Of a DNA stretch of 64,000 nucleotides, positions 1 through 64,000 are shown in pieces (the stretch's first letter is position 1; every line of letters starts with the position of its first letter). The position numbers and the translations under genes were made by a program. The stretch is from Peptococcaceae bacterium BICA1-7 (GTDB lineage: Bacteria > Bacillota > Desulfotomaculia > Desulfotomaculales > Desulfocucumaceae), in assembly GCA_000802095.1 (NCBI GenBank), contig JUEB01000026.1, positions 496,001 to 560,000 of the forward strand, written 5' to 3'. Below the pieces are notes generated by a model. The model had not been told where the DNA came from. It ran no database searches and saw nothing but the letters and a program-made list of their open reading frames with translations.

Positions 1-665
1 ACTCCCCCCGCGCTCTGGACCATGTGTATACCGGCTTCAACATCCCAGGTGTGCGCACCCAGTGATATGTGGGCTATGCTGCTGCCCTCGGCCAGGTAGC
101 ACAGGTCAAGGGCTGAACCTCCCGATATCCTAAGAGGAATCCTTTTTTCAAACAGCTTTCCCATTATCCGAAGAATTTCCGGGATACACCCCCTCCTGAC
201 ATAGGCGCAGGTGGAGACACCTCTTCCATCAAACAAATTATCCGGGCAGGCTGACAGGCGCTGCCCGTTTTTTTGGCCCCCCTCAGGAGAGGCCTCATAT
301 ATCTCGGCTGTCCTCGGGTTGATGATCATAGAGTGAACATAGCGGTCACCTTCTTTTAGCGCTATGGATACTGAGATGTCCCTTTCTCCTGCCATCAGCC
401 CCACCGTATTGTCAATAGGGTCAATATACCAGCACAGCAGCCCGCTGCCCATAACACCGCTTTCTTCAGAGATAATTCTGTGGCCGGGGAATTCCTTTAA
501 AATACTGCCTATTATAATTTTCTCAATATCTTTGTCCGCCCTCGTACAGATTTCCCGGTTTTCCTTGTACTCAAGGCCCCGCCCGGAAATGCCGTACAGC
601 CTGAAATATTCAAAAACAGCTTCACTTATGGAAGAAAACAGCCGGTTCAGCCTGTCATCAGTCAT
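1..665 (-). CDS. Inositol monophosphatase family protein (3' end beyond the left edge)
   Basis: Reading leftward from an ATG at 665 preceded by GGAAAGGG, the frame stays open to the window edge, giving the first ~221 residues. The metal-binding signature of the inositol-monophosphatase/FBPase superfamily is present: EESG, then WYIDPIDNTVGL (canonical DPxDGTxNF, here with N for G), and near the edge WDVEAGIHMVQSAGG (canonical WDxAAGxxxxxEAGG). These residues bind the Mg ions used to hydrolyse phosphate monoesters. The substrate cannot be decided: inositol phosphate, 3'-phosphoadenosine phosphate and fructose bisphosphate are all possible in this family. The altered DxxDGT motif makes classical inositol phosphatase activity less certain. 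Only the C-terminus is missing, because of the window boundary. Confidence 0.85.
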   Translation of the reverse strand, partial: MTDDRLNRLFSSISEAVFEYFRLYGISGRGLEYKENREICTRADKDIEKIIIGSILKEFPGHRIISEESGVMGSGLLCWYIDPIDNTVGLMAGERDISVSIALKEGDRYVHSMIINPRTAEIYEASPEGGQKNGQRLSACPDNLFDGRGVSTCAYVRRGCIPEILRIMGKLFEKRIPLRISGGSALDLCYLAEGSSIAHISLGAHTWDVEAGIHMVQSAGG

Positions 666-818
666 TTTATACCCTTTCCAGATATATTTTTTTCCCGTCC
701 GGTATTCTACAAATACCTGGGGTAAACATAAACCACCTGACACCTTCACTGGTCGATGGCACACTTAGTGATGGATTTGGTCTTGCTGGTCTGGTGAGGG
801 CCATGGCGGCAGTTCAAG

Positions 819-2297
819 TTACTTCAGTCCGTGCTGGGACAGGATGAAGGGGGCCAGGTCCAGTATTCTGGGGAAAGACTTTCCAAAGGCCGAGCCGGAC
901 ACAAAAAGAGGGACCAGGGCATCAATTCTGTGCAAAGACCCGTGACTCCCGCATCCGAGGTGGGTTGGCCCCCAGGCCCCGTTAAACTCGTAGCCGCTTT
1001 TAGCTGTAACCACTAAATCTCCGGCATTCATACAGCCCAGAGCATTGTACAGCTGGGCCAGGGCATCGGGATATTCTCCATAGGCCGCGCTATGGCCGCT
1101 TATCCTTGCACCTGCCGCAGAGGGCTGCCCCCTTAATGACCAGCCCTGCCCGTACTGGTCCCATACATCCCTGCCGGGCCGGAAGGACAGCTCCTCCCCG
1201 CCGGCATTAATAATATGGCACCAGTCACCCTCCTTCCAGGCCAACTGGTCCACTCCTGTTACCCCCTTCAGCCTTTCCACAACCAGGGGCATTATTTTTT
1301 CCCTGTCTTTCAATATATAAATATAGCTCATTCTCTCGTTTATGCAGACAGCAATTTCACTGTCGTCACAGCTTTCCCCGCCCAGATTCACCTGGGTAAA
1401 ACCGGCCAGCACCCTGTCCAGGCGGACCATGCTGGCTCTGTCACTGCCCACCAGGCTCTGGGAGTGGTCCCCCACTATTATTATAGTGTTTTTCTCCAGG
1501 GCCTCGTCCCAGCTCTGAAAGGCCCCCAGCACCTTGCAGATCTGCCTGTCTGCTTTCTCAAGAGACTCCTCGCTGCTGTTTGGGTCGTGGCGATGGGAAT
1601 ACCCATCTGTATCCGGGAGATAAATAGTCAGAAAGTCCGGCTGTTTTCCTCTTTTTATCAGCCATCTGCCCACAGATCCTGAGTAATCATCGTTATACCC
1701 GAATTTCCATAAATGCCGGGGAGATAACAACATTTTAAGCCGCTGCCGTATGTCAGGAGGACAAAAGCTGCCCAGAAAAAGACTGCCGGGACCATAAAGC
1801 TTACCCTTAATGCCAAATCCTGAAAGTATCTGCAGAATTAAGGGCAACCTTGGCCGGTAGGCAAGGCCTCCCCTGAATATAAAAGGGTTCACCGCCCCGG
1901 TGGTTAGCCCTTGGTCCTCCAGTGACTCGTAGAGGGTTTTTACTTTACTGCTAAGGTGAATGTGGTTAAGATTGAAAAGCAGTTCCTGCACCACACGCTT
2001 AATCCCCATCTTCCATACCGCCAGAGGGCTGATACCATAATTAACTATGCGCCTCTCGGCCCTGCTGAACCACTCAAAGCCTGGCACCAGGTGATCACAG
2101 GGTGAAGTTCCGGTGATTATGCTGCTGGCGCAGGTAGGGGTCATGGTGGGAAATACAGAAACACAGCTTTCGGTGAAATAGCCCCTGCTCTTTAAAAATT
2201 CCATGGCCGGGACTATCCTTTTTTCCAGTGCGATCCTTAATGCTGAAGGATTAAAGGAGTCCACTATAAACATAATTGTCTTTCTGTTTTGGATCAT
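819..2297 (-). CDS. Type I phosphodiesterase / nucleotide pyrophosphatase (alkaline phosphatase superfamily)
   Basis: 492 aa. The N-terminal IMFIVDSFNPSAL holds the first metal-binding Asp. FPTMTPTCASSIITG holds the nucleophilic Thr of the family (PF01663 type). Later metal ligands appear as YLPDTDGYSHRH, IIIVGDHSQS and GSHGSLHR. The fold hydrolyses phosphodiester or phosphonate bonds, and the natural substrate is not evident. No signal peptide is visible, so it is probably cytoplasmic. The ATG is 19 bp downstream of the pyrE stop on the same strand, so it is probably transcribed as the last part of the pyrimidine cluster; a nucleotide-related substrate is therefore possible but is inference. 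Confidence 0.8.
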   Translation of the reverse strand: MIQNRKTIMFIVDSFNPSALRIALEKRIVPAMEFLKSRGYFTESCVSVFPTMTPTCASSIITGTSPCDHLVPGFEWFSRAERRIVNYGISPLAVWKMGIKRVVQELLFNLNHIHLSSKVKTLYESLEDQGLTTGAVNPFIFRGGLAYRPRLPLILQILSGFGIKGKLYGPGSLFLGSFCPPDIRQRLKMLLSPRHLWKFGYNDDYSGSVGRWLIKRGKQPDFLTIYLPDTDGYSHRHDPNSSEESLEKADRQICKVLGAFQSWDEALEKNTIIIVGDHSQSLVGSDRASMVRLDRVLAGFTQVNLGGESCDDSEIAVCINERMSYIYILKDREKIMPLVVERLKGVTGVDQLAWKEGDWCHIINAGGEELSFRPGRDVWDQYGQGWSLRGQPSAAGARISGHSAAYGEYPDALAQLYNALGCMNAGDLVVTAKSGYEFNGAWGPTHLGCGSHGSLHRIDALVPLFVSGSAFGKSFPRILDLAPFILSQHGLK

Positions 2298-2316
2298 TGC
2301 TTTTCAAAACCCCCGG

Positions 2317-2895
2317 TCATACTTTCCTGCTGCCAGGCTTTACAAAGGGCAGGCCCTTTCCGCAAAGTGGACATTCTTCCGGGCTGTAGGACACCGCCGG
2401 TATTTGAGCCAGGCTTTCGGTACGGGCGCCCAGGCCGGCTTTCCCTCCGCTCCGGTCAACCAGTACCCCTGCGCCCACCACCTCAGCGCCGCGCTCCCGG
2501 GCGTACTCGATGACCTCCCTGACCGACCCCCCGGTGGTGATCACATCCTCCACCACCAGCACCCTCTCTCCGGGAGAAACAGAGAATCCGCGCCTCAAAG
2601 TCATTTTTCCATTTTCCCTTTCGGTGAAAATACTCCTGGCCTTAAGTATCCTGGCCACCTCGTAAGATATCACCACCCCGCCCATGGCCGGTCCTATAAC
2701 CGTTTCCACCCGGTCACCGGAAAATCTGGCGGCCAGCTCCCTGCACAGCGCCTCACAGTAGGCCGGGTGCTGAAGCACCAGGGCGCACTGGAAATACCTG
2801 TCGCTGTGCCTTCCGGAGGTAAGCAGGAAATGACCGGTTAGCATGGCCCCTGTTTCCTCAAACATGTCAATAACTCTTTTCTGGTCAATCATCAT
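2317..2895 (-). CDS. pyrE: Orotate phosphoribosyltransferase
   Basis: 192 aa from the ATG at 2895, which sits 5 nt after AAGGAG; a GTG six bases upstream is less well placed. The enzyme converts orotate and PRPP to orotidine 5'-phosphate, the fifth step of UMP synthesis. The type-I PRTase PRPP loop is clear (VLVVEDVITTGGSV), as is the N-terminal LLTSGRHSDRYFQC that binds orotate. The C-terminus (PEECPLCGKGLPFVKPGS) carries a CxxC pair found in many clostridial PyrE proteins. It is separated from pyrF by a plus-strand spore-protein gene and ~390 bp of repeats, so it may have its own promoter. Confidence 0.95.
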   Translation of the reverse strand: MMIDQKRVIDMFEETGAMLTGHFLLTSGRHSDRYFQCALVLQHPAYCEALCRELAARFSGDRVETVIGPAMGGVVISYEVARILKARSIFTERENGKMTLRRGFSVSPGERVLVVEDVITTGGSVREVIEYARERGAEVVGAGVLVDRSGGKAGLGARTESLAQIPAVSYSPEECPLCGKGLPFVKPGSRKV

Positions 2896-2901
2896 CCCCA
2901 C

Positions 2902-3290
2902 TCCTTATAAAAAAATAAACTGTGCCTGCTAGACTGAATGTTTTTTTATTAGCCACACAGGACACAGAGATCACAGAGAATTCACTCTCAGGACTGAAAC
3001 AGAGTAGAAAATTAGAAAACTCTGGTCAGCCCTATCCATTTTCAAGCAGGTCTTAAAAAACTCTGTGTCCTTGTGGCTTTTAAAGGACCTCATTTCATTT
3101 ACTTGGCGCCGCTTATAGCGGCCTGGGAGTCTTTATTCTGACTCCTGTATTCTGAATTCTGAATTCTGACCTGAAGTAATACTTTTTAGTTCAGTAGGTA
3201 TATTCTCTCTAATTCCGGAGATCATAAAAATGTCCCGACAATTAAATATGTTTTAGCCCCGGTAGCCTATACACGAAGGGGGTCTGACTG
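2902..3290. repeat. Gene-free stretch with CACAGAG-type and ATTCTG-type repeats
   Basis: No gene is seen between pyrE and the SASP gene. Around 2955-2985 lies CACAGGACACAGAGATCACA, and around 3060-3080 its inverse (CTCTGTGTCCTTGTGGC), which could pair into a long stem-loop. At 3133-3172 there is a run of ATTCTGA-like units (TATTCTGAATTCTGAATTC). Both motifs recur in many other gaps of this window. A GTATA at 3198 and CATAAAA at 3223 loosely resemble a forespore sigma G promoter for the SASP gene, but the 20-bp spacing is longer than usual. Confidence 0.6.
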
Positions 3291-3464
3291 ATGGCTAGAA
3301 ATCGCAGCATAATGTCCGACCAGCTTAAATTTGAATTAGCCAAAGAACTTGGTGTGGCCGACACTGTGGCCAGGGATGGTGACTTCGGTTCCGTTTCCTC
3401 AAGGAACTGTGGCAATCTGGTAAGGCTGGCCATAGAACGCGCTGAAAAATCTTTAGTGTACTAG
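3291..3464 (+). CDS. Alpha/beta-type small acid-soluble spore protein (minor SASP)
   Basis: 57 aa: the family core is present as LKFELAKELGVADTV, then DGDFGSVSSRNCGNLVRLAI and a final ER-AE. This corresponds to the conserved ELG...DGD(W/F)G...SR..G...G.(M/L)V...I..AE layout of DNA-binding SASPs. These proteins coat and protect DNA in the dormant forespore and are degraded at germination. In this protein the conserved second GG before the MV(K/R) helix is shortened, so it resembles the minor SspF-like group. The ATG follows GAAGGGGGT. It stands alone on the plus strand between pyrE and pyrF. This is direct evidence that the organism forms endospores. Confidence 0.88.
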   Translation: MARNRSIMSDQLKFELAKELGVADTVARDGDFGSVSSRNCGNLVRLAIERAEKSLVY

Positions 3465-3479
3465 GCATAAAGGGCGGGG

Positions 3480-3502
3480 GGACGTGTCAAAAGACACGTC
3501 CT
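3480..3502 (+). terminator. Hairpin terminator after the SASP gene, overlapping the pyrF stop
   Basis: GGACGTGTC and GACACGTCC enclose an AAAA loop and are followed by TTCTATTTCTT. The 3' half overlaps the last codons of pyrF on the other strand, so the same hairpin could end transcription from both sides. Confidence 0.6.
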
Positions 3503-4209
3503 TCTATTTCTTCAATTATTTTGCCGGCGGCTTCCGCCGGATCAGATGACCCTGTCACCGGCCTGCCCACCACTATGTAGGTGGCACCCTCCTGAACAGC
3601 CCCGGCAGGTGTCATTACTCTTTTCTGGTCCCCCGCCTCAGCACCCGCCGGCCTTATTCCAGGTGTTACAATAACAAAGTCATTCCCACAGGCCTTCCTT
3701 ATGGAGGATACTTCCCTGGGAGAGGCCACTACCCCGTCCAAACCGCAGTCTCTTGCCGACACCGCCCAGCGGACCACGGTTTCCTCCACTTCCCCGGCTA
3801 TGCCCAGGCTGCTGTTAAAAATTTCTTTATTTATACTGGTAAGCACTGTCACCGCAATAACCAGCGGCCTGGACACCCCCAGCAGGGAGGCCTCAGACTT
3901 TACAGCCCTGGCTGCCTCTCTCATCATCTCCGGCCCGCCGGAGGCATGCACATTTATTATATCAGGACCCAGCGCGGTAAGCACCCTGGAGGCCCTGGAC
4001 ACTGTATTTGGTATATCATGCAGCTTAAGGTCCAGAAATACCCGGCAGCCCATATTTTTTATCTCCCTGACAATGCCCCCGCCGGTGCCGTAGAATAGTT
4101 CCATGCCCACCTTGAACATACCCGCCCGGTCCCTCAGGCTGTCCACCAGTTCAAGGGCCCTTTCCCTGCTGTCCACATCCAGGGCCACTATCAGCGGATT
4201 ATATTTCAT
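3487..4209 (-). CDS. pyrF: Orotidine 5'-phosphate decarboxylase
   Basis: 240 aa, starting at the ATG (4209) that follows GGGGGTG; an upstream in-frame start would run into the preceding gene and is rejected. It catalyses the last step to UMP. Catalytic residues are seen in VFLDLKLHDIPNTV (the Asp-x-Lys-x-x-Asp triad) and in the N-terminal LIVALDVDSRERAL. The C-terminal phosphate-binding loop is YIVVGRPVTGSSDP. It belongs to the short bacterial PyrF group. It follows the flavin reductase by 16 bp and probably shares its mRNA. Confidence 0.96.
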   Translation of the reverse strand: MKYNPLIVALDVDSRERALELVDSLRDRAGMFKVGMELFYGTGGGIVREIKNMGCRVFLDLKLHDIPNTVSRASRVLTALGPDIINVHASGGPEMMREAARAVKSEASLLGVSRPLVIAVTVLTSINKEIFNSSLGIAGEVEETVVRWAVSARDCGLDGVVASPREVSSIRKACGNDFVIVTPGIRPAGAEAGDQKRVMTPAGAVQEGATYIVVGRPVTGSSDPAEAAGKIIEEIEGRVF

Positions 4210-4225
4210 GGCGCACCCCCAAAAC

Positions 4226-4786
4226 TTACTTTTTAACCGAAAATCCCATTGTGGACAACTTCTCACCCAGGCTCCAGTATTCCCCGGGAGCATAGGCCAG
4301 CGGCTTCATTTTATTAAGATCAATCCTGCCGCCCTCTAAAATGGCCTCGTCCACATGAACCGCCAGTATCTCACCTATGTACATATCATGGCTGCCCAGG
4401 CTCAGCCTGTTCCTGACCACGCACTCTATATTAACCGGGCAGCGGTCAATCAAAGGTGCCCTTACCCTGGAGGCCGGCTGTCTCTTAAACCCGCAAAGTG
4501 AAAACTTGTCTTCATCCTTGCCGGAAACCATCCCACACATGTCTACTTCTCTTACAATGTCGGTCCCGGGAAGGTTTACAACAAATTCACCGGTCTCCTC
4601 CAGCAGCCTGTGGGTGTGCCTTGACTGCCGAACACTTATGCTCAGCATAGGGGGCTCTGAATTGACCGTACCCACCCAGGCCAGTGTCACTATGTTGTCT
4701 TTTCCGTCACCGGAAGCTGCCGTAACCAGCACTGCCGGAACCGGAAAAAGGGCCGTATAGGGACTCTTTTGCTTTTTCAACTGCAT
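4226..4786 (-). CDS. Flavin reductase-like / flavoredoxin family FMN-binding protein
   Basis: 186 aa with the split-barrel flavin-reductase fold: VLVTAASGDGKDNIVTLAWVG, PPMLSISVRQSRHTH, and FVVNLPGTDIVREVD are typical FMN-binding segments. Archaeal and clostridial members act as flavoredoxins or NAD(P)H:flavin reductases. Its placement between pyrD and pyrF, with gaps of 18 and 16 bp, suggests co-transcription. It could help recycle flavin or electrons for the PyrD/PyrK system, but that link is inference; gene neighbours alone support it. Confidence 0.82.
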   Translation of the reverse strand: MQLKKQKSPYTALFPVPAVLVTAASGDGKDNIVTLAWVGTVNSEPPMLSISVRQSRHTHRLLEETGEFVVNLPGTDIVREVDMCGMVSGKDEDKFSLCGFKRQPASRVRAPLIDRCPVNIECVVRNRLSLGSHDMYIGEILAVHVDEAILEGGRIDLNKMKPLAYAPGEYWSLGEKLSTMGFSVKK

Positions 4787-4804
4787 GCACCTGCCTTTAT
4801 AAAA

Positions 4805-5719
4805 TCAGCTCAGCCGGTGGGCCGCGCCAACCAGCTGGCTTATGTCACTGATATTGTTTTCCGCCATGTAGGACTCTATGCCCTCCAAAACCTCAGCCGT
4901 TGCCCCTGGATTGACAAAATTGGCCGTTCCCACTGCCACAGCCGAGGCCCCGGCCATTATAAACTGCAGGGCATCACTGGCGCTGGTGATACCTCCCATG
5001 CCCATTATGGGTATGCTCACCGCCCGGTATACTTGCCATACCGCCCGCACAGCCACAGGTCTCACGGCAGGGCCTGAAAGCCCCCCCATTATATTGCCCA
5101 GCACCGGCCTCCTGCTTTTAATGTCAATAGCCATCCCCAGAAGGGTATTGATCAGTGATACCGCATCAGCCCCCGCCCGGGCCACGCTTTCAGCCACGGC
5201 AACTATGCTGGTGACATTGGGAGACAGCTTGGCTATCACCGGCAGCCGTGTGGCCGCCCTGACCTCCCGGATAACCTCTGCAGCCGAGTCCGGATCACTG
5301 CCGAAGAGCATACCCCCCCTCTTCACATTGGGGCAGGAGATATTTACCTCCAGCCCGGCCACCCCCGCGCAGCCATCAAGCCTGGCTGCCAGTGCGGCAT
5401 ATTCCTCCACCGTGTCCCCGGCTATGTTTATGATCACCGGCACATCATAATCCTTTAGGCTGGGGAGGTATTTTTCCACCACTGCCTCCACCCCGGGATT
5501 CTCCAGCCCTATGGCATTTAACACCCCGGCCGGTGTCTCACAAATCCTGGGGGCGGGATTTCCTGATCGCGGCCTTAAGGTGGTCCCCTTTACCACCAGC
5601 GCCCCCAGCCTGTTAAGATCCACAAGGCCGGTGTACTCCATACCGAACCCGAAGGTCCCCGAGGCGGTGGCCACCGGGTTTTTCATAATCACTCCGCCTA
5701 TGTTTACCTCCAGTTTCAT
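4805..5719 (-). CDS. pyrD: Dihydroorotate dehydrogenase, class 1B catalytic subunit
   Basis: 304 aa from the ATG at 5719, which is preceded by CGGGGGAGACCA; an in-frame TTG six codons upstream lacks a ribosome site. The FMN-barrel enzyme oxidises dihydroorotate to orotate. [14 protein letters not shown] carries the active-site Cys loop, and [17 protein letters not shown] and [20 protein letters not shown] are class 1B signatures. Class 1B enzymes need PyrK to pass electrons to NAD, and pyrK is present ~900 bp upstream. A plus-strand L,D-transpeptidase gene lies between the two. Confidence 0.95.
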
Positions 5720-5836
5720 TGGTCTCCCCCGTTTCAATATTTTACCTAACTAATACATCCGCCCCAAAAGCATACTAAAAAGATGAAAACTTTATTTAAG
5801 AATAACAGAGATATATAAAATATGCTGGTGATACTT

Positions 5837-6598
5837 ATGCCTCGAAGAATTATTATATTTTTAACAGTACTAATCCTGGCTGTTCCTTCCAGAACCGCCA
5901 CCCTAAAACCAGAAATTCATCCCGGGCGGAGTTATGTGCAAGCAGAGAATATATACACTGACAGTAATTACAGTGTTTTAATAAAAGGGCAGTCCCTGGC
6001 AGTCACCGATAATAAAACAGGGAAGAAGACCGGGCTAACCCTTCAGCCTTCAGGCGGCAGCCGGGATTTACAAAACGTAAGATACAGTGCCAGTAGAAAT
6101 GGCGATATGCTGAGACTTTCCGCAGGCGGCATGGTGTATATGCTCCAACTGGGACCCAGTGCCCGCATTACAGCCGTCTACCCTGAGCCGGGCTGCAGCG
6201 GCGACAAAATAATTGTGGATAAGCAAAGTAACATGCTTTACCTTTTTAAAGGCGGTGATTTTTCCCGTTCATACAAAGTCGCCACCGGTAAAAAGCCTGA
6301 ATATACCCCTGAGGGCAGCTTTTTTATTGTCAATAAAGCGTCAATGCCTCCCGGATCGGAAACTGACCGCTTCGGTCCCCGCTGGATGGGCATTGGTGTC
6401 CCCAGCCATTGCGACCTGAGGGCCGAAAAACCCGATGAGCGTGCCCCCAGGGGCATAAAATATGGCATTCACGGCACCGATGAGCCCTGGTCTATAGGAA
6501 AACACGCTTCAGCCGGATGCATACGCCTGTCCAACAGTGATATCATCGATCTGTTTGACCGGGTGGAAGTGGGCACCCCGGTGGAGATAGTACGGTAG
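5837..6598 (+). CDS. L,D-transpeptidase (YkuD domain), exported
   Basis: 253 aa from the ATG at 5837 (GGTGAT 4 nt upstream); an in-frame ATG at 5822 is an alternative. A hydrophobic N-terminus (IIIFLTVLILAV) is a signal peptide or anchor. The C-terminal half is a YkuD domain: IIVDKQSNMLYLFKGG, then GIHGTDEPWSIG and HASAGCIRLSN, which supply the catalytic His and Cys. Such enzymes make 3-3 crosslinks in peptidoglycan or attach proteins to it; in spore formers several act on the cortex. The middle region (residues ~30-120) is not recognised. It is on the opposite strand to the surrounding pyr genes and converges on pyrK. Confidence 0.88.
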   Translation: MPRRIIIFLTVLILAVPSRTATLKPEIHPGRSYVQAENIYTDSNYSVLIKGQSLAVTDNKTGKKTGLTLQPSGGSRDLQNVRYSASRNGDMLRLSAGGMVYMLQLGPSARITAVYPEPGCSGDKIIVDKQSNMLYLFKGGDFSRSYKVATGKKPEYTPEGSFFIVNKASMPPGSETDRFGPRWMGIGVPSHCDLRAEKPDERAPRGIKYGIHGTDEPWSIGKHASAGCIRLSNSDIIDLFDRVEVGTPVEIVR

Positions 6599-6621
6599 CA
6601 GGCTTGAATAATCCCCAATTC

Positions 6622-7416
6622 CTAATCTAATAGCTCCAGCTCCTTAAGCCTAAAAACCGGGCCGTCTTTGCAGACATGGGCATACCTGGGCTCTTCCCCG
6701 TCTGCCCGCAGCCTGCAGATGCAGGACAGGCAGGCCCCCACCCCGCAGGCCATGTGCTCCTCCATGGACACCTCTGCGGCCGGGTGGTCCCCCAGCCGCC
6801 GGGCAAGGCCTTTCAGCATGGGCAAGGGCCCGCAGGCATAAACCCTTTCCGGATAACTGCCTCCCAGCACCTCATCGGCCAGCTGCACCACATTACCTTT
6901 AAAACCCCCGGATCCGTCATCGGTGGCTATGTGTACAGCAAAGCCCATATCCCTGACCTGATCCACTGCAGGGATTGCTGTGTAGTTGGCCGCCCCTAAA
7001 AAAACGGATACTTTTTCCGGGCCATACAGTTTTTTAATCTCGGCCAGAAGAAAGCAGAGAGGGGCAATGCCTACGCCCCCACCCAGCACCGCCACTCCCT
7101 CTCCTTTTTTGGGAAGGGTATAGCCACTCCCCAGTGGCCCCATGACATCAACAAGCTCCCCTTTTCTTACCCTGGACAGCAGTTCAGTTCCCTTACCAGC
7201 TATCCTGTAAAGAATATAAACTGTTCCTCTTTCCCTGTCGGCAGAGTAAACAGAAATAGGCCTGCGCAGCAGTGGGTCCAGCGAATCGGAGCAGCGCACA
7301 TGCAGGAACTGGCCGGGGGCTGCAGCCATGGCCAGCTCAGGCGCCTCCAGTCCCATCACCCGGTGGCCCGGGATAACCTCCATATTTTTTACTACTCTAA
7401 ATTTTTTACTAAACAC
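6622..7416 (-). CDS. pyrK: Dihydroorotate dehydrogenase electron-transfer subunit
   Basis: 264 aa, GTG start at 7416. It is a ferredoxin-NADP-reductase-like protein. The FAD site is PLLRRPISVYSADRE, the NAD site VAVLGGGVGIAPLCFLLAE, and the C-terminal [2Fe-2S] ligands ACGVGACLSCICRL plus a later YAHVCKDGPVF. It moves electrons from PyrD's FMN to NAD. GGAGG lies 13 nt before the GTG, which is rather far, so the start is slightly uncertain. It is separated from both carB and pyrD by single plus-strand genes, so it probably needs its own promoter. Confidence 0.94.
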   Translation of the reverse strand: MFSKKFRVVKNMEVIPGHRVMGLEAPELAMAAAPGQFLHVRCSDSLDPLLRRPISVYSADRERGTVYILYRIAGKGTELLSRVRKGELVDVMGPLGSGYTLPKKGEGVAVLGGGVGIAPLCFLLAEIKKLYGPEKVSVFLGAANYTAIPAVDQVRDMGFAVHIATDDGSGGFKGNVVQLADEVLGGSYPERVYACGPLPMLKGLARRLGDHPAAEVSMEEHMACGVGACLSCICRLRADGEEPRYAHVCKDGPVFRLKELELLD

Positions 7417-7590
7417 CGGCCTGTCACATCCTCCACTATTCCTTTGGGTAAATATTTCCGGTCAGAAGACAGGAGTCAGAATCCATTATCCAGAATAAGT
7501 ACATCAATAGTCAATCCATAAGAGTTCTATTTCAGGAAGGAATAATAATTTATTAGGTATATTAATTATTAAAGTGAGGTGTATTGTTAT

Positions 7591-7875
7591 ATGCCGTGGT
7601 ACCTTATTGCGGCAGCCGTGATTACCCTTGTTGTATCAATATTCGCAGTGCAGAACTCCCAGCCGGTAACTCTTAAATTTATTTTATGGGACCTTCCCTC
7701 AATGCCCCTGGTGCTTATAATACTTTTTTCAGCTGCCACCGGGGTGCTGGTAACCCTTCTTTTCAGCGTGGCCAGACAGGTAAGGCTGAATATGCAGATT
7801 CGGGAGCTTCAGGCCAGAATACGGCATATGGAACCACCAAAGTCGCCCCCCGGCGGAAACGCCAGCCCTTCATAG
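7591..7875 (+). CDS. LapA-like (DUF1049) two-helix membrane protein
   Basis: 94 aa starting at the ATG 9 nt after GAGGTG (an in-frame GTG at 7579 overlaps that ribosome site). It has two membrane helices, YLIAAAVITLVVSIFAVQN and LVLIILFSAATGVLVTLLF, separated by the conserved NSQPVTLKFILWDL segment of the LapA/DUF1049 family. A basic, coiled-coil-like tail follows (RQVRLNMQIRELQARIRHME). In Proteobacteria relatives work with LapB in envelope regulation; the role in Firmicutes is not established. It lies alone between pyrK and carB on the opposite strand. Confidence 0.78.
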   Translation: MPWYLIAAAVITLVVSIFAVQNSQPVTLKFILWDLPSMPLVLIILFSAATGVLVTLLFSVARQVRLNMQIRELQARIRHMEPPKSPPGGNASPS

Positions 7876-8069
7876 TGTTCTCATCCGATGTTCTCTGCGG
7901 TCGGAATTCAGGAGTCAGTAGTCAGAATCCAGAATGTCCGAGCATTTCTTAAAGCTCAAAATCCACCACAAAGGAATTACATGCACTCAGCATAATACAG
8001 TTCTAAAATTATTCTGACTTCTGAATTCTGTATTCTGGATTCCGACCGGAAAGCAGTGCAGAATAAGCA
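7876..8069. repeat. ATTCTG-type repeat pair between the LapA-like gene and carB
   Basis: Two copies of the dispersed repeat face each other: 7898-7950 reads GGTCGGAATTCAGGAGTCAG onward, and 8010-8050 reads the complementary sense (ATTCTGACTTCTGAATTCTG, then a GACCGGA end). Together they could fold into a long imperfect hairpin beyond the end of carB. No gene is seen here. Confidence 0.6.
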
Positions 8070-11000
8070 TTAATTGCCGTACTCCTGCAAGGGAATAAGT
8101 TTAAATTGGTCCCCTTCCTTTATAAAGGTCATCACTTCCAGCAGCGCCCAGGCGGTATCCAGGGAAGTCAGGCAGGGAACCCCGTACTCCACCGCCACAC
8201 GGCGTATCCGGAACCCGTCCCTTTCCGGGGCCTTGCCCCTGGTCAGAGTATTTAGAACCATGTTTATTTTACCTTCCCGGATAAAGTCAGCTATATTGGG
8301 AGATCCCTCCCCTACCTTGTTAACCCTCTCCACAGGCAGACCCTTTTCCTTTAAAAAGGCTGCTGTGCCGCCTGTGGCGCATATTTTAAAGCCTATATCA
8401 ATCATTCCCCTGATTAGCGAAAGGGCCTCTTCCTTGTCCTTGTCCGCAATGGTGGCCAGCACAGTGCCCTGGGCGGGGATGATGTACCCGGCAGCCACCA
8501 GTGCTTTGTAAAGAGCCCTGGGATAGCTGTGATCCACCCCCATTACCTCGCCGGTGGACTTCATTTCGGGCCCCAGGGTAACATCCACCTCCAGAAGTTT
8601 AGAAAAGCTAAATACCGGCGCCTTAACCCCTATGATGCCTGTTTCAGGATAGAGGCCTGTGCTGTAGCCCAGGTCCTTCAGCCTTTTCCCCAGTATGGCC
8701 CGGGTGGCCAGCGCGATCATAGGAATGCCGGTTATCTTGCTCATGTAGGGCACGGTGCGGCTGGCCCTGGGGTTAACCTCCAGCACGTACACCTGCCCGT
8801 TGTGCAGCACATACTGAATATTTATCATACCCCTTACATTGAGGGCCAGGGCCAGTTTTACCGTGTATTGCTCGATCTGCTTTTTAATCCTGTACTCCAC
8901 CTGGCTGGTGGGATATGCCGCTATGCTGTCTCCAGAGTGCACCCCGGCCCTCTCCACGTGCCGCATTATGCCGGGGATGAGAACTGTCTCTCCGTCGGCG
9001 ATGGCGTCCACCTCCAGCTCCTGGCCCAGGAGGTATTTATCTACCAGCACCGGGTGCTCCGGGGTGACCATAACCGCAGTGGCCATATAATTAAGCAGCT
9101 CATCGTGGTTGTATACTATCTCCATGGCCCTGCCGCCAAGCACGTAGGAAGGCCGCACCAGTACCGGAAAGCCTATTTCATCCGCTATTTTCTGGGCCTC
9201 TGGCACTGAAAAGGCAGTTTTTCCGGGGGGTTTGGGAATGCCCAGTTCCACCAGCAGGCTGTCGAACTTTTCCCGGTCCTCGGCCCGGTCTGTATCCTCC
9301 ACCGAGGTGCCCAGTATTTTTATGCCGGCGCTGTGCAGCCTGGCAGCCAGGTTGATGGGAGTCTGACCGCCAAACTGGACAATCACTCCCTCGGGCTTTT
9401 CATTATCCAATACATTAAGCACATCTTCGGCCAGAAGAGGCTCGAAGTACAGTCTGTCTGCGGTATCAAAATCAGTGCTCACAGTCTCGGGGTTATTGTT
9501 TATTATTATTGCCTCCAGGCCCTCTTCCCGGATGGCCCATACAGAGTGCACCGAGCAGTAGTCAAATTCAATGCCCTGACCAATCCTTATGGGCCCTCCG
9601 CCCAGCACCACCACCTTGGGCTTTTCGGTGGGGGCGGCCTCGTTTTCGCCCTCGTAGCAGGAGTAGTAGTAGGGTGTTAGGGCCTCGAACTCGGCAGCAC
9701 AGGTATCCACCATTTTGTACACAGGACTTATGCCGTTCTGCCGGCGCACCTCCCTCACCATATCCTCGGTGACGCCTGCGGACTGAGCGATGTACGCGTC
9801 GGCGCAGCCCATCCTTTTAGCCTCACTGACCACCTCCGTAGTGAGGCCGGCGCTGCCTCCCCGGGCTATTTTCTTTTCAATCTCCACAACCGCCCTTATT
9901 TTGTTCAGGAAAAAGGGGTCTATCCCGGTAACCTTATGCAGGTGTGAATCCAGCATGCCTCTGCGCATAGCCTCGGCCAGTATGAACATCCTGCGGTCAT
10001 CAGCCTCTTTAAGGGCCTGGTCTATCTCAGTATCGCTGAGCTTTTCAACACCGCTCAGCATAAGGCCCGGGGTGCCTATTTCCAGAGAGCGCACCGCCTT
10101 CATAAGGGCTCCCTCCAAGGTCCTGTCGATGGACATTACCTCACCGGTGGCCTTCATCTGGGTCCCCAGCCGGCGGTCGGCCAGGGAGAACTTGTCAAAG
10201 GGCCAGCGGGGAAACTTGAGCACCACGTAGTCAATGGAGGGCTCAAAGCAGGCATAGGTCTTGCCGGTAACCGCGTTCTTTATCTCGTCCAGGTTAAGGC
10301 CCACGGCAATTTTCCCGGACACCTTGGCGATGGGATAGCCGGTGGCCTTGGAGGCCAGGGCCGAAGACCGGGAGACCCGCGGGTTAACCTCAATAACATA
10401 ATAAGACCTGCTGTGGGGGTCCAGTGCGTACTGCACATTGCAGCCCCCGGCCACATCCAGGGCGCGGATTATTTTCAAAGAGGCAGTTCTGAGCATCTGG
10501 AATTCCTGGTCTGTAAGGGTCTGGACCGGGGCCACCACTATGCTGTCACCGGTGTGAATGCCCATAGGGTCTATATTCTCCATACTGCAGATGGTGATGC
10601 AGTTATTGTTATTGTCCCTCATCACCTCAAACTCTATTTCCTTCCAGCCCACCAGGCTCCTCTCTATCAGGCACTGGTGTATAATGCTTAAGTTTAAACC
10701 CCTGGTGGTGGTAGACACCAGCTGGTCCATATCGTACACCATGCCGCCTCCGGTTCCCCCCAGGGTATAGGCAGGACGCACCACCAGTGGAAAGCCTATC
10801 TCCCCGGCAAAGGCTACGGCGGCCTCTACTGTTTCCACCACAACGCTCTCCGGCACGGGCTCCCCTATGCTCTCCATGGTGGACTTGAAGCCATCCCTGT
10901 CCTCGGCCCTTTTAATAGCCTCCAGCGGTGTGCCCAGAAGCCTCACCCCATACTGGTCCAGCACCCCGGCCTCGGCCAGGTGCTTGGCCATATTAAGCCC

Positions 11001-11282
11001 CACCTGTCCGCCCAGCCCGGGAACTATTCCGTCGGGCCTTTCCTGTTTGATTACCATGGTTACAAACTCAGGGGTAAGCGGCTCTATATAAACACGGTCG
11101 GCCATATTCATATCAGTCATTATGGTGGCCGGGTTGCTGTTGATCAGCACCACCTCCAGGCCTTCCTCCCTCAGCGCCCGGCAGGCCTGGGTCCCGGCAT
11201 AGTCGAATTCAGCGGCCTGCCCTATTATGATTGGCCCCGATCCTATCACCATAACCTTCTTAAGGCTTTTATCCAGCGGCAT
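8070..11282 (-). CDS. carB: Carbamoyl-phosphate synthase large subunit
   Basis: 1070 aa, the normal length. It makes carbamoyl phosphate from bicarbonate, ammonia (delivered from CarA) and two ATP. Two homologous ATP-grasp halves are visible: [20 protein letters not shown] near residue 10 and [20 protein letters not shown] near 560, each followed by its carboxylate-binding ATP site (for example [20 protein letters not shown] and [19 protein letters not shown]). The last ~130 residues are the MGS-like allosteric domain ([20 protein letters not shown]), where UMP or ornithine bind in other species. It starts 3 bp after carA and is surely co-transcribed with it. Confidence 0.97.
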
Positions 11283-11285
11283 GAT

Positions 11286-12371
11286 TTACCTCCCACCTCT
11301 ATGCTTTTCCATCATCTCCAGGAACTGATCAAACAGATATTCGGACTCGGTGGGCCCCGGCGAGGCCTCGGGGTGATACTGCACTGAAAACAGGGGCAGG
11401 TTCACGTGGCGCATGCCCTCTACTGTGCTGTCGTTCAGATTCCTGTGGGTCACCTCCAGCCCCAGCCCGGCCATAGACTCCTCATCCACCGAAAAGCCGT
11501 GGTTGTGGGAGGTGATGTAAACCCTGCCGGTAATCAGATCCTTCACCGGGTGGTTGGCCCCCCGGTGGCCGAACTTCATCTTGTAGGTTTTAGCCCCCAT
11601 GGCCAGGGACATTATCTGGTGTCCCAGGCAGATTCCGAATATGGGCACCTTTCCGGCCAACTCCCGGACAGTAACTGCAGCATAAGGCACATTCAGGGGG
11701 TCTCCGGGACCGTTGGAAAGCATTACCCCGTCGGGCTTAAGGGCCAGTATCTCCTCCGGCCCGGTTTCGGGGGGCACCACATATATATCGCACCCTCGCA
11801 TATGGAGATGTCGGATTATATTTAGCTTGGACCCGAAATCCATAAGCACCACCCGTAGGCCCTTTCCCTCAACCCGGTACATTTCACGGGTGGACACCTC
11901 GGGAACCATCTGCTGCCCGGACAGCTGCGGGCAGGCGCGGGCCTTTTCCACCAGTGCGGCGGGGTCGGCCTCCTCGGTGCTGATTACTCCCCGCATGGTG
12001 CCTAAGTTTCTTAAGTGCCTGGTCAGTGCCCTGGTATCAATCCCTGATATACCGGGAACCCCTTCCCTGGACAGAAAGTCTGCTATTTTGTAACTGGCCC
12101 TCCAGTTGCTCGGGTGATCACATTCCTCTTTGACCACAAAGCCCCGCACGTAGGATTTTTTGGACTCGAAATCCTCCCTGTTAATACCGTAGTTGCCTAT
12201 CAGCGGGTAAGTCATAACCACTATTTGCCCGCAGTAGGAGGGATCGGTAAGTATCTCCTGATAGCCGGTCATGCCTGTGTTGAACACCACCTCGCCCCAG
12301 CGCTCGCCCCTGGAGCCAAAGGCGCTGCCGATATAATAAGTCCCGTCTTCCAGGGCCAGTATTGCCTTCAA
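11286..12371 (-). CDS. carA: Carbamoyl-phosphate synthase small (glutaminase) subunit
   Basis: 361 aa from a TTG at 12371, six bases after GAGGTG, giving the usual MKAILALEDG start; a GTG at 12380 overlaps the ribosome site. The class I glutamine amidotransferase domain shows the nucleophile elbow IFGICLGHQIMSLA and the His-Glu pair VQYHPEASPGP. The N-terminal domain has DPSYCGQIVVMTYPLIGNYG, typical of CarA. It releases ammonia from glutamine for CarB. A repeat-filled 186-bp gap separates it from pyrC upstream. Confidence 0.96.
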   Translation of the reverse strand: MKAILALEDGTYYIGSAFGSRGERWGEVVFNTGMTGYQEILTDPSYCGQIVVMTYPLIGNYGINREDFESKKSYVRGFVVKEECDHPSNWRASYKIADFLSREGVPGISGIDTRALTRHLRNLGTMRGVISTEEADPAALVEKARACPQLSGQQMVPEVSTREMYRVEGKGLRVVLMDFGSKLNIIRHLHMRGCDIYVVPPETGPEEILALKPDGVMLSNGPGDPLNVPYAAVTVRELAGKVPIFGICLGHQIMSLAMGAKTYKMKFGHRGANHPVKDLITGRVYITSHNHGFSVDEESMAGLGLEVTHRNLNDSTVEGMRHVNLPLFSVQYHPEASPGPTESEYLFDQFLEMMEKHRGGR

Positions 12372-12557
12372 AATATACACCTCGCTTATATCTTATACTG
12401 TATTCCTATATTGTCAGAATTCAGGAGCCAGAAGTCAGAATCCAGAATAATGTAGTGCATTCCTTATAATTCTCCTGAAGAAGCAGGCAAGCTTCTGGCT
12501 CTGGTTGGACCGGAGGTGCCGCCCTAAAGGCAGTCTCTTTCTCCTCAATCACCTTAA
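12372..12557. repeat. Gap between pyrC and carA with a dispersed repeat and a hairpin
   Basis: An ATTCTG-type repeat lies at about 12412-12465 and ends in GCATTCCTTAT, a boundary shared with other copies. An imperfect hairpin, GAAGAAGCAGGCAAGCTTCT, spans about 12476-12495. I looked for a third PyrR site here; a GGACCGGAGG segment occurs but does not match the binding consensus. Confidence 0.5.
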
Positions 12558-13832
12558 TCACCTTCTGTATACAACTTTCCCCCCCACCATGGTCAGCACC
12601 GGCATGCCCTTGAGCTCCCTGCCTGCGAAGGGGGTATTTCGTCCCTTACTTAAAAAGGAGGCTGGATTAACTTTTTCCTTAAGCTCAGGGTCTATTACAG
12701 TCAGGTCGGCCACTGCCCCCGGCTCTATAAGTACGGGCTTAAGGCCCAGTATCTGCGCCGGGTTGACCGTCATCATGGCTACCGCCCGGGCCGGGCTGAT
12801 GATCCCTTTATCCACCAGCTCGGTCCACACCAGCCCCACAGCGGTTTCCAGCCCCACCATACCGAAGGGGGCCCGGTCATATTCCACATCCTTCTCCTCA
12901 GCTGTATGGGGAGCGTGGTCTGTGGCTATCACATCAATGGTGCCGTCGGCGATGGCCTCCCTCAGGGCGGCCACATCGGCCTCACCACGCAGGGGTGGGT
13001 TAACCTTGGCGGCAGTGCTGAATCCCTCCACCATGCTGTCGGTAAGGGTAAAGTGGTGAGGAGTCACCTCTGCGGTTACCGGGACTCCCCGGGACTTGGC
13101 CTCCCGGACAAGACGCGCTGAGCCCTGTGTGCTCACATGGGCAATGTGCAGCCTGCAGCAGGTAAGTTCCGCCAGTATAATATCCCTGGCCACCATCACT
13201 TCCTCGGCGGCTGAGGGTATTCCCTTAAGGCCCAGCCTTGTGGAGGTAAAGCCCTCGTTCATTACACCACCGGCAGCCAGGCCCGGGTCCTCACAGTGAG
13301 ATATTATTGTTACACCCAGCATGGATGCGTACTGCATTGCCCTTCTCATCAGGCCCGAGCCGGCCACCGGCCTGCCGTCATCCGAGAAGGCCACTGCCCC
13401 GGCCTCCTTCATATCCGCCATTTCGGCCAGCTCACTGCCCATACTGCCCCTGGTTATGGCACCCACCGGGTAAACTCTGGACTGGCCGGTCTCCCTGGCC
13501 CTTTCCAGTATATACCGGACTACCGACCTGTTGTCTGTCACAGGGCTGGTGTTGGGCATACAGGCCAGCGCCGTGAATCCCCCCCGGGCAGCAGCCCGGC
13601 AGCCGGTTTCTACAGTCTCCTTGGCCTCATAGCCCGGCTCCCGGAGGTGCACGTGCATGTCCAGCAGCCCAGGCGCCACCAGTTTGCCCCTGGTTTCAAT
13701 GACTTCAGCCCCGGGCGCCTCTATCCCCGGCCCCACCTCAATAATAAAGCCTTTTTCGACCAATATGTCGGCATCCTCCAGTGTACCCCTCACCGGGTCC
13801 ACCACAGTGCCGCCTTTAATTAGCAACCTCAC
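12558..13832 (-). CDS. pyrC: Dihydroorotase (class I, PyrC)
   Basis: About 424 aa; the GTG at 13832 is 8 nt from GGAGG, but a GTG at 13841 or a TTG at 13826 are possible. It cyclises carbamoyl-aspartate to dihydroorotate. The zinc ligands are visible: [20 protein letters not shown], then [20 protein letters not shown] and IATDHAPHT. This is the type that associates with PyrB in many bacteria. Its start overlaps the end of pyrB, so the two are translated from one message. Confidence 0.95.
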
Positions 13833-14754
13833 CGGGCCCACCTCCCATCAACAGGTACAGAAGGGCCATTCTCACGGCCACTCCATTGGTAACCTGCTCA
13901 TTTATAACTGACTGTATGCCGTCGGCCACCTCATGGGCTATCTCCACACCGCGGTTTATAGGGCCGGGGTGCATAACCAGAGCTTTCGGAGCCGCCAGTT
14001 TAAGTCTTTTTTCATTAAGGCCGAACAGGCCGGCATATTCCCTGATTCCCGGGAAAAGCCCCTGCTGCTGTCTTTCCAGCTGTATCCTCAGCATTATAAC
14101 CACATCAGCCCCGTCCAGGGCCTCCTCCATACGGCTGTATACGTGCGCGCCGGTTTTTTCTATTTCCGCCGGCATCATGGTAGTGGGGCCGCACAGTCTT
14201 ACCCTGGCCCCCATGGCGGTAAATCCCCATATATTCGACCTGGCCACCCGGCTGTGCAGAACATCCCCCACTATGGCTACCTCAAGCCCTTTTATGCCGC
14301 CCTTCTTTTCTCTTACCGTATACATGTCCAGAAGTGACTGGGTGGGGTGTTCGTGGGCCCCGTCCCCGGCATTTATCACTGCGGCCTTAATATGCCCGGC
14401 CAGCATGTGCGGGGCCCCGGCCATTGGGTGGCGCAGCACCACCAGGTCGGCCCCCAGGGCGGTAAGGGTAGCGGCGGTGTCTTTGAGGCTCTCACCCTTA
14501 ACCGTGCTGCTGGTAGAGGCAGCGATATTAACCGAATCAGCGCTCAGGTACTTGGCGGACAGCTCAAAAGATGTCCTTGTGCGGGTGCTGGGCTCGTAGA
14601 AAAGGTTTACCACCGTCTTACCCCTGAGGGCCGGAACCTTTTTTATCTTTCTGCCCAGCACCTCCTTCATTGATGCCGCGGTATCCAGGACAAGATTTAT
14701 CTCGTCCGCACCGGCGCCCTCAAGTCCCAGCAGGTCCTTTCTTAAAAGCGGCAT
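13816..14754 (-). CDS. pyrB: Aspartate carbamoyltransferase catalytic subunit
   Basis: 312 aa. It joins carbamoyl phosphate and aspartate. The carbamoyl-phosphate site [18 protein letters not shown], the [15 protein letters not shown] segment, and the aspartate-binding [14 protein letters not shown] are all present. No pyrI regulatory gene is seen, as usual in Firmicutes, where transcription is controlled by PyrR instead. The ATG follows GGGGGGATAGT. A PyrR-type attenuator lies directly upstream. Confidence 0.96.
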
Positions 14755-14778
14755 ACTATCCCCCCCGGTACTTATTCA

Positions 14779-14825
14779 AAATAAAAAGCCTTAACTAAAA
14801 ACCCTTTTACAGGTCCCGTTAAGGC
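14779..14825 (-). terminator. Attenuator terminator before pyrB
   Basis: On the minus strand GCCTTAAC (from 14825) pairs with GTTAAGGC (to 14788) and is followed by TTTTTATTTT. It lies just downstream of a PyrR-binding site and 25 bp before the pyrB start, so it is the regulated terminator of the pyrBC-carAB unit. Confidence 0.8.
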
Positions 14826-14860
14826 CGGCTTGACAGAATGGTTTGGCTAACCTCTCCCTT

Positions 14861-14884
14861 GCCGGCCTCTCGGGACCGTTTTAA
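14861..14884 (-). promoter_or_regulatory. PyrR-binding anti-antiterminator in the pyrR-pyrB gap
   Basis: The minus-strand RNA reads ACGGTCCCGAGAGGCCGG, matching the PyrR consensus (a stem with the loop/bulge sequence ARUCCNGNGAGGYU). When UMP is high, PyrR stabilises this hairpin and the terminator at 14779-14825 forms. This copy sits between pyrR and pyrB, as in Bacillus leaders. Confidence 0.8.
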
Positions 14885-14895
14885 AGGATGGCTGG

Positions 14896-15477
<582 letters not shown>

Positions 15478-15491
15478 TTAGAGCCGCGCGC

Positions 15492-15528
15492 AAAAAAACC
15501 TGAGCGCGCAAAGAACACGGTCAGGTCT
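15492..15528 (-). terminator. Attenuator terminator before pyrR
   Basis: In the minus-strand RNA ACCTGA C CGTG pairs with CGCG C TCAGGT around a 7-nt loop, followed by seven T residues. It is placed between the PyrR site and the pyrR ribosome-binding site. Confidence 0.8.
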
Positions 15529-15552
15529 GATAAACCTACTCAAATCAACCTT

Positions 15553-15576
15553 ACCGGTCTCTCTGGACCGATCTTA
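15553..15576 (-). promoter_or_regulatory. PyrR-binding anti-antiterminator before pyrR
   Basis: The minus-strand sequence AGATCGGTCCAGAGAGACCG matches the PyrR-binding consensus (UCC-AGAGAGGC-like loop on a GC stem). It lies about 20 nt downstream of a candidate promoter start and upstream of the terminator at 15492-15528. Confidence 0.8.
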
Positions 15577-15602
15577 AAGGATACTTATGCAATATTTAAT
15601 AT

Positions 15603-15631
15603 AGCTTACCACCGGGCCTGCAGGGTGTCAA
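15603..15631 (-). promoter_or_regulatory. Candidate sigma A promoter for the pyr operon
   Basis: A perfect -35 TTGACA (15631-15626) is followed after 17 bp by TAAGCT (15608-15603), a weak -10; TATATT lies a little further downstream. The position fits transcription starting just before the PyrR site at 15576. Confidence 0.45.
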
Positions 15632-15637
15632 TAGTAA

Positions 15638-15680
15638 AAACCGCCGGTATTGCGGCGGTGCCGTCTTGCAGACGGCGGAA
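15638..15680 (-). terminator. Double-hairpin terminator after the yqhV-like gene
   Basis: On the minus strand GCCGTC and GACGGC form one hairpin and CCGCCG/CGGCGG a second, followed by TTTTT. Near-copies occur at 22756, 22972 and 23404. It insulates the pyr promoter, which begins a few bases later, from the gene upstream. ATTCTG-type repeats follow at 15676-15704 and 15783-15840. Confidence 0.65.
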
Positions 15681-15841
15681 TTCAGAATCCAGAATCCAGA
15701 ATCCATGAAAGAAACATAGAGAATTAATGTTCCCTTGTGAAACAAACTTACCACCCTAAGAAAAGCAATAAGAAATGCTTTCTCATTCTGAATTCTGAAT
15801 TCTAAGTTCTGTATTCTGACAATAGGTATTACCCTTAAGCA

Positions 15842-16117
15842 TTAAAACTTACTCATTCCATAAAATATACAGGCCACTCCCAGCAGAATAAAAATAAGCC
15901 CCTGGGCAGGGACCTTCCCTGCCAGCCCAACCAGTCCCAGGGAGGTCACCGTGATCATCACCGTGGGCCCAACCATGGCCAGCGTGGCATTTATCTTGAA
16001 AGCTGTTTCCACACTGTTGTACCGCAGCATGAGCAGCGCCGCAGTAAATTCTATGGTGGAAGATAAAAACCTTAGGGCTGCCATGCCCAGAACAATTTTT
16101 TCAAAAACCAGCAGCAT
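15842..16117 (-). CDS. YqhV family (DUF2619) membrane protein
   Basis: 91 aa; the chosen ATG (16117) is 6 nt after GAGGGGG, and an upstream ATG at 16132 overlaps this ribosome site. It has three membrane helices and the family pattern FEKIVLGMAALRFLSSTIEF, LLMLRYNSVETAFKINA, VGPTVMITVTSLGLVGLAG. YqhV in Bacillus is encoded next to spoIIIA and is found mainly in spore formers; its function is unknown. Here it stands alone. Confidence 0.75.
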   Translation of the reverse strand: MLLVFEKIVLGMAALRFLSSTIEFTAALLMLRYNSVETAFKINATLAMVGPTVMITVTSLGLVGLAGKVPAQGLIFILLGVACIFYGMSKF

Positions 16118-16280
16118 GCCCGTCCCCCTCATAAGATTTATAAACTTTTATATGCTGCATAAATCATGGAAATGCATACCATATAAGTTCTCTTGGAAAA
16201 AATAATGCCAAGTGAATTATTATTCTGTTTCGAGTAAAAGCTATTCCGTGTATCTTTAAAAGCCGAAAGGAAGTGCTGAC

Positions 16281-17645
16281 ATGCCGGGAAAATCCGGATA
16301 TGCTGTGTTGGCTGCCCTTAGCGGGGTGCCCTTTATAATGGTGCTGGGCAATTCAATGATCATCCCGGTGCTTACCGAAATAAAAAGCGCCCTTAACCTT
16401 TCCGGATTTGAGACCAGTCTTATAATTACCCTCTTTTCCGTACCTGCCGGCATAATAATACCCCTGGCCGGATTTCTTTCAGACCGCTTCGGCAGAAAAA
16501 TTATTATTGCCCCTTCTCTTGTAATATATGGCCTGGGGGGAATTATCGCGGGCCTGGGACCGATAATCCTGTCGGGTTCGGCCTACCCGGTCCTGCTGGC
16601 AGGGCGGGTTCTGCAGGGAATAGGGGCTGCCGGAACGGCCCCCATTGCCATGGCGCTGTGCGGGGACCTTTTTACCGGCAAGGAAAGAAGTAAGTCACTG
16701 GGTATAATAGAGGCCGCCAACGGCTTCGGCAAGGTGGTCAGCCCCATTCTGGGGGCACTGGTCGGCCTGATAGCCTGGTACGCAACCTTTCTGTTTTTTC
16801 CCGCTATAGTTATTCCTATAGTGCTGGCCATGTGGTTTCTTATCAGTGAGCCTGAATCCAACCGCTCAAAGCAAAGTATCGGACAGTACCTGAAGTCCAT
16901 CATGAAAATATTTGAAAAAAAATCAGCCATGCTGCTGACCTCTTTTTTTGCCGGTATGACCGCCCTGCTGCTGCTCTTTGGAGTTCTTTTCTTCCTTTCG
17001 GAATACCTTGAAAGCAGGTACTCGCTCAGGGGAGTGACTAAGGGCCTGGCCCTGGCCATTCCGGTGCTGTTTATGAGCCTTACCTCTTATACAACCGGCG
17101 CGCTTATTAAGAAAAAATTAACTCTGATGAAGTGGCTGGTTTTTTCAGGGCTCCTCCTCATTGCAGCCTCCCTGGCGGTGCTGGGCATATTCAACCGCAA
17201 CACCATACTATTCTTTGTTGGTATATCGGTGGCCGGGGTAGGCACCGGGCTTACTCTACCCTGCCTGAATACCATTATAACCGGCTCCTGCGAGGCCCAG
17301 AGGAGAGGCCTGGTAACATCGCTCTACGGCAGTGTCCGCTTCTTCGGTGTAGCTCTGGGGCCGCCTCTTTTCAGTGTGCTGATGGACTACAGCAGGACGG
17401 CCATGTTCTGGGGGGCAGCCGGTCTGGCAGGCCTGTCAGCCCTGCTGGCACTATTTCTGATCAGGGTAAAGGATATGAAAGAGCCGGTGAAAGCCCCGGA
17501 GGGAGAACAGCCTGCCCCCGGGGGCATTGCCATAAAGCCTGTCACTGTGACCGTAAAAGCCCCTGCATTTGTATTCAGTCCTGCCAGAAAGCCGGGCCTG
17601 GAAAACAAAAAACCGCCCGAAAGGAGGCAGAATACAAAGTCTTAA
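16281..17645 (+). CDS. Major facilitator superfamily exporter (DHA1-like)
   Basis: 454 aa with about 12 membrane helices. Motif A is LAGFLSDRFGRK, followed by LLAGRVLQGIGAAGTAPIA and a motif-C-like GFGKVVSPILGALVG typical of drug:proton antiporters. The C-terminal ~50 residues are a hydrophilic proline- and lysine-rich tail. Probably it exports a small lipophilic compound; the substrate is unknown. The ATG follows GAAAGGAAGTGCTGAC. It is a single-gene unit. Confidence 0.85.
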   Translation: MPGKSGYAVLAALSGVPFIMVLGNSMIIPVLTEIKSALNLSGFETSLIITLFSVPAGIIIPLAGFLSDRFGRKIIIAPSLVIYGLGGIIAGLGPIILSGSAYPVLLAGRVLQGIGAAGTAPIAMALCGDLFTGKERSKSLGIIEAANGFGKVVSPILGALVGLIAWYATFLFFPAIVIPIVLAMWFLISEPESNRSKQSIGQYLKSIMKIFEKKSAMLLTSFFAGMTALLLLFGVLFFLSEYLESRYSLRGVTKGLALAIPVLFMSLTSYTTGALIKKKLTLMKWLVFSGLLLIAASLAVLGIFNRNTILFFVGISVAGVGTGLTLPCLNTIITGSCEAQRRGLVTSLYGSVRFFGVALGPPLFSVLMDYSRTAMFWGAAGLAGLSALLALFLIRVKDMKEPVKAPEGEQPAPGGIAIKPVTVTVKAPAFVFSPARKPGLENKKPPERRQNTKS

Positions 17646-17741
17646 ATACAAAAGATCGTTATTAAAAAATTAAGGTGATATACTTTTAGCTACCAGACCC
17701 TGATCACTGTCTCCTGACAATTGTCAAACTCTAATGGAAAA

Positions 17742-18278
17742 TCATTCCTCATTTTTTAGTCCGGCCCTGCGCAGTGAACGGAGAAAAAAAACAATGCTTC
17801 TGGAGCCGAAAAGAAGCCAGAGTCCTATCACCAGCTTGAGAGCAGACTCTATCATATTACCCAGGCTGCCAATATTGGACCACTCCTCAAAAGTAGTCAT
17901 ATGAGCATCCCGTAGGGCATATAGCGAGTACATATTATGAAAAATTTCAGGTATGGCCATGACCAGCACAAATAGTCCTACGGTTGTAAAGGCTATGATC
18001 TGAGCATCCACGGGGCTCATTCCCTTTTCCTCCCCGGTGCTCCCCCCGGTCAGGCGCAATGAAAGATACTCCGCCCTGGTCCATAAAAAATAGCCCAGCC
18101 AGGCCATCAGTATGGCGGGTACCAGGAAAGAAACTGTAACAGCTGCTATTTCCCATGCCCCGGCCCGCCCCATCATTGATGGCAGTACACTGTAATAAGA
18201 AAGATTGTTGAGCAGTGTTATAGCTACATATAGGGCTAGCACCTTACAAAAAAGCGCGGCCCAGGATCTGCCTGTCAT
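17742..18278 (-). CDS. Hypothetical four-helix membrane protein
   Basis: About 178 aa, starting at the ATG 4 nt after GGTGAT (an in-frame ATG at 18290 overlaps that site). Four hydrophobic segments are visible: near residues 10-30, 45-65 (VTVSFLVPAILMAWLGYFLW), 90-110 (FTTVGLFVLVMAIP) and 145-165. The C-terminus is basic. I do not recognise a family. It precedes nothing obvious, and the cupin gene upstream ends ~30 bp away on the same strand, so they may be co-transcribed. Confidence 0.6.
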   Translation of the reverse strand: MTGRSWAALFCKVLALYVAITLLNNLSYYSVLPSMMGRAGAWEIAAVTVSFLVPAILMAWLGYFLWTRAEYLSLRLTGGSTGEEKGMSPVDAQIIAFTTVGLFVLVMAIPEIFHNMYSLYALRDAHMTTFEEWSNIGSLGNMIESALKLVIGLWLLFGSRSIVFFLRSLRRAGLKNEE

Positions 18279-18308
18279 ATGAATCACCATCCAGCCATAT
18301 ATAATCGG

Positions 18309-18668
18309 CTATATCCACTCAGTCCCAGAAACCGTCCTTTCATTTTGCACATTGCCGGTGTTTAGGGTGGTCTTTGGCTCCAGCAGCATTATATGGACCT
18401 CCTCCTCTGCTACCGGCATGTGCTCCACCCCTCTGGGGACTATAAAAAACTCACCTTCCCCCAGAACTATGTCACGGTCCCGGAGCCTGATCAGCATACT
18501 CCCCTTGACCACCAAAAACAGCTCATCTTCATAGTCATGTTTGTGCCATAGAAATTCACCCTTGATTTTAGCCAGCTTAACATAGGAATCATTCAGCTGG
18601 CCCACTATTTTAGGACTCCAATGTTCTTTTAAAAGGTTAAATTTCTGAGTAATATTTACTTTGTCCAT
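18309..18668 (-). CDS. Small cupin-domain protein
   Basis: 119 aa from the ATG right after GGGTGAGGAT. It is a single cupin barrel: LWHKHDYEDELFLVVKGSML is motif 1 (H-x-H...E...G) and GEGEFFIVPRGVEHMPVA is motif 2 (G...PxGxxH), giving the usual metal-binding His/Glu set. Relatives include mannose-6-phosphate isomerase-like and small sensory cupins. Its substrate is unknown. It starts 15 bp after the DUF169 gene. Confidence 0.8.
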   Translation of the reverse strand: MDKVNITQKFNLLKEHWSPKIVGQLNDSYVKLAKIKGEFLWHKHDYEDELFLVVKGSMLIRLRDRDIVLGEGEFFIVPRGVEHMPVAEEEVHIMLLEPKTTLNTGNVQNERTVSGTEWI

Positions 18669-18682
18669 ATCCTCACCCTTTT

Positions 18683-19513
18683 CTACCACCTGGTTATTTT
18701 TCTCCGGGGAAAACCCAGTCCCTCTATCTCAGAGCCACTGGCCAGATCCAGGTAGCCCGGGGGCATTCCCTGAAGAGGGTCGCACTGGGACCCCAGTGGG
18801 GGTATAGGATACTGCACACCCCTGGCATACAGCTCCTCCAGGTTTTTCTCCACCCTTATCACATCAGCGGGAGGCAGCCCTATCACCAGCTCGTCGTCCT
18901 GGGCATGACCATATCTCCTTTCACCGAAGCACGGAATGGCCAGGGAGGGCCTGCCAGTGAGGTAGCACTGGGCTATAGCGTCAGAGCAGGAGCTTTCACC
19001 GACACAAAAAAACTGCATCCTCTGGTAATTCTCAAACTGAAGAGCATTTATTATAAGTATCATCTGGGCGGCATTCCCGTAAATAAGCACCAGATCAGGC
19101 TCAAAGGGCCCATACACCTGAGGGGCCAGAAGCACCGCACGGTATTTTCCCGAAGGTATGCGGGGTATTGACTCCTCGCACTTTCTGGCATCTTCTTTGG
19201 TCCTGCACCAGACAAGGCTCCGGAAGGTTCCGTCCATTACCTGCTCCGGGGGGTCGGCCAGTCCTATTATGCTGGCGCACATACCCGGGGGGAAATCCCC
19301 GGCAGTGGCCCCTACAGTCCAGTCAAAGGTGCGGGCCTGGGAGATGAGCTGACAGAGGGTTGTTTTCCCGGCAGGCCGCCTGGCCCAGCGGTTTTGCGCC
19401 AGATCTTCCTCTCTTTCCAACAGCTTTATCCCCACCGGAAAGGACTTAAGTCTTAAAAGAGCCTCTGTTTTCCTGATTACCGAGGCCCAGTCGGCAGACT
19501 GATTGGCACTCAT
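18683..19513 (-). CDS. DUF169 family protein
   Basis: 276 aa. The family pattern includes FPVGIKLLE at the N-terminus, a Cys-containing TTLCQLISQAR, and EPDLVLIYGNAAQMILIINA, then SCSDAIAQCYLTGRPSLAIPC-like Cys-rich segments. DUF169 proteins occur widely in anaerobes and methanogens; their function is not established. The conserved cysteines suggest metal or redox chemistry, which is inference. It sits between the PHP-domain gene (19 bp) and the cupin gene in one transcription direction. Confidence 0.8.
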   Translation of the reverse strand: MSANQSADWASVIRKTEALLRLKSFPVGIKLLEREEDLAQNRWARRPAGKTTLCQLISQARTFDWTVGATAGDFPPGMCASIIGLADPPEQVMDGTFRSLVWCRTKEDARKCEESIPRIPSGKYRAVLLAPQVYGPFEPDLVLIYGNAAQMILIINALQFENYQRMQFFCVGESSCSDAIAQCYLTGRPSLAIPCFGERRYGHAQDDELVIGLPPADVIRVEKNLEELYARGVQYPIPPLGSQCDPLQGMPPGYLDLASGSEIEGLGFPRRKITRW

Positions 19514-19531
19514 ACAATCTTACCTCCTTTT

Positions 19532-20161
19532 TTATTTCCCCCGATAGGCCGCCCTGCACTCACCTCTTTTAAGGCAGGTCACCAGGTCCTGTATATTATC
19601 AATTCTTTTTTTAAATATAGTCACGCAGCGGCCCACCTCCCCGGCGGAATGAGCGTCACTGCCCCCAGTCCCTGGGATCTTAAGCCTTTTTAAGACCTCC
19701 AGGGCCAGATCGTTTTCCCCCCTGGTGGACTTTCCGCTCAGTGCCTCCACCGCGTTAACCGTCTCAAATACAGGTCTTCCACAGGCCTCATCCACGGTAA
19801 GGCGCAGATCGCCAAAGCTGAACATAAGAAAGCCCCTGAAGGGATGAGCGTATATTATGGCCCCCCCTTCACGGTCCACCAAATCCCGCAGCTCAGCTGC
19901 GGTGATGAGCTCCTTTATCTCGGTGGAAAGACCGAATACCAGCATGTGGCCTTCCCTTGTCTCCACCTCCATGCCGCCAAAGACAGGCAGTTCATACTTC
20001 TGGGACAGCCTTTCCAGGTCAGACACAGGCCACAGTCTGCAGTGCTCGGTAAAGCAGATACCCTCCAGACCTATTTCCTTTGCCCTTTTTACAGCGTCTT
20101 CCGGGTCAAGGCAGCTGCACGCTGACAGTGCGCTGGTGTGAACGTGCAAATCAACAATCAT
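19532..20161 (-). CDS. PHP-domain metal-dependent phosphoesterase
   Basis: 209 aa. The PHP metal ligands are seen as MIVDLHVHTSALSACS at the N-terminus, then CFTEHCRLW, GGMEVETREGH, IIYAHPFRG and GTGGSDAHSAGEVG. Small stand-alone PHP proteins hydrolyse phosphomonoesters such as nucleoside phosphates; the substrate cannot be told. The ATG is preceded by GGAGACAGTATT. Confidence 0.85.
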   Translation of the reverse strand: MIVDLHVHTSALSACSCLDPEDAVKRAKEIGLEGICFTEHCRLWPVSDLERLSQKYELPVFGGMEVETREGHMLVFGLSTEIKELITAAELRDLVDREGGAIIYAHPFRGFLMFSFGDLRLTVDEACGRPVFETVNAVEALSGKSTRGENDLALEVLKRLKIPGTGGSDAHSAGEVGRCVTIFKKRIDNIQDLVTCLKRGECRAAYRGK

Positions 20162-20195
20162 AATACTGTCTCCTTTAACCCATTAAATTCTAGCA

Positions 20196-20654
20196 TTATA
20201 ATGAAGAAGCCACCCTGCAGCTGCCCTTAAGGAAAGGCATTTCTTCCAGACGTTCTTTCAGATATTTCTCCCTGGACTGTTCATCACCCCGGGAGCCGTC
20301 GTCCCACTTTTCATAGAGCGCGCAGCGAATAACTGCGTCACAGCACTCCAACAGTAAATTGGCTAAATGGCGGCAGCCCTCGCGGCCAACACTGCGGTTT
20401 ATAATGCTGATCAAATGGGGATCTGTGAGACAAAGTCCCACTGCTCTTTGTAAAACAGGGAGCGCCTTGGGGCACTCCGGGGTGGTCACCCTTTTCATTC
20501 TACCTTCTATAGACGTTATTACATATTCCGGCGCCCTTATGGAGACATCTATCTCCATACCGTAAATGAGGTCTTCCAGTATTCCGTGGGTCAAATAAAT
20601 ATGGGCCTCAGGTCTTTCTATACCAACCCACTTGGCGCGGCTGAACCCCAGCAT
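20196..20654 (-). CDS. DUF2889-like protein, copy A
   Basis: 152 aa, unknown function. It shares a layout with the next gene upstream: an N-terminal beta-rich half (DVSIRAPEYVITSIEGRMKRV), a PECPKALPVLQRAVGLCL segment, then GCRHLANLLLECCDAVIRC. The second half looks like DUF2889 (Cys, then GxxGCxHLxxLL). A double Cys (LECCD) is conserved between the two copies. It lacks the longer N-terminus of typical DUF2889 proteins. Family assignment is by remembered pattern only. Confidence 0.6.
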   Translation of the reverse strand: MLGFSRAKWVGIERPEAHIYLTHGILEDLIYGMEIDVSIRAPEYVITSIEGRMKRVTTPECPKALPVLQRAVGLCLTDPHLISIINRSVGREGCRHLANLLLECCDAVIRCALYEKWDDGSRGDEQSREKYLKERLEEMPFLKGSCRVASSL

Positions 20655-20711
20655 GGAAAGCCTCCTTTTTTTAACAATTATTCTGACTATACTGATATTT
20701 TCCCTTATAAG

Positions 20712-21218
20712 CTAAAACTCTTCGATGTCTACGCCTTCCCTTAAGGGGCTGGTGTCGCAAAAGGCAATGCAGCTGTTTACCAGACGGGGGTTCTGCCGGA
20801 GGAATACCTTGAAGGCCTCAATCCTGTCTTTTTCTTCCTTCTCCAGTATAAACCTGAGGGGTTCTACCGTGAACCGCAGAATTACCTGCTCACAGCACTC
20901 CAGCACCAGTTCGGCCAGGCGGGGACAACCTTTAGGGCCTCCCAGCAAGCTGTTCACCAGCTTTATAATACCTGGGCCCACCCTGAGCCCCGGCACCTTC
21001 AGGGCCAGATCAGCCGATTCCCTGCAGCGGCCGGCGAAACAACGTTCAATAGCCGCCTCAGCCGATGATATTTCCAGTCCGGGCACAGCAACCACCATCT
21101 CCACCCGGGCTGAAAAAAATTTTTCTTCAACAGAAGCCCTGGCCAGCAGACTCCCGTCAGGCCTGTCCACCACGGTACAGTGTTTGTTTCTAACATAAGA
21201 GAGAATCAGTTCTCTCAC
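20712..21218 (-). CDS. DUF2889-like protein, copy B
   Basis: 168 aa from a GTG at 21218 next to GGAGGGAG; an open frame continues upstream but only into the end of the preceding gene. The DUF2889-like core is clear: AAIERCFAGRCRESADLALK, VPGLRVGPGIIKLVNSLLGG, then KGCPRLAELVLECCEQVI. It is a diverged tandem paralogue of the gene at 20196-20654. Start choice is uncertain. The function is unknown. Confidence 0.6.
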   Translation of the reverse strand: MRELILSYVRNKHCTVVDRPDGSLLARASVEEKFFSARVEMVVAVPGLEISSAEAAIERCFAGRCRESADLALKVPGLRVGPGIIKLVNSLLGGPKGCPRLAELVLECCEQVILRFTVEPLRFILEKEEKDRIEAFKVFLRQNPRLVNSCIAFCDTSPLREGVDIEEF

Positions 21219-21234
21219 CTCCCTCCAGCCAGTG

Positions 21235-22680
21235 TTACATTGGCAGCAGATAAAAGCGCACCGGACCGTAGCCGTTGGGGGCCGGAGAATAACGCAGCAC
21301 ATGCCTGCCCTTATCCTCTTCCGGGAACACGGCCACCACCCTGCCGCAGCCCTGGGGCCCCAGGGCCGAAAAGTCTGTATAGAATTTATTGAAACTGGGA
21401 TCCTTTATTTGTATGGTATTTACCTTTCCGTCCAGCTCAAAGGTCAGTATCTGGTTGTACAGGTCAATTGTTCCAGGGACCCCGGGCCATACCGCTCCCT
21501 GGGCCACCAGGGCGGCTGGCCCGGTAACATTCAGGTTCACGGTATAGTCCACCCCGTAGTTGCCTCCATTTACACTGAGGCGACTGCTGGAGGGGTCTTT
21601 CCCGTTACGCAGGCTGTCGTTGACAAATACATCCGGAACGTAGGAGGGCAGATCCGGGCTCTCTCCCTGGTCATATTCACCGGCAGCCAGCGCAAAACTA
21701 ACAGCCCTTCCTTCAGAAGAAGAAAAATCAATATCAAACTTTTTGGAGATTGCTTCCCCCTGGCCGTCCGGGTAGCGGCCGGGGACAAAAAGCCCCCGCA
21801 TATGGACCTTTTCATTCTTCGAAGGAGGCAGTACCCGCCCGGTCTTGGCCGCCTTGTCTAAAAATGTGTTTATATCTATATAGACGGGTGCTATAAATGT
21901 TTTTACAGATACCTTCTCACCGGGCTTGAAGTCTAAGCTGCCCACCTGGAGCCCACTAGAGGATTCGTAAAACTTAAGATCGTAAATACCGGTTATCCAG
22001 CCCCGGGGGCCCACATCCCTCTTTACAACAATCCTGCCCCCCGGAGACATACTGCCAAGCAGCACCGGCGGCAGCTTACCTGAAAGAAACCACTGCTGAA
22101 CCGTCCAGTTGCCCACAGCCGATCCGAAATACTCAGGCTTACTGCTCCCCGGCTTTACCGGGGCTTTGTCCTCAAGGAAAAGGTATTTGCCGAGAGGGGC
22201 GCGGCTAACCTCAAAAGCGCCCCTCTCGGCATATACGTTCAGCTTCATGCTGGTTCTGTTTTCCAGGCAAAAGCCCGCAGTGGCAGGAATATTTCTGACT
22301 GGGCGCTTTGACCAGTCAATAAGCAGGTTGAGATGGCTGAAGAGAACCCTTACCATTCCCGAGGGTGACATCACATCCTCGATGCTGCATAGTATACCTG
22401 GATCGTTAGGCATTTCCGGTATATTACTGAGAAAAAGATAGTACCTCTCATCCAAATCCAGCTTCCTGCCGGCGCTAAGGGATACCGCCGCAGAGAGATC
22501 GCCGGGAGGAATATCCTGGCCCACCTGATACTGCTTTCGGGGATAGCCTGGCGGGGAGTGGTCGGGCTCCCCCCTGAGGTACACCGGTAAAATAAGTATT
22601 ACAGCCAGGGCCGGCAACACAGACATAGCCACTATTAGAGCTTTATGATTAATCAGGTCCCTGGAAAACATTTTTTTCAA
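21235..22680 (-). CDS. Exported hypothetical protein, 481 aa
   Basis: An N-terminal hydrophobic anchor (ALIVAMSVLPALAVILILPV) after a basic stretch marks a signal peptide or single-pass membrane protein. The rest is extracytoplasmic and beta-rich, with an FLSNIPEMPNDPGILCSIEDV segment, an ENRTSMKLNVYAERGAFEVS region and DYTVNLNVTGPAALVAQG near the C-terminus. No enzyme motif is recognised; it resembles cell-surface copper-amine-oxidase-N or stalk-type proteins only in general composition. It precedes copy B of the DUF2889-like genes by 16 bp, suggesting one operon. The start is a TTG at 22680 or an ATG at 22671. Confidence 0.6.
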   Translation of the reverse strand: MKKMFSRDLINHKALIVAMSVLPALAVILILPVYLRGEPDHSPPGYPRKQYQVGQDIPPGDLSAAVSLSAGRKLDLDERYYLFLSNIPEMPNDPGILCSIEDVMSPSGMVRVLFSHLNLLIDWSKRPVRNIPATAGFCLENRTSMKLNVYAERGAFEVSRAPLGKYLFLEDKAPVKPGSSKPEYFGSAVGNWTVQQWFLSGKLPPVLLGSMSPGGRIVVKRDVGPRGWITGIYDLKFYESSSGLQVGSLDFKPGEKVSVKTFIAPVYIDINTFLDKAAKTGRVLPPSKNEKVHMRGLFVPGRYPDGQGEAISKKFDIDFSSSEGRAVSFALAAGEYDQGESPDLPSYVPDVFVNDSLRNGKDPSSSRLSVNGGNYGVDYTVNLNVTGPAALVAQGAVWPGVPGTIDLYNQILTFELDGKVNTIQIKDPSFNKFYTDFSALGPQGCGRVVAVFPEEDKGRHVLRYSPAPNGYGPVRFYLLPM

Positions 22681-22755
22681 GACCTTCCACCCTTTTGCAA
22701 ATAAAAATTTATTATTACTTCAACAAGTTGACTCTTATTCCTCCAAGACTGAACA

Positions 22756-22800
22756 TAAAAAAACCGCCGGTATTGCGGCGGTGCCGTCTTGCAGACGGCG
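22756..22800 (-). terminator. Double-hairpin terminator, third of a series
   Basis: The minus strand reads a GCCGTC/GACGGC hairpin followed by CCGCCG CAATAC CGGCGG and TTTTTTT. It is nearly identical to the one at 15638-15680. An ATTCTG/ACAGGAGACAGAA repeat follows at 22800-22836. Confidence 0.6.
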
Positions 22801-22930
22801 GGGAGACAGGAGACAGAATAAGCGGGCATTTCCTGCAGCTCAAAGGCCCCCTGATAAGGAAGACCCCAAAAGGGGACAGGCTACTTTTTTACCGTTTGCC
22901 AAAAAGCGGTTACCAAAAGAGAGTGCCCTT

Positions 22931-23015
22931 CACTTTAGCGCTTTAAAGCGTCATATAGTACGCTGAACGATAAAAAAGCCGCCCTTTCGGGCGGAGCCGT
23001 CTTGACAGACGGCGG
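22931..23015. repeat. Direct repeat copy 1 (left flank of structured element 1), with terminator
   Basis: It begins CACTTTAGCGCTTTAAAGCG followed by TCATATAG, and ends in a minus-strand terminator (GGGCGG hairpin plus TTTTTT). A second copy starts at 23363, 432 bp away, and differs by one base in its first 28. The two copies bracket the structured element at 23099-23307. Confidence 0.7.
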
Positions 23016-23098
23016 AATCCAGAATTCAGAAGCCAGAATCCAGAATGAGCATGCATTTCTTACAGCAATATAGACCTCTTAGCGGCATGCATAGAGGG

Positions 23099-23307
23099 GG
23101 AGGGGGTTTAATCCAGGCGGACGTCCCGGAGGGTGCTACTGGCTCTTAGCGACAGAGCCATACGGACTGCCGAGCTGGCTGCAGGACGCAGCCAGCAGCC
23201 GGAATCGACGTCATGGATGCGGCGTTGGAGGCGGTCGGCAATCCGTTAGGCGACGAGCTTAGAGCCAGTTCAGCCGGAGGTCCGGGAGATCGGATTCAAC
23301 CCCCTCC
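23099..23307 (+). ncRNA. Structured element 1: predicted multi-stem RNA (family unknown)
   Basis: About 209 nt with nested pairing. P1: 23099-23114 with 23292-23307 (15 of 16 pairs). P2: TCCCGGA (23124) with TCCGGGA (23281). P3: ACTGGCTCT (23138) with AGAGCCAGT (23261). P4: ACGGACTGCCGA (23162) with TCGGCAATCCGT (23235). P5: CTGGCTGC AGGAC GCAGCCAG (23175-23195). P6: a hairpin with an ATGGAT loop (23206-23227). A second copy at 54604-54818 keeps every stem from P3 inward and has compensating base changes in P3 and P5, which supports selection on structure. G.U pairs in P6 favour the plus strand. No protein reading is convincing. The family is unknown to me. Confidence 0.6.
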
Positions 23308-23362
23308 ACCGGCCCTATAGCGACCAATGAATGACCCCCAAATACCCCAAAAACACTGCTTC

Positions 23363-23445
23363 CACTTTAGTGCTTTAAAGCGTCATATAGATTCCTGGAC
23401 AATAAAAAACCGCCGTTTCCGGCGGTGCCTTCTTTTTAAAGGCGG
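23363..23445. repeat. Direct repeat copy 2 (right flank of structured element 1), with terminator
   Basis: CACTTTAGTGCTTTAAAGCG plus TCATATAG matches the copy at 22931. It runs into a minus-strand terminator: CCGCCGGAAACGGCGG followed by TTTTTT, the first terminator met by transcripts from the acyl-CoA dehydrogenase gene. The rest of 23446-23636 holds an ATTCTG-type repeat (23563-23608) and no gene. Confidence 0.7.
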
Positions 23446-23636
23446 CAAAATTCTGGCACCCTGGCAAGCTACTAAAACAGCCACCTTAGGTTAAATACTT
23501 TAAAACCACAGTAGCACAGATATTGATAAACTCCTCTAAATAAGCTGTATTTGACATTTAAGGAATGCACAAACTCCTGAATTCTGAATTCAGAGTTCTG
23601 AATTCAGACCGTATAAATATTCAGTATAAGCTATTG

Positions 23637-24779
23637 TTAAAGCCCCATTTCCTTGGCTATAATCATCTTCATAACTTCGGTGGTGCCGGCATAAATATTC
23701 TGCACCCTCATGTCCCTGAAGTCTCTGCTGATGGGGTACTCCTCCATATAGCCATACCCGCCGTATAGCTGCAGGCTCTGGTAAGCCACCCGGTTGGCCA
23801 TTTCGGTAATCCAGTACTTGGCCATGGAAACTCTCTTTACTATATTTTTGCCCAGCATATGGTCCTGGATAAGACTGTCCACAAACACCCTGCCCAGCTC
23901 AATTTCAGTGGCCATCTCCACAATTTTAAAGGAGTTGTGCTGGAACTTGGACACCGGCTTTCCAAAGATTGTGCGGCTGCCGCTGTATTCCACAGCCTCT
24001 TTAAGCATTTTCTCAGCACCGGCCTGGGCTCCTATGACACAGACCAGCCTTTCCTGCTGAAGCTTTTGCATAAGGTATAAAAAGCCGACATTTTCCTGAC
24101 CGATAAGGTTCTCCACCGGGACCCGGCAGTCCTCGAAGTACATCTCGGTGGTGTCCTGGCTCTTAAGTCCCATTTTTTTCAGCCTGCGCCCTTTTATAAA
24201 CCCGGGAGTTCCAGCCTCCACCACTATAAGGCTGACCCCCTGATAGGGGGGATTGGCCTCCGGGCTTGTTTTGCAGGCCGCTATCACTATATCGCAGTTG
24301 TGTCCCCCGGAAATAAAGGTTTTGGCCCCATTGAGCACATAGTGGTCCCCGTCTCTAATGGCGGTGGTCTTTATGGCCGCCAGGTCCGACCCGGTATTTG
24401 GCTCGGTCATGGCTATGGCAGCTATTATCTCCCCTGAAACACAGCCCGGCAGCCACCTTTTTTTCTGATCCGGGCTGCCAAAGCTGTTTATGTAGGGAAC
24501 AACAATTTCGCTGTGCAGTGGAAACATAACATTTGTACCATACCTGGCCAGTTCCTCAATAATTATTGCTGAATATCCGAAATCGGCCCCGGCGCCCCCG
24601 TACTCCTCCTCAGCCCAGGGGCAGAGGAAACCATTCTCGCCGCACCGCCGCCACACCTCCCTGGGCACCAGTCCCTCTTCTTCCCACTGATCGTAATTTG
24701 GCTTAAGCTCTGCCTCTATGTATTTTTTAAAAGAGTCCCTGAAAACCTTATAGTCCCCTCCATAAAGGTCAATACCCAC
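23637..24779 (-). CDS. Acyl-CoA dehydrogenase, long-chain (LCAD-like) type
   Basis: 380 aa from a GTG 7 nt after AAGGGGGG. FAD-dependent alpha,beta-dehydrogenation of acyl-CoA. AIAMTEPNTGSDLAAIKTTA and GAKTFISGGHNCDIVI are the flavin/substrate segments, and LQLYGGYGYMEEYPISRDFR the C-terminal signature. The usual catalytic Glu of the medium-chain type (YEGTxQIxR) is Ala here (IYAGTTEVMK), and instead LQQERL carries a Glu at the position used by long-chain and isovaleryl-CoA dehydrogenases. It follows an SDR gene on the same strand. Probably used in fatty or branched acid oxidation. Confidence 0.92.
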   Translation of the reverse strand: MGIDLYGGDYKVFRDSFKKYIEAELKPNYDQWEEEGLVPREVWRRCGENGFLCPWAEEEYGGAGADFGYSAIIIEELARYGTNVMFPLHSEIVVPYINSFGSPDQKKRWLPGCVSGEIIAAIAMTEPNTGSDLAAIKTTAIRDGDHYVLNGAKTFISGGHNCDIVIAACKTSPEANPPYQGVSLIVVEAGTPGFIKGRRLKKMGLKSQDTTEMYFEDCRVPVENLIGQENVGFLYLMQKLQQERLVCVIGAQAGAEKMLKEAVEYSGSRTIFGKPVSKFQHNSFKIVEMATEIELGRVFVDSLIQDHMLGKNIVKRVSMAKYWITEMANRVAYQSLQLYGGYGYMEEYPISRDFRDMRVQNIYAGTTEVMKMIIAKEMGL

Positions 24780-24901
24780 TACCGCGCCCCCCTTCATTCT
24801 TAAGAAAAATTGAAGAGCCTATATTCTCAAGGCTTTAAAACTCCTGTCTCCTGTATTCTGTCTCTTGTCTCCCGACCGGAGGTATTAACCCTCAAGCAAA
24901 T
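24780..24901. repeat. ATTCTG/CTCCTG-type repeat between SDR and acyl-CoA dehydrogenase genes
   Basis: At 24841-24898 the sequence reads CTCCTGTCTCCTGTATTCTG, then GACCGGAGGTATTAACCCTC, the same 3' end as copies at 41155-41212 and 39961-40035. No gene here. Confidence 0.6.
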
Positions 24902-25729
24902 TTACATTCCCCCGGTCACCCTGATCACCTGTCCGGTTATGTAGTCGGCCATGGGAGAGGCCATCATCAGTATGCCGGCCGCGGCCTCATCCGGGTCCGC
25001 CGCCCGTCCAAGGGGGCACAAAAGGTTAACCATCATGCGTATTTTGTCCGGAACTCCTATGGCCACCTTTTCCCCGTCCTTTTCGATAACCTCACCCTTT
25101 TCCTTGGACTGGGTGAGCCTGGTGTCAATAAATCCGAAGGCCACGCAATTAACGCAGATGTTAAAGGGCCCCCATTCCCTGGACATGGTTTTGGTCAGCC
25201 CCACCACAGCCGCCTTGGCACTAGAGTAGTTGGCCTGTCCGAAATTCCCATCCAGCCCGGCAATGGAGGAAATGTTTATAATTTTCCTGCACTTCGCCCG
25301 GCCATTTTGCTCCTTTTCCTTCACCGCATTGTCCCTCATGTATGGTGAGGCCTCCCTTATTATACGAAAAGGCGCGGTGACATGAACATCCAGCATGGCC
25401 TGCCACTGTTTGTCGGTCATCTTGTGGGCGGTGGCGTCCCAGGTATACCCGGCGTTATTGACTATTATATCTATGTCCGGGCCGAAGGCCTCCACTGTCT
25501 CACTGATGAGCCTCCCGGGGTAATCCGCGGCAGTTACATCCCCAACCACCGCTATGGCCTCCCCGCCCATTTTCCTTATTTCACCCACAACTTCCTCCGC
25601 CGGAGCATTGTCAATATCTGTTATCACAAGCCTGGCCCCCTCAGCGGCGAACATAAGGGCCGCAGACCTGCCTATGCCCCTCCCGGACCCGGTAATTATA
25701 CATACTTTGCCCTGCAGCATTTTTTCCAT
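24902..25729 (-). CDS. Short-chain dehydrogenase/reductase (3-hydroxyacyl or 3-oxoacyl type)
   Basis: 275 aa from the ATG after GGGAGGGATTTCCT; an upstream in-frame start lacks support. The Rossmann motif is VCIITGSGRGIGRSAALMFA, the NAG motif IIVNNAGYTW, and the active-site Ser-Tyr-Lys is INISSIAGL ... ANYSSAKAAVVGL. The insert AVKEKEQNGRAKCRK after residue ~135 is longer than usual. It is ~120 bp upstream of the acyl-CoA dehydrogenase, so a role in beta-oxidation (hydroxyacyl-CoA step) is likely but unproven. Confidence 0.88.
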   Translation of the reverse strand: MEKMLQGKVCIITGSGRGIGRSAALMFAAEGARLVITDIDNAPAEEVVGEIRKMGGEAIAVVGDVTAADYPGRLISETVEAFGPDIDIIVNNAGYTWDATAHKMTDKQWQAMLDVHVTAPFRIIREASPYMRDNAVKEKEQNGRAKCRKIINISSIAGLDGNFGQANYSSAKAAVVGLTKTMSREWGPFNICVNCVAFGFIDTRLTQSKEKGEVIEKDGEKVAIGVPDKIRMMVNLLCPLGRAADPDEAAAGILMMASPMADYITGQVIRVTGGM

Positions 25730-25771
25730 AGGAAATCCCTCCCCATTGGGGCCTTTTGCCCCTGAATACAT

Positions 25772-26030
25772 ATTAATTCTACAAGGCTTAAAAAAAACCT
25801 ACCTCTAAACAAGAATTATACATAATTGGTCCATTTATTTAATAGTTGGGTTAATAACCTGCAGCTATCATTATTTATGAGGCACAGCATCCAGAGGTTA
25901 TCTAATATAAAACTGGAAGCATGCATAATAAAAGAAAACGGCGCACCAAATATTGATAAAGGTACGCCATCACAGATGATATTATTTTTTAACCTATCAA
26001 AGAATCAATTAATTATTAAAATACCTCTTT
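25772..26030. other. AT-rich gap without a gene
   Basis: About 260 bp between the RND pump gene end and the SDR gene. It is visibly AT-rich (for example AATTAATTATTAAAATACC) and has no reading frame of interest, no recognisable hairpin terminator and no dispersed repeat. Confidence 0.5.
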
Positions 26031-29000
26031 CTACGATTGAATTTTAAGCTCCCCGGGTGCACCGGGTCCTTTTTTATCCCTACTTCCCCTCTTCCTGTCC
26101 CTGAGGCCTGCCAGCACCACGTACAGTGAAGGGACAACCACCAGGGTAAGAGCGGTGGAGAAAAGCAGCCCCGATATGATGGTCTTGGCAATGGGAGCCA
26201 GCAGGGGGTCGCCGAAAAGTGCCAGAGGCAGAAGTCCTCCGGTGGCAGTGGCCGAAGTAAGCAGTATAGGCCTAAGCCTGGCCTCCCCGGCCTTGATCAC
26301 TGCCTCCTTGAGCTCTATTCCGGTCTGGCGCTCTTTTTCCACAAAGTCTATCAGCACAATGCCGTTTCTGACCACAATTCCGGCCAGGGCAATGGCCCCC
26401 ATCATGGAAACAAACCCCAGGGGCGTTCTGGTTATAAAGAGGCCGATCAGGCTTCCAGCCACCGCCAGGTAAACTGTGCTCATGATTAGAAGCGGTATGG
26501 TCAGTGAGTAAAACTGCATGGCTATCAGTATCAGTATAAGGAAAAACACTATAATAGACAGCCTGCCCATATCGACGAAAATGTCGGTCTGCTCGGTAAA
26601 CTCCCCGCCCACGTCCCAGCGGTAGCCCTCAGGAAGGTCCAGGCTTTCCAGGCTCTGCATAATATCGCTGGTAACCTCGGTAACAGTCCTGTCCTTAACC
26701 TGTCCGGTAATATTAACCGACCTGGATAGGTTGCGGTGAGGGATGAACTGAATGTTAAAGGACGGCTTCAAGTCGGCTATCTGGGATATGGGAATCTGCT
26801 CTCCCCTGGCATTGGGCACAGTAATACTGTTGAAAACTTGAGTTGGGTCCCCCTGGGACTTATCCAGGTAAAGGTTTATATCAATAAGATTCTTCCCGTC
26901 GTCAAACTGGCTTATTTTTATGCCCTCGCTAACCAGCCTCAGAGTGGTGGACAGGTCATTATAGCTTACCAGCTTTTGATCCATCATGGGCTTATTCACC
27001 TGGAACTCCAGGGTGTGGCGGTCAAGGCCAAAGTCATCCTGTATATCATAGGCCCCGGGCACCTTGGATATGCGCTCCTTTACTTCCTGGGAAATGGCCC
27101 TCAGCTTTTCTATGTCGTCACCGTAGATGTGCAGCGATATGGGATCGCCCACCGGAGGCCCGGTATTGATCACCATCGGGGTAATCACTGCCCCGGGGTA
27201 CATCACCTTGAACTCCTCCTGCCAGCGGTCGGAGACCTCTTTCAGATCCAGCTTCTCACGGTCAATCTTCACCATCACCTGGCCCCTGTTGGACCGAGCT
27301 CCGGAAAGGGCGGTCCCCCCGCCGTACCACATGTCGGCACTGGCCCCGGCGCAGGCTGCCACCATCTTGACCCCTGGCTGACTGGCCAGCCAGCTGCTGA
27401 TCTCCCCGGTGACACGGTTGGTTTCCTCTATGGAAGTACCCTGGGGCAGCCGAATATTAATAGGCAGCTCTTCCAGGTCAGCCGCCGGAAAAAGCTCCAC
27501 CGGGGTAAAGGCAACCAGCCCGTAGGCCAGGGTGCCTATACCCACACCGATGAGCCCTGTCCTCAAAGGCCGGTTAAGTATTCTGGGCATCAGCCTGTCG
27601 GCGTACCACCTGGTCAGGGCTACCAGTTGGCGCCCTAAAAGTCCCGCCGGTTTTTCATCGTGACCGTTATTCTTTCTCCTGCGCTCGTACCAGTGCCTGA
27701 AGATAGGTATAATAGTCAGGGACATGATCATGGAAGTGGTCATGGTAAGTATGATAATCACCGGCAGCGGACGCATGAATTCCCCGGAGTTGCCCCGCAG
27801 GAACATCAGTGGCCCGAAAGAAAACAAAGTGGCCAGGGTGGCAGTGACAATGGAGACAGAAACCTCTTTGGCCCCGTTTACCGAGGCTGTAAAGGGAGAT
27901 TCCTTAAGCACCGAAAGCCTCCGCTCAATATTGTCATTAACCACCACGGCATCATCCACCAGAATTCCTAACACTATTATAAGAGCGTATATGGAAATGC
28001 TGTTGATGGTAATGCCCAGGGGAGGGAGGAATAAAAGCCCCACCGCCATGGATATGGGTATGGCAAAGGCTATTATAATAGCTGTGATCAGGTTTAGGCC
28101 CAGTGTGCAGATAAACAGCACCGCTGCTGTGGCTATAATCATTTCCCTGATCAAATCGTCATAGGAGTCCTTGACCCTCTGGGACTGGGAGAAGACTGGC
28201 TCCACCGCGGCCCAGGCCGGCAGAGACTTCTCCAGTGTCTGCATCATATTGACCACACTGGTATGCAGTGAGGGGACATCAGTGCCCTTTTCCACCACAA
28301 CTCCCAGCACCGCTGCGGGCTTTCCGTTGTGGTAGACAAATACATCAGTCTCACCCTGGGAAAGATAGGCCTTCCCTATATCCTGCAGGTAAACCGGAAA
28401 ACCGTCCTTTGAGCGGGAGATTATTACTTTGTTAAGGTTTTCCGGGCTATAGTAATCAGGCAATATCAGCTGGTATGTACGGCTCCCCACATCCAGGTCA
28501 CCTATAGGAACCCGCTCATTCTCCGCCTTTACCGCCGCCAGCACCTGGGTCCAGGAGATGCCATAGTGCTGCAGCTTCAGCGGGTCGACATCAACCCGTA
28601 TCTCCTGGTCGGGCAGCCCGCCTATGGTGACATCGGCCACGTTGGGCAGTGTGCGCAGCTGATCCTTCCAGTTTTTAAGGTTATCCCTGAGGCTGTACAG
28701 CTGGTCCCTGCTTTCGGCGGTTACGTTCACAGTATAAAAGGCGGTGCGGTTCAGGTCGTCGTTTATCTCTGGCTTATTGGCCCCGTCTGGAAGATCGGCC
28801 TCGGCGTCCTTAACCTTCTTGCGCAGCTCATCCCATAGGTCATCAGGCTTTACCCCGTCCTTGGACTCAACCACTATGGAGGAGTACCCGAAACCCGAGG
28901 TTGAAGTTATGGTTTTAATGCCGGGCAGTTCCTTTATTTTCTGCTCCAGCTTCCTGGTTACAGCCTGCTCCATTCTTTCGGGAGAGGCCCCGGGATAGGT

Positions 29001-29141
29001 GGTGGTTACAATGGCAAAGGTGATGGTTATGTCCGGCATTTCCTGCCTGGGCAGCTGGGCAACACTGAGAAAGCCCACCGACACCACCATTATAAAGAAA
29101 AGTATGGTTATCTTTCTCTTTTTCAGAAGATATTCAATCAC
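26031..29141 (-). CDS. RND-family efflux pump inner-membrane transporter (HAE1/AcrB-like)
   Basis: 1036 aa. Twelve membrane helices: one at the N-terminus, then the block after residue ~335 and its C-terminal repeat after ~860, with two large external porter loops. TM4 has GILVDDAVVVNDNIERRL, with the Asp pair of proton-driven HAE1 pumps. LPRQEMPDITITFAIVTTTYPG is the usual porter start. Starts with GTG overlapping the stop of the adaptor gene by 4 bp. No outer-membrane channel gene is adjacent, consistent with a monoderm envelope. Substrates unknown. Confidence 0.93.
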   Translation of the reverse strand: MIEYLLKKRKITILFFIMVVSVGFLSVAQLPRQEMPDITITFAIVTTTYPGASPERMEQAVTRKLEQKIKELPGIKTITSTSGFGYSSIVVESKDGVKPDDLWDELRKKVKDAEADLPDGANKPEINDDLNRTAFYTVNVTAESRDQLYSLRDNLKNWKDQLRTLPNVADVTIGGLPDQEIRVDVDPLKLQHYGISWTQVLAAVKAENERVPIGDLDVGSRTYQLILPDYYSPENLNKVIISRSKDGFPVYLQDIGKAYLSQGETDVFVYHNGKPAAVLGVVVEKGTDVPSLHTSVVNMMQTLEKSLPAWAAVEPVFSQSQRVKDSYDDLIREMIIATAAVLFICTLGLNLITAIIIAFAIPISMAVGLLFLPPLGITINSISIYALIIVLGILVDDAVVVNDNIERRLSVLKESPFTASVNGAKEVSVSIVTATLATLFSFGPLMFLRGNSGEFMRPLPVIIILTMTTSMIMSLTIIPIFRHWYERRRKNNGHDEKPAGLLGRQLVALTRWYADRLMPRILNRPLRTGLIGVGIGTLAYGLVAFTPVELFPAADLEELPINIRLPQGTSIEETNRVTGEISSWLASQPGVKMVAACAGASADMWYGGGTALSGARSNRGQVMVKIDREKLDLKEVSDRWQEEFKVMYPGAVITPMVINTGPPVGDPISLHIYGDDIEKLRAISQEVKERISKVPGAYDIQDDFGLDRHTLEFQVNKPMMDQKLVSYNDLSTTLRLVSEGIKISQFDDGKNLIDINLYLDKSQGDPTQVFNSITVPNARGEQIPISQIADLKPSFNIQFIPHRNLSRSVNITGQVKDRTVTEVTSDIMQSLESLDLPEGYRWDVGGEFTEQTDIFVDMGRLSIIVFFLILILIAMQFYSLTIPLLIMSTVYLAVAGSLIGLFITRTPLGFVSMMGAIALAGIVVRNGIVLIDFVEKERQTGIELKEAVIKAGEARLRPILLTSATATGGLLPLALFGDPLLAPIAKTIISGLLFSTALTLVVVPSLYVVLAGLRDRKRGSRDKKGPGAPGELKIQS

Positions 29142-30217
29142 TGCGCCGCCACCTCAGCCTCCTTGATGGTGTTGCCGTCGAAAAGCATTTCCGACCCCTT
29201 TACTACCACCTGGTCACCGGGCTTAATCCCCGAGGTTATCTCCAACTGGTTGTTAAATAGCTCCCCGGTGGTTACCGGCGTTTTCACCGCCTTATCTCCG
29301 GAAGCCAGGAACACATAGGGCTTATCCAGCCCATGGTTTAAAACGGCCTCCACCGGAATAAACAGCCCCTCCCTGGAATCGGCTGCAAACCTGGCCCTGA
29401 CCACCTGTCCGGGGTGCCAGTCATGCCCATTGTTGGCTACCGTTACCTCCACACCTATGGTTCCTGTTCCCTGATTGGTGGCCGGATATACCCTGGTCAC
29501 CTTTCCCTCCCTGGAATCCTGGTATAGAGAAAGGGTTACAGAACCCCCGGCCTTCCACCTTGATATTTCCCTGTCCGGCACAGGAAGTATCACCTTTAAG
29601 TTTTCAATCTGCCCCACACGGTACACCGTTGTCCCGGCGGCTACCACCTGGCCAACCGCAGAGAGCCTGGCTATCACCGTGCCGCTTATAGGCGACTTCA
29701 GGCTGTCCTTGCCCCCACCCACCAGTGAGTACGACTCCTGGGCCAGCAGGTAGTCCCTTTCCGCCACGGTAAAGCTGACCTGAGCGCCTTCAAAGTCGGA
29801 CTTTGACAGGGCGCCCTGGTTATACAGCTGCTCCAGCCTTGAAAAATCTTCTTTGGCCTTCTGGTAGGCAGCACTGGCCTTCTCCAGCCCTGCTCCGGCC
29901 TGTGCTACCTGAAGCGAGTACTCTGTGGCATCCATGCGGGCCAGGAAATCCCCTGTCCCTACACGGTCTCCCTCCTTGGGGCCCATTTCCAAAATCCTTC
30001 CGGTGGCCTCAAAAGAAACCGCCGACTCCTCGGAAGGCTCCAGCAGCCCGGACAGCTCCGAGAAGCTGGTAATCTTTTCAATGCCGGCTGTCTGAATCTT
30101 TACCAGCTTTACCTCCTCTGCCTGCTGTTCATCTTTTTTTCCCCCGCAGGCGGTCAACATAGCCGCGGCAAGAAATAATACTGCTGCAAGAATCAAAAAT
30201 ATTTTTCTACCCATCAT
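29138..30217 (-). CDS. RND efflux periplasmic-type adaptor (membrane fusion protein), lipoprotein
   Basis: 359 aa. A signal peptide ends in a lipobox, AAMLTACGGKKDE, so the mature protein is lipid-anchored at the Cys. Domain order: barrel-sandwich half (VSFEATGRILEMGPKEGDRV), coiled-coil hairpin around residues 100-150, second lipoyl half (SPISGTVIARLSAVGQVVAAG), beta-barrel and C-terminal region. It bridges the pump to the outside. The gene overlaps the upstream padR by 11 bp and the pump by 4 bp, so all three form one operon. Confidence 0.92.
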   Translation of the reverse strand: MMGRKIFLILAAVLFLAAAMLTACGGKKDEQQAEEVKLVKIQTAGIEKITSFSELSGLLEPSEESAVSFEATGRILEMGPKEGDRVGTGDFLARMDATEYSLQVAQAGAGLEKASAAYQKAKEDFSRLEQLYNQGALSKSDFEGAQVSFTVAERDYLLAQESYSLVGGGKDSLKSPISGTVIARLSAVGQVVAAGTTVYRVGQIENLKVILPVPDREISRWKAGGSVTLSLYQDSREGKVTRVYPATNQGTGTIGVEVTVANNGHDWHPGQVVRARFAADSREGLFIPVEAVLNHGLDKPYVFLASGDKAVKTPVTTGELFNNQLEITSGIKPGDQVVVKGSEMLFDGNTIKEAEVAAQ

Positions 30218-30788
30218 GACTGACCTCTAGTCCCCCTTTAACCCTCTCCATGCCTTTTATTTTTTCTATGGCCTCCTCCACCCACTCCACAGCTGCCGTC
30301 CCGTACTTTATGCCCGCATCCAGGGTCAGCTCCCAAAATACTGCATCTTCCTTAAATACTTCGGCAGGCACAACTTCACTAAAACTCTTTTTAAACAGGT
30401 GGTAGTTTTCCAGCCGCTTCCGGTATTGCTCCAGCTGGTGCCTCATAACTCCAAGGGCGCTTTCCCTGTCCAACTGGGCCATGAAGAAAACCTGAACCAA
30501 AAAAGCCTCCCTCACGGACTGCAGCTCCATGGTCGTACCCACCCACCTCTTAAGCTCCTGCCTTCCAGCGGCGGTAATTTTGTACACCTTGCGATTGGGC
30601 CTTTGTTCCTGGTATTCCACCTCCATCACCAGCAGCCCATCCTTTTCCATCTGGCTTAAAGCGGGGTAAATCTGGCTCAGTTTGGCATTCCAGAAGTGCT
30701 GGATGGAGCTGTCAAAATGCTGCTTAAGCTCGTAACCTGTCATGTCAGCATAATTAAGAAAACCCAGCAGGGCATATTTAAGAGACAT
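30207..30788 (-). CDS. PadR family transcriptional regulator of the RND operon
   Basis: 193 aa. The winged helix is at the N-terminus (KYALLGFLNYADMTGYELKQ, then FWNAKLSQIYPALSQMEKDGL), followed by the C-terminal Vir-type helical dimerisation region (residues ~90-185). PadR proteins usually repress an adjacent pump operon and are released by the pump's substrates. First gene of the operon; the ATG follows GGTGATTAA. A 30-bp perfect palindrome lies just upstream and is a likely operator. Confidence 0.92.
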   Translation of the reverse strand: MSLKYALLGFLNYADMTGYELKQHFDSSIQHFWNAKLSQIYPALSQMEKDGLLVMEVEYQEQRPNRKVYKITAAGRQELKRWVGTTMELQSVREAFLVQVFFMAQLDRESALGVMRHQLEQYRKRLENYHLFKKSFSEVVPAEVFKEDAVFWELTLDAGIKYGTAAVEWVEEAIEKIKGMERVKGGLEVSHDG

Positions 30789-30811
30789 TTAATCACCTAT
30801 TTGTTCCATTA

Positions 30812-30841
30812 ATTATATATATAAACATTTATATATATAAT
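30812..30841. promoter_or_regulatory. Perfect 30-bp palindrome upstream of padR (candidate operator)
   Basis: ATTATATATATAAA and TTTATATATATAAT flank a CA centre. It lies 24 bp upstream of the padR start and overlaps the likely promoter -10 area. An AT-only palindrome differs from the classical ATGT-N8-ACAT PadR site but contains AAACATTT at its centre. Confidence 0.55.
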
Positions 30842-30907
30842 ATTTTACAAAACGTTTTTTTGTCAAGATAGTTTATTATACCGGAGAAAGAAAAATGATC
30901 CTTAATA

Positions 30908-30945
30908 TAAAGAACACCCTGCCCGGTGAGTTGACCTCACGGGCA
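30908..30945 (-). terminator. Strong hairpin between padR and the AMP-binding fragment gene
   Basis: CCTGCCCGTGAG and CTCACCGGGCAGG pair around a GTCAA loop, followed on the minus strand by GTGTTCTTTATATT. It ends the thiolase-HBD unit. Confidence 0.6.
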
Positions 30946-31004
30946 GGATGTCCGATAATACATGCCAATAAAACAATGCCGACCAAAAGACTTAGGCGCA
31001 GTGT

Positions 31005-31352
31005 TCAGTCCTCACCGAAAAGGGATTGCACCAGCTTTTGCTTCTGGCACTTACCGCTGGGTGTTCTGGGAATCTCGGGCACCATATGGTAACGGCCGGG
31101 AAATTCGTTGGGAGAAAGCTCCCCTGAATCTTCCACAAAGTGCTTTATTATCTGCGGGGTAAGGCTAATATCCGCCGGGACCACAAAGGCCGCCAGGTCA
31201 TATTTCCCTTCTATTCCGGGCAGGAATACCGCAGCCACTTCATTTACTCCAGGGTGCCGGTATATAACATCCTCTACTTTCCTGATCAGGAGCTGTCCCG
31301 ACCCCGTAGCTTCATCAGGGATATAGCCCAGAGGCCTTTCCTGCTCGCTCAT
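31005..31352 (-). CDS. Stand-alone AMP-binding enzyme C-terminal domain
   Basis: 115 aa matching only the last domain of acyl-CoA/acetyl-CoA synthetases: IRKVEDVIYRHPGVNEVAAV, then YDLAAFVVP and the catalytic-lysine motif IPRTPSGKCQKQKL. The large N-terminal adenylation domain is missing, and no such gene is adjacent. A proper ribosome site (GGAGGTGGTAACGTA) precedes the ATG, and the frame is intact, so it is expressed as its own small protein or is a well-preserved remnant. It follows the 3-hydroxyacyl-CoA dehydrogenase by 50 bp. A partner adenylation domain elsewhere is possible. Confidence 0.75.
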   Translation of the reverse strand: MSEQERPLGYIPDEATGSGQLLIRKVEDVIYRHPGVNEVAAVFLPGIEGKYDLAAFVVPADISLTPQIIKHFVEDSGELSPNEFPGRYHMVPEIPRTPSGKCQKQKLVQSLFGED

Positions 31353-31402
31353 TACGTTACCACCTCCGTAATCAGTTGATTAGACCGGCTCTCTTAAAAG
31401 TC

Positions 31403-32263
31403 CTACTTAGAGCCGCTGTAGTCGTAGAAACCTCTGCCGGTCTTCCTGCCCAGATGCCCGGCCCTTACCAGCTTACGCAGCAGAGGGCAGGGTCTGTATT
31501 TTGAATCTCCTGTTTCATTATACAGTGTTTCATTCACCATTAAAAGGGTGTCCAGTCCAATAAGATCAGAAAGAGCAAGGGGGCCTATGGGATGGTTGGC
31601 GCCCAGCATCATTCCCTTATCTATATCCCCGGCCGAGGCAACACCCTCCATCAGCACAAACATGGCCTCGTTAAGCATGGGCACCAGTATCCGGTTGACA
31701 GCAAAAAGAGGGGCCTCGTTGACCATTATTGATTCCTTGCCGAATTTTTCAACCAGAGCCTTGGCCGCCTCCAGTGTTTCATTATCTGTTTCCGCGCCCA
31801 TGATAAGCTCCACCAGCTTCATCACCGGCACAGGGTTAAAGAAGTGCATGCCTATAAATTTTTTTGCCCTTCCGGTAGCCGCAGCCATCTCGGTTATGGA
31901 AAGTCCGGAGGTGTTGGAGGCAAAAATGGTATCCGGCCCGCATACCTTGTCAAGCTCGCGGTAGATATTCTTTTTCAGCTCCATCTTCTCCACCGCGGCC
32001 TCTATTACTATGCCACAGGAAGCAAGGTCCTGCAGGTGGGTGGTGCCCTTCAGCCTGGCCAGCACACCGTCGGCATCTTCCCTGGAAAGGCGGTTTTTCT
32101 GGACCTCCCGGTCCATATTTTTCTTTATTGTGGACATTCCCCGGGAAACAAAGGAGTCTTCTATGTCTCTCATGATTACATTATAGCCGGCCCTGGCCGC
32201 CACCTGGGCTATGCCGGACCCCATTATCCCCGCTCCGATAACCCCCACGGTTGATATGCTCAC
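31403..32263 (-). CDS. 3-Hydroxyacyl-CoA (3-hydroxybutyryl-CoA) dehydrogenase
   Basis: 286 aa, GTG start after GGAGGCAGAGCA. NAD site [17 protein letters not shown], active-site segment [19 protein letters not shown], and the C-terminal domain with [18 protein letters not shown] and [11 protein letters not shown]. It interconverts acetoacetyl-CoA and 3-hydroxybutyryl-CoA (or longer acyl chains). It follows the thiolase gene, giving two successive steps of butyrate or fatty-acid beta-oxidation. Confidence 0.95.
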
Positions 32264-32374
32264 TGCTCTGCCTCCTTTTTCCTTAAATATACTAATACTG
32301 CAATTCCTATGCGGTCGGAATACAGAATCCAGAATCCAGAATTCAGAATGGTTGTTTGTGCATTCCTTATATTT
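32264..32374. repeat. Dispersed repeat between thiolase and HBD genes
   Basis: At 32311-32370: GGTCGGAATACAGAATCCAG, AATCCAGAATTCAGAATGG and the shared boundary GCATTCCTTAT. No gene in the gap. Confidence 0.55.
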
Positions 32375-33553
32375 TCATTCTCTTTCAAAAACCATGGCCA
32401 TGCCCATGCCACCGCCCACGCACATGGAGGCCAGGCCCCAGCGCAGGTTGCGCCGCTTCATCTCGTGCAAAAGGGATATTGATATACGGGCGCCGGTACA
32501 GCCCACTGGGTGTCCCAGCCCCACGCCGCTGCCGTTGACATTGGTTATTTCACGGTTCAGGTCCAGGAGCTTTTCACAGGCCAGATACTGGGCGGCGAAG
32601 GCCTCGTTCAACTCGATCAGCTCAATGTCCGCCAGTGTCTTGCCTGCTCTGGCCAGCGCCTTCTTTATGGCCGGAACCGGCCCGTAGCCCATCAGGTCGG
32701 GCTCCACCCCGGCCCTGGCAAAGCTGACAATGCGTCCCAGGGGCTTTATGCCCAGCTGCCTGGCCCTTGTGGCCGTCATAAGCACCACGGCCGCAGCCCC
32801 GTCGTTTAGACCCGAGGCATTGCCCGCTGTTACGGTGCCGTTTTTCCGGAAGGTGGGAGAGAGCTTGGCCAGCTTCTCCAGGGTGATATCCCGCCTGGGG
32901 TGTTCGTCGGTGTCTGCCGGTACGGGGTCGCCCTTACGCTGGGGCACCGGTATGGGAAGAATTTCTTCCTTGAATTTTCCCTCGTCAATGGCCCTGATGG
33001 CGTTCTGGTGGCTCCGGAAGGCTATTATATCCTGTTCCTCGCGGGAAATGCCATACTTGTCGGCCAGCCTCTCGGCGGTTTCTCCCATCATTATCCTATG
33101 AATTGGATCCATAAGCATCTCCCAGAGGGAGTCGGTAAGCTCTCCGTGCTGCAGCCGCTGCCCCCAGCGAGCGCCTTTTAAAGTATAGGGCACCGAGCTC
33201 ATTGACTCCGCACCGCCGGCTATAACCATATTTGAGTCACCGGTAACAATCTGCTGGTAGCCCGTTGCCATAGCCTGCATTCCTGAGGAGCACTGGCGCT
33301 GTATGGTCATGCCGGTTACCTCATTGGGCAGCCCGGCCAACAGCGCAGCTGTCCGGCCCAGGTTGGGCTCGGCGGTGTTCTGTCCGCAGCACCCCATAAT
33401 CACATCATCTACCTCTGCGCCGTCAATGCCGGCCCGGGAAATGACCTCCCTTATAACAGGCACCAGCAGCTTGTTGCTAAGCATATTCTTAAAAACTCCC
33501 CCAAAGTCTCCTATGGGGCTTCTTACCCCCGCTGCTACTACGATATCATCCAT
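32375..33553 (-). CDS. Acetyl-CoA C-acyltransferase (thiolase)
   Basis: 392 aa. The acyl-accepting Cys is in [15 protein letters not shown], the His in [19 protein letters not shown], and the second Cys in [13 protein letters not shown]. It cleaves or forms 3-ketoacyl-CoA with CoA. The order thiolase, 3-hydroxyacyl-CoA dehydrogenase, AMP-binding fragment on one strand, with an acyl-CoA dehydrogenase and SDR further down, indicates a fatty-acid/butyrate metabolism region. The ATG follows GGGAGGAGTACGAAAGAC. Confidence 0.95.
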
Positions 33554-33913
33554 GTCTTTCGTACTCCTCCCTTTCTTTATGTCTGTGTGCTTAATTTATT
33601 AATTATTTGTAAATCTAAAAATTCTATTTTATTAACTAAATTCCTTCAATATAATAGAAAAATGAAAGCTCATTCATTATAAAAAATTATACTTCTCATA
33701 CCAAGAGAGGAAAATTTGAACAAAGGTTTAATTTATATATTAATTAATACCGTGATCTAATATTCTCTAGCCTGAAAATGGGTAATTCTGAAATGCTTTT
33801 GGGTCAGAATCCGGAAATTCCTTATTTTCTATTCACTGATGTCGCCGCTTGAGGCATGAATAGTTACACTGGCCGGAGAAATTGATTAAATTTTAATCTG
33901 GGGGGCTGTAAAA
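33554..33913. other. Divergent AT-rich promoter gap
   Basis: 360 bp between the divergent thiolase and penicillin-acylase genes, visibly AT-rich (TTTAATTTATATATTAATTA near 33728). Promoters for both directions are expected here. I see no hairpin terminator, no repeat of the dispersed families and no additional gene. Confidence 0.5.
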
Positions 33914-36328
33914 TTGAAAAAAGATGAACTGCGGGCTGTTATCTACACCTTTTTAACCCTCTCACTCATTTTTATTGTGGCAGGGGGAATATGGTTTCAA
34001 CTGGGCCGGGGCATGCCTGTCTACTCATCGGAACTAAAGGCGGAGAGGCTGAAGGATAGTGTAAAAATAGTACGGGACCAGTACGGCGTTCCTCACATAT
34101 ACGCCAGCTCCCTGGGCGATGCCTTCTTTGCCCAGGGCTACTGCCAGGCCCAGGACCGTCTGTGGGAAATGGACCTGTCCAGAAGGGCTGTGTCCGGGCG
34201 GCTCTCCCAGATATTCGGAGAGAGCATGGTCAGTACGGACAAGTTTTTCCTTACTCTGGGTCTATATGAGGCCGCCAGGATAAGCTACCCCACCTATGGC
34301 GCCGAGGCCAAATCCTATGCTGAAAGCTTTGCGGCCGGAGTTAACCGGTACATAGATGAGGCCGGTAAAAACCTGCCCCCTGAATTCTCGCTGCTTGGCT
34401 ACCGTCCCGAAAAGTGGGACCCGGTTGACTCAGTGGCCATAGGCAAGTATATGGCCTATACACTGGGAGGAAATACAACGGCAGAGCTCCTTTATATGAA
34501 CATGGCCCAAAAGGTGAGCGAAGACAAACTGGCGGAAATACTTCCCGATTACCCTGCCGGCGGTCTTACTATATTAAGGGAGCCTACGCCGTCCGGAGTC
34601 GGCAGGCTTCCTGTAAACAGCCCGGCTGCGGACCCCGAGCTGCTGAGATCCATACTGGCCCTTCCCGGGGAAGGGGTAGGCAGCAACAACTGGGTGCTGG
34701 GTGGAAGCATGACCAGGTCGGGAAAGCCGTTACTCTGCAACGATATGCACCTGGAAATAAAAAGTCCCTCCATATGGTACCAGAACCACCTGGTGGTGGA
34801 GGGCCAAATGAACGTTACCGGGGTAATGTTTCCCGGGGCGCCGGGAGTTGTTTCCGGCCATAATGACCATATTGCATGGGGCTTAACCAATGTCAACCCG
34901 GATGTCCAGGACCTTTACCTGGAGAAAAGAAACCCCGATAATCCCTACCAGTTTCAGTACAGGGGCCAGTGGGAGGACGCCCGGGTTGTTAAATATGACA
35001 TACAGGTGAAGGGGTCCAGGACTGTCCCCTTTGAGGTGGTTTACACCCGCCACGGCCCCCTTATCGGCCAGGTATACCCCGAAGCCGGCGGCCGTGACCT
35101 GGCGCTGCAGTGGACCGCCCATCTGCCCACCCGGGAGTTGGAGGCAGTACTGGGCTTTGACACCTCCAGGAACTGGCAGGACTTTAAGGCAGCCCTTGAA
35201 AACTTCAAGGTTCCCGCCCAAAACTTTGTTTTTGCAGATGTTGACGGCAATATCGCCTATCAGGCCAATGGGCTTATTCCAGTCCGCAAAAAAGGCAGCG
35301 GCCTTCTGCCGGCGCCGGGCTGGACAGGTGAATACGATTGGACCGGCTTCATTCCCTGGGATGAGCTGCCTCAATCAGTGAATCCTCCTGAGGGATTTAT
35401 AGTGACCGCCAATAACAAGATAACCGGCGACCACTACCCCCATTTCATCACCTGGCAGTGGGCGGCTCCTTACAGGGCTCTCTCTATCCGGCAGTCCTTT
35501 GAGGGAAAAAAGGGACTTACCCTGGAGGATGCCCTGGGCCCGCAGTCCGACTGGAGTAACCTGCAGGCCAAAAGGCTCTATCCCGTCCTGGCAGAGTCGC
35601 TTAGTGCCGCGGATTTAAGCCCGGTAGAAAAGAAGGCCAGGGATACCCTTTTAAAGTGGGCAAAAGACAACCCCAGGGATAATCCCCAGGAGGCCGGGCC
35701 CGCCATTTATCACACCCTTTACCTGGAAATGGTGTCGGAGACCTACCGTGACGAGTTGGGAAACAACCTTTACGGCTTCCTGCTGCAGGGGCGCAACGCC
35801 TCGATAATAAACAATAATTTTGATAATGCCATTGTCAGCAAAAAATCACTGTGGTTCGATAATGTAAACACCCCTGGCTGTGAAACCGCCGGAGATATGG
35901 TGCAAAGTGCCTTCAAAAAGACAGTGTCCCGCCTTCAGAAAGACTATGGCATTAATGTGACCGGCTGGAAATGGGGACGGCTGCACACAGTTACCATTGA
36001 TCACCCGATGGGAAAAATGGCGGCCCTGAGACCATTTTTCGATGATGGCCCCTACCCCTACGGCGGGAGCAATGTGACCTCCGGGGCTGCCTCCTATGAA
36101 TACAGAACCCCCTTTGCCGTTACCTCGGCAGGTCCCTGGAGATACGGGGTGGACCTTTCCGGCATGTCTGGAAAAGATATTCTGGCGGGGGGTATTTCCG
36201 GCCACCCGAACAGTGAGCACTATCGGGACCAGACTCAACTCTGGCTTAGGGGAGAGTTTAAGGAACTTCTCTTTGACAACCATAAAATACTGGAGGACGG
36301 GGAGAATATAACGGTACTGCAGCCCTGA
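33914..36328 (+). CDS. Penicillin acylase family amidase (Ntn hydrolase)
   Basis: 804 aa, TTG start after GGGGGGCTG. An N-terminal helix (VIYTFLTLSLIFIVAGGIWF) exports or anchors it. The alpha-chain part has VRDQYGVPHIYASSLGDAFF and GYCQAQDRLWEMDLSRR. Autocleavage is expected before the Ser of EGVGSNNWVLGGSM (about residue 257), which becomes the N-terminal nucleophile of the beta chain. Natural roles in Firmicutes include hydrolysis of N-acyl amides such as acyl-homoserine lactones; the substrate here is not known. Transcribed ahead of lspA and rluD but separated by a terminator. Confidence 0.9.
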   Translation: MKKDELRAVIYTFLTLSLIFIVAGGIWFQLGRGMPVYSSELKAERLKDSVKIVRDQYGVPHIYASSLGDAFFAQGYCQAQDRLWEMDLSRRAVSGRLSQIFGESMVSTDKFFLTLGLYEAARISYPTYGAEAKSYAESFAAGVNRYIDEAGKNLPPEFSLLGYRPEKWDPVDSVAIGKYMAYTLGGNTTAELLYMNMAQKVSEDKLAEILPDYPAGGLTILREPTPSGVGRLPVNSPAADPELLRSILALPGEGVGSNNWVLGGSMTRSGKPLLCNDMHLEIKSPSIWYQNHLVVEGQMNVTGVMFPGAPGVVSGHNDHIAWGLTNVNPDVQDLYLEKRNPDNPYQFQYRGQWEDARVVKYDIQVKGSRTVPFEVVYTRHGPLIGQVYPEAGGRDLALQWTAHLPTRELEAVLGFDTSRNWQDFKAALENFKVPAQNFVFADVDGNIAYQANGLIPVRKKGSGLLPAPGWTGEYDWTGFIPWDELPQSVNPPEGFIVTANNKITGDHYPHFITWQWAAPYRALSIRQSFEGKKGLTLEDALGPQSDWSNLQAKRLYPVLAESLSAADLSPVEKKARDTLLKWAKDNPRDNPQEAGPAIYHTLYLEMVSETYRDELGNNLYGFLLQGRNASIINNNFDNAIVSKKSLWFDNVNTPGCETAGDMVQSAFKKTVSRLQKDYGINVTGWKWGRLHTVTIDHPMGKMAALRPFFDDGPYPYGGSNVTSGAASYEYRTPFAVTSAGPWRYGVDLSGMSGKDILAGGISGHPNSEHYRDQTQLWLRGEFKELLFDNHKILEDGENITVLQP

Positions 36329-36370
36329 TTCCTGTCTGCTGTATATCACCCATTATCTTTGACCCATTAT

Positions 36371-36406
36371 AAATGGCTTTAAACAAAAGCCATTTATATT
36401 TGTTTG
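36371..36406 (+). terminator. Terminator after the penicillin-acylase gene
   Basis: AAATGGCTTT and AAAGCCATTT pair around AAACA, followed by ATATTTGTTTG. Confidence 0.7.
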
Positions 36407-36497
36407 TCCCTCCCCTAAAGTGGTATCATTAGTATTGTGACAGGTTTAAATTTTCCCCCGGCAGTAATAATGTATTTATAGCGGAGGTACCGGCATA

Positions 36498-36935
36498 TTG
36501 TTTTACTTCATATTTCTGGCTGCAATTCTAATCGACCAGGCCAGCAAGTCCATCATAATGAAAGCAATGTATCTTGGCCAGTCAGTGCCGGTAATAGACG
36601 GCATTTTTCATCTTACCTACATACACAATCCCGGCGCAGCCTTCAGCCTCCTGGCTGGAAAGACTAATATTTTTATTGCGGTAAGCATAATAGTGGTGGC
36701 CGCCATAATAATTTACCAGATCCGGAGAGGGGAAAAAAATGGGCTTATCACCATCTGCCTGGGGCTTATAGCTGGAGGAGCCGCAGGGAACCTTGTGGAC
36801 AGGATCAGGCTGGGAGCAGTGGTTGACTTTATCGACCTCAGGGTATGGCCGGTATTTAACCTGGCAGACTCCGCCATTGTGGTGGGATCAATACTGCTGG
36901 TGGTTATGCTGTGGAAGTCCGAGGGTAAAACCTGA
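36498..36935 (+). CDS. lspA: Signal peptidase II (lipoprotein signal peptidase)
   Basis: 145 aa, TTG start 10 nt after GGAGG. It removes signal peptides from prolipoproteins at the membrane. Four helices; FIFLAAILIDQASKS is the conserved start, IHNPGAAFSLLAG the middle motif, and the catalytic Asp pair is in GNLVDRIRLGAVVDFIDL and FNLADSAIVVG. It precedes the pseudouridine synthase by 17 bp, a pairing common in Firmicutes. Confidence 0.95.
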   Translation: MFYFIFLAAILIDQASKSIIMKAMYLGQSVPVIDGIFHLTYIHNPGAAFSLLAGKTNIFIAVSIIVVAAIIIYQIRRGEKNGLITICLGLIAGGAAGNLVDRIRLGAVVDFIDLRVWPVFNLADSAIVVGSILLVVMLWKSEGKT

Positions 36936-36952
36936 TTTAGGAGGTTCCAGGT

Positions 36953-37864
36953 TTGGAGATTCACTGTTTTGATATAGACCAGACCGGCTCCGGACAGAGG
37001 CTGGATGCCTACCTGGCCGGCGAAGCGCCCGGGCTAAGCAGGTCCCACATACAAAAGCTGGTTGGCGAGGGCATGGTGGCTGTAAATGGCGGCCCTGAAA
37101 AAGCCAGCTACCGGCTGAGAGAGGGAGATTCGGTGGTTTTGAGAATTCCGCCCCCGGTAGAGCTGGTGGTGGACCCCGAGCCAATACCACTGGATATATA
37201 TTTTGAGGACCCTGACGTGGTGGTGGTCAATAAGCCCAGAGGGATGGTGGTCCACCCGGCCGAGGGCAATTACCGGGGCACCCTGGTAAACGCCCTGCTG
37301 CATCACTGCAGCGACCTCTCGGGGATCAACGGGGTAATGAGGCCCGGTATAGTGCACAGGCTGGATAAGGACACCTCCGGGCTCCTTATGGTGGCGAAAA
37401 ATGACACGGCTCATGTTGATCTGGCCCGCCAGCTCAGTGAGAGGAAAGTGGATAGGATCTATCTGGGGCTGATGCACGGCAATGTAAAGAATGAAAGGGG
37501 CTCCATCAGCGCACCCATTGGACGTCATCCCGGGGACCGGCAGAAAATGGCGGTGGAGCCCCGTAACGGAAAGCCCGCGGTCACCCACTACACCGTGCTG
37601 GACCGCTTTTGCGACTGCACCCTTTTAAGCCTGAAGCTGGAAACCGGCCGAACCCACCAGATAAGGGTCCACATGGCCTACCTGGGACACCCGGTGGTGG
37701 GTGACCCCAAGTACGGCCCGTCAAAAAACAGATTCGGCCTGGAGGGCCAGTTTCTGCACGCAGCCAGGCTAGGCTTCACCCACCCCCGCAGTGGCCAAAA
37801 CCTGTCCTTTGAGGCCCCCCTGCCGGAAATTCTCCGGGAGGTATTGAATAAAGCCGGAAAATAA
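36953..37864 (+). CDS. RluA-family 23S rRNA pseudouridine synthase (RluD/YlyB-like)
   Basis: 303 aa, TTG start after AGGAGGTTCCAGG. An N-terminal S4 RNA-binding domain (QRLDAYLAGEAPGLSRSHIQ) is followed by the synthase domain with the catalytic Asp in GIVHRLDKDTSGLLMVAK and the LKLETGRTHQIRVHMAYLGH motif. It isomerises uridines in rRNA. The gene follows lspA as in Bacillus subtilis lspA-ylyB. Confidence 0.93.
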   Translation: MEIHCFDIDQTGSGQRLDAYLAGEAPGLSRSHIQKLVGEGMVAVNGGPEKASYRLREGDSVVLRIPPPVELVVDPEPIPLDIYFEDPDVVVVNKPRGMVVHPAEGNYRGTLVNALLHHCSDLSGINGVMRPGIVHRLDKDTSGLLMVAKNDTAHVDLARQLSERKVDRIYLGLMHGNVKNERGSISAPIGRHPGDRQKMAVEPRNGKPAVTHYTVLDRFCDCTLLSLKLETGRTHQIRVHMAYLGHPVVGDPKYGPSKNRFGLEGQFLHAARLGFTHPRSGQNLSFEAPLPEILREVLNKAGK

Positions 37865-37994
37865 CCACAGAAGCCACAGAGACCAAGCTAAAAATAATTT
37901 CCAGCCGGTCAACCCGATTGTCGTTTTAAGTGTCAACATAAAAAAGACGTTAGAGCTATAATAATAGCTACAACGGCTTTTTTTGCCATTCCAG
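37865..37994 (+). terminator. CACAGAG-type repeat and terminator after the pseudouridine synthase gene
   Basis: ACCACAGAAGCCACAGAGACC at 37864-37884 belongs to the dispersed CACAGAG family. At 37946-37984 AGCTAT/ATAGCT with outer GTT/AAC pairs is followed by a TTTTTTT run, a likely terminator for the lspA operon. Confidence 0.6.
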
Positions 37995-38852
37995 TTATGC
38001 TTTTCTTGCAAAAATTCCGTATGTTTCAGAACCCTCGCTCAGAGCTTCACCTTTTAAATTTTTATAAACCTTTTCAACTTTAAAATTATTGTCGTTAAGC
38101 ATTTTTGTGATTTCCTCTAACCCAAATAGTCTGTGGTAGAGTCTCATAACCCTTGTAGCACCATCTTCAGCTATAATGGTGTATTGAATTCCTTCGGTCT
38201 TGGGTTCCCAATACATGAATGTTTTTACAATTTCGATATATGAACCGGAACTCCAGAATCCTCCTTCACATACTGAAATACTGGTTGTTTCGAAAGTTTT
38301 CCTGTTTTCAGTAACCACATCAAATATAAAAACTCCATTATCTTTGAGTGCCTCGTAAATTTTTAAAAGTAGTTTTTTCTGTTCATTAGTGCTCAGAGCA
38401 CAAAAATCATAGAAAATTAGAGTTGCAATATCATAGGATTCTTTAAAATTCATATGAAGATAATTCATTTTAGAAAACATTATATTTTTATGCCCCGGTT
38501 TAATGTTTTCATTAGCATGATTTATTGACCTTTCAGAAAGGTCTATGCCTGTAACCTTTGCTCCTGTTTTGGCAAATTCATTAACATACAAACCAGGACC
38601 GCATCCCAGGTCAAGCACTCTTTTATCAGAATCCATATTGCTCCATTTGATTATAAAGCTGGTTTCAGCTTCAATGGTTTCTTTAGTTTTACTAGCAGCC
38701 TCTACTTCAGGATTTAAATGAAACTTTAACATTTGACCGGATATATATTGGTCATCCCAAAATTTATCCGTACTTTTCTTGAAAATCTCAGGTTTGGTAA
38801 TGGAATTCTTTAGTGAATGCAAATCAATTTTATTGCCTTTAATAATTCTCAT
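37995..38852 (-). CDS. Class I SAM-dependent methyltransferase (AT-rich, probably acquired)
   Basis: 285 aa. Motif I is RVLDLGCGPGLYVNEFAKTG, followed by VTGIDLSERSINHANENI (acidic residue for SAM ribose) and motif IV-like SYDIATLIFYDFCAL. The C-terminus ends in GSETYGIFARKA. The substrate is unknown; the resemblance is to small-molecule methyltransferases. Base and codon use are markedly more AT-rich than in neighbours (frequent AAA, TTT, ATA), which suggests recent horizontal transfer. The ATG follows AAAGGAGAATATATA. Confidence 0.85.
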   Translation of the reverse strand: MRIIKGNKIDLHSLKNSITKPEIFKKSTDKFWDDQYISGQMLKFHLNPEVEAASKTKETIEAETSFIIKWSNMDSDKRVLDLGCGPGLYVNEFAKTGAKVTGIDLSERSINHANENIKPGHKNIMFSKMNYLHMNFKESYDIATLIFYDFCALSTNEQKKLLLKIYEALKDNGVFIFDVVTENRKTFETTSISVCEGGFWSSGSYIEIVKTFMYWEPKTEGIQYTIIAEDGATRVMRLYHRLFGLEEITKMLNDNNFKVEKVYKNLKGEALSEGSETYGIFARKA

Positions 38853-39346
38853 TATATATTCTCCTTTGAAAATAGTATTTTTTAAGGTAAAGTTAGAACG
38901 TACAGAATAAGCTACTTATTCCGCCAGTATTCTCAAAAGCTAAACCCAAAAAAACGATAACTTTTGAGAATATAAAACGCCTCAGAATTCTGAGGCGTCA
39001 AAACCAAAAAGGACTCAGAACACTTAAAACAACACACACCCAATAAACCATTGAATATTAAAATGGAAATACATATGGTTTATTTGAGTTTTAAAATGGT
39101 TGTTTTAAATATTCCTTTCCAATTCATTCAATTGTCACAATGAACCGGATGAATCAGCTCCTTCAACTTTACCTTACTTGTAAAAATAACATATCGTGTA
39201 AAAAAAGTAAAGGTGAACGTATATTTGCCCTATTTGCCCAGCACACCTCACCTCAATCATTCTTATGCATTGCTGTGCTATGTAAAGGAATACTCCGTTT
39301 CCTCTTTGTCCTGTGGTTTTCACTTTTACGCCTTAGAATGGTCCTC
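38853..39346. other. AT-rich gap with a minus-strand terminator and an inverted repeat
   Basis: No gene is seen in ~490 bp. At 38970-39001 ACGCCTCAGA and TCTGAGGCGT form a hairpin followed on the minus strand by TTTTATATTCTC, a terminator. AATAAACCAT (39042) and ATGGTTTATT (39075) form a longer inverted repeat. The composition matches the AT-rich methyltransferase, so this gap may be part of the same acquired segment. Confidence 0.5.
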
Positions 39347-39784
39347 TCATCGATTCCGGTAGAATATCTCCAGGTACAGGGCGGCGATTCCGGCTGCCAT
39401 CAGGGGGCCCACCGGAACACCGTGGAAAAATACTATCCCGAAGATGGACCCTATAACCAGGCTGAAGATTGTTTCAGGCTTTAATCCCAGGAGCTTCAGC
39501 CCCTCGCTGTTCATATGGGTGGCCACGGCCCCCCCTATAATGGAGAGCACTCCCGGGATAGAGGTTAAATTATACAGCAAATCATTTTCAGTTACCATCC
39601 CCTGGGCTATAGGCACCAGTATGGACAGCAAAAGAAACAGCAGTCCAACTTCCAGGCCACGCCTCTCCAGGATGGGAAAAACAAAGCTCAGGTTGGAAAA
39701 CCTGAGTATTAAAAGTACACAGGCGGCGATGGCTATCAGATTGGACCGGGCCACCATCCCCACCAGAAGGAGAGCTACCAGCAT
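39347..39784 (-). CDS. DUF441 family membrane protein (YeaL-like)
   Basis: 145 aa from the ATG right after GGGGTGACC. It has four membrane segments, and LLLVGMVARSNLIAIAACVLLIL, FVFPILERRGLEVGLLFLLL, IPGVLSIIGGAVATHMNSEG and FGIVFFHGVPVGPLMAAG match the DUF441/YeaL pattern. Function is unknown; it is a plasma-membrane protein. Single-gene unit. Confidence 0.85.
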   Translation of the reverse strand: MLVALLLVGMVARSNLIAIAACVLLILRFSNLSFVFPILERRGLEVGLLFLLLSILVPIAQGMVTENDLLYNLTSIPGVLSIIGGAVATHMNSEGLKLLGLKPETIFSLVIGSIFGIVFFHGVPVGPLMAAGIAALYLEIFYRNR

Positions 39785-40022
39785 GGTCACCCCGGCATTG
39801 ACGTCACCCCCGGAGCGGGCTGAATATGTTAAATTTTCCCGCCTGGGGTATTTATATGAAATTCTGCTGGCTTATATTACAAGGGCTCTGCTCCAAGCCA
39901 TTTTTTCCCTGACCTTATCGCCGGTCAGCTCCCCAAGCGCGTCGGAGGCAATCCCGAGTAACAACTGTCTCCTGTCTCCTGACCGGAATTATTACCCTTC
40001 AGCAATCTCCCGACCGGAGGTA
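39785..40022. repeat. Dispersed CTCCTG/GACCGGA repeats between phosphosulfolactate synthase and DUF441 genes
   Basis: At 39961-40035 the sequence has CTGTCTCCTGTCTCCTGACC and a second GACCGGAGGTACTACCCTCC end, i.e. two partial copies of the ATTCTG-family repeat boundary. No gene. Confidence 0.5.
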
Positions 40023-40835
40023 CTACCCTCCAGCATTATTCAGCGTTATCCTGAAGGAGTCCGACCGCAGTCCCACCCGAAGGGCCTCCAGCGCCAGCAC
40101 CTCTCTGGTGGGAATATTGCCCAGGTTCACATTGGGGCCGAAGCGGCTGATCAGCTCAAGCTGCTGGTCCTTGTTGGGGGCCTCCCACATTATTATCCTG
40201 GGGTCCTCAATTTCCCCCAGCAGACGCTCCAGGTCATCCTTTATAAAATTGCCGTTCTCATCGTAGAGGCCCACATTGGCCCCGGTCTCCCTACCCTCCA
40301 GAATTACCTTGAAAGCCCCGTTTTTGAGATCTGACTTTATCTGGGCCGCGAATTCCTCCACCGGGGTCTGGTCATTGACATCCTTCTTGCCCACCTCGGT
40401 AAGAACCAGAAAACCCATGTCACTTGCTCTGGATATAGCTCTCTCTCTCACCTCCCGCTCCAGGTTAATGGTTCCGTCAGAGACCTCCACGCAGGTGAAA
40501 CCAAGGCTTTTACAAAGTTGATAAAACTCCTCCAGCCTATCCTGAATTAAAGCCACCTCTAAAAAAGTGCCCCCGGGATATATATCTATACCCTGGGACC
40601 TGGCCAGCTCTATTTTTTCAGGCAGCACATTATTATTGTAGAGAGCTGAGGTTCCGAAGGCCAGCTTGATAAAATCAATATGCCCCCCGGCTATATTGAG
40701 CAGGTCTTTTGTTTCGGCCAGGCCCATACCCTTATCTATGATCATGGTCAGCCCCTGTGTTCTTGGCTTGCAATTCCTGTCTCCCAGAGGGTATTTTATT
40801 ACATCCCTCCAGATTATGCTATTATTGAGAGAGTC
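40023..40835 (-). CDS. (2R)-Phosphosulfolactate synthase (ComA family)
   Basis: 270 aa from the ATG after GGAAAGGGGTAG. It adds sulfite to phosphoenolpyruvate to give phosphosulfolactate. The TIM-barrel family pattern is present: GLTMIIDKGMGLAETKDLL, HIDFIKLAFGTSALY, IDIYPGGTFLEVALIQDR, VEVSDGTINL and ILEGRETGANVGLYDENG. In methanogens it starts coenzyme M synthesis; in Bacillus the YitD homologue is linked to sulfolactate stored in spores. The second role fits a spore former, but no other sulfolactate gene is adjacent. Confidence 0.9.
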   Translation of the reverse strand, partial: DSLNNSIIWRDVIKYPLGDRNCKPRTQGLTMIIDKGMGLAETKDLLNIAGGHIDFIKLAFGTSALYNNNVLPEKIELARSQGIDIYPGGTFLEVALIQDRLEEFYQLCKSLGFTCVEVSDGTINLEREVRERAISRASDMGFLVLTEVGKKDVNDQTPVEEFAAQIKSDLKNGAFKVILEGRETGANVGLYDENGNFIKDDLERLLGEIEDPRIIMWEAPNKDQQLELISRFGPNVNLGNIPTREVLALEALRVGLRSDSFRITLNNAGG

Positions 40836-41216
40836 CATATTTTCTACCCCTTTCCACACTACTGAACAATCCTTATTTTATTACGTGTTTCAGGGTATTC
40901 AGCTGAAATATAAATGGTTACCTTCGGGAGCTTAAGGGATATTTTCTCAGGTCGGAATACAGAATTCAGAATTCAGAATCCAGAATGAGAATGCATTTCT
41001 ATTAGGTTATAATAGAAGCATGTATGGTAAATATTGAAATTAACAAAAAATCCTTACATTGGCAATAAAAAAGGAATAATTACCAAAGTAATTACTCCTT
41101 CATAAATTCTCCATATATGTAATACTTTCATGCCCGGGTGAAATGCTGTCACACCATTCTGGATACTGGCTTCTGAATTCTGAATTCCGACCGGAGGTAT
41201 TACCCTTAATGGTTTA
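40836..41216. repeat. Gap with two ATTCTG-type repeats
   Basis: Copies at 40950-41000 (GGTCGGAATACAGAATTCAG sense) and 41155-41212 (opposite sense, ending GACCGGAGGTATTACCCTTA). Between them AAGGAATAATTACCAAAGTA with TAATTACTCCTT (41070-41100) forms an inverted repeat. No gene. Confidence 0.55.
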
Positions 41217-43760
41217 TTAGAATCTCCCCGCCCAGGTCACCAGGGGCAGCTCAAATTTAGTGCACAAAAGAGGGCTGCCCGGCCTTGCCCTTACCGTGTA
41301 CCCGAAGGTTCCCTGGGGCATGATCACCTGGCTGGTAAAGGTAAACAGGTCCACCTCCTGCCGGTCAAAAGTCATCGGGGCGGTGCAGAGATTATACAGG
41401 CCCTTTTCCGCCACATTCCCGTACACCACTTCCAGGTCGATGTCGTCCGCACTTAATGGCCCCAGCCTGAGATGAGCCTTTACCATGAGAATTTCCCCAA
41501 CATTCATTTCTCTGGTTACATTTGTATCCACCCTCACTATCTCCAACTGTGACCAGGCCCCGGACAGGCGCCTCTTATACCGGCTCATTTCCTCGGCTGT
41601 CTCATACCCCATCCCGGTGAATAATCTTCCCCTTCTCACCAGCGGCACATAGAACCTGTCGGTATACTCCTGCACCATCCTCTGGGTGCTGAATACAGGG
41701 GTGATAGTCTTCATGGAGCTTTTCATCAATTTGATCCACTGGGGGGATAGTCCCATTTCCTGTTTGTAGTAGGCGGGTATCAGCCTTTCCTCCAGCACTG
41801 TATAAAGCGAGTAGCAGTCATCCATATCCTGCATCTCGTCATCATCGTACCTTCTCTTTTCACCTATAACAAAACCGTTTTCACCATTATAGGCCTCCGG
41901 CCACCAGCCATCCAGAATGCTTAAATTGACCACCCCGTTGGCGGCAGCCTTCTGGCCGCTGGTGCCACTGGCCTCCATGGGACGGCGGGGAGTGTTGAGC
42001 CAGACATCCACTCCCTGCACCAGGTGCCTGGCCATATCTATATTGTAGTCCTCCAGGAATAGTATTTTACCTCTGAACTCCTCCTGATTGGAAACCTCAT
42101 AGACCATCCTCACCAGGTCCTGCCCGGCCCCGTCAGCCGGGTGGGCCTTGCCGGCAAAAATAATCTGCACCGGCCTGTCCGGGTTATTTATCAGCCTGGC
42201 CAGCCTTCCCATGTCCCTGAAGAGCAGCCCCGCTCTTTTGTATGTGGCGAAGCGACGGGCAAAGCCAATGGTAAGCACCCCGGGCTTTAAGAATTTCTCA
42301 ACCTCCCATATGCGCTGGGCTGGCTCCTGGTTTCGTGTTCTCTGCCTCTTTAAGCACTTCCTGACATAGCCTGCCATTTTCTCCTTTAGTGACTGGTGCG
42401 CCGCCCAGATCAGATTATCCGGGATCTCATCAACATTTTTCCAGATCTGCCGCTCAGTAATTTTCTCATGCCAGTCGGCACCCAGATAAATTGAATAAAG
42501 GTCCTGTATCTCATGGGCCAGCCAGGAGAGAGTGTGTATCCCGTTGGTAACATAGAAAACAGGCACCTCTTCAACCGGAATGCCTGGATAAAGCTGGGCG
42601 AACATCTCTCTGGAAACCTCCCCGTGCAGCCGGCTGACACCGTTGCAGTATGCGGAAAGATTCAGGGCCAGAAGGGTCATATTGAACATCCCCCGCCCCT
42701 CATCCCAGGCAAGCCCCAAAAACTCCTCGCTTTTTATTCCCAGAGCCGGGTAATAGTGTCCCAGATACCGGTCTATCATATCCGGGGGGAATAGGTCGTG
42801 CCCTGCCGGCACAGGGGTGTGAGTAGTAAAAATGGTATTGCTTTTGACCACCTCCAGGGCAGTGTCAAAACACAGGCACTTTTGCTCCACCAGCTCCCTC
42901 AGCCTTTCCACCAGAAGAAAGGCGGCGTGGCCCTCATTTATATGCCACACCGTGGGATATATGTTCAGCTTGCCGAGTGCCTTTATTCCTCCTATGCCCA
43001 GCAGTATTTCCTGGGATATTCTGGTTGAATGGTCCCCTCCGTAGAGCTGGCCGGTAATATCACGGTCCTCCCTGGAATTAAGACTGATGTCGGCATCCAG
43101 CATGATCAGGTCCACCCTGCCCACCCTTGTTCTCCAAACCCTTGCATACACCATCCTCCCCGGGAACTGTACCTCAACTATAAGCTCCCCGCCATCAACG
43201 TTAAAAACCGGGTGGATGGGCAAATCAAAAAAGTTGTAATATGGGTAATGGGCCTCCTGTTTCCCGTCCCGGCTGACTATCTGGTGGAAATACCCGTTTT
43301 TATAGAGCAGTCCCACGCCCACAAAGGGCAGCCCCAGATCGCTGGCCGACTTCATATGGTCCCCGGCCAGCAGCCCCAGTCCCCCGGAATAAATGGGGTG
43401 GGATTCATGCAGTCCGAATTCAAGGGAAAAATAGGCTATCACACTGTCTTTATAATCCGGGTAGCTGTTTTCAAACCAGGTCTTTCCTTCCAGGTACCGT
43501 TTGAAGTCCTCCAGCACCTTACCGTACATATTGAGGAATTCCTCATCCTGGGCAATCTCCTCCAACTCCTCCTCGTTTACCAGAAGCAGAAACTTTACCG
43601 GGTTATGACTTACCTCTTCCCATAGGGACTGGTTAATTCTCCTGAAAAGATTCTGTGCCTGAGCATTCCAGCTGAACCAGAAATTGCGTGCAATATCGCC
43701 AAGAACCTCTATCTTCCCGGGCAATCTGGGCCTTATGGAAACAGTTCTGAATGAAAACAT
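41217..43760 (-). CDS. glgP: Alpha-glucan (glycogen/maltodextrin) phosphorylase, DUF3417 type
   Basis: 847 aa from the ATG after GGGAGGAAGCAA. It releases glucose 1-phosphate from alpha-1,4-glucans. The N-terminal DUF3417 helix bundle (ARNFWFSWNAQAQNLFRRI) marks the short bacterial/archaeal phosphorylases. Substrate and PLP segments follow: IAYFSLEFGLHESHPIYSGG, WHINEGHAAFL, FIGFARRF-like TIGFARRFATYKRAGLLF, and RRPMEASGTSGQKAAANGVV with NLSILDGWW. It supports glycogen use, possibly during sporulation. Single gene; upstream lie the cotJ genes in the other direction. Confidence 0.94.
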   Translation of the reverse strand: MFSFRTVSIRPRLPGKIEVLGDIARNFWFSWNAQAQNLFRRINQSLWEEVSHNPVKFLLLVNEEELEEIAQDEEFLNMYGKVLEDFKRYLEGKTWFENSYPDYKDSVIAYFSLEFGLHESHPIYSGGLGLLAGDHMKSASDLGLPFVGVGLLYKNGYFHQIVSRDGKQEAHYPYYNFFDLPIHPVFNVDGGELIVEVQFPGRMVYARVWRTRVGRVDLIMLDADISLNSREDRDITGQLYGGDHSTRISQEILLGIGGIKALGKLNIYPTVWHINEGHAAFLLVERLRELVEQKCLCFDTALEVVKSNTIFTTHTPVPAGHDLFPPDMIDRYLGHYYPALGIKSEEFLGLAWDEGRGMFNMTLLALNLSAYCNGVSRLHGEVSREMFAQLYPGIPVEEVPVFYVTNGIHTLSWLAHEIQDLYSIYLGADWHEKITERQIWKNVDEIPDNLIWAAHQSLKEKMAGYVRKCLKRQRTRNQEPAQRIWEVEKFLKPGVLTIGFARRFATYKRAGLLFRDMGRLARLINNPDRPVQIIFAGKAHPADGAGQDLVRMVYEVSNQEEFRGKILFLEDYNIDMARHLVQGVDVWLNTPRRPMEASGTSGQKAAANGVVNLSILDGWWPEAYNGENGFVIGEKRRYDDDEMQDMDDCYSLYTVLEERLIPAYYKQEMGLSPQWIKLMKSSMKTITPVFSTQRMVQEYTDRFYVPLVRRGRLFTGMGYETAEEMSRYKRRLSGAWSQLEIVRVDTNVTREMNVGEILMVKAHLRLGPLSADDIDLEVVYGNVAEKGLYNLCTAPMTFDRQEVDLFTFTSQVIMPQGTFGYTVRARPGSPLLCTKFELPLVTWAGRF

Positions 43761-43935
43761 TTGCTTCCTCCCCAAGTCAAGGTAATATACCCATATTCAA
43801 CCAGTTCATTCTAATATCCTTCAGTACTTTTAGCAGATATCCGCCGAAAGTACTAAAAATTAAATACCAAACTGTAACATTTATTCCTGCTACCGCCTAT
43901 TATGTTAAAAATATTGTTTACAGGCGGTGTTTTAC
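43761..43935. promoter_or_regulatory. Divergent promoter gap between glgP and cotJA
   Basis: 175 AT-rich bp. CTATTATGTTAA at ~43896 loosely resembles a sigma E -10 (CATANNNTA) but does not match it well, so the cotJ promoter is not assigned. Confidence 0.3.
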
Positions 43936-44397
43936 ATGAGTGGATCAAGAAAAAAACCTATTGTATGGACCTGGCCAATAATTCCCGGCTATATGGTACC
44001 CAAGGACCCCGTTGTAAATGATGATACAGAAGAGTTAGAGTCCAGCTCCAGCACTGTCGGCGCAGTAAAAGAGCAGCCCCCCTCTCCTGAAGCCGTTATC
44101 TCCCACGGAGGAGAATCTGACCCGGCCCAGATTTCCAGTACGCACAACGAAGCACTGGAGGCCACAGCCGAGGAAAGAATACCTCCCACGGCCCCAGGAT
44201 ACCCAAAAATCCCGGCCCCCGCTCTGGATGGCCAATCCGGCTACGGGCCTGAAAAAGAGTACCAGTTTGAGCTGGAAAGATTAAAGCTGGCCAGAGCATA
44301 CATCCCCTGGCAGAGGTACGGGCCGACATACAGCCCCAGGGAGGCCCTGGAGAGAGGAACACTCTTCCCCGAACTGTACTCGCCCTATCCATATTAG
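43936..44397 (+). CDS. cotJA: Spore coat-associated protein CotJA
   Basis: 153 aa from the ATG after GGCGGTGTTTTAC. The conserved C-terminus is LARAYIPWQRYGPTYSPREA, then LERGTLFPELYSPYPY, the CotJA signature (AYVPxQxY...YSPxEALxRGTLFPxLYxPY). The preceding ~100 residues are a long, low-complexity Pro/Ser/Glu-rich extension that usual CotJA proteins (about 80 aa) lack. The protein belongs to the inner spore coat and is made in the mother cell. First gene of the cotJ operon. Confidence 0.92.
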   Translation: MSGSRKKPIVWTWPIIPGYMVPKDPVVNDDTEELESSSSTVGAVKEQPPSPEAVISHGGESDPAQISSTHNEALEATAEERIPPTAPGYPKIPAPALDGQSGYGPEKEYQFELERLKLARAYIPWQRYGPTYSPREALERGTLFPELYSPYPY

Positions 44398-44419
44398 TAT
44401 GAAAATGGAGGCATGATAT

Positions 44420-44677
44420 ATGAACGGCAACTGCCCCACCCTGCTGAGACAAATAATGGAACTGCAGTTTACCGCCGTAGAGCTTAACCTATTCCTCGAC
44501 ACCCACCCCAACTCCCAGGAAGCCCTGAGAGACTTCTGCCGGGTAATTGAAAGGCTCCAGCCCCTCATGAGCGAGTATCAGAATAAGTGTGCCCCTCTTG
44601 TAGCCGCCGGTGCAGGAGTAAACAGCGACTGCTGGAACTGGATTGATGAGCCCTGGCCATGGGAGATAAATTATTAG
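44420..44677 (+). CDS. cotJB: Spore coat protein CotJB
   Basis: 85 aa, ATG after GGAGGCATGATAT, 22 bp after cotJA. LRQIMELQFTAVELNLFLDT, HPNSQEALRDFCRV and a C-terminal WNWIDEPWPWE match the CotJB family. It works with CotJA and CotJC in the mother cell-derived coat. The gap to cotJC (305 bp, with dispersed repeats) is much longer than usual. Confidence 0.92.
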   Translation: MNGNCPTLLRQIMELQFTAVELNLFLDTHPNSQEALRDFCRVIERLQPLMSEYQNKCAPLVAAGAGVNSDCWNWIDEPWPWEINY

Positions 44678-44982
44678 AAGCTCACAGGCATTCCTCTCCG
44701 GTCAGGAGACAGGAGACCGCTGAAGGGAAATACCTCCGGTCGGGAGACAGGAGACAGAATGAGCCGGCATTCCTTATTTGTTTTTTGGGGATGCTGTCTG
44801 ACCAGCCCGGTTAAAATTATTTTTTCTCTGTGTGCTCTGTGTTCTCAGTGGTTTAAAAAAACGTGCATTAACTGCATGCACGTTTTCCCGGTTGGTTATT
44901 TTTCCCCTCCGTGGCGCCGTTTCCGGCTGAAGAGGGGACCGAATGCATTTTAGCATTTACTATTCGGAAAGGAAGAGATTCA
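44678..44982. repeat. Repeat-filled gap between cotJB and cotJC
   Basis: At 44698-44775: GGTCAGGAGACAGGAGACC and GGTCGGGAGACAGGAGACAG. At about 44824-44855: CTCTGTGTGCTCTGTGTTCT of the CACAGAG family. ACGTGCATTAACTGCATGCACG (44860-44884) is a palindromic hairpin. No gene; the insertion of repeats lengthens the cotJ operon leader of cotJC. Confidence 0.55.
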
Positions 44983-45165
44983 ATGTGGATATATGAAAAG
45001 AAGCTGGAATACCCCGTGAGGGTGGCCGGAAACGACCTGCGCATGGCCAAATTCCTCCTGGCCCAGTATGGCGGCCCCGACAGCGAGCTTTCCGCCGGAG
45101 TCCGCTACCTCACCCAGCGCTACTCCATGCCCACCCCCCGCACCAAGGTGAGGGTGACAGGTTGA
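44983..45165 (+). pseudogene. cotJC: cotJC 5' part (spore coat manganese catalase, interrupted by the 7-kb element)
   Basis: ATG after GAAAGGAAGAGATTCA. Residues 1-55 follow the CotJC family (MWIYEKKLEYPVRVAG, then LLAQYGGPDSELSAGVRYL and TQRYSMPTPRTK), including Glu35, the first metal ligand of the di-manganese site. After Lys55 the frame enters the element, reads five foreign residues (VRVTG) and stops. The other four ligands are in the 3' part at 52157-52563. If the 7,008 bp between the CCAAGG cores are removed, the reading frame is restored as Lys55-Gly56-Leu-Leu-Thr. This makes it an interrupted gene of the skin type rather than a decayed one. Confidence 0.93.
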
Positions 45166-45169
45166 TATG
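45143..45169 (+). other. attL: left recombination junction of the element
   Basis: Core CCAAGG at 45143-45148, then TGAGGGTG (8 bp), then the inverted-repeat arm ACAGGTTGATATG (45157-45169). The bases left of the core are cotJC codons and would form half of attB. Confidence 0.9.
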
Positions 45170-45174
45170 TTGAT

Positions 45175-46182
45175 TCATATCTTTTTTGCGCTGACGATAG
45201 CCATACCGTCAACAAGAGCGTTATGTTCTACCATTATATCGGAAAATCCTGCATTGGTAAGCATTTCCTGATGCTCTTTTTCCGTATAGGCCTTTCCATC
45301 ATCATAAACATTCAGGAAAGCCAGATTAAAAGCCAGTGCTGAGGGAGGCGCCAGACAGGAATTTTCTAATACGCTTCCGAAGATAAAAACCCGTCCTCCC
45401 GGAACCATTGACTGACCGATAGACTTTAAAGACAACTGCGCCTGCTCCTTCGAAAGGGTTTGGATTAAAGCCCGAAGAATGGCAACATCATATTTGCCTT
45501 CGGGTGAATCCAGGCAAAGATCGGTTGCCATTACACTGACTCTGTCGGACATTCCGGCTTCCTTTATGAAACGTTCGGACAATTGCACCACCTTCGGCAA
45601 ATCCACAATTGTTGCTTTGATTTGAGGGTATTTTTTGCAAATGGCAATTGACACTCCCCCTGAGCCGCCCCCAGCATCCAGAAGCCTTTCATATTGTCCA
45701 AAATTCAGTTTTTCCGCGATCTCCTTTCCACCCCTGACACTGCTGTGGAACTGCTTACGGAAGAATTGCAGCAATTCCTCTTCCGGCAAGGTGTGAAAGT
45801 CTATTTTTGCCTGGGGCTTTCCCGTTTTAATACTCTTGGCCGTATTCAGGGTGCTTTGCCAAAGCATGTTATAAAATCCGCTCATTCCTCCAATATAATC
45901 GGGACGGCCGAGGACCAGAAACTTATTGGCCTCTGGTGTATTTGAAAAGCTTTTGTTTTCCATTTCCAGCAAACCAGCCGCCACAAGCGCATAAAGAAGG
46001 GGGGTGAGCTTTTCTTCCAGAACATCCAAGGCTCCGGCAATGGTTTTGGCTTCCATGGGGCCGTCCTGCAAGGGCGTGAATACGTCAAGCTGCATTCCCG
46101 CCAGCATGGCAAATGCAGGAAAAACAGCATATACATTATGCATAATAGCTGTCGGTTTTAAGACATCATCACTAGCTACCAT
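45175..46182 (-). CDS. SAM-dependent O-methyltransferase (dimerising, acetylserotonin-type)
   Basis: 335 aa, ATG after GAGGAGAGTGAAAG. An N-terminal dimerisation helix bundle (FAMLAGMQLDVFTPLQDG, LLYALVAAGLLEME) is followed by the SAM site LLDAGGGSGGVSIAICKKYP, DLCLDSPEGKYDVAILRAL and VPGGRVFIFGSVLEN, the order seen in plant/bacterial O- or C-methyltransferases of the hydroxyindole OMT family. Substrate unknown. It is the leftmost element gene, and its stop is six bases inside the 13-bp repeat arm. Its own promoter is predicted ~240 bp upstream. Confidence 0.85.
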   Translation of the reverse strand: MVASDDVLKPTAIMHNVYAVFPAFAMLAGMQLDVFTPLQDGPMEAKTIAGALDVLEEKLTPLLYALVAAGLLEMENKSFSNTPEANKFLVLGRPDYIGGMSGFYNMLWQSTLNTAKSIKTGKPQAKIDFHTLPEEELLQFFRKQFHSSVRGGKEIAEKLNFGQYERLLDAGGGSGGVSIAICKKYPQIKATIVDLPKVVQLSERFIKEAGMSDRVSVMATDLCLDSPEGKYDVAILRALIQTLSKEQAQLSLKSIGQSMVPGGRVFIFGSVLENSCLAPPSALAFNLAFLNVYDDGKAYTEKEHQEMLTNAGFSDIMVEHNALVDGMAIVSAKKI

Positions 46183-46418
46183 TCTTTCACTCTCCTCGAT
46201 TTATTCATTGATATCCGTTAAATTGACATTCTATAGAGAAGAATTGAAGCACCTGTACTGAAGGGACTGTACTATTCCTTATATTCCTATTTTATTTATT
46301 CATAGAACAAATCCTTAATTCCAGGATTAGCGCCCCAATATCAATATCCAGAATAAATTCTATATTAAATTCTGTTTCCGGCCTGAATCTGTACAAACAC
46401 CGACCCCGATTGTTTATA

Positions 46419-46447
46419 ACAATATATTAGTAAAATAGCATTGTCAA
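46419..46447 (-). promoter_or_regulatory. Promoter of the element methyltransferase with a dyad
   Basis: TTGACA (46447-46442), 17 bp, then TATTGT (46424-46419). The 15-bp palindrome ATTGTTTATAACAAT (46409-46423) overlaps the start point and may be an operator. The leader to the ATG would be about 230 nt. Confidence 0.5.
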
Positions 46448-46507
46448 CCATATAGTCCATATTATGTCATTTAATTCTAAAACTGTTCCTGAGCTGTTCA
46501 AATGAGG

Positions 46508-46546
46508 AGTAAAAATAAGAGGTCCGGGCGTATAAACCCGGACCTC
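46508..46546 (-). terminator. Terminator after the universal stress protein gene
   Basis: GAGGTCCGGG and CCCGGACCTC pair around an 8-nt loop, followed on the minus strand by TTATTTTTA. Confidence 0.8.
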
Positions 46547-46599
46547 ACAACTGTAACGCTATAGAAACTAACATTATGAGTGACTACCGACAGCTATAT

Positions 46600-47046
46600 C
46601 TACTCCTTCACCAGCACCACCGTGCATTTGACATTTTGCGCCACGTGGCTGCCCACGCTGCCCAGAAAGAAGCTCTTTATGCCGCTGAGGCCCCTGCTGC
46701 CTATAATAACCAGATCGTATTTACCCTGGTCAGCCTCCTGGATTATCTCCAGCTTGGGGTCACCCCAGATTAGCTTTGTTTCCAATGGAACATCTGTTCC
46801 CTTGGCCATTATTTTATCTTTTGCCCTGGCCAGTATTTCATCCCCGTATTCAGCCAGATCTTCCTTGGCCTTTTTCATCACCGAGCGCATCTTCCCGGAA
46901 TAGGTCTCCAACTGGGTGGGGTAGCTGACTACGTTGAAAAGCACAATTTTCTCAGGCTTCTCACTATCCAGCATCCTCAGGCAGTAATCCAGGGCTAAAT
47001 CTGACCCTTCCGAACCGTCGATGGGAATAAGTATTTTTTTATACAC
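46600..47046 (-). CDS. Universal stress protein (UspA family, ATP-binding type)
   Basis: 148 aa, GTG start after GGAGGTATGCCGCC. A Rossmann-like alpha/beta fold: KILIPIDGSEGSDLALDYCL at the N-terminus and the ATP-binding VIIGSRGLSGIKSFFLGSVG (G-x2-G-x9-G-S) near the C-terminus. Proteins of this family bind ATP and help cells survive stress or dormancy. It lies inside the cotJC element with its own terminator, so it is accessory cargo. Confidence 0.9.
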   Translation of the reverse strand: MYKKILIPIDGSEGSDLALDYCLRMLDSEKPEKIVLFNVVSYPTQLETYSGKMRSVMKKAKEDLAEYGDEILARAKDKIMAKGTDVPLETKLIWGDPKLEIIQEADQGKYDLVIIGSRGLSGIKSFFLGSVGSHVAQNVKCTVVLVKE

Positions 47047-47171
47047 GGCGGCATACCTCCTTAAAGCAATAATAGCCCTTATTTCCTCAGTAAATGACTA
47101 TCCTTATCCACTGCCCGCCGTAAATCCTACTTTTGGTCATTAAGTATCTGAATTATCATTCAGTTTTATGC

Positions 47172-47558
47172 TCATTTAATTAGAATAACCTTTTGAACCC
47201 CCTCCAGGAAAATATGAAAACTGTTTGACTGGTTTCTTTTAATATCAATATGTCCGGCTATCTTTTTGGCTCCTTGCAGTTTCTGATAAGAGGAGACCAG
47301 TTTTTTCAGTTCTTCAGCCGCATTTGTAATACTGTCGGGATTACGAAACTTCCTTTTTCCCTGCAGCCTTGCAATGGACGGTTTATCATAGGCATCCGCA
47401 ACAGCGGTCAAATCCCCCAGGAACCATGATTCCAGCTCATTACAAACAATGCGGACAAGAGAATCATCTCTGCCCGCTTCCCTACATAACTTTAGTAGAT
47501 TCTCTTTTAATACGTAACAATCTGCACCGTCCTGATCTCTTACAATGATAAAGCGCAC
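47172..47558 (-). CDS. DUF4276 family protein, N-terminally truncated
   Basis: 128 aa that match only the C-terminal part of DUF4276: VRDQDGADCYVLKENLLKLC, VRIVCNELESWFLGDLTAV, FRNPDSITNAAEELKKLV and NSFHIFLEGVQKV. The N-terminal Toprim-like segment of full-length members (about 200 aa) is missing, and a stop codon lies just upstream in frame. DUF4276 genes often sit beside an AAA ATPase in defence-like pairs. A 31-codon reading frame with a good ribosome site overlaps its start (47540-47635) and may be the remains of such a partner. Probably a remnant in the element. Confidence 0.65.
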   Translation of the reverse strand: MRFIIVRDQDGADCYVLKENLLKLCREAGRDDSLVRIVCNELESWFLGDLTAVADAYDKPSIARLQGKRKFRNPDSITNAAEELKKLVSSYQKLQGAKKIAGHIDIKRNQSNSFHIFLEGVQKVILIK

Positions 47559-47844
47559 GGGTCCGCCCCCTCAAAGGTCAATATGTCTTCAAAGCCATAG
47601 TATCCCTGCTCAGCCAGCTCTCCTCTTGCAGTCAATTGTAAAATACCTCCTCAAAAAAGCTTATTGAGAGTTAATTCTGTCGGAATATAGAAGTCAGAAT
47701 AAAAAGAGCATTTTTTTCGTCATCTAAATTCATTATAAGATGTGCATTAACAGCAGTTTGTCAGTTTTAATTGATAAATAAATAATATTTTTTATATAAT
47801 GATAATGTGAATATCTATTCAGTGGTTGAATGGGAGGGGTACTT

Positions 47845-48651
47845 TTGATTGAAATTAATCAATTTGGTGAAGTGCTGCAGATTAAAATGAGCGCTGAAAT
47901 GGGGGGCAGGCCCCTTTACTGGGTGGCCGCCTACCTGGTGGGAGGGCTATTGATAGACACCGGCTGCAGGCACACCTCCAATGAATTTATCGATTATATA
48001 GAGGGGCACAGGGTTGATCTGGCGGTCAATACCCACCACCATGAGGATCACGTGGGGGGCAACAGCCTGCTGGCCCAAAAATTTGGCGTCGGCATATTGG
48101 CCCACCCTGCAGAGATTCCCCTAATAAATAGAGTGCCGGAGCTAAACCCTTACCAGCAGCTGGTCTGGGGCTACCCGGATCCCTCTTTGGCCGCCCCCCT
48201 TCCCGAAAACCTTAGGGCTGGGGGCTATTGTTTTAACGCAGTGCATACCCCCGGCCACTGTGCCGGGCATACTGCACTGGTGGAGCCGGAAAGAGGCTGG
48301 TGCTTTTCCGGTGACCTTTTCGTTTCGGAGAATCAGAAGGTGTTGAGGGCAGACGAAGATATTATAGGGATTATCAAATCAGCCAAAAAGCTGCTGGACC
48401 TTGATATTCCCGGCCTGAAGCTTTTTACCTCCATAGGCAGGATTGTTGAGGACGGGCGGGGCGCCCTGCGGAATTTTGTTGATTACCTGGAGTCCCTGCA
48501 GGCTAAAGTGGCGGATCTGCACAGTAAAGGCTATCAGCCCCCGGAAATAAGGGACACCCTTTTCGGAAGGGAGAGCGTTATGAGGGAGCCCACCGGCGGC
48601 CACTACTCCATAGAAAACCTGGTGCGTTCTTTTCTTAAAGCACCTTCATAA
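47845..48651 (+). CDS. Metallo-beta-lactamase fold hydrolase
   Basis: 268 aa from a TTG placed 5 nt after GGGAGGGG; the in-frame ATG at 47830 overlaps that ribosome site. The metal motif is NTHHHEDHVGGNSLLAQ (HxHxDH), with later ligands at HTPGHCAGHTALVEP and FSGDLFVSEN. It hydrolyses thioester, ester or phosphodiester bonds; the exact substrate is unknown. Element cargo, in the same direction as the recombinase. Confidence 0.88.
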   Translation: MIEINQFGEVLQIKMSAEMGGRPLYWVAAYLVGGLLIDTGCRHTSNEFIDYIEGHRVDLAVNTHHHEDHVGGNSLLAQKFGVGILAHPAEIPLINRVPELNPYQQLVWGYPDPSLAAPLPENLRAGGYCFNAVHTPGHCAGHTALVEPERGWCFSGDLFVSENQKVLRADEDIIGIIKSAKKLLDLDIPGLKLFTSIGRIVEDGRGALRNFVDYLESLQAKVADLHSKGYQPPEIRDTLFGRESVMREPTGGHYSIENLVRSFLKAPS

Positions 48652-48735
48652 ATTACCACAGGAGCAAAAGATCACCCGCCGGCTTTAGGAATAATTTATA
48701 GCAGGAGAACCATCCTATTAACGGAGGTGTGTTAA

Positions 48736-48897
48736 ATGCAGAAAAAAACCGGCGGCAATAGCCATCTGAGCTCCTATTCTCCAAAGCCCTTTAAGGTGGA
48801 AAACCCGTCCGTCCAGACGGCCCCCCCTGAAAATTTGAGCCCCGGCCGCTATCCCAGCAAGGAAACCTTTCCAGAGGCCAGGAAAAAGGAATTGTAA
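48736..48897 (+). CDS. Small hydrophilic protein of the element, 53 aa
   Basis: ATG after CGGAGGTGTGTTAA, an excellent ribosome site. The product is Pro-, Lys- and Ser-rich (SSYSPKPFKVENPSVQTAPP) with no membrane segment. It ends 4 bp before a strong terminator at 48901. I do not recognise it. Composition recalls small coat or linker proteins; that is only a hint. Confidence 0.6.
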   Translation: MQKKTGGNSHLSSYSPKPFKVENPSVQTAPPENLSPGRYPSKETFPEARKKEL

Positions 48898-48898
48898 A

Positions 48899-48925
48899 AA
48901 ATGCCGCCCTGTTGGGCGGCACTGT
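48899..48925. terminator. Bidirectional terminator
   Basis: TGCCGCCC and GGGCGGCA pair around TGTT. On the minus strand the hairpin is followed by TTTTTTAC, on the plus strand by CTGTATTTCTT, so it serves both the 53-aa gene and the minus-strand small gene at 49030. Confidence 0.75.
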
Positions 48926-48976
48926 ATTTCTTAAACCTTCTGTCCCAGACTGCAACTAATATGCACCATTGCCCCC

Positions 48977-49098
48977 TCCGACCAAACGGAAATACATCTT
49001 CAGCTGCTCCGACCATCGTGGAATGCCCCCTAGTCCCTCCGGCCAATCGGAAATGCATCTCCGGCCTCTTCGGCAAAACGGGAATGCAACTCCGGCTC
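48977..49098. repeat. Four imperfect ~30-bp tandem repeats
   Basis: Units begin at about 48977, 49008, 49038 and 49067 with the pattern CTCCGrCCAAwCGGAAATGC-ATCTCCGG. They cover the 3' part of the small minus-strand gene and the non-coding space after it. Their place between that gene and the terminator, near the recombinase, makes them candidate protein-binding sites. Confidence 0.5.
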
Positions 49099-49218
49099 AT
49101 TGTTTTTCACCTCCCGCCTCTTTATGGCCTTTCTCAGGGCTATCCCGGCCATTATCCGGTAGGCGGTCAGCACAGCCTGTTCCCCGGAGGCAGATTTACC
49201 CTCCTTCTTCACCGTCAT
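49030..49218 (-). CDS. Small basic protein divergent from the recombinase, 62 aa
   Basis: ATG (or the GTG two codons later) after GTGAGGTGA. The product is basic with a helix-like centre (QAVLTAYRIMAGIALRKAIK) and acidic end. It is followed by a dedicated terminator at 48925-48899, which supports a real transcript. It is divergent from the recombinase, with 142 bp between. Small basic proteins beside large serine recombinases include recombination directionality factors, so this is a candidate excision factor; no sequence similarity proves it. Confidence 0.5.
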   Translation of the reverse strand: MTVKKEGKSASGEQAVLTAYRIMAGIALRKAIKRREVKNNEPELHSRFAEEAGDAFPIGRRD

Positions 49219-49303
49219 TCACCTCACTGTTTTTTTCTCCTGACACACTATTACTCCGGCCGCCTTAATGTGCCTGGACACCTCACCGCAACCTGCCTGT
49301 AAC

Positions 49304-49336
49304 AATCCCCCCATGCCCCTTCATAAGTTAATTGCA
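49304..49336 (+). promoter_or_regulatory. Sigma E/K-like promoter of the recombinase gene
   Basis: CATAAGTTA (49322-49330) fits CATANNNTA, the -10 box of mother-cell sigma E and sigma K promoters. A weaker -35 (GTAACAA, ending at 49306) lies 15 bp upstream. The start point would be ~24 nt before the ATG, leaving just room for the ribosome site GAGAGGGTG. Confidence 0.45.
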
Positions 49337-49360
49337 ATAATACATTGAGAGGGTGTTGAA

Positions 49361-50863
49361 ATGAGGGTGGCGGCCTATATCCGTGTTTCCACCGACGAGC
49401 AGGCCGAGCAGGGAATATCCATACCGGCTCAGAAATCCCGCCTTGCCGCCTACTGCCAGGCCCAGGGCTGGGATTTTTACAGCTTTTATGTTGATGACGG
49501 GTATAGCGGAAAGAACCTGGACCGACCGGCCGTGCATTGCCTTTTGGAGGATGCCCGGGCAGGTCTTTTTGATATTTTGCTGGTTTTTAAGCTGGACCGT
49601 CTTTCCAGACGTCAGAGGGATGTGCTTTTTATACTGGAGGATGTGCTGGACCCTGGCAGGATAGGGTTTAAATCAGCCACCGAGCCCTTTGACACCACCA
49701 CTGCCTTCGGCAAGGCTGCCCTGGGGATGATGGCTGTTTTCGCCCAACTGGAAAGGGAGACCATCATTGAGAGGGTAAAAATGGCCAAGAGGGAGTCGGC
49801 CCGGCAGGGCCGCTTTCCCGGGGGCACTCCCCCCTTTGGATATACTTACAGCCCCGAAACAAAGGAAATGGTGGTTGATGAGGTGAGGGCCGACACCGTG
49901 AGGTGGATATACCGTCGCTACCTGAGCGGTTCGGCGGGGTATCAGTCCATCGCCGCAGAGCTGGAAGCCCGGGAAGTGCCGGGGCCTACCGGGAGCACCT
50001 GGAGGAGGCAGACCGTCCGGAAGATGCTGCTAAACCCGGTTTATGCAGGGCTGATGTCACACCAGGGCACTCTATATACCGGTCGTCACGAGGCCATAAT
50101 AAGCAGGCAAATATGGGAGAGAGCCCGGTCCCTGGCCCTGGGGCGGAAGATAGTAAAGGCGCCTCCCCGAACAGGAGAGGCCCTTCTATCCGGCATTATC
50201 TACTGTGGTGAGTGCGGGGCCAGAATGAGGGTTAAAAACACCTGGCAGAATTATCCCTGCACAAGCCCCAAAAAGATTGTCAGCTACTATGTCTGCTACA
50301 GCCAGGACCGGTCGGCCCGGCACATGTCCAAAAGCCCGGACTGCCGCTGCGGCTACAAGCAGTCTAGCCTGATAGACCGGGAGGTGGCCGGACAGCTCCT
50401 CTGCACCCCTCTTGATGAGGCCGGGATAAGAGCTGCGGCGGCAGACTTGCTGGAGGAGAGCTGTACCGTAAAAGACACCCGCAGGGCCATTGACCAGGCT
50501 ATAAAAGAGCTTTCACACATTGAAAAAAGTATAAATCGCTGGTATACCGCCTATGAAAAAGGAGCCCTGAACTCCGGTGATCTGGTCTTGAGGGTCGGAG
50601 ATCTGAATTCCCGTAAAAAGCACCTCCAGGAACAGCTGGACAGGTGGGAAAAGGAAGTCAGGGAAGAAGAACTGCTACAGGTCACCGCCACAGAGCTGGC
50701 GGAAGACATGAGGCACTTTCAGGAAATATGGGCCGAGGCCACCCCCGAAGAGCGCAAGGCCATTGTTAGCAGCCTGATCATTGCTGTGAAGGTGTATAAG
50801 GACAGCCGTGTCGAGGTCAGCTACCATCAATCAGCAACCAGACTACCAGTTGATGGCCTATAA
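49361..50863 (+). CDS. Large serine recombinase (site-specific DNA recombinase, SpoIVCA-like)
   Basis: 500 aa. The N-terminal resolvase domain has the catalytic Ser in RVAAYIRVSTDEQAEQG, the Arg cluster in VFKLDRLSRRQRDVLFILED, and ends ~residue 140. Next come the recombinase domain (PGGTPPFGYTYSPE, LNPVYAGLMSHQ) and the zinc-ribbon (GIIYCGECGARMRV, later SPDCRCGYK), then a coiled-coil region (residues ~370-450) and a C-terminal tail. Such enzymes join attP and attB or cut attL and attR with a directionality factor. It is the only recombinase in the element and probably acts on the CCAAGG sites. The ATG follows GAGAGGGTGTTGAA. Confidence 0.95.
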   Translation: MRVAAYIRVSTDEQAEQGISIPAQKSRLAAYCQAQGWDFYSFYVDDGYSGKNLDRPAVHCLLEDARAGLFDILLVFKLDRLSRRQRDVLFILEDVLDPGRIGFKSATEPFDTTTAFGKAALGMMAVFAQLERETIIERVKMAKRESARQGRFPGGTPPFGYTYSPETKEMVVDEVRADTVRWIYRRYLSGSAGYQSIAAELEAREVPGPTGSTWRRQTVRKMLLNPVYAGLMSHQGTLYTGRHEAIISRQIWERARSLALGRKIVKAPPRTGEALLSGIIYCGECGARMRVKNTWQNYPCTSPKKIVSYYVCYSQDRSARHMSKSPDCRCGYKQSSLIDREVAGQLLCTPLDEAGIRAAAADLLEESCTVKDTRRAIDQAIKELSHIEKSINRWYTAYEKGALNSGDLVLRVGDLNSRKKHLQEQLDRWEKEVREEELLQVTATELAEDMRHFQEIWAEATPEERKAIVSSLIIAVKVYKDSRVEVSYHQSATRLPVDGL

Positions 50864-51175
50864 CTGATAACTGATTGCCGACAGCTATTAACAAAAATGA
50901 CCACCTGCATATACGCGGCGGCCAAACTCATAGGATGATAATTATAGCACTATTCAGTCTGCGATGCACTATTTTTTCAAACCACAGAGGCCGTTCTTCC
51001 CCTGGCAAATTGAACTATTCCTCTGACCAGAAGGCTGCCCACCTCCACACCGGGCACCGGCAGCAGTAAAACCGCCTTTTTAAGATTTTCTAATATACCT
51101 ACCCCTGGACAATCCTCCTGTATTCATAATATTATGACCGGGGAAGGTTAACGCTAGAAAAAAGAGGGATTTAAC
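50864..51175. other. Gap between recombinase and CDF exporter genes
   Basis: 312 bp. ACCACAGAGGCCG at ~50981 is a short CACAGAG-family piece. No gene and no clear terminator are seen. Confidence 0.45.
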
Positions 51176-52117
51176 ATGAGCCAGGAGCAGCATCACGGGC
51201 ATGACCACTCCCCTGCCGGGCATATGCACGAGGCCGGGGAAAAACTGAAGGCCGCTGTTATATTGACTTTCCTTGTACTGCTGGCTGAAGCGGCAGGTGG
51301 CCTGTGGGCCAACAGCCTGGCCCTTTTAAGCGATGCCGGGCATATGCTGACAGATGTGGCCTCACTGGTGGTGGCCTTGGCCGCTGTACGCCTGTCGGCA
51401 AGGCCACCGTCAAAGTCACTGACCTATGGCTATCACAGAATAACCATCCTGGCGGCTCTTTTTAACGCACTGACACTGGTTGCCATAGCCTTTTTTATCA
51501 GTGGAGAGGCCTATCACCGCATTCAAAACCCCGAGCCGGTCCGGGAAAACATACTTTTAATTATCGCCACCATAGGTCTGGTGATTAACCTATATGTAGG
51601 GCTTAGCATGAGAGGCCACTCCAATAATGTAAATATTAAAAGCGCCATGCTGCACGTAATGGGGGATGCCGCCGCCTCAGCCGGTGTAATTCTGGCCGGG
51701 GTGGTGATGCACTTTACAGGCTGGTACATTGTGGATCCTATTCTAAGTATACTTATCGCTCTGCTGATTGCCGCCGGGGCCTGGCGAATTATAAAGGAAA
51801 GCTATATTGTACTCATGGAGGGCACACCGCCCGGAATTGTATTTGACGAGGTGGAAAGTGCCATAAGGTCCATATCCGGGGTAAAGGATGTCCACGACCT
51901 CCACATATGGAGCCTTACCTCCAACCGCAACGCCATGAGCGGCCACCTGGTGGTCAGCGGGGACCTGACTGTTAATAAAACGCAGCTAATATTGGAGGAG
52001 ATAAAGAATATTTCGTCAGAAAGGTTTAATATAGGGCACACCACCTTCCAGTTTGAAAATGATGACCATGATCACGGGCAGGATATGTTCGGCATTGACA
52101 GGAACTGGACCTCTTAA
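51176..52117 (+). CDS. CDF-family cation efflux protein (CzcD/ZitB-like)
   Basis: 313 aa, ATG after AAGAGGGATTTAAC. Six membrane helices, a His-rich N-terminus (QHHGHDHSPAGHMHEAG), the metal site motifs SLALLSDAGHMLTDVASL and LHVMGDAAASAGVIL, and a cytoplasmic C-terminal domain ending NDDHDHGQD. It exports Zn, Co or similar divalent metals. It is the rightmost element gene; its stop is 13 bp before the inverted-repeat arm. Its relation to the manganese catalase it interrupts is unknown. Confidence 0.92.
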   Translation: MSQEQHHGHDHSPAGHMHEAGEKLKAAVILTFLVLLAEAAGGLWANSLALLSDAGHMLTDVASLVVALAAVRLSARPPSKSLTYGYHRITILAALFNALTLVAIAFFISGEAYHRIQNPEPVRENILLIIATIGLVINLYVGLSMRGHSNNVNIKSAMLHVMGDAAASAGVILAGVVMHFTGWYIVDPILSILIALLIAAGAWRIIKESYIVLMEGTPPGIVFDEVESAIRSISGVKDVHDLHIWSLTSNRNAMSGHLVVSGDLTVNKTQLILEEIKNISSERFNIGHTTFQFENDDHDHGQDMFGIDRNWTS

Positions 52118-52129
52118 AATCACAGCCGC

Positions 52130-52156
52130 CATATCAACCTGTATACTTCCCCAAGG
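52130..52156 (+). other. attR: right recombination junction of the element
   Basis: Inverted-repeat arm CATATCAACCTGT (52130-52142), then ATACTTCC (8 bp), then core CCAAGG (52151-52156). To the right follow cotJC codons GGC CTG TTG ACT GAT. The arm is the exact reverse complement of the one at 45157-45169. Confidence 0.9.
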
Positions 52157-52563
52157 GCCTGTTGACTGATATAGGAACCGAAGAGCTGGCCCACTGGGAA
52201 ATTATAGCCACCCTTATATATAAGCTTACCCATGGTGTGCCGGCCGAGGTCATGAGGGAGGCCGGAATGGGCGGCTACTATGCCATGCACGACAATGCCG
52301 TATTCCCGGTGAACCCCGATGGAGTGCCCTGGACAGCCGCATACATCCAGGCCACCGGAGACCCCATCACTGACCTGCATGAGGACCTGGCCGCCGAGAA
52401 AAAGGCCCAGACCACTTATGAGCACCTTATCAAGCTGACCGACGACCCCGGCATAAAAGACACCCTCAGATTTCTGAGGGAGCGCGAAGTTGTCCACTTC
52501 CAGCGGTTTGGTGAAGCACTCGACCAGGTTTATGAGTATACAGACAGCAAAAAGGTTTTTTAA
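52157..52563 (+). pseudogene. cotJC: cotJC 3' part (spore coat manganese catalase)
   Basis: Residues 56-190 of CotJC: GLLTDIGTEELAHWEIIATL, then DLHEDLAAEKKAQTTYEHL and FLREREVVHFQRFGEAL. They hold four of the five ligands of the di-manganese site (Glu and His in TEELAH, Glu in HEDLAAE, His in REVVHF). It has no ribosome site of its own; a TTG at 52162 could only give a product without Glu35. Joined to the 5' part it makes a 190-aa protein, the usual CotJC length. The intact frame and conserved residues argue that the gene is still under selection. Confidence 0.93.
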
Positions 52564-52636
52564 AAGGCATGCCTATCCGGCATATTCACTTACTGCATGG
52601 TCAAGAACCGGAATCCACTTCCGGTTTACTTTTTTC

Positions 52637-53950
52637 TCAGCCCTGATCAAAGACCAATTCCAGGCCGGCCATTACAATAACATCCTTATAATTAAGCAGG
52701 TGGGGGCGGCGGCTCTCAATTCTCTTTCCATTTACATAGGTTCCTTTTTCTGAATCAAGATCCATTATTTGATATCCTGTATCACCGCTTATTATCTTGG
52801 CATGTATTCTTTCAACCCCATCATCCGATATATCGCTAAAGTCAGCCACGGCATCGCTTCTGCCTATATAAAACTCCTTTTTATCTATAAAAATTATTTC
52901 TTCTTTATCCTCCCTGCTAATTCTCAAAACCGGCCCTCCATTGCCGTTAAATCCCTTTTGGTCGGGCGGGGGCTCTATTTTTTTTTCAAACTTTTTATAA
53001 ACCAGAGGGACAAATATCCCGGCGCCTGGCTTTTTTGGGCGGGGAGCCGGTCCTGCAGACTGCCCCTGGGGATATATTTGCGCCTCCTTGGACCGCGGTG
53101 CCCGATCCTCTGGCTTCCCCCCCTCTCCGGTGGCCCTTGTTCTAAGAAATACATACAGCACAGCCCCGGCGCTGCCCAGAGCCAACAGCAGTCCGGCTGC
53201 CACCTGCACCCCCGGAAACTTTTCACCGGCAACTGACACCGCCATAGTAAAAGCTGCCGCACCTAGAGCCCCCCCTGCATAAATGCCGGTTCTGATACCT
53301 GCCTTTAGGCGCCGGGAATCTTGCAGTTCCGTCAGATCCGGGGCGGAAGCAACCTCCGGGACGGGCAGATTAACTGTTTTAAATGCTTTATTCTGTGTAA
53401 AAAACTCCATCAAAAGCCTATCCAGATTGTTTATACTGACTCCGCCTTCCTTTATGCTGGAGGTAAAGCGCTCCATATCAGGTTCGGCGGCATCTCCAGA
53501 CCGGGCAATTATACCAAGGAGCAAATCTCTAAGGGAAGTATCTATGTCCTGCCGGAGATCTGCAGGTAAATATAAAAGGGCTATTTCCTTCAGACCTTCC
53601 TTGGTATATATGTGCCTTTCGGACAGGATAATGGAGTTCGGGGTTAAAAAAAACTTTTTAATCTCCCTGAATATATTTTTCAATTGGCTGACCAGCAAAA
53701 TAAATTGATCCCTGGTGATCCCCTCTTTTTTTAGATAGACCCCCAGGGGTATATACCCTCCGATATGGTAGTAAATTGAAAAAAGATCATCCCGGCGGCG
53801 AACTGAGGCGCCTAAGAGCCCCGGGATGCTGTTGCAGGTGATCATTTCCACCTGATATTCTATTATCCCCGCGCCCTCCCGGGGCTCCAACACCAAAGAC
53901 GGCGGTTCTTCAACCTCCAATAGGCTAAAACCCCAAAAAGTCTCCGACAC
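52637..53950 (-). CDS. FHA-domain membrane protein (DUF6382-type N-terminus) of the Tad locus
   Basis: 437 aa, GTG start after GGGGGTGACTGTAA. The N-terminal ~170 residues (FSIYYHIGGYIPLGVYLKKE and LRQDIDTSLRDLLLGII) look like DUF6382, found with FHA domains in Firmicutes. Two membrane helices follow (residues ~220-265), then a Pro-rich linker and a C-terminal FHA domain (KEFYIGRSDAVADFSDISDD, RIHAKIISG, KGTYVNGKRIES) that binds phosphothreonine. It overlaps the prepilin peptidase gene by 26 bp. A signalling or scaffold role for the pilus machine is likely. Confidence 0.8.
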   Translation of the reverse strand: MSETFWGFSLLEVEEPPSLVLEPREGAGIIEYQVEMITCNSIPGLLGASVRRRDDLFSIYYHIGGYIPLGVYLKKEGITRDQFILLVSQLKNIFREIKKFFLTPNSIILSERHIYTKEGLKEIALLYLPADLRQDIDTSLRDLLLGIIARSGDAAEPDMERFTSSIKEGGVSINNLDRLLMEFFTQNKAFKTVNLPVPEVASAPDLTELQDSRRLKAGIRTGIYAGGALGAAAFTMAVSVAGEKFPGVQVAAGLLLALGSAGAVLYVFLRTRATGEGGKPEDRAPRSKEAQIYPQGQSAGPAPRPKKPGAGIFVPLVYKKFEKKIEPPPDQKGFNGNGGPVLRISREDKEEIIFIDKKEFYIGRSDAVADFSDISDDGVERIHAKIISGDTGYQIMDLDSEKGTYVNGKRIESRRPHLLNYKDVIVMAGLELVFDQG

Positions 53951-54494
53951 TTACAGTCACCCCCTTTAACTGAAAAATTGTTATCAGCAGCTGAATAATG
54001 GCCCCCGGAACAATAGCGGCGGAAAATATAAATTTAGCGCTGCTGTCCCCCCTGGCCGAGTATGGAATAATTCTCCCGGTTGACGCCATAAATACCAGAT
54101 AGCCGCACATTTTTTTCATACGGGCCGCCAGTGTCCTTTCTTTCAACAGTATTATAAAAGCCATAATTCCGCCGGCAAATACAGAAAAAGCAAAGCTCCA
54201 GGCTGTGAATCTCAGTCCCAGCAGAGCGCCAATGGCCCCAAAAAGCTTTATATCCCCTGCACCCATCACATTCATTCTGTACAGCAGCAGCAGAGACAGC
54301 ACAGGGACCAGCCAGCCCTGCAGCGCAAAGACCACTCCCCCGGGACCGGTCTCCCAGAAATTTATTGCTATCCCGGCCAGGGCGGCAGGAAAGGTGACCC
54401 AGTTTTTTATCTTTTTTTCCCGGATGTCCTGCCCCAGGGCCAGCCCCAGCAGCACCAGGAGAAAGATTATTTTTATTATTAAGAACTGATTCAT
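53925..54494 (-). CDS. A24 family prepilin peptidase (CpaA/TadV-like)
   Basis: 189 aa, about six membrane helices. The catalytic Asp pair is in ALGQDIREKKIKNWVTFP (residue ~23) and NVMGAGDIKLFGAIGAL (GxGD, residue ~80). It cuts the leader of Flp-type and TadE-type prepilins. The N-terminal methylase domain of classical PilD is absent, as usual for TadV. Part of the Tad locus, although ~400 bp with a structured element separate it from the TadE-like gene upstream. Confidence 0.88.
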   Translation of the reverse strand: MNQFLIIKIIFLLVLLGLALGQDIREKKIKNWVTFPAALAGIAINFWETGPGGVVFALQGWLVPVLSLLLLYRMNVMGAGDIKLFGAIGALLGLRFTAWSFAFSVFAGGIMAFIILLKERTLAARMKKMCGYLVFMASTGRIIPYSARGDSSAKFIFSAAIVPGAIIQLLITIFQLKGVTVSVGDFLGF

Positions 54495-54603
54495 ATTAAC
54501 ATCCCAAGTTATCTATTCTCATTAATAACGCCAATAAGGAATGCCGCAGCCATTCTGTATTCTACCCTGAAAATACTGTCCCCCCTACTGTCCCCAAACC
54601 TTC

Positions 54604-54818
54604 CAGTCCGGGGTGTACGAGGGGGAGGAGGACCTTTCAGACCGGGCATTTCCACAGGTTGTTATCCGGCTCTTAGCGAAGGAGCATACGGAATGCCGAG
54701 CGGGCCGCAGGACGCGGCCGCAGTCCGAGTAGTGCATGGACGCACGTACGAGGACGGTCGGCAGGCCGTAAGCGACGAGCTTAGAGCCGGTTTCAACCGA
54801 GGACCAAGGCCCGGACTG
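54604..54818 (+). ncRNA. Structured element 2: predicted multi-stem RNA inside the Tad locus
   Basis: Second copy of the element at 23099-23307. P1: CAGTCCGGG (54604) with CCCGGACTG (54810). P2: GGTTG (54657) with CAACC (54794). P3: CCGGCTCT (54666) with AGAGCCGG (54783). P4: ACGGAATGCCGA (54688) with TCGGCAGGCCGT (54758). P5: GGCCGC AGGAC GCGGCC. P6: GTGC ATGGAC GCAC (54732-54745). Shared with copy 1: GGCTCTTAGCGA, AGGAC and ATGGAY loops, and GCGACGAGCTTAGAGCC. The outer stem has a different sequence but still pairs. The gap 54495-54603 and 54819-54897 has no gene; an ATTCTG-type repeat piece lies at 54535-54575. Confidence 0.6.
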
Positions 54819-54897
54819 AAAAACGGACTCCCCGGCCACAGATTTTCATGTCTTTGGTGCAGCACTTTGCGGCGGTTTCTCTGAATACAGAATAAAA

Positions 54898-55488
54898 TCA
54901 GCGCATCCAGGCCCTTTCCACGGCCAGGCTGGAAAGATTTATCTCCCTGGCGCCGGCAAAGGGAAAGAGCATTCTCACCCGGTACCGGGCGGCAATGGCC
55001 ACATCCTCACTGTGCAAATCCACCCCGTAAAAGCTTTGGACTGTGTCCTTATCCACCCAGGGATTGCACATCCTGACATCAATTTCAATATCCTCCCTGC
55101 CTATTATCCCCCCCGGAAGGTAATCCTGCATCTTTGCAGAGGTAATTTCCCCCATAACCATGTCCAGCACCTCCTGGGACACATTTCCTTTTACAGAGGC
55201 CATGAGACGTGCTGTATCCGAATCCAGGGAGGCAATGCCGGGTAATCCCATTTTAGACTCCAGGCTGTCAACCCCTTTTTTTGCATACACCAGGGGGTAG
55301 GCATGGGTGGCAATCTGCTTGGCAGTCTCGCTGACGGCATGGTTTACCGCCAGATAAACCATGCCCAGCCTTATAAAATTAATAATCAGCAACATAAAGG
55401 CCAGAAATACAGGAAAGACAATGGTTGCCTCCAGTGTAACGCTGCCCCTTTGGCATGGGGCTGACTGCCTAGTAACTGTATTCAACAT
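54898..55488 (-). CDS. TadE-like pseudopilin
   Basis: 196 aa. A short basic leader, then RGSVTLEATIVFPVFLAFML, the cleavage and TadE-like hydrophobic segment (G-S-x-T-x-E-x-x-x-x-x-P). The rest is an external domain. It is processed by the prepilin peptidase and helps assemble Flp pili. It overlaps the DUF5702-type gene by 20 bp, so the two are translated together. Confidence 0.85.
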   Translation of the reverse strand: MLNTVTRQSAPCQRGSVTLEATIVFPVFLAFMLLIINFIRLGMVYLAVNHAVSETAKQIATHAYPLVYAKKGVDSLESKMGLPGIASLDSDTARLMASVKGNVSQEVLDMVMGEITSAKMQDYLPGGIIGREDIEIDVRMCNPWVDKDTVQSFYGVDLHSEDVAIAARYRVRMLFPFAGAREINLSSLAVERAWMR

Positions 55489-57337
55489 TCTTTGTAATAT
55501 AGCACCTGCCCCCTCTTATCACCGTGTCAAAGGGACCGGCCGACATTTCCCCCATACCCGCAGCCGGTAGAAACCAGAGGCGGACCGATACGGTAACATC
55601 CCCAAAAACCGCAGTGGATGACCTGTTCATGTCAGCCCCGGTTCTTTCCCCTATTATTCCGGATGTTCTGGTGAGCTTACCCTCCCGGTCACTGTTTATA
55701 AGTGCCGCCAGTCGAAGCATATCTCTGTAGGTGACCTTTATGTCCTGCAGCCTTGAGCCTCCTGGAGGGAAAACCTCTATTAAGCCGATTTCCTCATTTT
55801 TAATGAGCTTTAAGGTATCCACAGAGGCCTGGACGGCCCCCACCACCAGTGCCGCCGCTGTACCCCAGACAGGCCCGAAAACCTTAAATTTGAGCACAAA
55901 ATAGGCCGGGGCATCCAGGGTGAACCGGATCAGCCAGACCTGCTCCAGCGCCTTCATCCAGGAGCCGCACAGTATATACTCGGCATCGGCCCTGTCAGTA
56001 TTAAAATCATTGGAAGCCAGATTCTCAAACCGGGGCCTCCCGGCCCTTTCCGAAAGCACATACTCGTTTATAAATAATTCATCCCTTGCCTCGATAAGCT
56101 CTTCTTCCAGATTTATTACCCCCAACAGCTTTTCCCCGGTCTCAATCACCTCGGCCCCCCTGGAAACGCTGTCCCCGCGCCCTTCAAAAGAATTGACCAG
56201 CTCTACGTGGGGTCCTTTTTTAAGTAGATCAAGGCGGCTTTTATCCTGGCCGGCCATTTTTTGGGACTCTTCCTCCAGGCTGGGTTCCCCATCCTCTCCA
56301 CTGTCCTTCAGACTTGCGCAGGCCTGGTCAAAGCTTTCCTCGTCCCCTGCCGTGCCTATACTGTCAAGGGTGTCCCTGGGAAAGTTGCTTTCCAGATCCT
56401 GCTTCAGCCTTCCGGTGTACTCCGACAGGCTTTCCTTTATGAACCTGTCCGCGTCGGCTATGGCCTGGTCCAGTTCATCGCCGCCTTCAGCCCCGCCCGG
56501 CGCCCCATCCTCTGTCTGTCCGCCAGTCACTCCCCGGCTCTTTTCCAGGCTGGTGAGACTCTCTTCTATCTGGTCCCTTGCTTCCCTTATCCTGGCAGAC
56601 TCTTCCCTTATATCCTCTCTCAGCTGGCCTGACTTTTTTCTGTCCCTTTCTATGCCGTCCTTCAGCGAAGATATCTCTTTTTCCACAGATGGCGGGCCGC
56701 CTGAAGCCAGTTTTTCCTTAAGCTCAGCCAGTCGGCTTTCTTTTTTCTTTATTTCCTCCCTCAATTTGCTGCGCTTTTGGCTCAGCTGACGGATCCTCCT
56801 GCTGCTCTCCTTTAATTCCTTCATTCTGGCATCAATGCTTTCAATATTGTTCTTTTCTTTTTCGGCCATGCCGAATACTCCAAACAGCCCCCCCAGTTCT
56901 CTGAAGCGGCTGACCACTTCCACCGCCAAATCCACCGGAGCCCGGTATTTCATTTCCTCCAAAATCTGTTGCTGCAATACCGCGGTATCCTCCAGGGGAC
57001 GAATCATCATAATGCTGCTTTCCTCCAGCCTGAAGTCAAGTAGAGAGAATCCGGCCGGTGCTTGTGCCAGATTGGCAGACAGATACCTGTTGAAGTCGTT
57101 CTTACGGCCTTCCTCCGGGCCGGTGGACATGACAAAAAGCCCGTACTGGTCCTTCAGGCCCTGGTCATAATCTGCCAATAGCGACCTGGACGCCGTATTG
57201 GCCGCCTTCCTCAACTGGTTCTGGGCTATTCTGATCCTCCCCAGATCCAGCAAAAGCCCCAGGAAAAAAATTAGGGCCAAAAGCATTATAAGAAGGTATA
57301 TGGTTACCGATCCTCTCTCACCCACCCTGATACGCAA
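55469..57337 (-). CDS. TadG/DUF5702-type protein with long coiled coil
   Basis: 622 aa, TTG start after GAGGTAATG. It begins like a TadG pilus protein (GERGSVTIYLLIMLLALIFF, DLGRIRIAQNQLRKAANTAS), followed by ~110 residues of coiled coil (KKESRLAELKEKLASGG region, 170-280) and an acidic, charged segment. The C-terminal half (residues 420-600) matches the DUF5702 pattern of clostridial pilus-locus proteins. It is probably a minor, envelope-spanning component of the pilus. Much longer than typical TadG (~400 aa). Confidence 0.75.
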   Translation of the reverse strand: MRIRVGERGSVTIYLLIMLLALIFFLGLLLDLGRIRIAQNQLRKAANTASRSLLADYDQGLKDQYGLFVMSTGPEEGRKNDFNRYLSANLAQAPAGFSLLDFRLEESSIMMIRPLEDTAVLQQQILEEMKYRAPVDLAVEVVSRFRELGGLFGVFGMAEKEKNNIESIDARMKELKESSRRIRQLSQKRSKLREEIKKKESRLAELKEKLASGGPPSVEKEISSLKDGIERDRKKSGQLREDIREESARIREARDQIEESLTSLEKSRGVTGGQTEDGAPGGAEGGDELDQAIADADRFIKESLSEYTGRLKQDLESNFPRDTLDSIGTAGDEESFDQACASLKDSGEDGEPSLEEESQKMAGQDKSRLDLLKKGPHVELVNSFEGRGDSVSRGAEVIETGEKLLGVINLEEELIEARDELFINEYVLSERAGRPRFENLASNDFNTDRADAEYILCGSWMKALEQVWLIRFTLDAPAYFVLKFKVFGPVWGTAAALVVGAVQASVDTLKLIKNEEIGLIEVFPPGGSRLQDIKVTYRDMLRLAALINSDREGKLTRTSGIIGERTGADMNRSSTAVFGDVTVSVRLWFLPAAGMGEMSAGPFDTVIRGGRCYITKNVEYSY

Positions 57338-57353
57338 TTACATTACCTCTTCA

Positions 57354-58190
57354 TCATTCACTGCCTCCCGTGGCCCCGCCGGCGATTTGGGACTCCAACT
57401 GTCTACGCCTGCTCTCCGCGCATTTGATACACAGGTGATAACCGGCGGCCTTGGCCTCGGACACAGAACTAAATTCCATTTTTTCTTTTATTCTGCCTAT
57501 ATACCGGCAGCCCGGGTAATGATAGATTCTTTCATCTTTACCACCGGAGCCGGCATAGGTGGACCCGGTCAGCACGACCCCTGGCCCGCCCTGGCCACCC
57601 CCGCCGAAGATTCCGAGGTAATTGGCTATTTTAGTTAAATACTCTCCACCCAGGTCACAGATTCTGATAAACTCCGCAGGCTCAGCCACGTCTGACTCTG
57701 CCAAAACCTCGTAGCCATCTCCCGCCACAGGCTTTATGAGGGGGCTGACCGGGGAAAAAAGGTTCCCCCTGACACCGGCCCTGACAGTTCTTTTGATGAC
57801 ACTGTTTTCATAGGCCACCTCAACCTCAGGATGTTCCGGAGCTGCCGGCCTAATGGTTCCGGGAGCCAGCCGGTGGCTTAAAAAGCTGCTGGCATAGCCT
57901 GTCTTTTCAGCGGCCAGCCCTGACCCGGGCCTGTCGTTTAAAAGCCTCCAGTAAAGCCCATCATTTTTCCATGCCGGCAAAAAGCCCCCTTCAAACTCCT
58001 TATGGGTGTTATCCCAGGTGGCCGAGGCCTGGGAGGCTGTATAGGTGGCTGCGTCCAGGACAACCAACTTCTGATAGAGGTGCATGGAAAGGAACACCAG
58101 GCTAAAAAAAACAAGCATGATCACTGGAAATATTATTGTCAGCTCCAGTGTAGCGCTTCCTTTGGAGCCAATTTTTCTCCTATCAGCCAT
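57354..58190 (-). CDS. TadE-like pseudopilin with a C-terminal Cys-His motif
   Basis: 278 aa from the ATG after GGGGGAGCG; an upstream in-frame ATG extends into repeat DNA and is rejected. TadE-type start: KGSATLELTIIFPVIMLVFF. The C-terminus has YHYPGCRYIGRIKEKMEFSS and AGYHLCIKCAESRR, an Ada-like Cys/His set that could bind zinc or mark a nuclease-associated tail. This combination in a pilin is unusual. It precedes the DUF5702-type gene by 16 bp. Confidence 0.8.
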   Translation of the reverse strand: MADRRKIGSKGSATLELTIIFPVIMLVFFSLVFLSMHLYQKLVVLDAATYTASQASATWDNTHKEFEGGFLPAWKNDGLYWRLLNDRPGSGLAAEKTGYASSFLSHRLAPGTIRPAAPEHPEVEVAYENSVIKRTVRAGVRGNLFSPVSPLIKPVAGDGYEVLAESDVAEPAEFIRICDLGGEYLTKIANYLGIFGGGGQGGPGVVLTGSTYAGSGGKDERIYHYPGCRYIGRIKEKMEFSSVSEAKAAGYHLCIKCAESRRRQLESQIAGGATGGSE

Positions 58191-58604
58191 TCTGGCGCTC
58201 CCCCAACAATTAAATCCTACTTCTAACCTCCGGCCTCCAACCTCCATACAGGCTGACTCCCTGCCTCTACTTATTGTCTTTTTTAAACCACAGAGGCCAC
58301 AGAGATCACAGAGAAAAAAGCTAACAGGTACTATTATCAGGTATGTAGCCTGAATTCTACAATTCGAGAAGTTATAACAGCCCGTTTTCTCTTGATCATT
58401 TAGTAAAAATATTGAAAAGCATTCAGGCAGGGATAAAAACCTCTGTGTCCTCTGTGTGCTCTGTGGTTTATTAGGACATGCATTAACACATGCAAAAACA
58501 TTTTCATTTCTCTGTGGCGTCGTATTTCTTTACGGCATGGCTGTCAATAAATGCCATTTTTTAAGCATATATTATAAATCAATGGGTTTGTCGGCAGTCT
58601 CAGG
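58191..58604. repeat. Gap with CACAGAG-family inverted repeats in the Tad locus
   Basis: At about 58289-58317: AACCACAGAGGCCACAGAG and ATCACAGAGAAAA. At 58440-58470 the inverse: CCTCTGTGTCCTCTGTGTG and CTCTGTGGTTTATTA, so the two arms can pair. A third piece is at ~58507 (TTCTCTGTGGCGTC). No gene. The repeats separate the pilin gene from the TadE-like gene. Confidence 0.65.
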
Positions 58605-58802
58605 CTATTTAGCCTCTATAATCTTTTCCTTAAGCACTGTGGGATCGTTCTGCTGTGCCTGACCCAGCAGAGCATTAAACCATTTGATAAGCTGGTCTCT
58701 GAAGACTATGGCAATACCCACCAGAACAACCAATATGATTACCATCTCCACTGTCTGCATGCCATCCTCGTCCCTTAGAAAACCGGAAATGACTTTTAAC
58801 AT
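58605..58802 (-). CDS. Flp/Fap-type pilin subunit
   Basis: 65 aa from the ATG after GGGGGTGCAGGC. A short leader ends near FLRDEDGMQTVEMVIILVVL, with the cleavage site before a Glu-containing hydrophobic helix (type IVb pilin, Flp1-like), then a short hydrophilic tail. It is the major pilus subunit. It lies 23 bp after tadC. Confidence 0.85.
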   Translation of the reverse strand: MLKVISGFLRDEDGMQTVEMVIILVVLVGIAIVFRDQLIKWFNALLGQAQQNDPTVLKEKIIEAK

Positions 58803-58825
58803 AAGCCTGCACCCCCTTTCGGCAT

Positions 58826-59683
58826 TTAACTGCTCATGGCCATAATGGCCGGCGCCAGAACAATAATAGAAACAGCCACAAAAATCATAACCATCGGAAA
58901 GACCAGTTTTGCCGAGGCCTCCTCCCCCTGTTTTCTGGCTATCTCCTTTCTTTTCTGCCAGCACTCCTGGGACAATAGGCTCAGCACATGAGCCAGATCG
59001 GCGCTGCCCAGATTTATATTCTGCAGCACAGTGGAAGCAAATCTGGTAATCTCCGGTATCCCGCACCTCCTGGAAAGATCCTGGTAGGCCCGGCTTACCG
59101 GGGACCCGGACTGCATCTCCGACAGCGTCACCTGCAATTCACGGTAGAGAGGCCTTCCGGGGCCGGCATCGGCCACCGCCTTCTCTACTGAAGAGGTATA
59201 AGTCATCCCTGCCCCCAGCAGCAGTGAAATTGTATTTAAAAAAGTGGGAAGGTCAATCAGTATGCTCCTCTTCCTCTGTTCAATTTTTTTTTCAAGCTCC
59301 CGGTCGGTTAAATAAAAAACCGGCAAAGGAATAAAGAGGGCGTATATAAATAAGACCGCATCCCCCCGGCCCATAAGTCCCAGTATTCCAAGCACAAACA
59401 CAAAGGCCAGGGCCAGGGCATATTTCTGGGCCAGATGAACCCTTGAGTAGTCATCTATTTGCCCATATAGCTGCGCCAGCCTGTCCTTTATTCTGCGTTC
59501 ATAGGCAGCTCCCAGGGTGACCGGGAATTTTCCAGCCAGATACAGTCCGGCAGGGGCCAGCAAGGTAATTCTGAAGCCATACCAGGCTATGACGTCCTCC
59601 AGCCCCTCGGAATGTTTCCTGGACAGCAGGTAAAGGCATATGAAAGCCGCCAGAAAAGGAAATACCAGGAAAGGCCTTAGCAA
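58826..59683 (-). CDS. tadC: Type II secretion F-domain protein TadC
   Basis: 285 aa. Membrane helices at the N-terminus (LVFPFLAAFICLYLLSR), middle (YALALAFVFVLGILGLMG) and C-terminus (LVFPMVMIFVAVSIIVLAPA) surround the cytoplasmic T2SF helical domain (DLPTFLNTISLLLGAGMTYT). It forms the inner-membrane platform with TadB. It begins 4 bp after tadB. Confidence 0.9.
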   Translation of the reverse strand: MLRPFLVFPFLAAFICLYLLSRKHSEGLEDVIAWYGFRITLLAPAGLYLAGKFPVTLGAAYERRIKDRLAQLYGQIDDYSRVHLAQKYALALAFVFVLGILGLMGRGDAVLFIYALFIPLPVFYLTDRELEKKIEQRKRSILIDLPTFLNTISLLLGAGMTYTSSVEKAVADAGPGRPLYRELQVTLSEMQSGSPVSRAYQDLSRRCGIPEITRFASTVLQNINLGSADLAHVLSLLSQECWQKRKEIARKQGEEASAKLVFPMVMIFVAVSIIVLAPAIMAMSS

Positions 59684-59687
59684 TTTA

Positions 59688-60512
59688 TCACACCTTTATA
59701 TCCATAATTCTTTTGGAGATCAGGTAAGACGCCACCAGTATCCCCAGGGAGAGAGCCATTAAAAGATAGCCGGTGAAAGAGCTGTACAGCGTATCGGTGT
59801 AGCCTGACCCCCCAAAATTGACCAGTCCTATAAAAACCAGGGGCATCACGCTGAGCACCTTCTGCTCATACCTTCTGCCCGCCAGTATCAGCTCAATCTC
59901 CTGTTCAACCTCTATTTTCCCGCTTATAGCGCCGGAGGTGTTTTTTACCACACTAACCAGGTTTCCGCCGGTCCTCTTGCAGATGGATATTACATCTGCA
60001 AAGTTGCTGATATCCTCTATGTGCGACCTCCTGCCGAAATCGGCCAGGGCCTTTTCCACCGGCTCATTCATTTCTATTCTACGGCAAATATAGGAAAACT
60101 CCCTTATTATACAGGCTTTCTCATCGGGATAGATGATCCTTAAGTCATTCAGGGAAATCCTGAATGCGCTTTCCACCGAACTCCCCGAACCCAGCGCAGA
60201 AGACAGCGCATAGAGAGCATCCTTGAACTGCAGGCGCAGCTCCTTTTTTCTTTTTTCTGCAAGTCCCCTGACCATATAGCCCGGGAAAAACAGCCCGCCC
60301 GGAGAAAAAAGGGCGGCTACCCACACACTCTGGAAAAATACAAAGGCAATTATAAAGAGGCCTGCCGCCCCCATGAGGGTATATTTTTCTTTTTCCCTCC
60401 GGCTCATTACATAAACACTGTAATCTGTAAGGCAGCTGCATTCGACGTCCTGCACCCGGCCTGGCAGGAGAATCATAATCCTATTGTAAAATCTTTTAGG
60501 CAATGCCTTCAT
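59688..60512 (-). CDS. tadB: Type II secretion F-domain protein TadB
   Basis: 274 aa. Helices near residues 50-85 and 225-270 flank the T2SF domain (FKDALYALSSALGSGSSVES, then ISICKRTGGNLVSVVKNTSG). Partner of TadC in the platform. It overlaps tadA by 17 bp, showing co-translation. Confidence 0.9.
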   Translation of the reverse strand: MKALPKRFYNRIMILLPGRVQDVECSCLTDYSVYVMSRREKEKYTLMGAAGLFIIAFVFFQSVWVAALFSPGGLFFPGYMVRGLAEKRKKELRLQFKDALYALSSALGSGSSVESAFRISLNDLRIIYPDEKACIIREFSYICRRIEMNEPVEKALADFGRRSHIEDISNFADVISICKRTGGNLVSVVKNTSGAISGKIEVEQEIELILAGRRYEQKVLSVMPLVFIGLVNFGGSGYTDTLYSSFTGYLLMALSLGILVASYLISKRIMDIKV

Positions 60513-61743
60513 CCGGTATAACCTCCATTCCGGCCAGCTTCATTTTGAGAGTGCCGGCAAGGCTGTTTACCTTTTCCAGGCTGCCCAGCACCCTTCCTCC
60601 GGCCTCCCCTTCCTCACGGTATTTATAAAGAGGGGTAACCATTATCTCACCATTGGAGTAGCCTGACACCTCGGCTATCTCCATTACCCTTCGGGAGCCG
60701 TCCCTTATCCTGGCCAGATGGATAACAATGTCTATGGCTGATGCTATCTGCTTTCTAATTACTTCTACCGGAAAGGGAGCACCGCTCAATACCATGGTTT
60801 CAAGGCGGCTGAGCATGTCCCGGGTGGTGTTGGCGTGGCCTGTGGAAAGAGACCCGTCATGACCGGTATTCATAGCCTGAAGCATATCCAGGGCCTCCGC
60901 CCCTCTTACCTCGCCCACAATTATCCTGTCAGGCCTCATCCTCAGGGAGGTTTTTATCAAGTCCCGGATGGTTATTTCACCCTTGCCCTCGGTATTGGAA
61001 TTTCTTGTTTCAAGCCCCACCAGATTTTTTATATTTTTAAGCTGCAGCTCGGCTGAATCTTCTATGGTTATTACCCTCTCACCGGAGGGTATGAAGTTTG
61101 AAAGGGCGTTTAAAAAGGTTGTTTTCCCCGAACCTGTGCCCCCGCTGATAAAAATATTGTATTTTGCCCTCACCAGAGTTCCCAGAAATTCCGCAGCCTC
61201 CCCGCTCAGCGTTCCACCGGCAACCAGGCCCTCAATGGTGAAGGGTGCCTCCGGGAATTTGCGGATAGTCATGGTAGGCCCCTTAAGGGCAACAGGGGGA
61301 AGCACCACACTGACCCTGGATCCGTCCGGCAAACGGGCGTCCACTATGGGAGAGGACTGGTTGACCGTCCTGTTTACCCTGGCCACAATGGACTGGATAA
61401 TATTCAGTAGCTTATCGCAGCTTTCAAGCTTTATATCCAGCCTCTCTATAACACCATTTCTCTCCACAAATATCTCTTCATGACTGTTTACCATTATTTC
61501 TGTAACCGATCCGTCCTCCAGCAAGGGCTGTATAGCATCTAGCCTTCTCATGGAGTTAAAAACTGCCCCGATTATACTTTTTTTTCTTTTTATGTCTATA
61601 TAGCTGCCCCGGCTTGCCTCAAATACCACCTCTGTTATTACATCGACTATTTCATCATCTGACAGATCCCTGCCCAGGTCGATCCTCCGGGTCACCTCTT
61701 CCTTTAAATGATTGACCAGTTCTATTTCATCAGCGATTCTCAT
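60496..61743 (-). CDS. tadA: TadA/CpaF-type pilus assembly ATPase
   Basis: 415 aa. Secretion ATPase of the VirB11/CpaF group: N-terminal domain with LLEDGSVTEIMVNSHEEIFV, Walker A IFISGGTGSGKTTFLNAL, Asp box ERVITIEDSAELQL, Walker B RIIVGEVRGAEALDMLQAMN, and His box GSLSTGHANTTRDMLSRL. It powers pilin polymerisation at the inner face of the membrane. It overlaps the upstream gene by 4 bp. Confidence 0.95.
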   Translation of the reverse strand: MRIADEIELVNHLKEEVTRRIDLGRDLSDDEIVDVITEVVFEASRGSYIDIKRKKSIIGAVFNSMRRLDAIQPLLEDGSVTEIMVNSHEEIFVERNGVIERLDIKLESCDKLLNIIQSIVARVNRTVNQSSPIVDARLPDGSRVSVVLPPVALKGPTMTIRKFPEAPFTIEGLVAGGTLSGEAAEFLGTLVRAKYNIFISGGTGSGKTTFLNALSNFIPSGERVITIEDSAELQLKNIKNLVGLETRNSNTEGKGEITIRDLIKTSLRMRPDRIIVGEVRGAEALDMLQAMNTGHDGSLSTGHANTTRDMLSRLETMVLSGAPFPVEVIRKQIASAIDIVIHLARIRDGSRRVMEIAEVSGYSNGEIMVTPLYKYREEGEAGGRVLGSLEKVNSLAGTLKMKLAGMEVIPDEGIA

Positions 61744-62852
61744 TCTTCTATTCTTCCACTCCTTACAGAGAGCAGCCGGGGTCCCAAAACCATTCTGGCA
61801 AGGCTTAAAATGTGTCCGGCATAGTAACTGTTGAACTCCATGAAGCCCGTTCTTTCATTCATCAGCACTACATCATCCACCCGGGGAAGTCTGAAGTCCG
61901 CCTCGCCACTGTATATGCCTGCCTCTCCCCTGTCCCGGTTGATCACTGTTATAGTTTTGTGGTCTATATCCAGGCCGGCTTTTTTCAACTCCCCCGGCAA
62001 TATGCCCATTTTATAGCGGCAGATCCTATCCGGGGTGGCCAGTAGTAAAATGCCATCACAGTTTTCCAATACCGAGATATTTTTTTCACTTAAGGGAGGG
62101 TCTATATCTATCACCACCAGGTCATATAAGCCCACCCGGCGCATTCCTTGCAGCAGACTGCCTGTAGCCTCCCTGTCAAGTCCCGACAGCTCTGCGGCTG
62201 ACTCGGGAGGAAGAAAAAAATCAACATTATACTTCATATCCCTAACCTTAAAAGACCTTATTTTTTCAGGTAGAAGAGATTCCTCGTTTAAATACAGGAA
62301 TATGTTGGACAGGCATTTCTGCCCCTGACTGACAAGCATATACTGGCTGGAGCTGTATGGCTCCAGGTTGAGGTAAAAGACAGAGTTGCCTAAAAGAGAG
62401 GCCTGAGCCGCCAGATTTACCGCTATTGTTGACTTGCCCGCGCCGCCGCAGGGTGAGTAAACCGCCACTATACGTGTGTCGCTCCCGTTGCCATATATGC
62501 TTTCAGCTCCACTGACGCCCTGAAAATACAGGTCCAGAACCTGTCCCAGCAGGCTGTCACCACTCTGGTACTTGTTTACCGAAGGGTGCTCACCGGTCAG
62601 GCACACTCCACTTTCGGACAGTATTACAGTTATACCGACATTCTGGCCGCTGTCACAGCTGCAGCTCAGGTCAGGACTGACCAGCAGCACGTCAATCCTC
62701 TCACCGGACAGCAGGTGCTCTTTTAGAGATTCCTTCCTGGTAAAAGAAAACACCCTTATATTTTTGGGGTGCTCCTCACTTAAAAAGGAGCAGAGGCCCT
62801 TAAGGTAATCCTGATCACTGTCGGCCACCACCAGCTTAAGCCTGTACATCAT
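61740..62852 (-). CDS. TadZ/CpaE-like ATPase with receiver-like N-terminus
   Basis: About 370 aa; ATG at 62852 chosen after GGTGGT (GTG at 62858 possible). Residues 1-115 resemble a degenerate receiver domain (LKLVVADSDQDYLKGLCSFL). The rest is a MinD-like ATPase with IVAVYSPCGGAGKSTIAVNL (deviant Walker A), YDLVVIDIDPPLSEKNISVL and ILLLATPDRICRYKMG. TadZ proteins place the pilus machine at the cell pole. First gene of the Tad operon. Confidence 0.88.
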   Translation of the reverse strand: MMYRLKLVVADSDQDYLKGLCSFLSEEHPKNIRVFSFTRKESLKEHLLSGERIDVLLVSPDLSCSCDSGQNVGITVILSESGVCLTGEHPSVNKYQSGDSLLGQVLDLYFQGVSGAESIYGNGSDTRIVAVYSPCGGAGKSTIAVNLAAQASLLGNSVFYLNLEPYSSSQYMLVSQGQKCLSNIFLYLNEESLLPEKIRSFKVRDMKYNVDFFLPPESAAELSGLDREATGSLLQGMRRVGLYDLVVIDIDPPLSEKNISVLENCDGILLLATPDRICRYKMGILPGELKKAGLDIDHKTITVINRDRGEAGIYSGEADFRLPRVDDVVLMNERTGFMEFNSYYAGHILSLARMVLGPRLLSVRSGRIEE

Positions 62853-62895
62853 TACCACCGCCCGCAGTACAGTAAATGGCTTATTTATGTAATAT

Positions 62896-62920
62896 TTAAC
62901 ATAATATTACAACATTTATT
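62896..62920. promoter_or_regulatory. Inverted repeat upstream of the Tad operon
   Basis: GTAATATT and AATATTAC flank TAACAT. It lies ~45 bp before the TadZ start within AT-rich sequence, and so may be an operator in the promoter region. Confidence 0.45.
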
Positions 62921-62985
62921 CGGTAATTCCTGCCTTATAGTAAAATTTTTACCATTATATGAAAAATATTTATTTTTTTATCGAT

Positions 62986-63029
62986 AAAAATACCCGGAAT
63001 ACGGGGAATTCTCCCCGCAGCCCGGGTAG
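62986..63029 (-). terminator. Terminator after the GGDEF/HD-GYP gene
   Basis: ACCCGG GCTG CGGGGA GAAT TCCCCG TATT CCGGGT followed by ATTTTTA on the minus strand. It begins ~30 bp after the stop codon. Confidence 0.8.
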
Positions 63030-63059
63030 CCCTGGCTCCAGCCATAATCAAGGCACTTA

Positions 63060-64000
63060 TCACCTACTTCTGGCCAACACCTCCAGAACCTCAATAAATA
63101 CCCACAGCAGTTTGGGATCAAACTTTGTGCCGGAACATCTCTTAAGCTCCGCAATAGCCTCATCATGGGATACCGCCTGCCTGTACGGCCGGTTGCTGGT
63201 CATAGCGTCATAGGCGTCGGCAATGGCCAGTATCCGGCATGCCAGGGGGATCTCCTCCCCTTTTATCCCCAGAGGATATCCACTGCCGTCCCAGTGTTCG
63301 TGATGCTTTAAAATCCATTCTGCAACCGGCGCCAGCTCAGGAGCGGACAGGGCTATCCGGTGGCCTATTTCGCTGTGCCGCTGCATTTCCAGCCACTCCT
63401 CCGAGGTCAGGGGACCTTTTTTAAAGAGTATGCGGTCCGGTATGCCCACCTTGCCTATGTCATGAAATTTGGCCAGCAGGCGCAGATCCGCCAGCCTTCG
63501 TTCAGGCAGGCCAAGGGTCACCGCCATTTCCTCCATAAGTTCCGGCAGGCGTCCCGCGTGCCCCTCGGTAATAAAGTCCCTTTCCTCCAAAGCCTTCATC
63601 AGTGCCTGTACAATGGAGCTGCGGGCGCTCTGCCTGCTGTGCAGCTTTTCCCTGTACATACTGTTGTCGGCCTCTTTAAAAAGATCTATCATTCTGACAT
63701 CTTTGCCGCTGTTCGCCGCAAAGCCCATAGACATGCTCAGAGGCAGGTCGGAGTGGGCCAGGTTATATTTTTCAACAGATCTTTTAGCCCTTTTGAAGGC
63801 CTCTTCAACAACTACCCTGGAACTGCCGGGAAGCAGCACAGCAAACTCGTCCCCACCAATACGCGCCACAACATCACTTTCCCGGAAGGAATTCCTCAGC
63901 ACTGCTGCAGCCGCCACCAGAAGAGTATCCCCCTTCTCGTGGCCCAGAGTGTCATTAACCAGCTTAAGGCCATCCACATCGCATACTATAATGCCGGCGG
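63060..64000 (-). CDS. GGDEF and HD-GYP domain signalling protein (5' end beyond the right edge)
   Basis: The visible ~313 residues continue past the edge (the frame stays open through IIVCDVDGLKLVND). The GGDEF domain shows VVARIGGDEFAVLLPGSS, and the HD-GYP domain shows RLLAKFHDIGKVGIPDRIL, HSEIGHRIAL, KHHEHWDGSGYPLGIKGEEI and ILAIADAYDAMTSNRPYR. HD-GYP domains degrade cyclic di-GMP; the GGDEF motif here is intact (GGDEF), so synthesis is also possible. Cyclic di-GMP often controls pili and biofilm, so a link to the Tad locus downstream is plausible. An N-terminal sensor may lie outside the window. Confidence 0.92.
   Translation of the reverse strand, partial: AGIIVCDVDGLKLVNDTLGHEKGDTLLVAAAAVLRNSFRESDVVARIGGDEFAVLLPGSSRVVVEEAFKRAKRSVEKYNLAHSDLPLSMSMGFAANSGKDVRMIDLFKEADNSMYREKLHSRQSARSSIVQALMKALEERDFITEGHAGRLPELMEEMAVTLGLPERRLADLRLLAKFHDIGKVGIPDRILFKKGPLTSEEWLEMQRHSEIGHRIALSAPELAPVAEWILKHHEHWDGSGYPLGIKGEEIPLACRILAIADAYDAMTSNRPYRQAVSHDEAIAELKRCSGTKFDPKLLWVFIEVLEVLARSR

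What the first reader, a model, noticed from the sequence alone, without database searches (positions are those of the whole stretch)
23099..23307. A ~210-nt highly structured element, first of two copies
Six nested stems, two of them 12 to 16 bp, fold almost the whole length. Copy 2 (54604-54818) keeps stems P3-P6 and loops AGGAC and ATGGAY but changes paired bases together (T-A to C-G in P3 and P5). That is the signature of a structured RNA. It sits in non-coding space, with no attached gene.
Basis: seen in the sequence. Interest (0 to 1): 0.75.

Follow-up and report, generated by a model that had tools for sequence, protein, structure and literature searches.

The report
Transposon-borne TwoAYGGAY structured RNA repeat
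This stretch is one copy of a folded RNA element that has spread many times through the bacterium's genome inside small jumping elements, and its two conserved loops look like the docking sites of CsrA, a protein that controls many messenger RNAs.

Summary
The structure is real. It folds far better than shuffled sequence (z -7.5; copy 2 -5.8) and shows strong covariation. It is not a two-copy element: about 18 loci in its own genome, and 115 covariance-model matches in a sister genome (a Peptococcaceae MAG). The core matches Rfam TwoAYGGAY (RF01731) just below the curated cut-off (40.2 bits, cut-off 43); six sibling copies in the same genome pass it. Rfam holds this family in one clan with CsrB.

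Two hairpin loops, CA(N)GGAYG-like, keep GGA in 41 of 41 diverse copies and are mostly 27-32 nt apart, like CsrA dimer sites. csrA occurs in 49 of 51 TwoAYGGAY genomes but in 236 of 347 others. A CsrA link was already proposed in print for this family.

What I did not find in print is that the core rides in small high-copy mobile elements with the ends of at least two unrelated transposase families, IS4 and IS1182. The IS1182 type sits in transcription terminators and usually duplicates the whole hairpin. For the two window copies themselves the mobilising enzyme remains unidentified. Best reading: a mobile CsrA-binding RNA module. Transcription and CsrA binding are untested.

The parts
23099..23307 (+). 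Element copy 1: outer stem plus structured core
23124..23282 (+). TwoAYGGAY (RF01731) core, 40.2 bits, full model 1-168, below the gathering score 43
23139..23268 (+). P2 long stem CTGGCTCTTAGCGA ... GCGACGAGCTTAGAGCCAG enclosing the branched core
23174..23196 (+). Hairpin P4, 9 bp, loop AGGAC (23183-23187), CsrA-site-like CAGGACG
23205..23228 (+). Hairpin P5, loop ATGGAT (23213-23218), CsrA-site-like CATGGATG
22758..22975 (+). Preceding repeat unit with the same end sequences (hairpin ... CTTTAGCGCTTTAAAGCGTCATATAG ... ATAAAA) but no TwoAYGGAY core
   Evidence: read by eye
23390..23440 (-). Terminator-like hairpin with T tract on the - strand, downstream of the acyl-CoA dehydrogenase gene; the repeat unit ends next to it
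   Evidence: by eye
23640..24770 (-). Neighbour gene, acyl-CoA dehydrogenase (PF00441, PF02771, PF02770); its homologues in G007 and G006 end near a plain hairpin without the element
54604..54818 (+). Element copy 2 (other flank type); core 54650-54805 matches RF01731 at 27.8 bits
54709..54741 (+). Copy 2 loops AGGAC (54709-54713) and ATGGAC (54736-54741)

Best explanation
It is a copy of a TwoAYGGAY-type RNA module carried by small non-autonomous mobile repeats (MITE-like). Shown: dispersed high-copy spread; a branched RNA fold kept by compensatory change; two hairpins whose loops keep the form CA(N)GGAYG and mostly lie 27-32 nt apart; in other copies of the family, ends matching an IS4-family and an IS1182-family element. 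Inferred: the core is transcribed, mainly by read-through from neighbouring genes since many copies sit at terminators; the two loops bind one CsrA dimer, and many copies together act as a dispersed CsrA decoy or sponge, CsrB-like in principle. Different transposons keep the module because CsrA binding helps the element or makes it tolerable to the host; this last step is the least certain.
For: Family and clan: RF01731 on both copies; 6 of 9 matches in the own genome above the gathering score, 115 matches in G001; TwoAYGGAY and E. coli CsrB both carry clan CL00106. Structure: (in one search, 182 double-changed cells against 59 in shuffles, at most 69 slid). Strand: AYGGAY strand more stable in 37 of 41, Wilcoxon 1.1e-7, G-U pairs 97 of 2524 against 57 of 2481 on the complement. 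Loops: GGA in 41 of 41 diverse copies in both loops, and in 28 of 29 (loop 1) and 29 of 29 (loop 2) copies of the bacterial family; CAGGACG, CATGGATG, CATGGACG and CAGGATG dominate, against the CsrB repeat CAGGA(U/A/C)G, SELEX RUACARGGAUGU and the RsmE hexaloop ANGGAN (passages of PMC7652899). Loop spacing 27-32 nt in 34 of 40. csrA in 49 of 51 TwoAYGGAY genomes against 236 of 347 (one-sided Fisher 3e-6); control: PF05598 transposase against csrA, odds ratio only 2.1. Mobility: G001 C31 has TIRs at both ends (one with one mismatch), an IS4-family transposase and the core within 1.9 kb; G309 C59 has an IS1182-family transposase fragment behind the TIR used by core-bearing copies; hairpin duplications in 21 of 30 fetched G017/G309 copies.
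Against: No transcript and no binding data. Both window copies score below the Rfam cut-off. Two TwoAYGGAY genomes show no csrA: G236 (94% complete) and G288 (75%). The csrA association is not corrected for phylogeny, and csrA-bearing genomes also have PF05598 more often. By the review passage most SELEX CsrA hairpins had four or fewer base pairs and very stable stems may disfavour binding, whereas P4 has 9 bp in copy 1; the letter before GGA in the six-letter loops is a pyrimidine in 45 of 52, not the SELEX purine. One damaged copy, L098, has lost GGA in loop 1. TwoAYGGAY does not track PF05598 across genomes (29 of 51 against 166 of 347, not significant). Core-less copies occur at terminators, so the core may not be needed for transposition. 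TIRs and a transposase for the window's own two flank types were not found.
Confidence: 0.55

Rival explanations
1. The fold matters as DNA: a palindromic arm or cruciform recognised by transposases or favoured in terminator targets, with no RNA role.
For: Many units are long imperfect inverted repeats with genome-specific outer arms (by eye); IS1182-type copies sit in terminator hairpins; A-C 1x1 mismatches are only slightly rarer than on the complement (14 against 18).
Against: The AYGGAY strand is more stable in 37 of 41 and richer in G-U; the loops are fixed in sequence; the same core sits in elements of two unrelated transposase families; core-less copies occur at terminators too, two of them (L164, L192) with the same deletion junction, as if moved without the core.
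Confidence: 0.2
2. A cis-acting 3'-end element: after insertion at terminators it stabilises, processes or terminates neighbouring transcripts, without CsrA.
For: Copies lie between genes, few between divergent genes (14 of 126 fully classified, 28 convergent, 84 tandem, duplicates removed); in the own genome 17 of 18 have the right-hand gene pointing at the element; a hairpin starts within 14 nt of the right end in 14 of 28 G001 copies against 342 of 4000 random windows and 175 of 1074 A5-starting windows.
Against: Orientation to neighbouring genes is mixed outside the own genome; does not explain the fixed GGA loops.
Confidence: 0.15
3. A guide RNA of an RNA-guided transposon nuclease or recombinase (omega RNA, bridge RNA) standing alone.
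For: Structured RNA inside mobile elements, near an end in the IS4-type unit of G001 C31.
Against: No HEARO or IS605-associated match up to E=10 on either copy; loops are constant, not variable guides; the linked transposases belong to the IS4 and IS1182 families.
Confidence: 0.03
4. A riboswitch or leader for one gene class, as Rfam's 'Cis-reg' type would suggest.
For: Rfam type label.
Against: Neighbours differ in what I looked at: acyl-CoA dehydrogenase, ABC transporter parts, histidine kinase, ParA-like, FtsX, AbiJ domain; copies occur tens of times per genome in G001, G017 and G309 and often antisense to neighbours.
Confidence: 0.02

Closest known systems
TwoAYGGAY RNA (Rfam RF01731)
   Same: Same branched core, two AYGGAY-type loops, full-length match.
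   Different: Window copies score below the cut-off; the mobile, high-copy, transposon-borne nature is not in the passages I read of four papers naming the family.
CsrB/RsmZ-type CsrA-sequestering sRNAs (E. coli CsrB, RF00018)
   Same: GGA motifs in hairpin loops, same Rfam clan CL00106; loop letters match CAGGA(U/A/C)G.
   Different: Two such loops instead of about 18-22 GGA elements; dispersed mobile copies instead of one gene; CsrA binding untested.
IS1182-family elements that target palindromes (IS1272)
   Same: Insertion at stem-loops; an IS1182-family transposase fragment follows the TIR of the G309 copies.
   Different: IS1272 is reported to replace the stem-loop; here the whole hairpin is duplicated, an outcome drawn as pathway b in the model of PMC5678879 (passages).
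IS4-family elements and their MITEs
   Same: TIR AACTCAACTTTCGCA, IS4-family transposase (604 bits, cut-off 250), about 9-10 bp direct repeat at G001 C45 read by eye.
   Different: Carries a structured RNA core.

Membership tests
TwoAYGGAY RNA RF01731 | Score at or above the gathering cut-off 43 bits | tested here: not met
   Window copies 40.2 and 27.8 bits. Sibling copies in the same genome reach 48.5-65.7 (6 of 9 matches over), so the repeat family qualifies while these two copies on their own do not.
TwoAYGGAY RNA RF01731 | Two hairpins with (A)YGGAY-type terminal loops in a shared branched fold | tested here: met
CsrA-binding RNA (CsrB/RsmZ type) | GGA motifs in hairpin loops matching the CsrA site | tested here: met
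   stem longer and pre-GGA letter different from the SELEX consensus
CsrA-binding RNA (CsrB/RsmZ type) | csrA present in the host | tested here: met
   Own genome has one csrA (E 1.3e-22); 49 of 51 positive genomes
CsrA-binding RNA (CsrB/RsmZ type) | Binds and sequesters CsrA in vivo | not testable with these tools
   needs experiment
MITE | Short, no gene, dispersed in many copies | tested here: met
MITE | Terminal inverted repeats shared with an autonomous element, and target duplication | tested here: inconclusive
   Met for IS4-type copies (G001 C31/C45, G000 C16) and IS1182-type copies (G309 TIR and transposase fragment; hairpin duplication in 21 of 30 fetched G017/G309 copies). Not established for the window's own two flank types.
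HEARO / IscB omega RNA, IS605-associated RNA | Covariance-model match | tested here: not met
   No such match up to E=10
DUF3800-associated RNAs | DUF3800 gene in the genome | tested here: not met
   PF12686 not found in the own genome at E 0.001

The most novel reading that the evidence does not exclude
A CsrB-like RNA sponge has become a cargo module of bacterial transposons, captured independently by elements of unrelated transposase families (IS4, IS1182 and at least one unidentified) in the window's phylum, so that mobile DNA taps the host's global CsrA regulator with tens to over a hundred dispersed copies.
Probability: 0.35. Interest if true: 0.85.

Novelty: new variant of a known kind. 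Interest (0 to 1): 0.62.

Why it matters
TwoAYGGAY was listed in 2010 as a probable RNA, and I saw no proof of its role in the passages read. Seeing it as the conserved cargo of transposons explains its scattered, geneless occurrence and makes the CsrA idea testable: it predicts CsrA binding, high titration capacity, and decay of the module where csrA is lost. If true, it would be a case of mobile elements carrying a decoy for a host global regulator. It also shows whole terminator hairpins of varied length duplicated on insertion, which points to structure-guided target choice by an IS1182-family transposase.

Tried and rejected
Plasmid and phage collections with distant blastn: no match. DUF3800 as partner: not found. 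Rfam at gathering score on the whole window: none. A shared neighbour gene: none among ten proteins around five loci, each from a genome with a single listed match. TwoAYGGAY against PF05598 across 398 genomes: not significant. A generic search for direct repeats around 48 copies from 28 other genomes found a clear palindromic one only in L054 (G090); L038, L048 and L051 have strong but not clearly palindromic repeats, and the G298 L124 repeat that I first saw by eye did not beat cross-pairings, so hairpin duplication is not general. RNAalifold on the gapped alignments gave poor global structures; I used the structure of copy 1 projected on the alignment and left out the inner P5 pairs, which are misaligned between subtypes, and the outer P1 pairs, many of which pair in under 60% of rows; this favours the reported percentage paired. 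The gene-context count held one G000 copy twice (L007, L093) and two G001 repeats with identical flanks; one search recounts without them. One search crashed and was rerun; one search crashed before its main output.

Literature on novelty: searches. One search counts seven papers holding the word TwoAYGGAY and lists five; I read passages of four (PMC2864571, PMC4333381, PMC7657543, PMC11701678), none on mobility; PMC11661157 was seen in the listing only. PMC5678879, PMC7652899 and PMC10910872 were read in passages. The 2017 paper on 224 candidate RNAs was not held.

Full report
1. Observation. Copy 1 (23099-23307) and copy 2 (54604-54818) fold far below shuffled controls (z -7.5 and -5.8). The genome holds 19 matching places in 20 rows; the C4 and C29 places carry opposite halves, each running into group II-intron-like sequence, so I count about 18 loci.

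2. Family. At gathering scores Rfam finds nothing in the window. With E-values, TwoAYGGAY RF01731 covers copy 1 over the full model at 40.2 bits (E 2.7e-5, cut-off 43) and copy 2 at 27.8 bits (E 0.019). In eight related genomes the family gives 9 matches in G000 (6 over the cut-off), 115 in G001, 3 in G002, 1 in G005 and 0 in the four others at E up to 10; G007, one of those four, does have blastn matches. By blastn, 5 of 60 genomes (own genome included) match: G000, G001, G002, G005, G007. In 398 genomes of the phylum, 51 match at E 0.001, 34 over the cut-off; at most 6 candidates per genome were scored, so copy numbers there are capped. A pattern scan of named genomes ties G001 to the Peptococcaceae bacterium BRH_c4a MAG, by matching contig lengths.

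3. RNA rather than DNA. Among 29 copies from the window's bacterial family, the projected and trimmed structure of copy 1 pairs in 90.1% of cells, with 56 double-changed cells (shuffles 11.7, slid at most 15). Among 41 diverse copies the two hairpins pair in 79.3% of cells with 182 double-changed cells (shuffles 59; slid at most 69). GGA is invariant in both loops in 41 of 41; in the bacterial family loop 1 keeps it in 28 of 29, the exception being the damaged copy L098, and loop 2 in 29 of 29. The AYGGAY strand is the more stable one in 37 of 41, with more G-U pairs. This argues for function as RNA of that strand, though sheared G-A pairs may add to the difference.

4. Mobile carrier of the window type. 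In G001 the core sits in a unit of about 450 bp whose ends are shared between copies and beyond which the sequence differs from copy to copy; one locus has three tandem 442-bp copies. Of 28 copies with a recognised right end and distinct sequence beyond it, 14 have a hairpin starting within 14 nt, against 342 of 4000 random and 175 of 1074 A5-starting windows. Copy 1 belongs to this type by its flanks. Its neighbour acyl-CoA dehydrogenase has homologues in G007 and G006 whose 3' ends show a plain hairpin and no element, though the next genes differ. TIRs and a mobilising enzyme for this type, and for the flank type of copy 2, were not found.

5. Two identified carriers. (a) IS4 type: copies at G001 C45 and G000 C16 have TIRs AACTCAACTTTCGCA and its complement (one mismatch at C16) about 363 bp apart, with about 9-10 bp direct repeats at C45 by eye; at G001 C31 the same core lies within about 1.9 kb between such TIRs (one with a mismatch) together with an IS4-family transposase (604 bits, cut-off 250), where an inner TIR copy is cut short. 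(b) IS1182 type: G017 and G309 have 43 and 37 matches to AGACTGWAGACAAA against 0 and 1 for the reversed control. I read 30 of these 80. By eye 23 carry the core and 7 lack it or are cut (24 and 6 by a loose loop pattern), and one reads inverted. In 21 of 30 the flanks are a direct repeat of 20-35 bp next to the TIR that scores above all 14 cross-pairings within the genome (my count); 17 of the 21 have a self-complementarity score of 17 or more, as terminator-like hairpins should. G309 C59 has the same TIR in front of an IS1182-family transposase fragment (234 aa; 213 bits, below that model's cut-off of 270; PF05598 75 bits over its cut-off). Copies of this kind occur in the window's own genome too: L089 has GGGCCCCATAAAGGACCCC on both sides of CAGACTGATGACAAA ... 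TTTGTCAACAACCTG ends (by eye). The published model for IS1272 foresees whole stem-loop duplication as one pathway.

6. CsrA. TwoAYGGAY shares clan CL00106 with CsrB, and a CsrA link was proposed in PMC4333381 (passages); Weinberg 2010 tabulates it as probably an RNA and probably not cis-regulatory. The loops fit the CsrB repeat and the ANGGAN hexaloop, spaced 27-32 nt in 34 of 40 copies (I did not check the six others one by one). csrA is in 49 of 51 positive and 236 of 347 negative genomes; as a control, PF05598 shows a weaker link to csrA (154 of 195 against 131 of 203). Genomes were treated as independent, so P is optimistic. Long stems and the pyrimidine before GGA differ from the SELEX consensus.

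7. Context. Over 126 fully classified copies of 145, 84 lie between tandem, 28 between convergent and 14 between divergent genes. In the own genome 17 of 18 have the right-hand gene pointing at the element; in G001 this is not seen. ORFs were called by a simple script.

8. Verdict. I hold the mobile, structured-RNA part at about 0.9 and the CsrA mechanism at about 0.55. The recount changed figures, not odds.

Noticed in passing
L092 (G000 C29:1-560) and L008 (G000 C4): One element copy appears split by a group II-intron-like insert with a maturase-like frame (recalled resemblance, no family search run), antisense to the element, inside stem P2.
   Followed up: partly
L007/L093 (G000 C9:234621-234691) and L009 (G002): A REP-like 'GGGGACATTCC ... 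GTGTCCCCTTTCC' insert sits at about the same point of the core's 3' strand in copies of two genomes.
   Followed up: no
L126, L127 (G298): Copies flanked by 'GAGTCACGGGGACGGTTCTNCTGACTCA'-type repeats, possibly REP/RAYT elements (recalled resemblance).
   Followed up: no
window 22758-22975: A unit with the same end sequences as the copy 1 unit but without the TwoAYGGAY core lies directly upstream.
   Followed up: partly
L164, L178, L182, L192 (G017), L189, L193 (G309): Core-less or core-deleted derivatives of the IS1182-type element; L164 and L192 share a deletion junction at different sites, which suggests movement without the core, though repeated deletion between short repeats is possible.
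   Followed up: partly
L104 (G001 C91): Three tandem 442-bp copies of the unit at 100% match.
   Followed up: no
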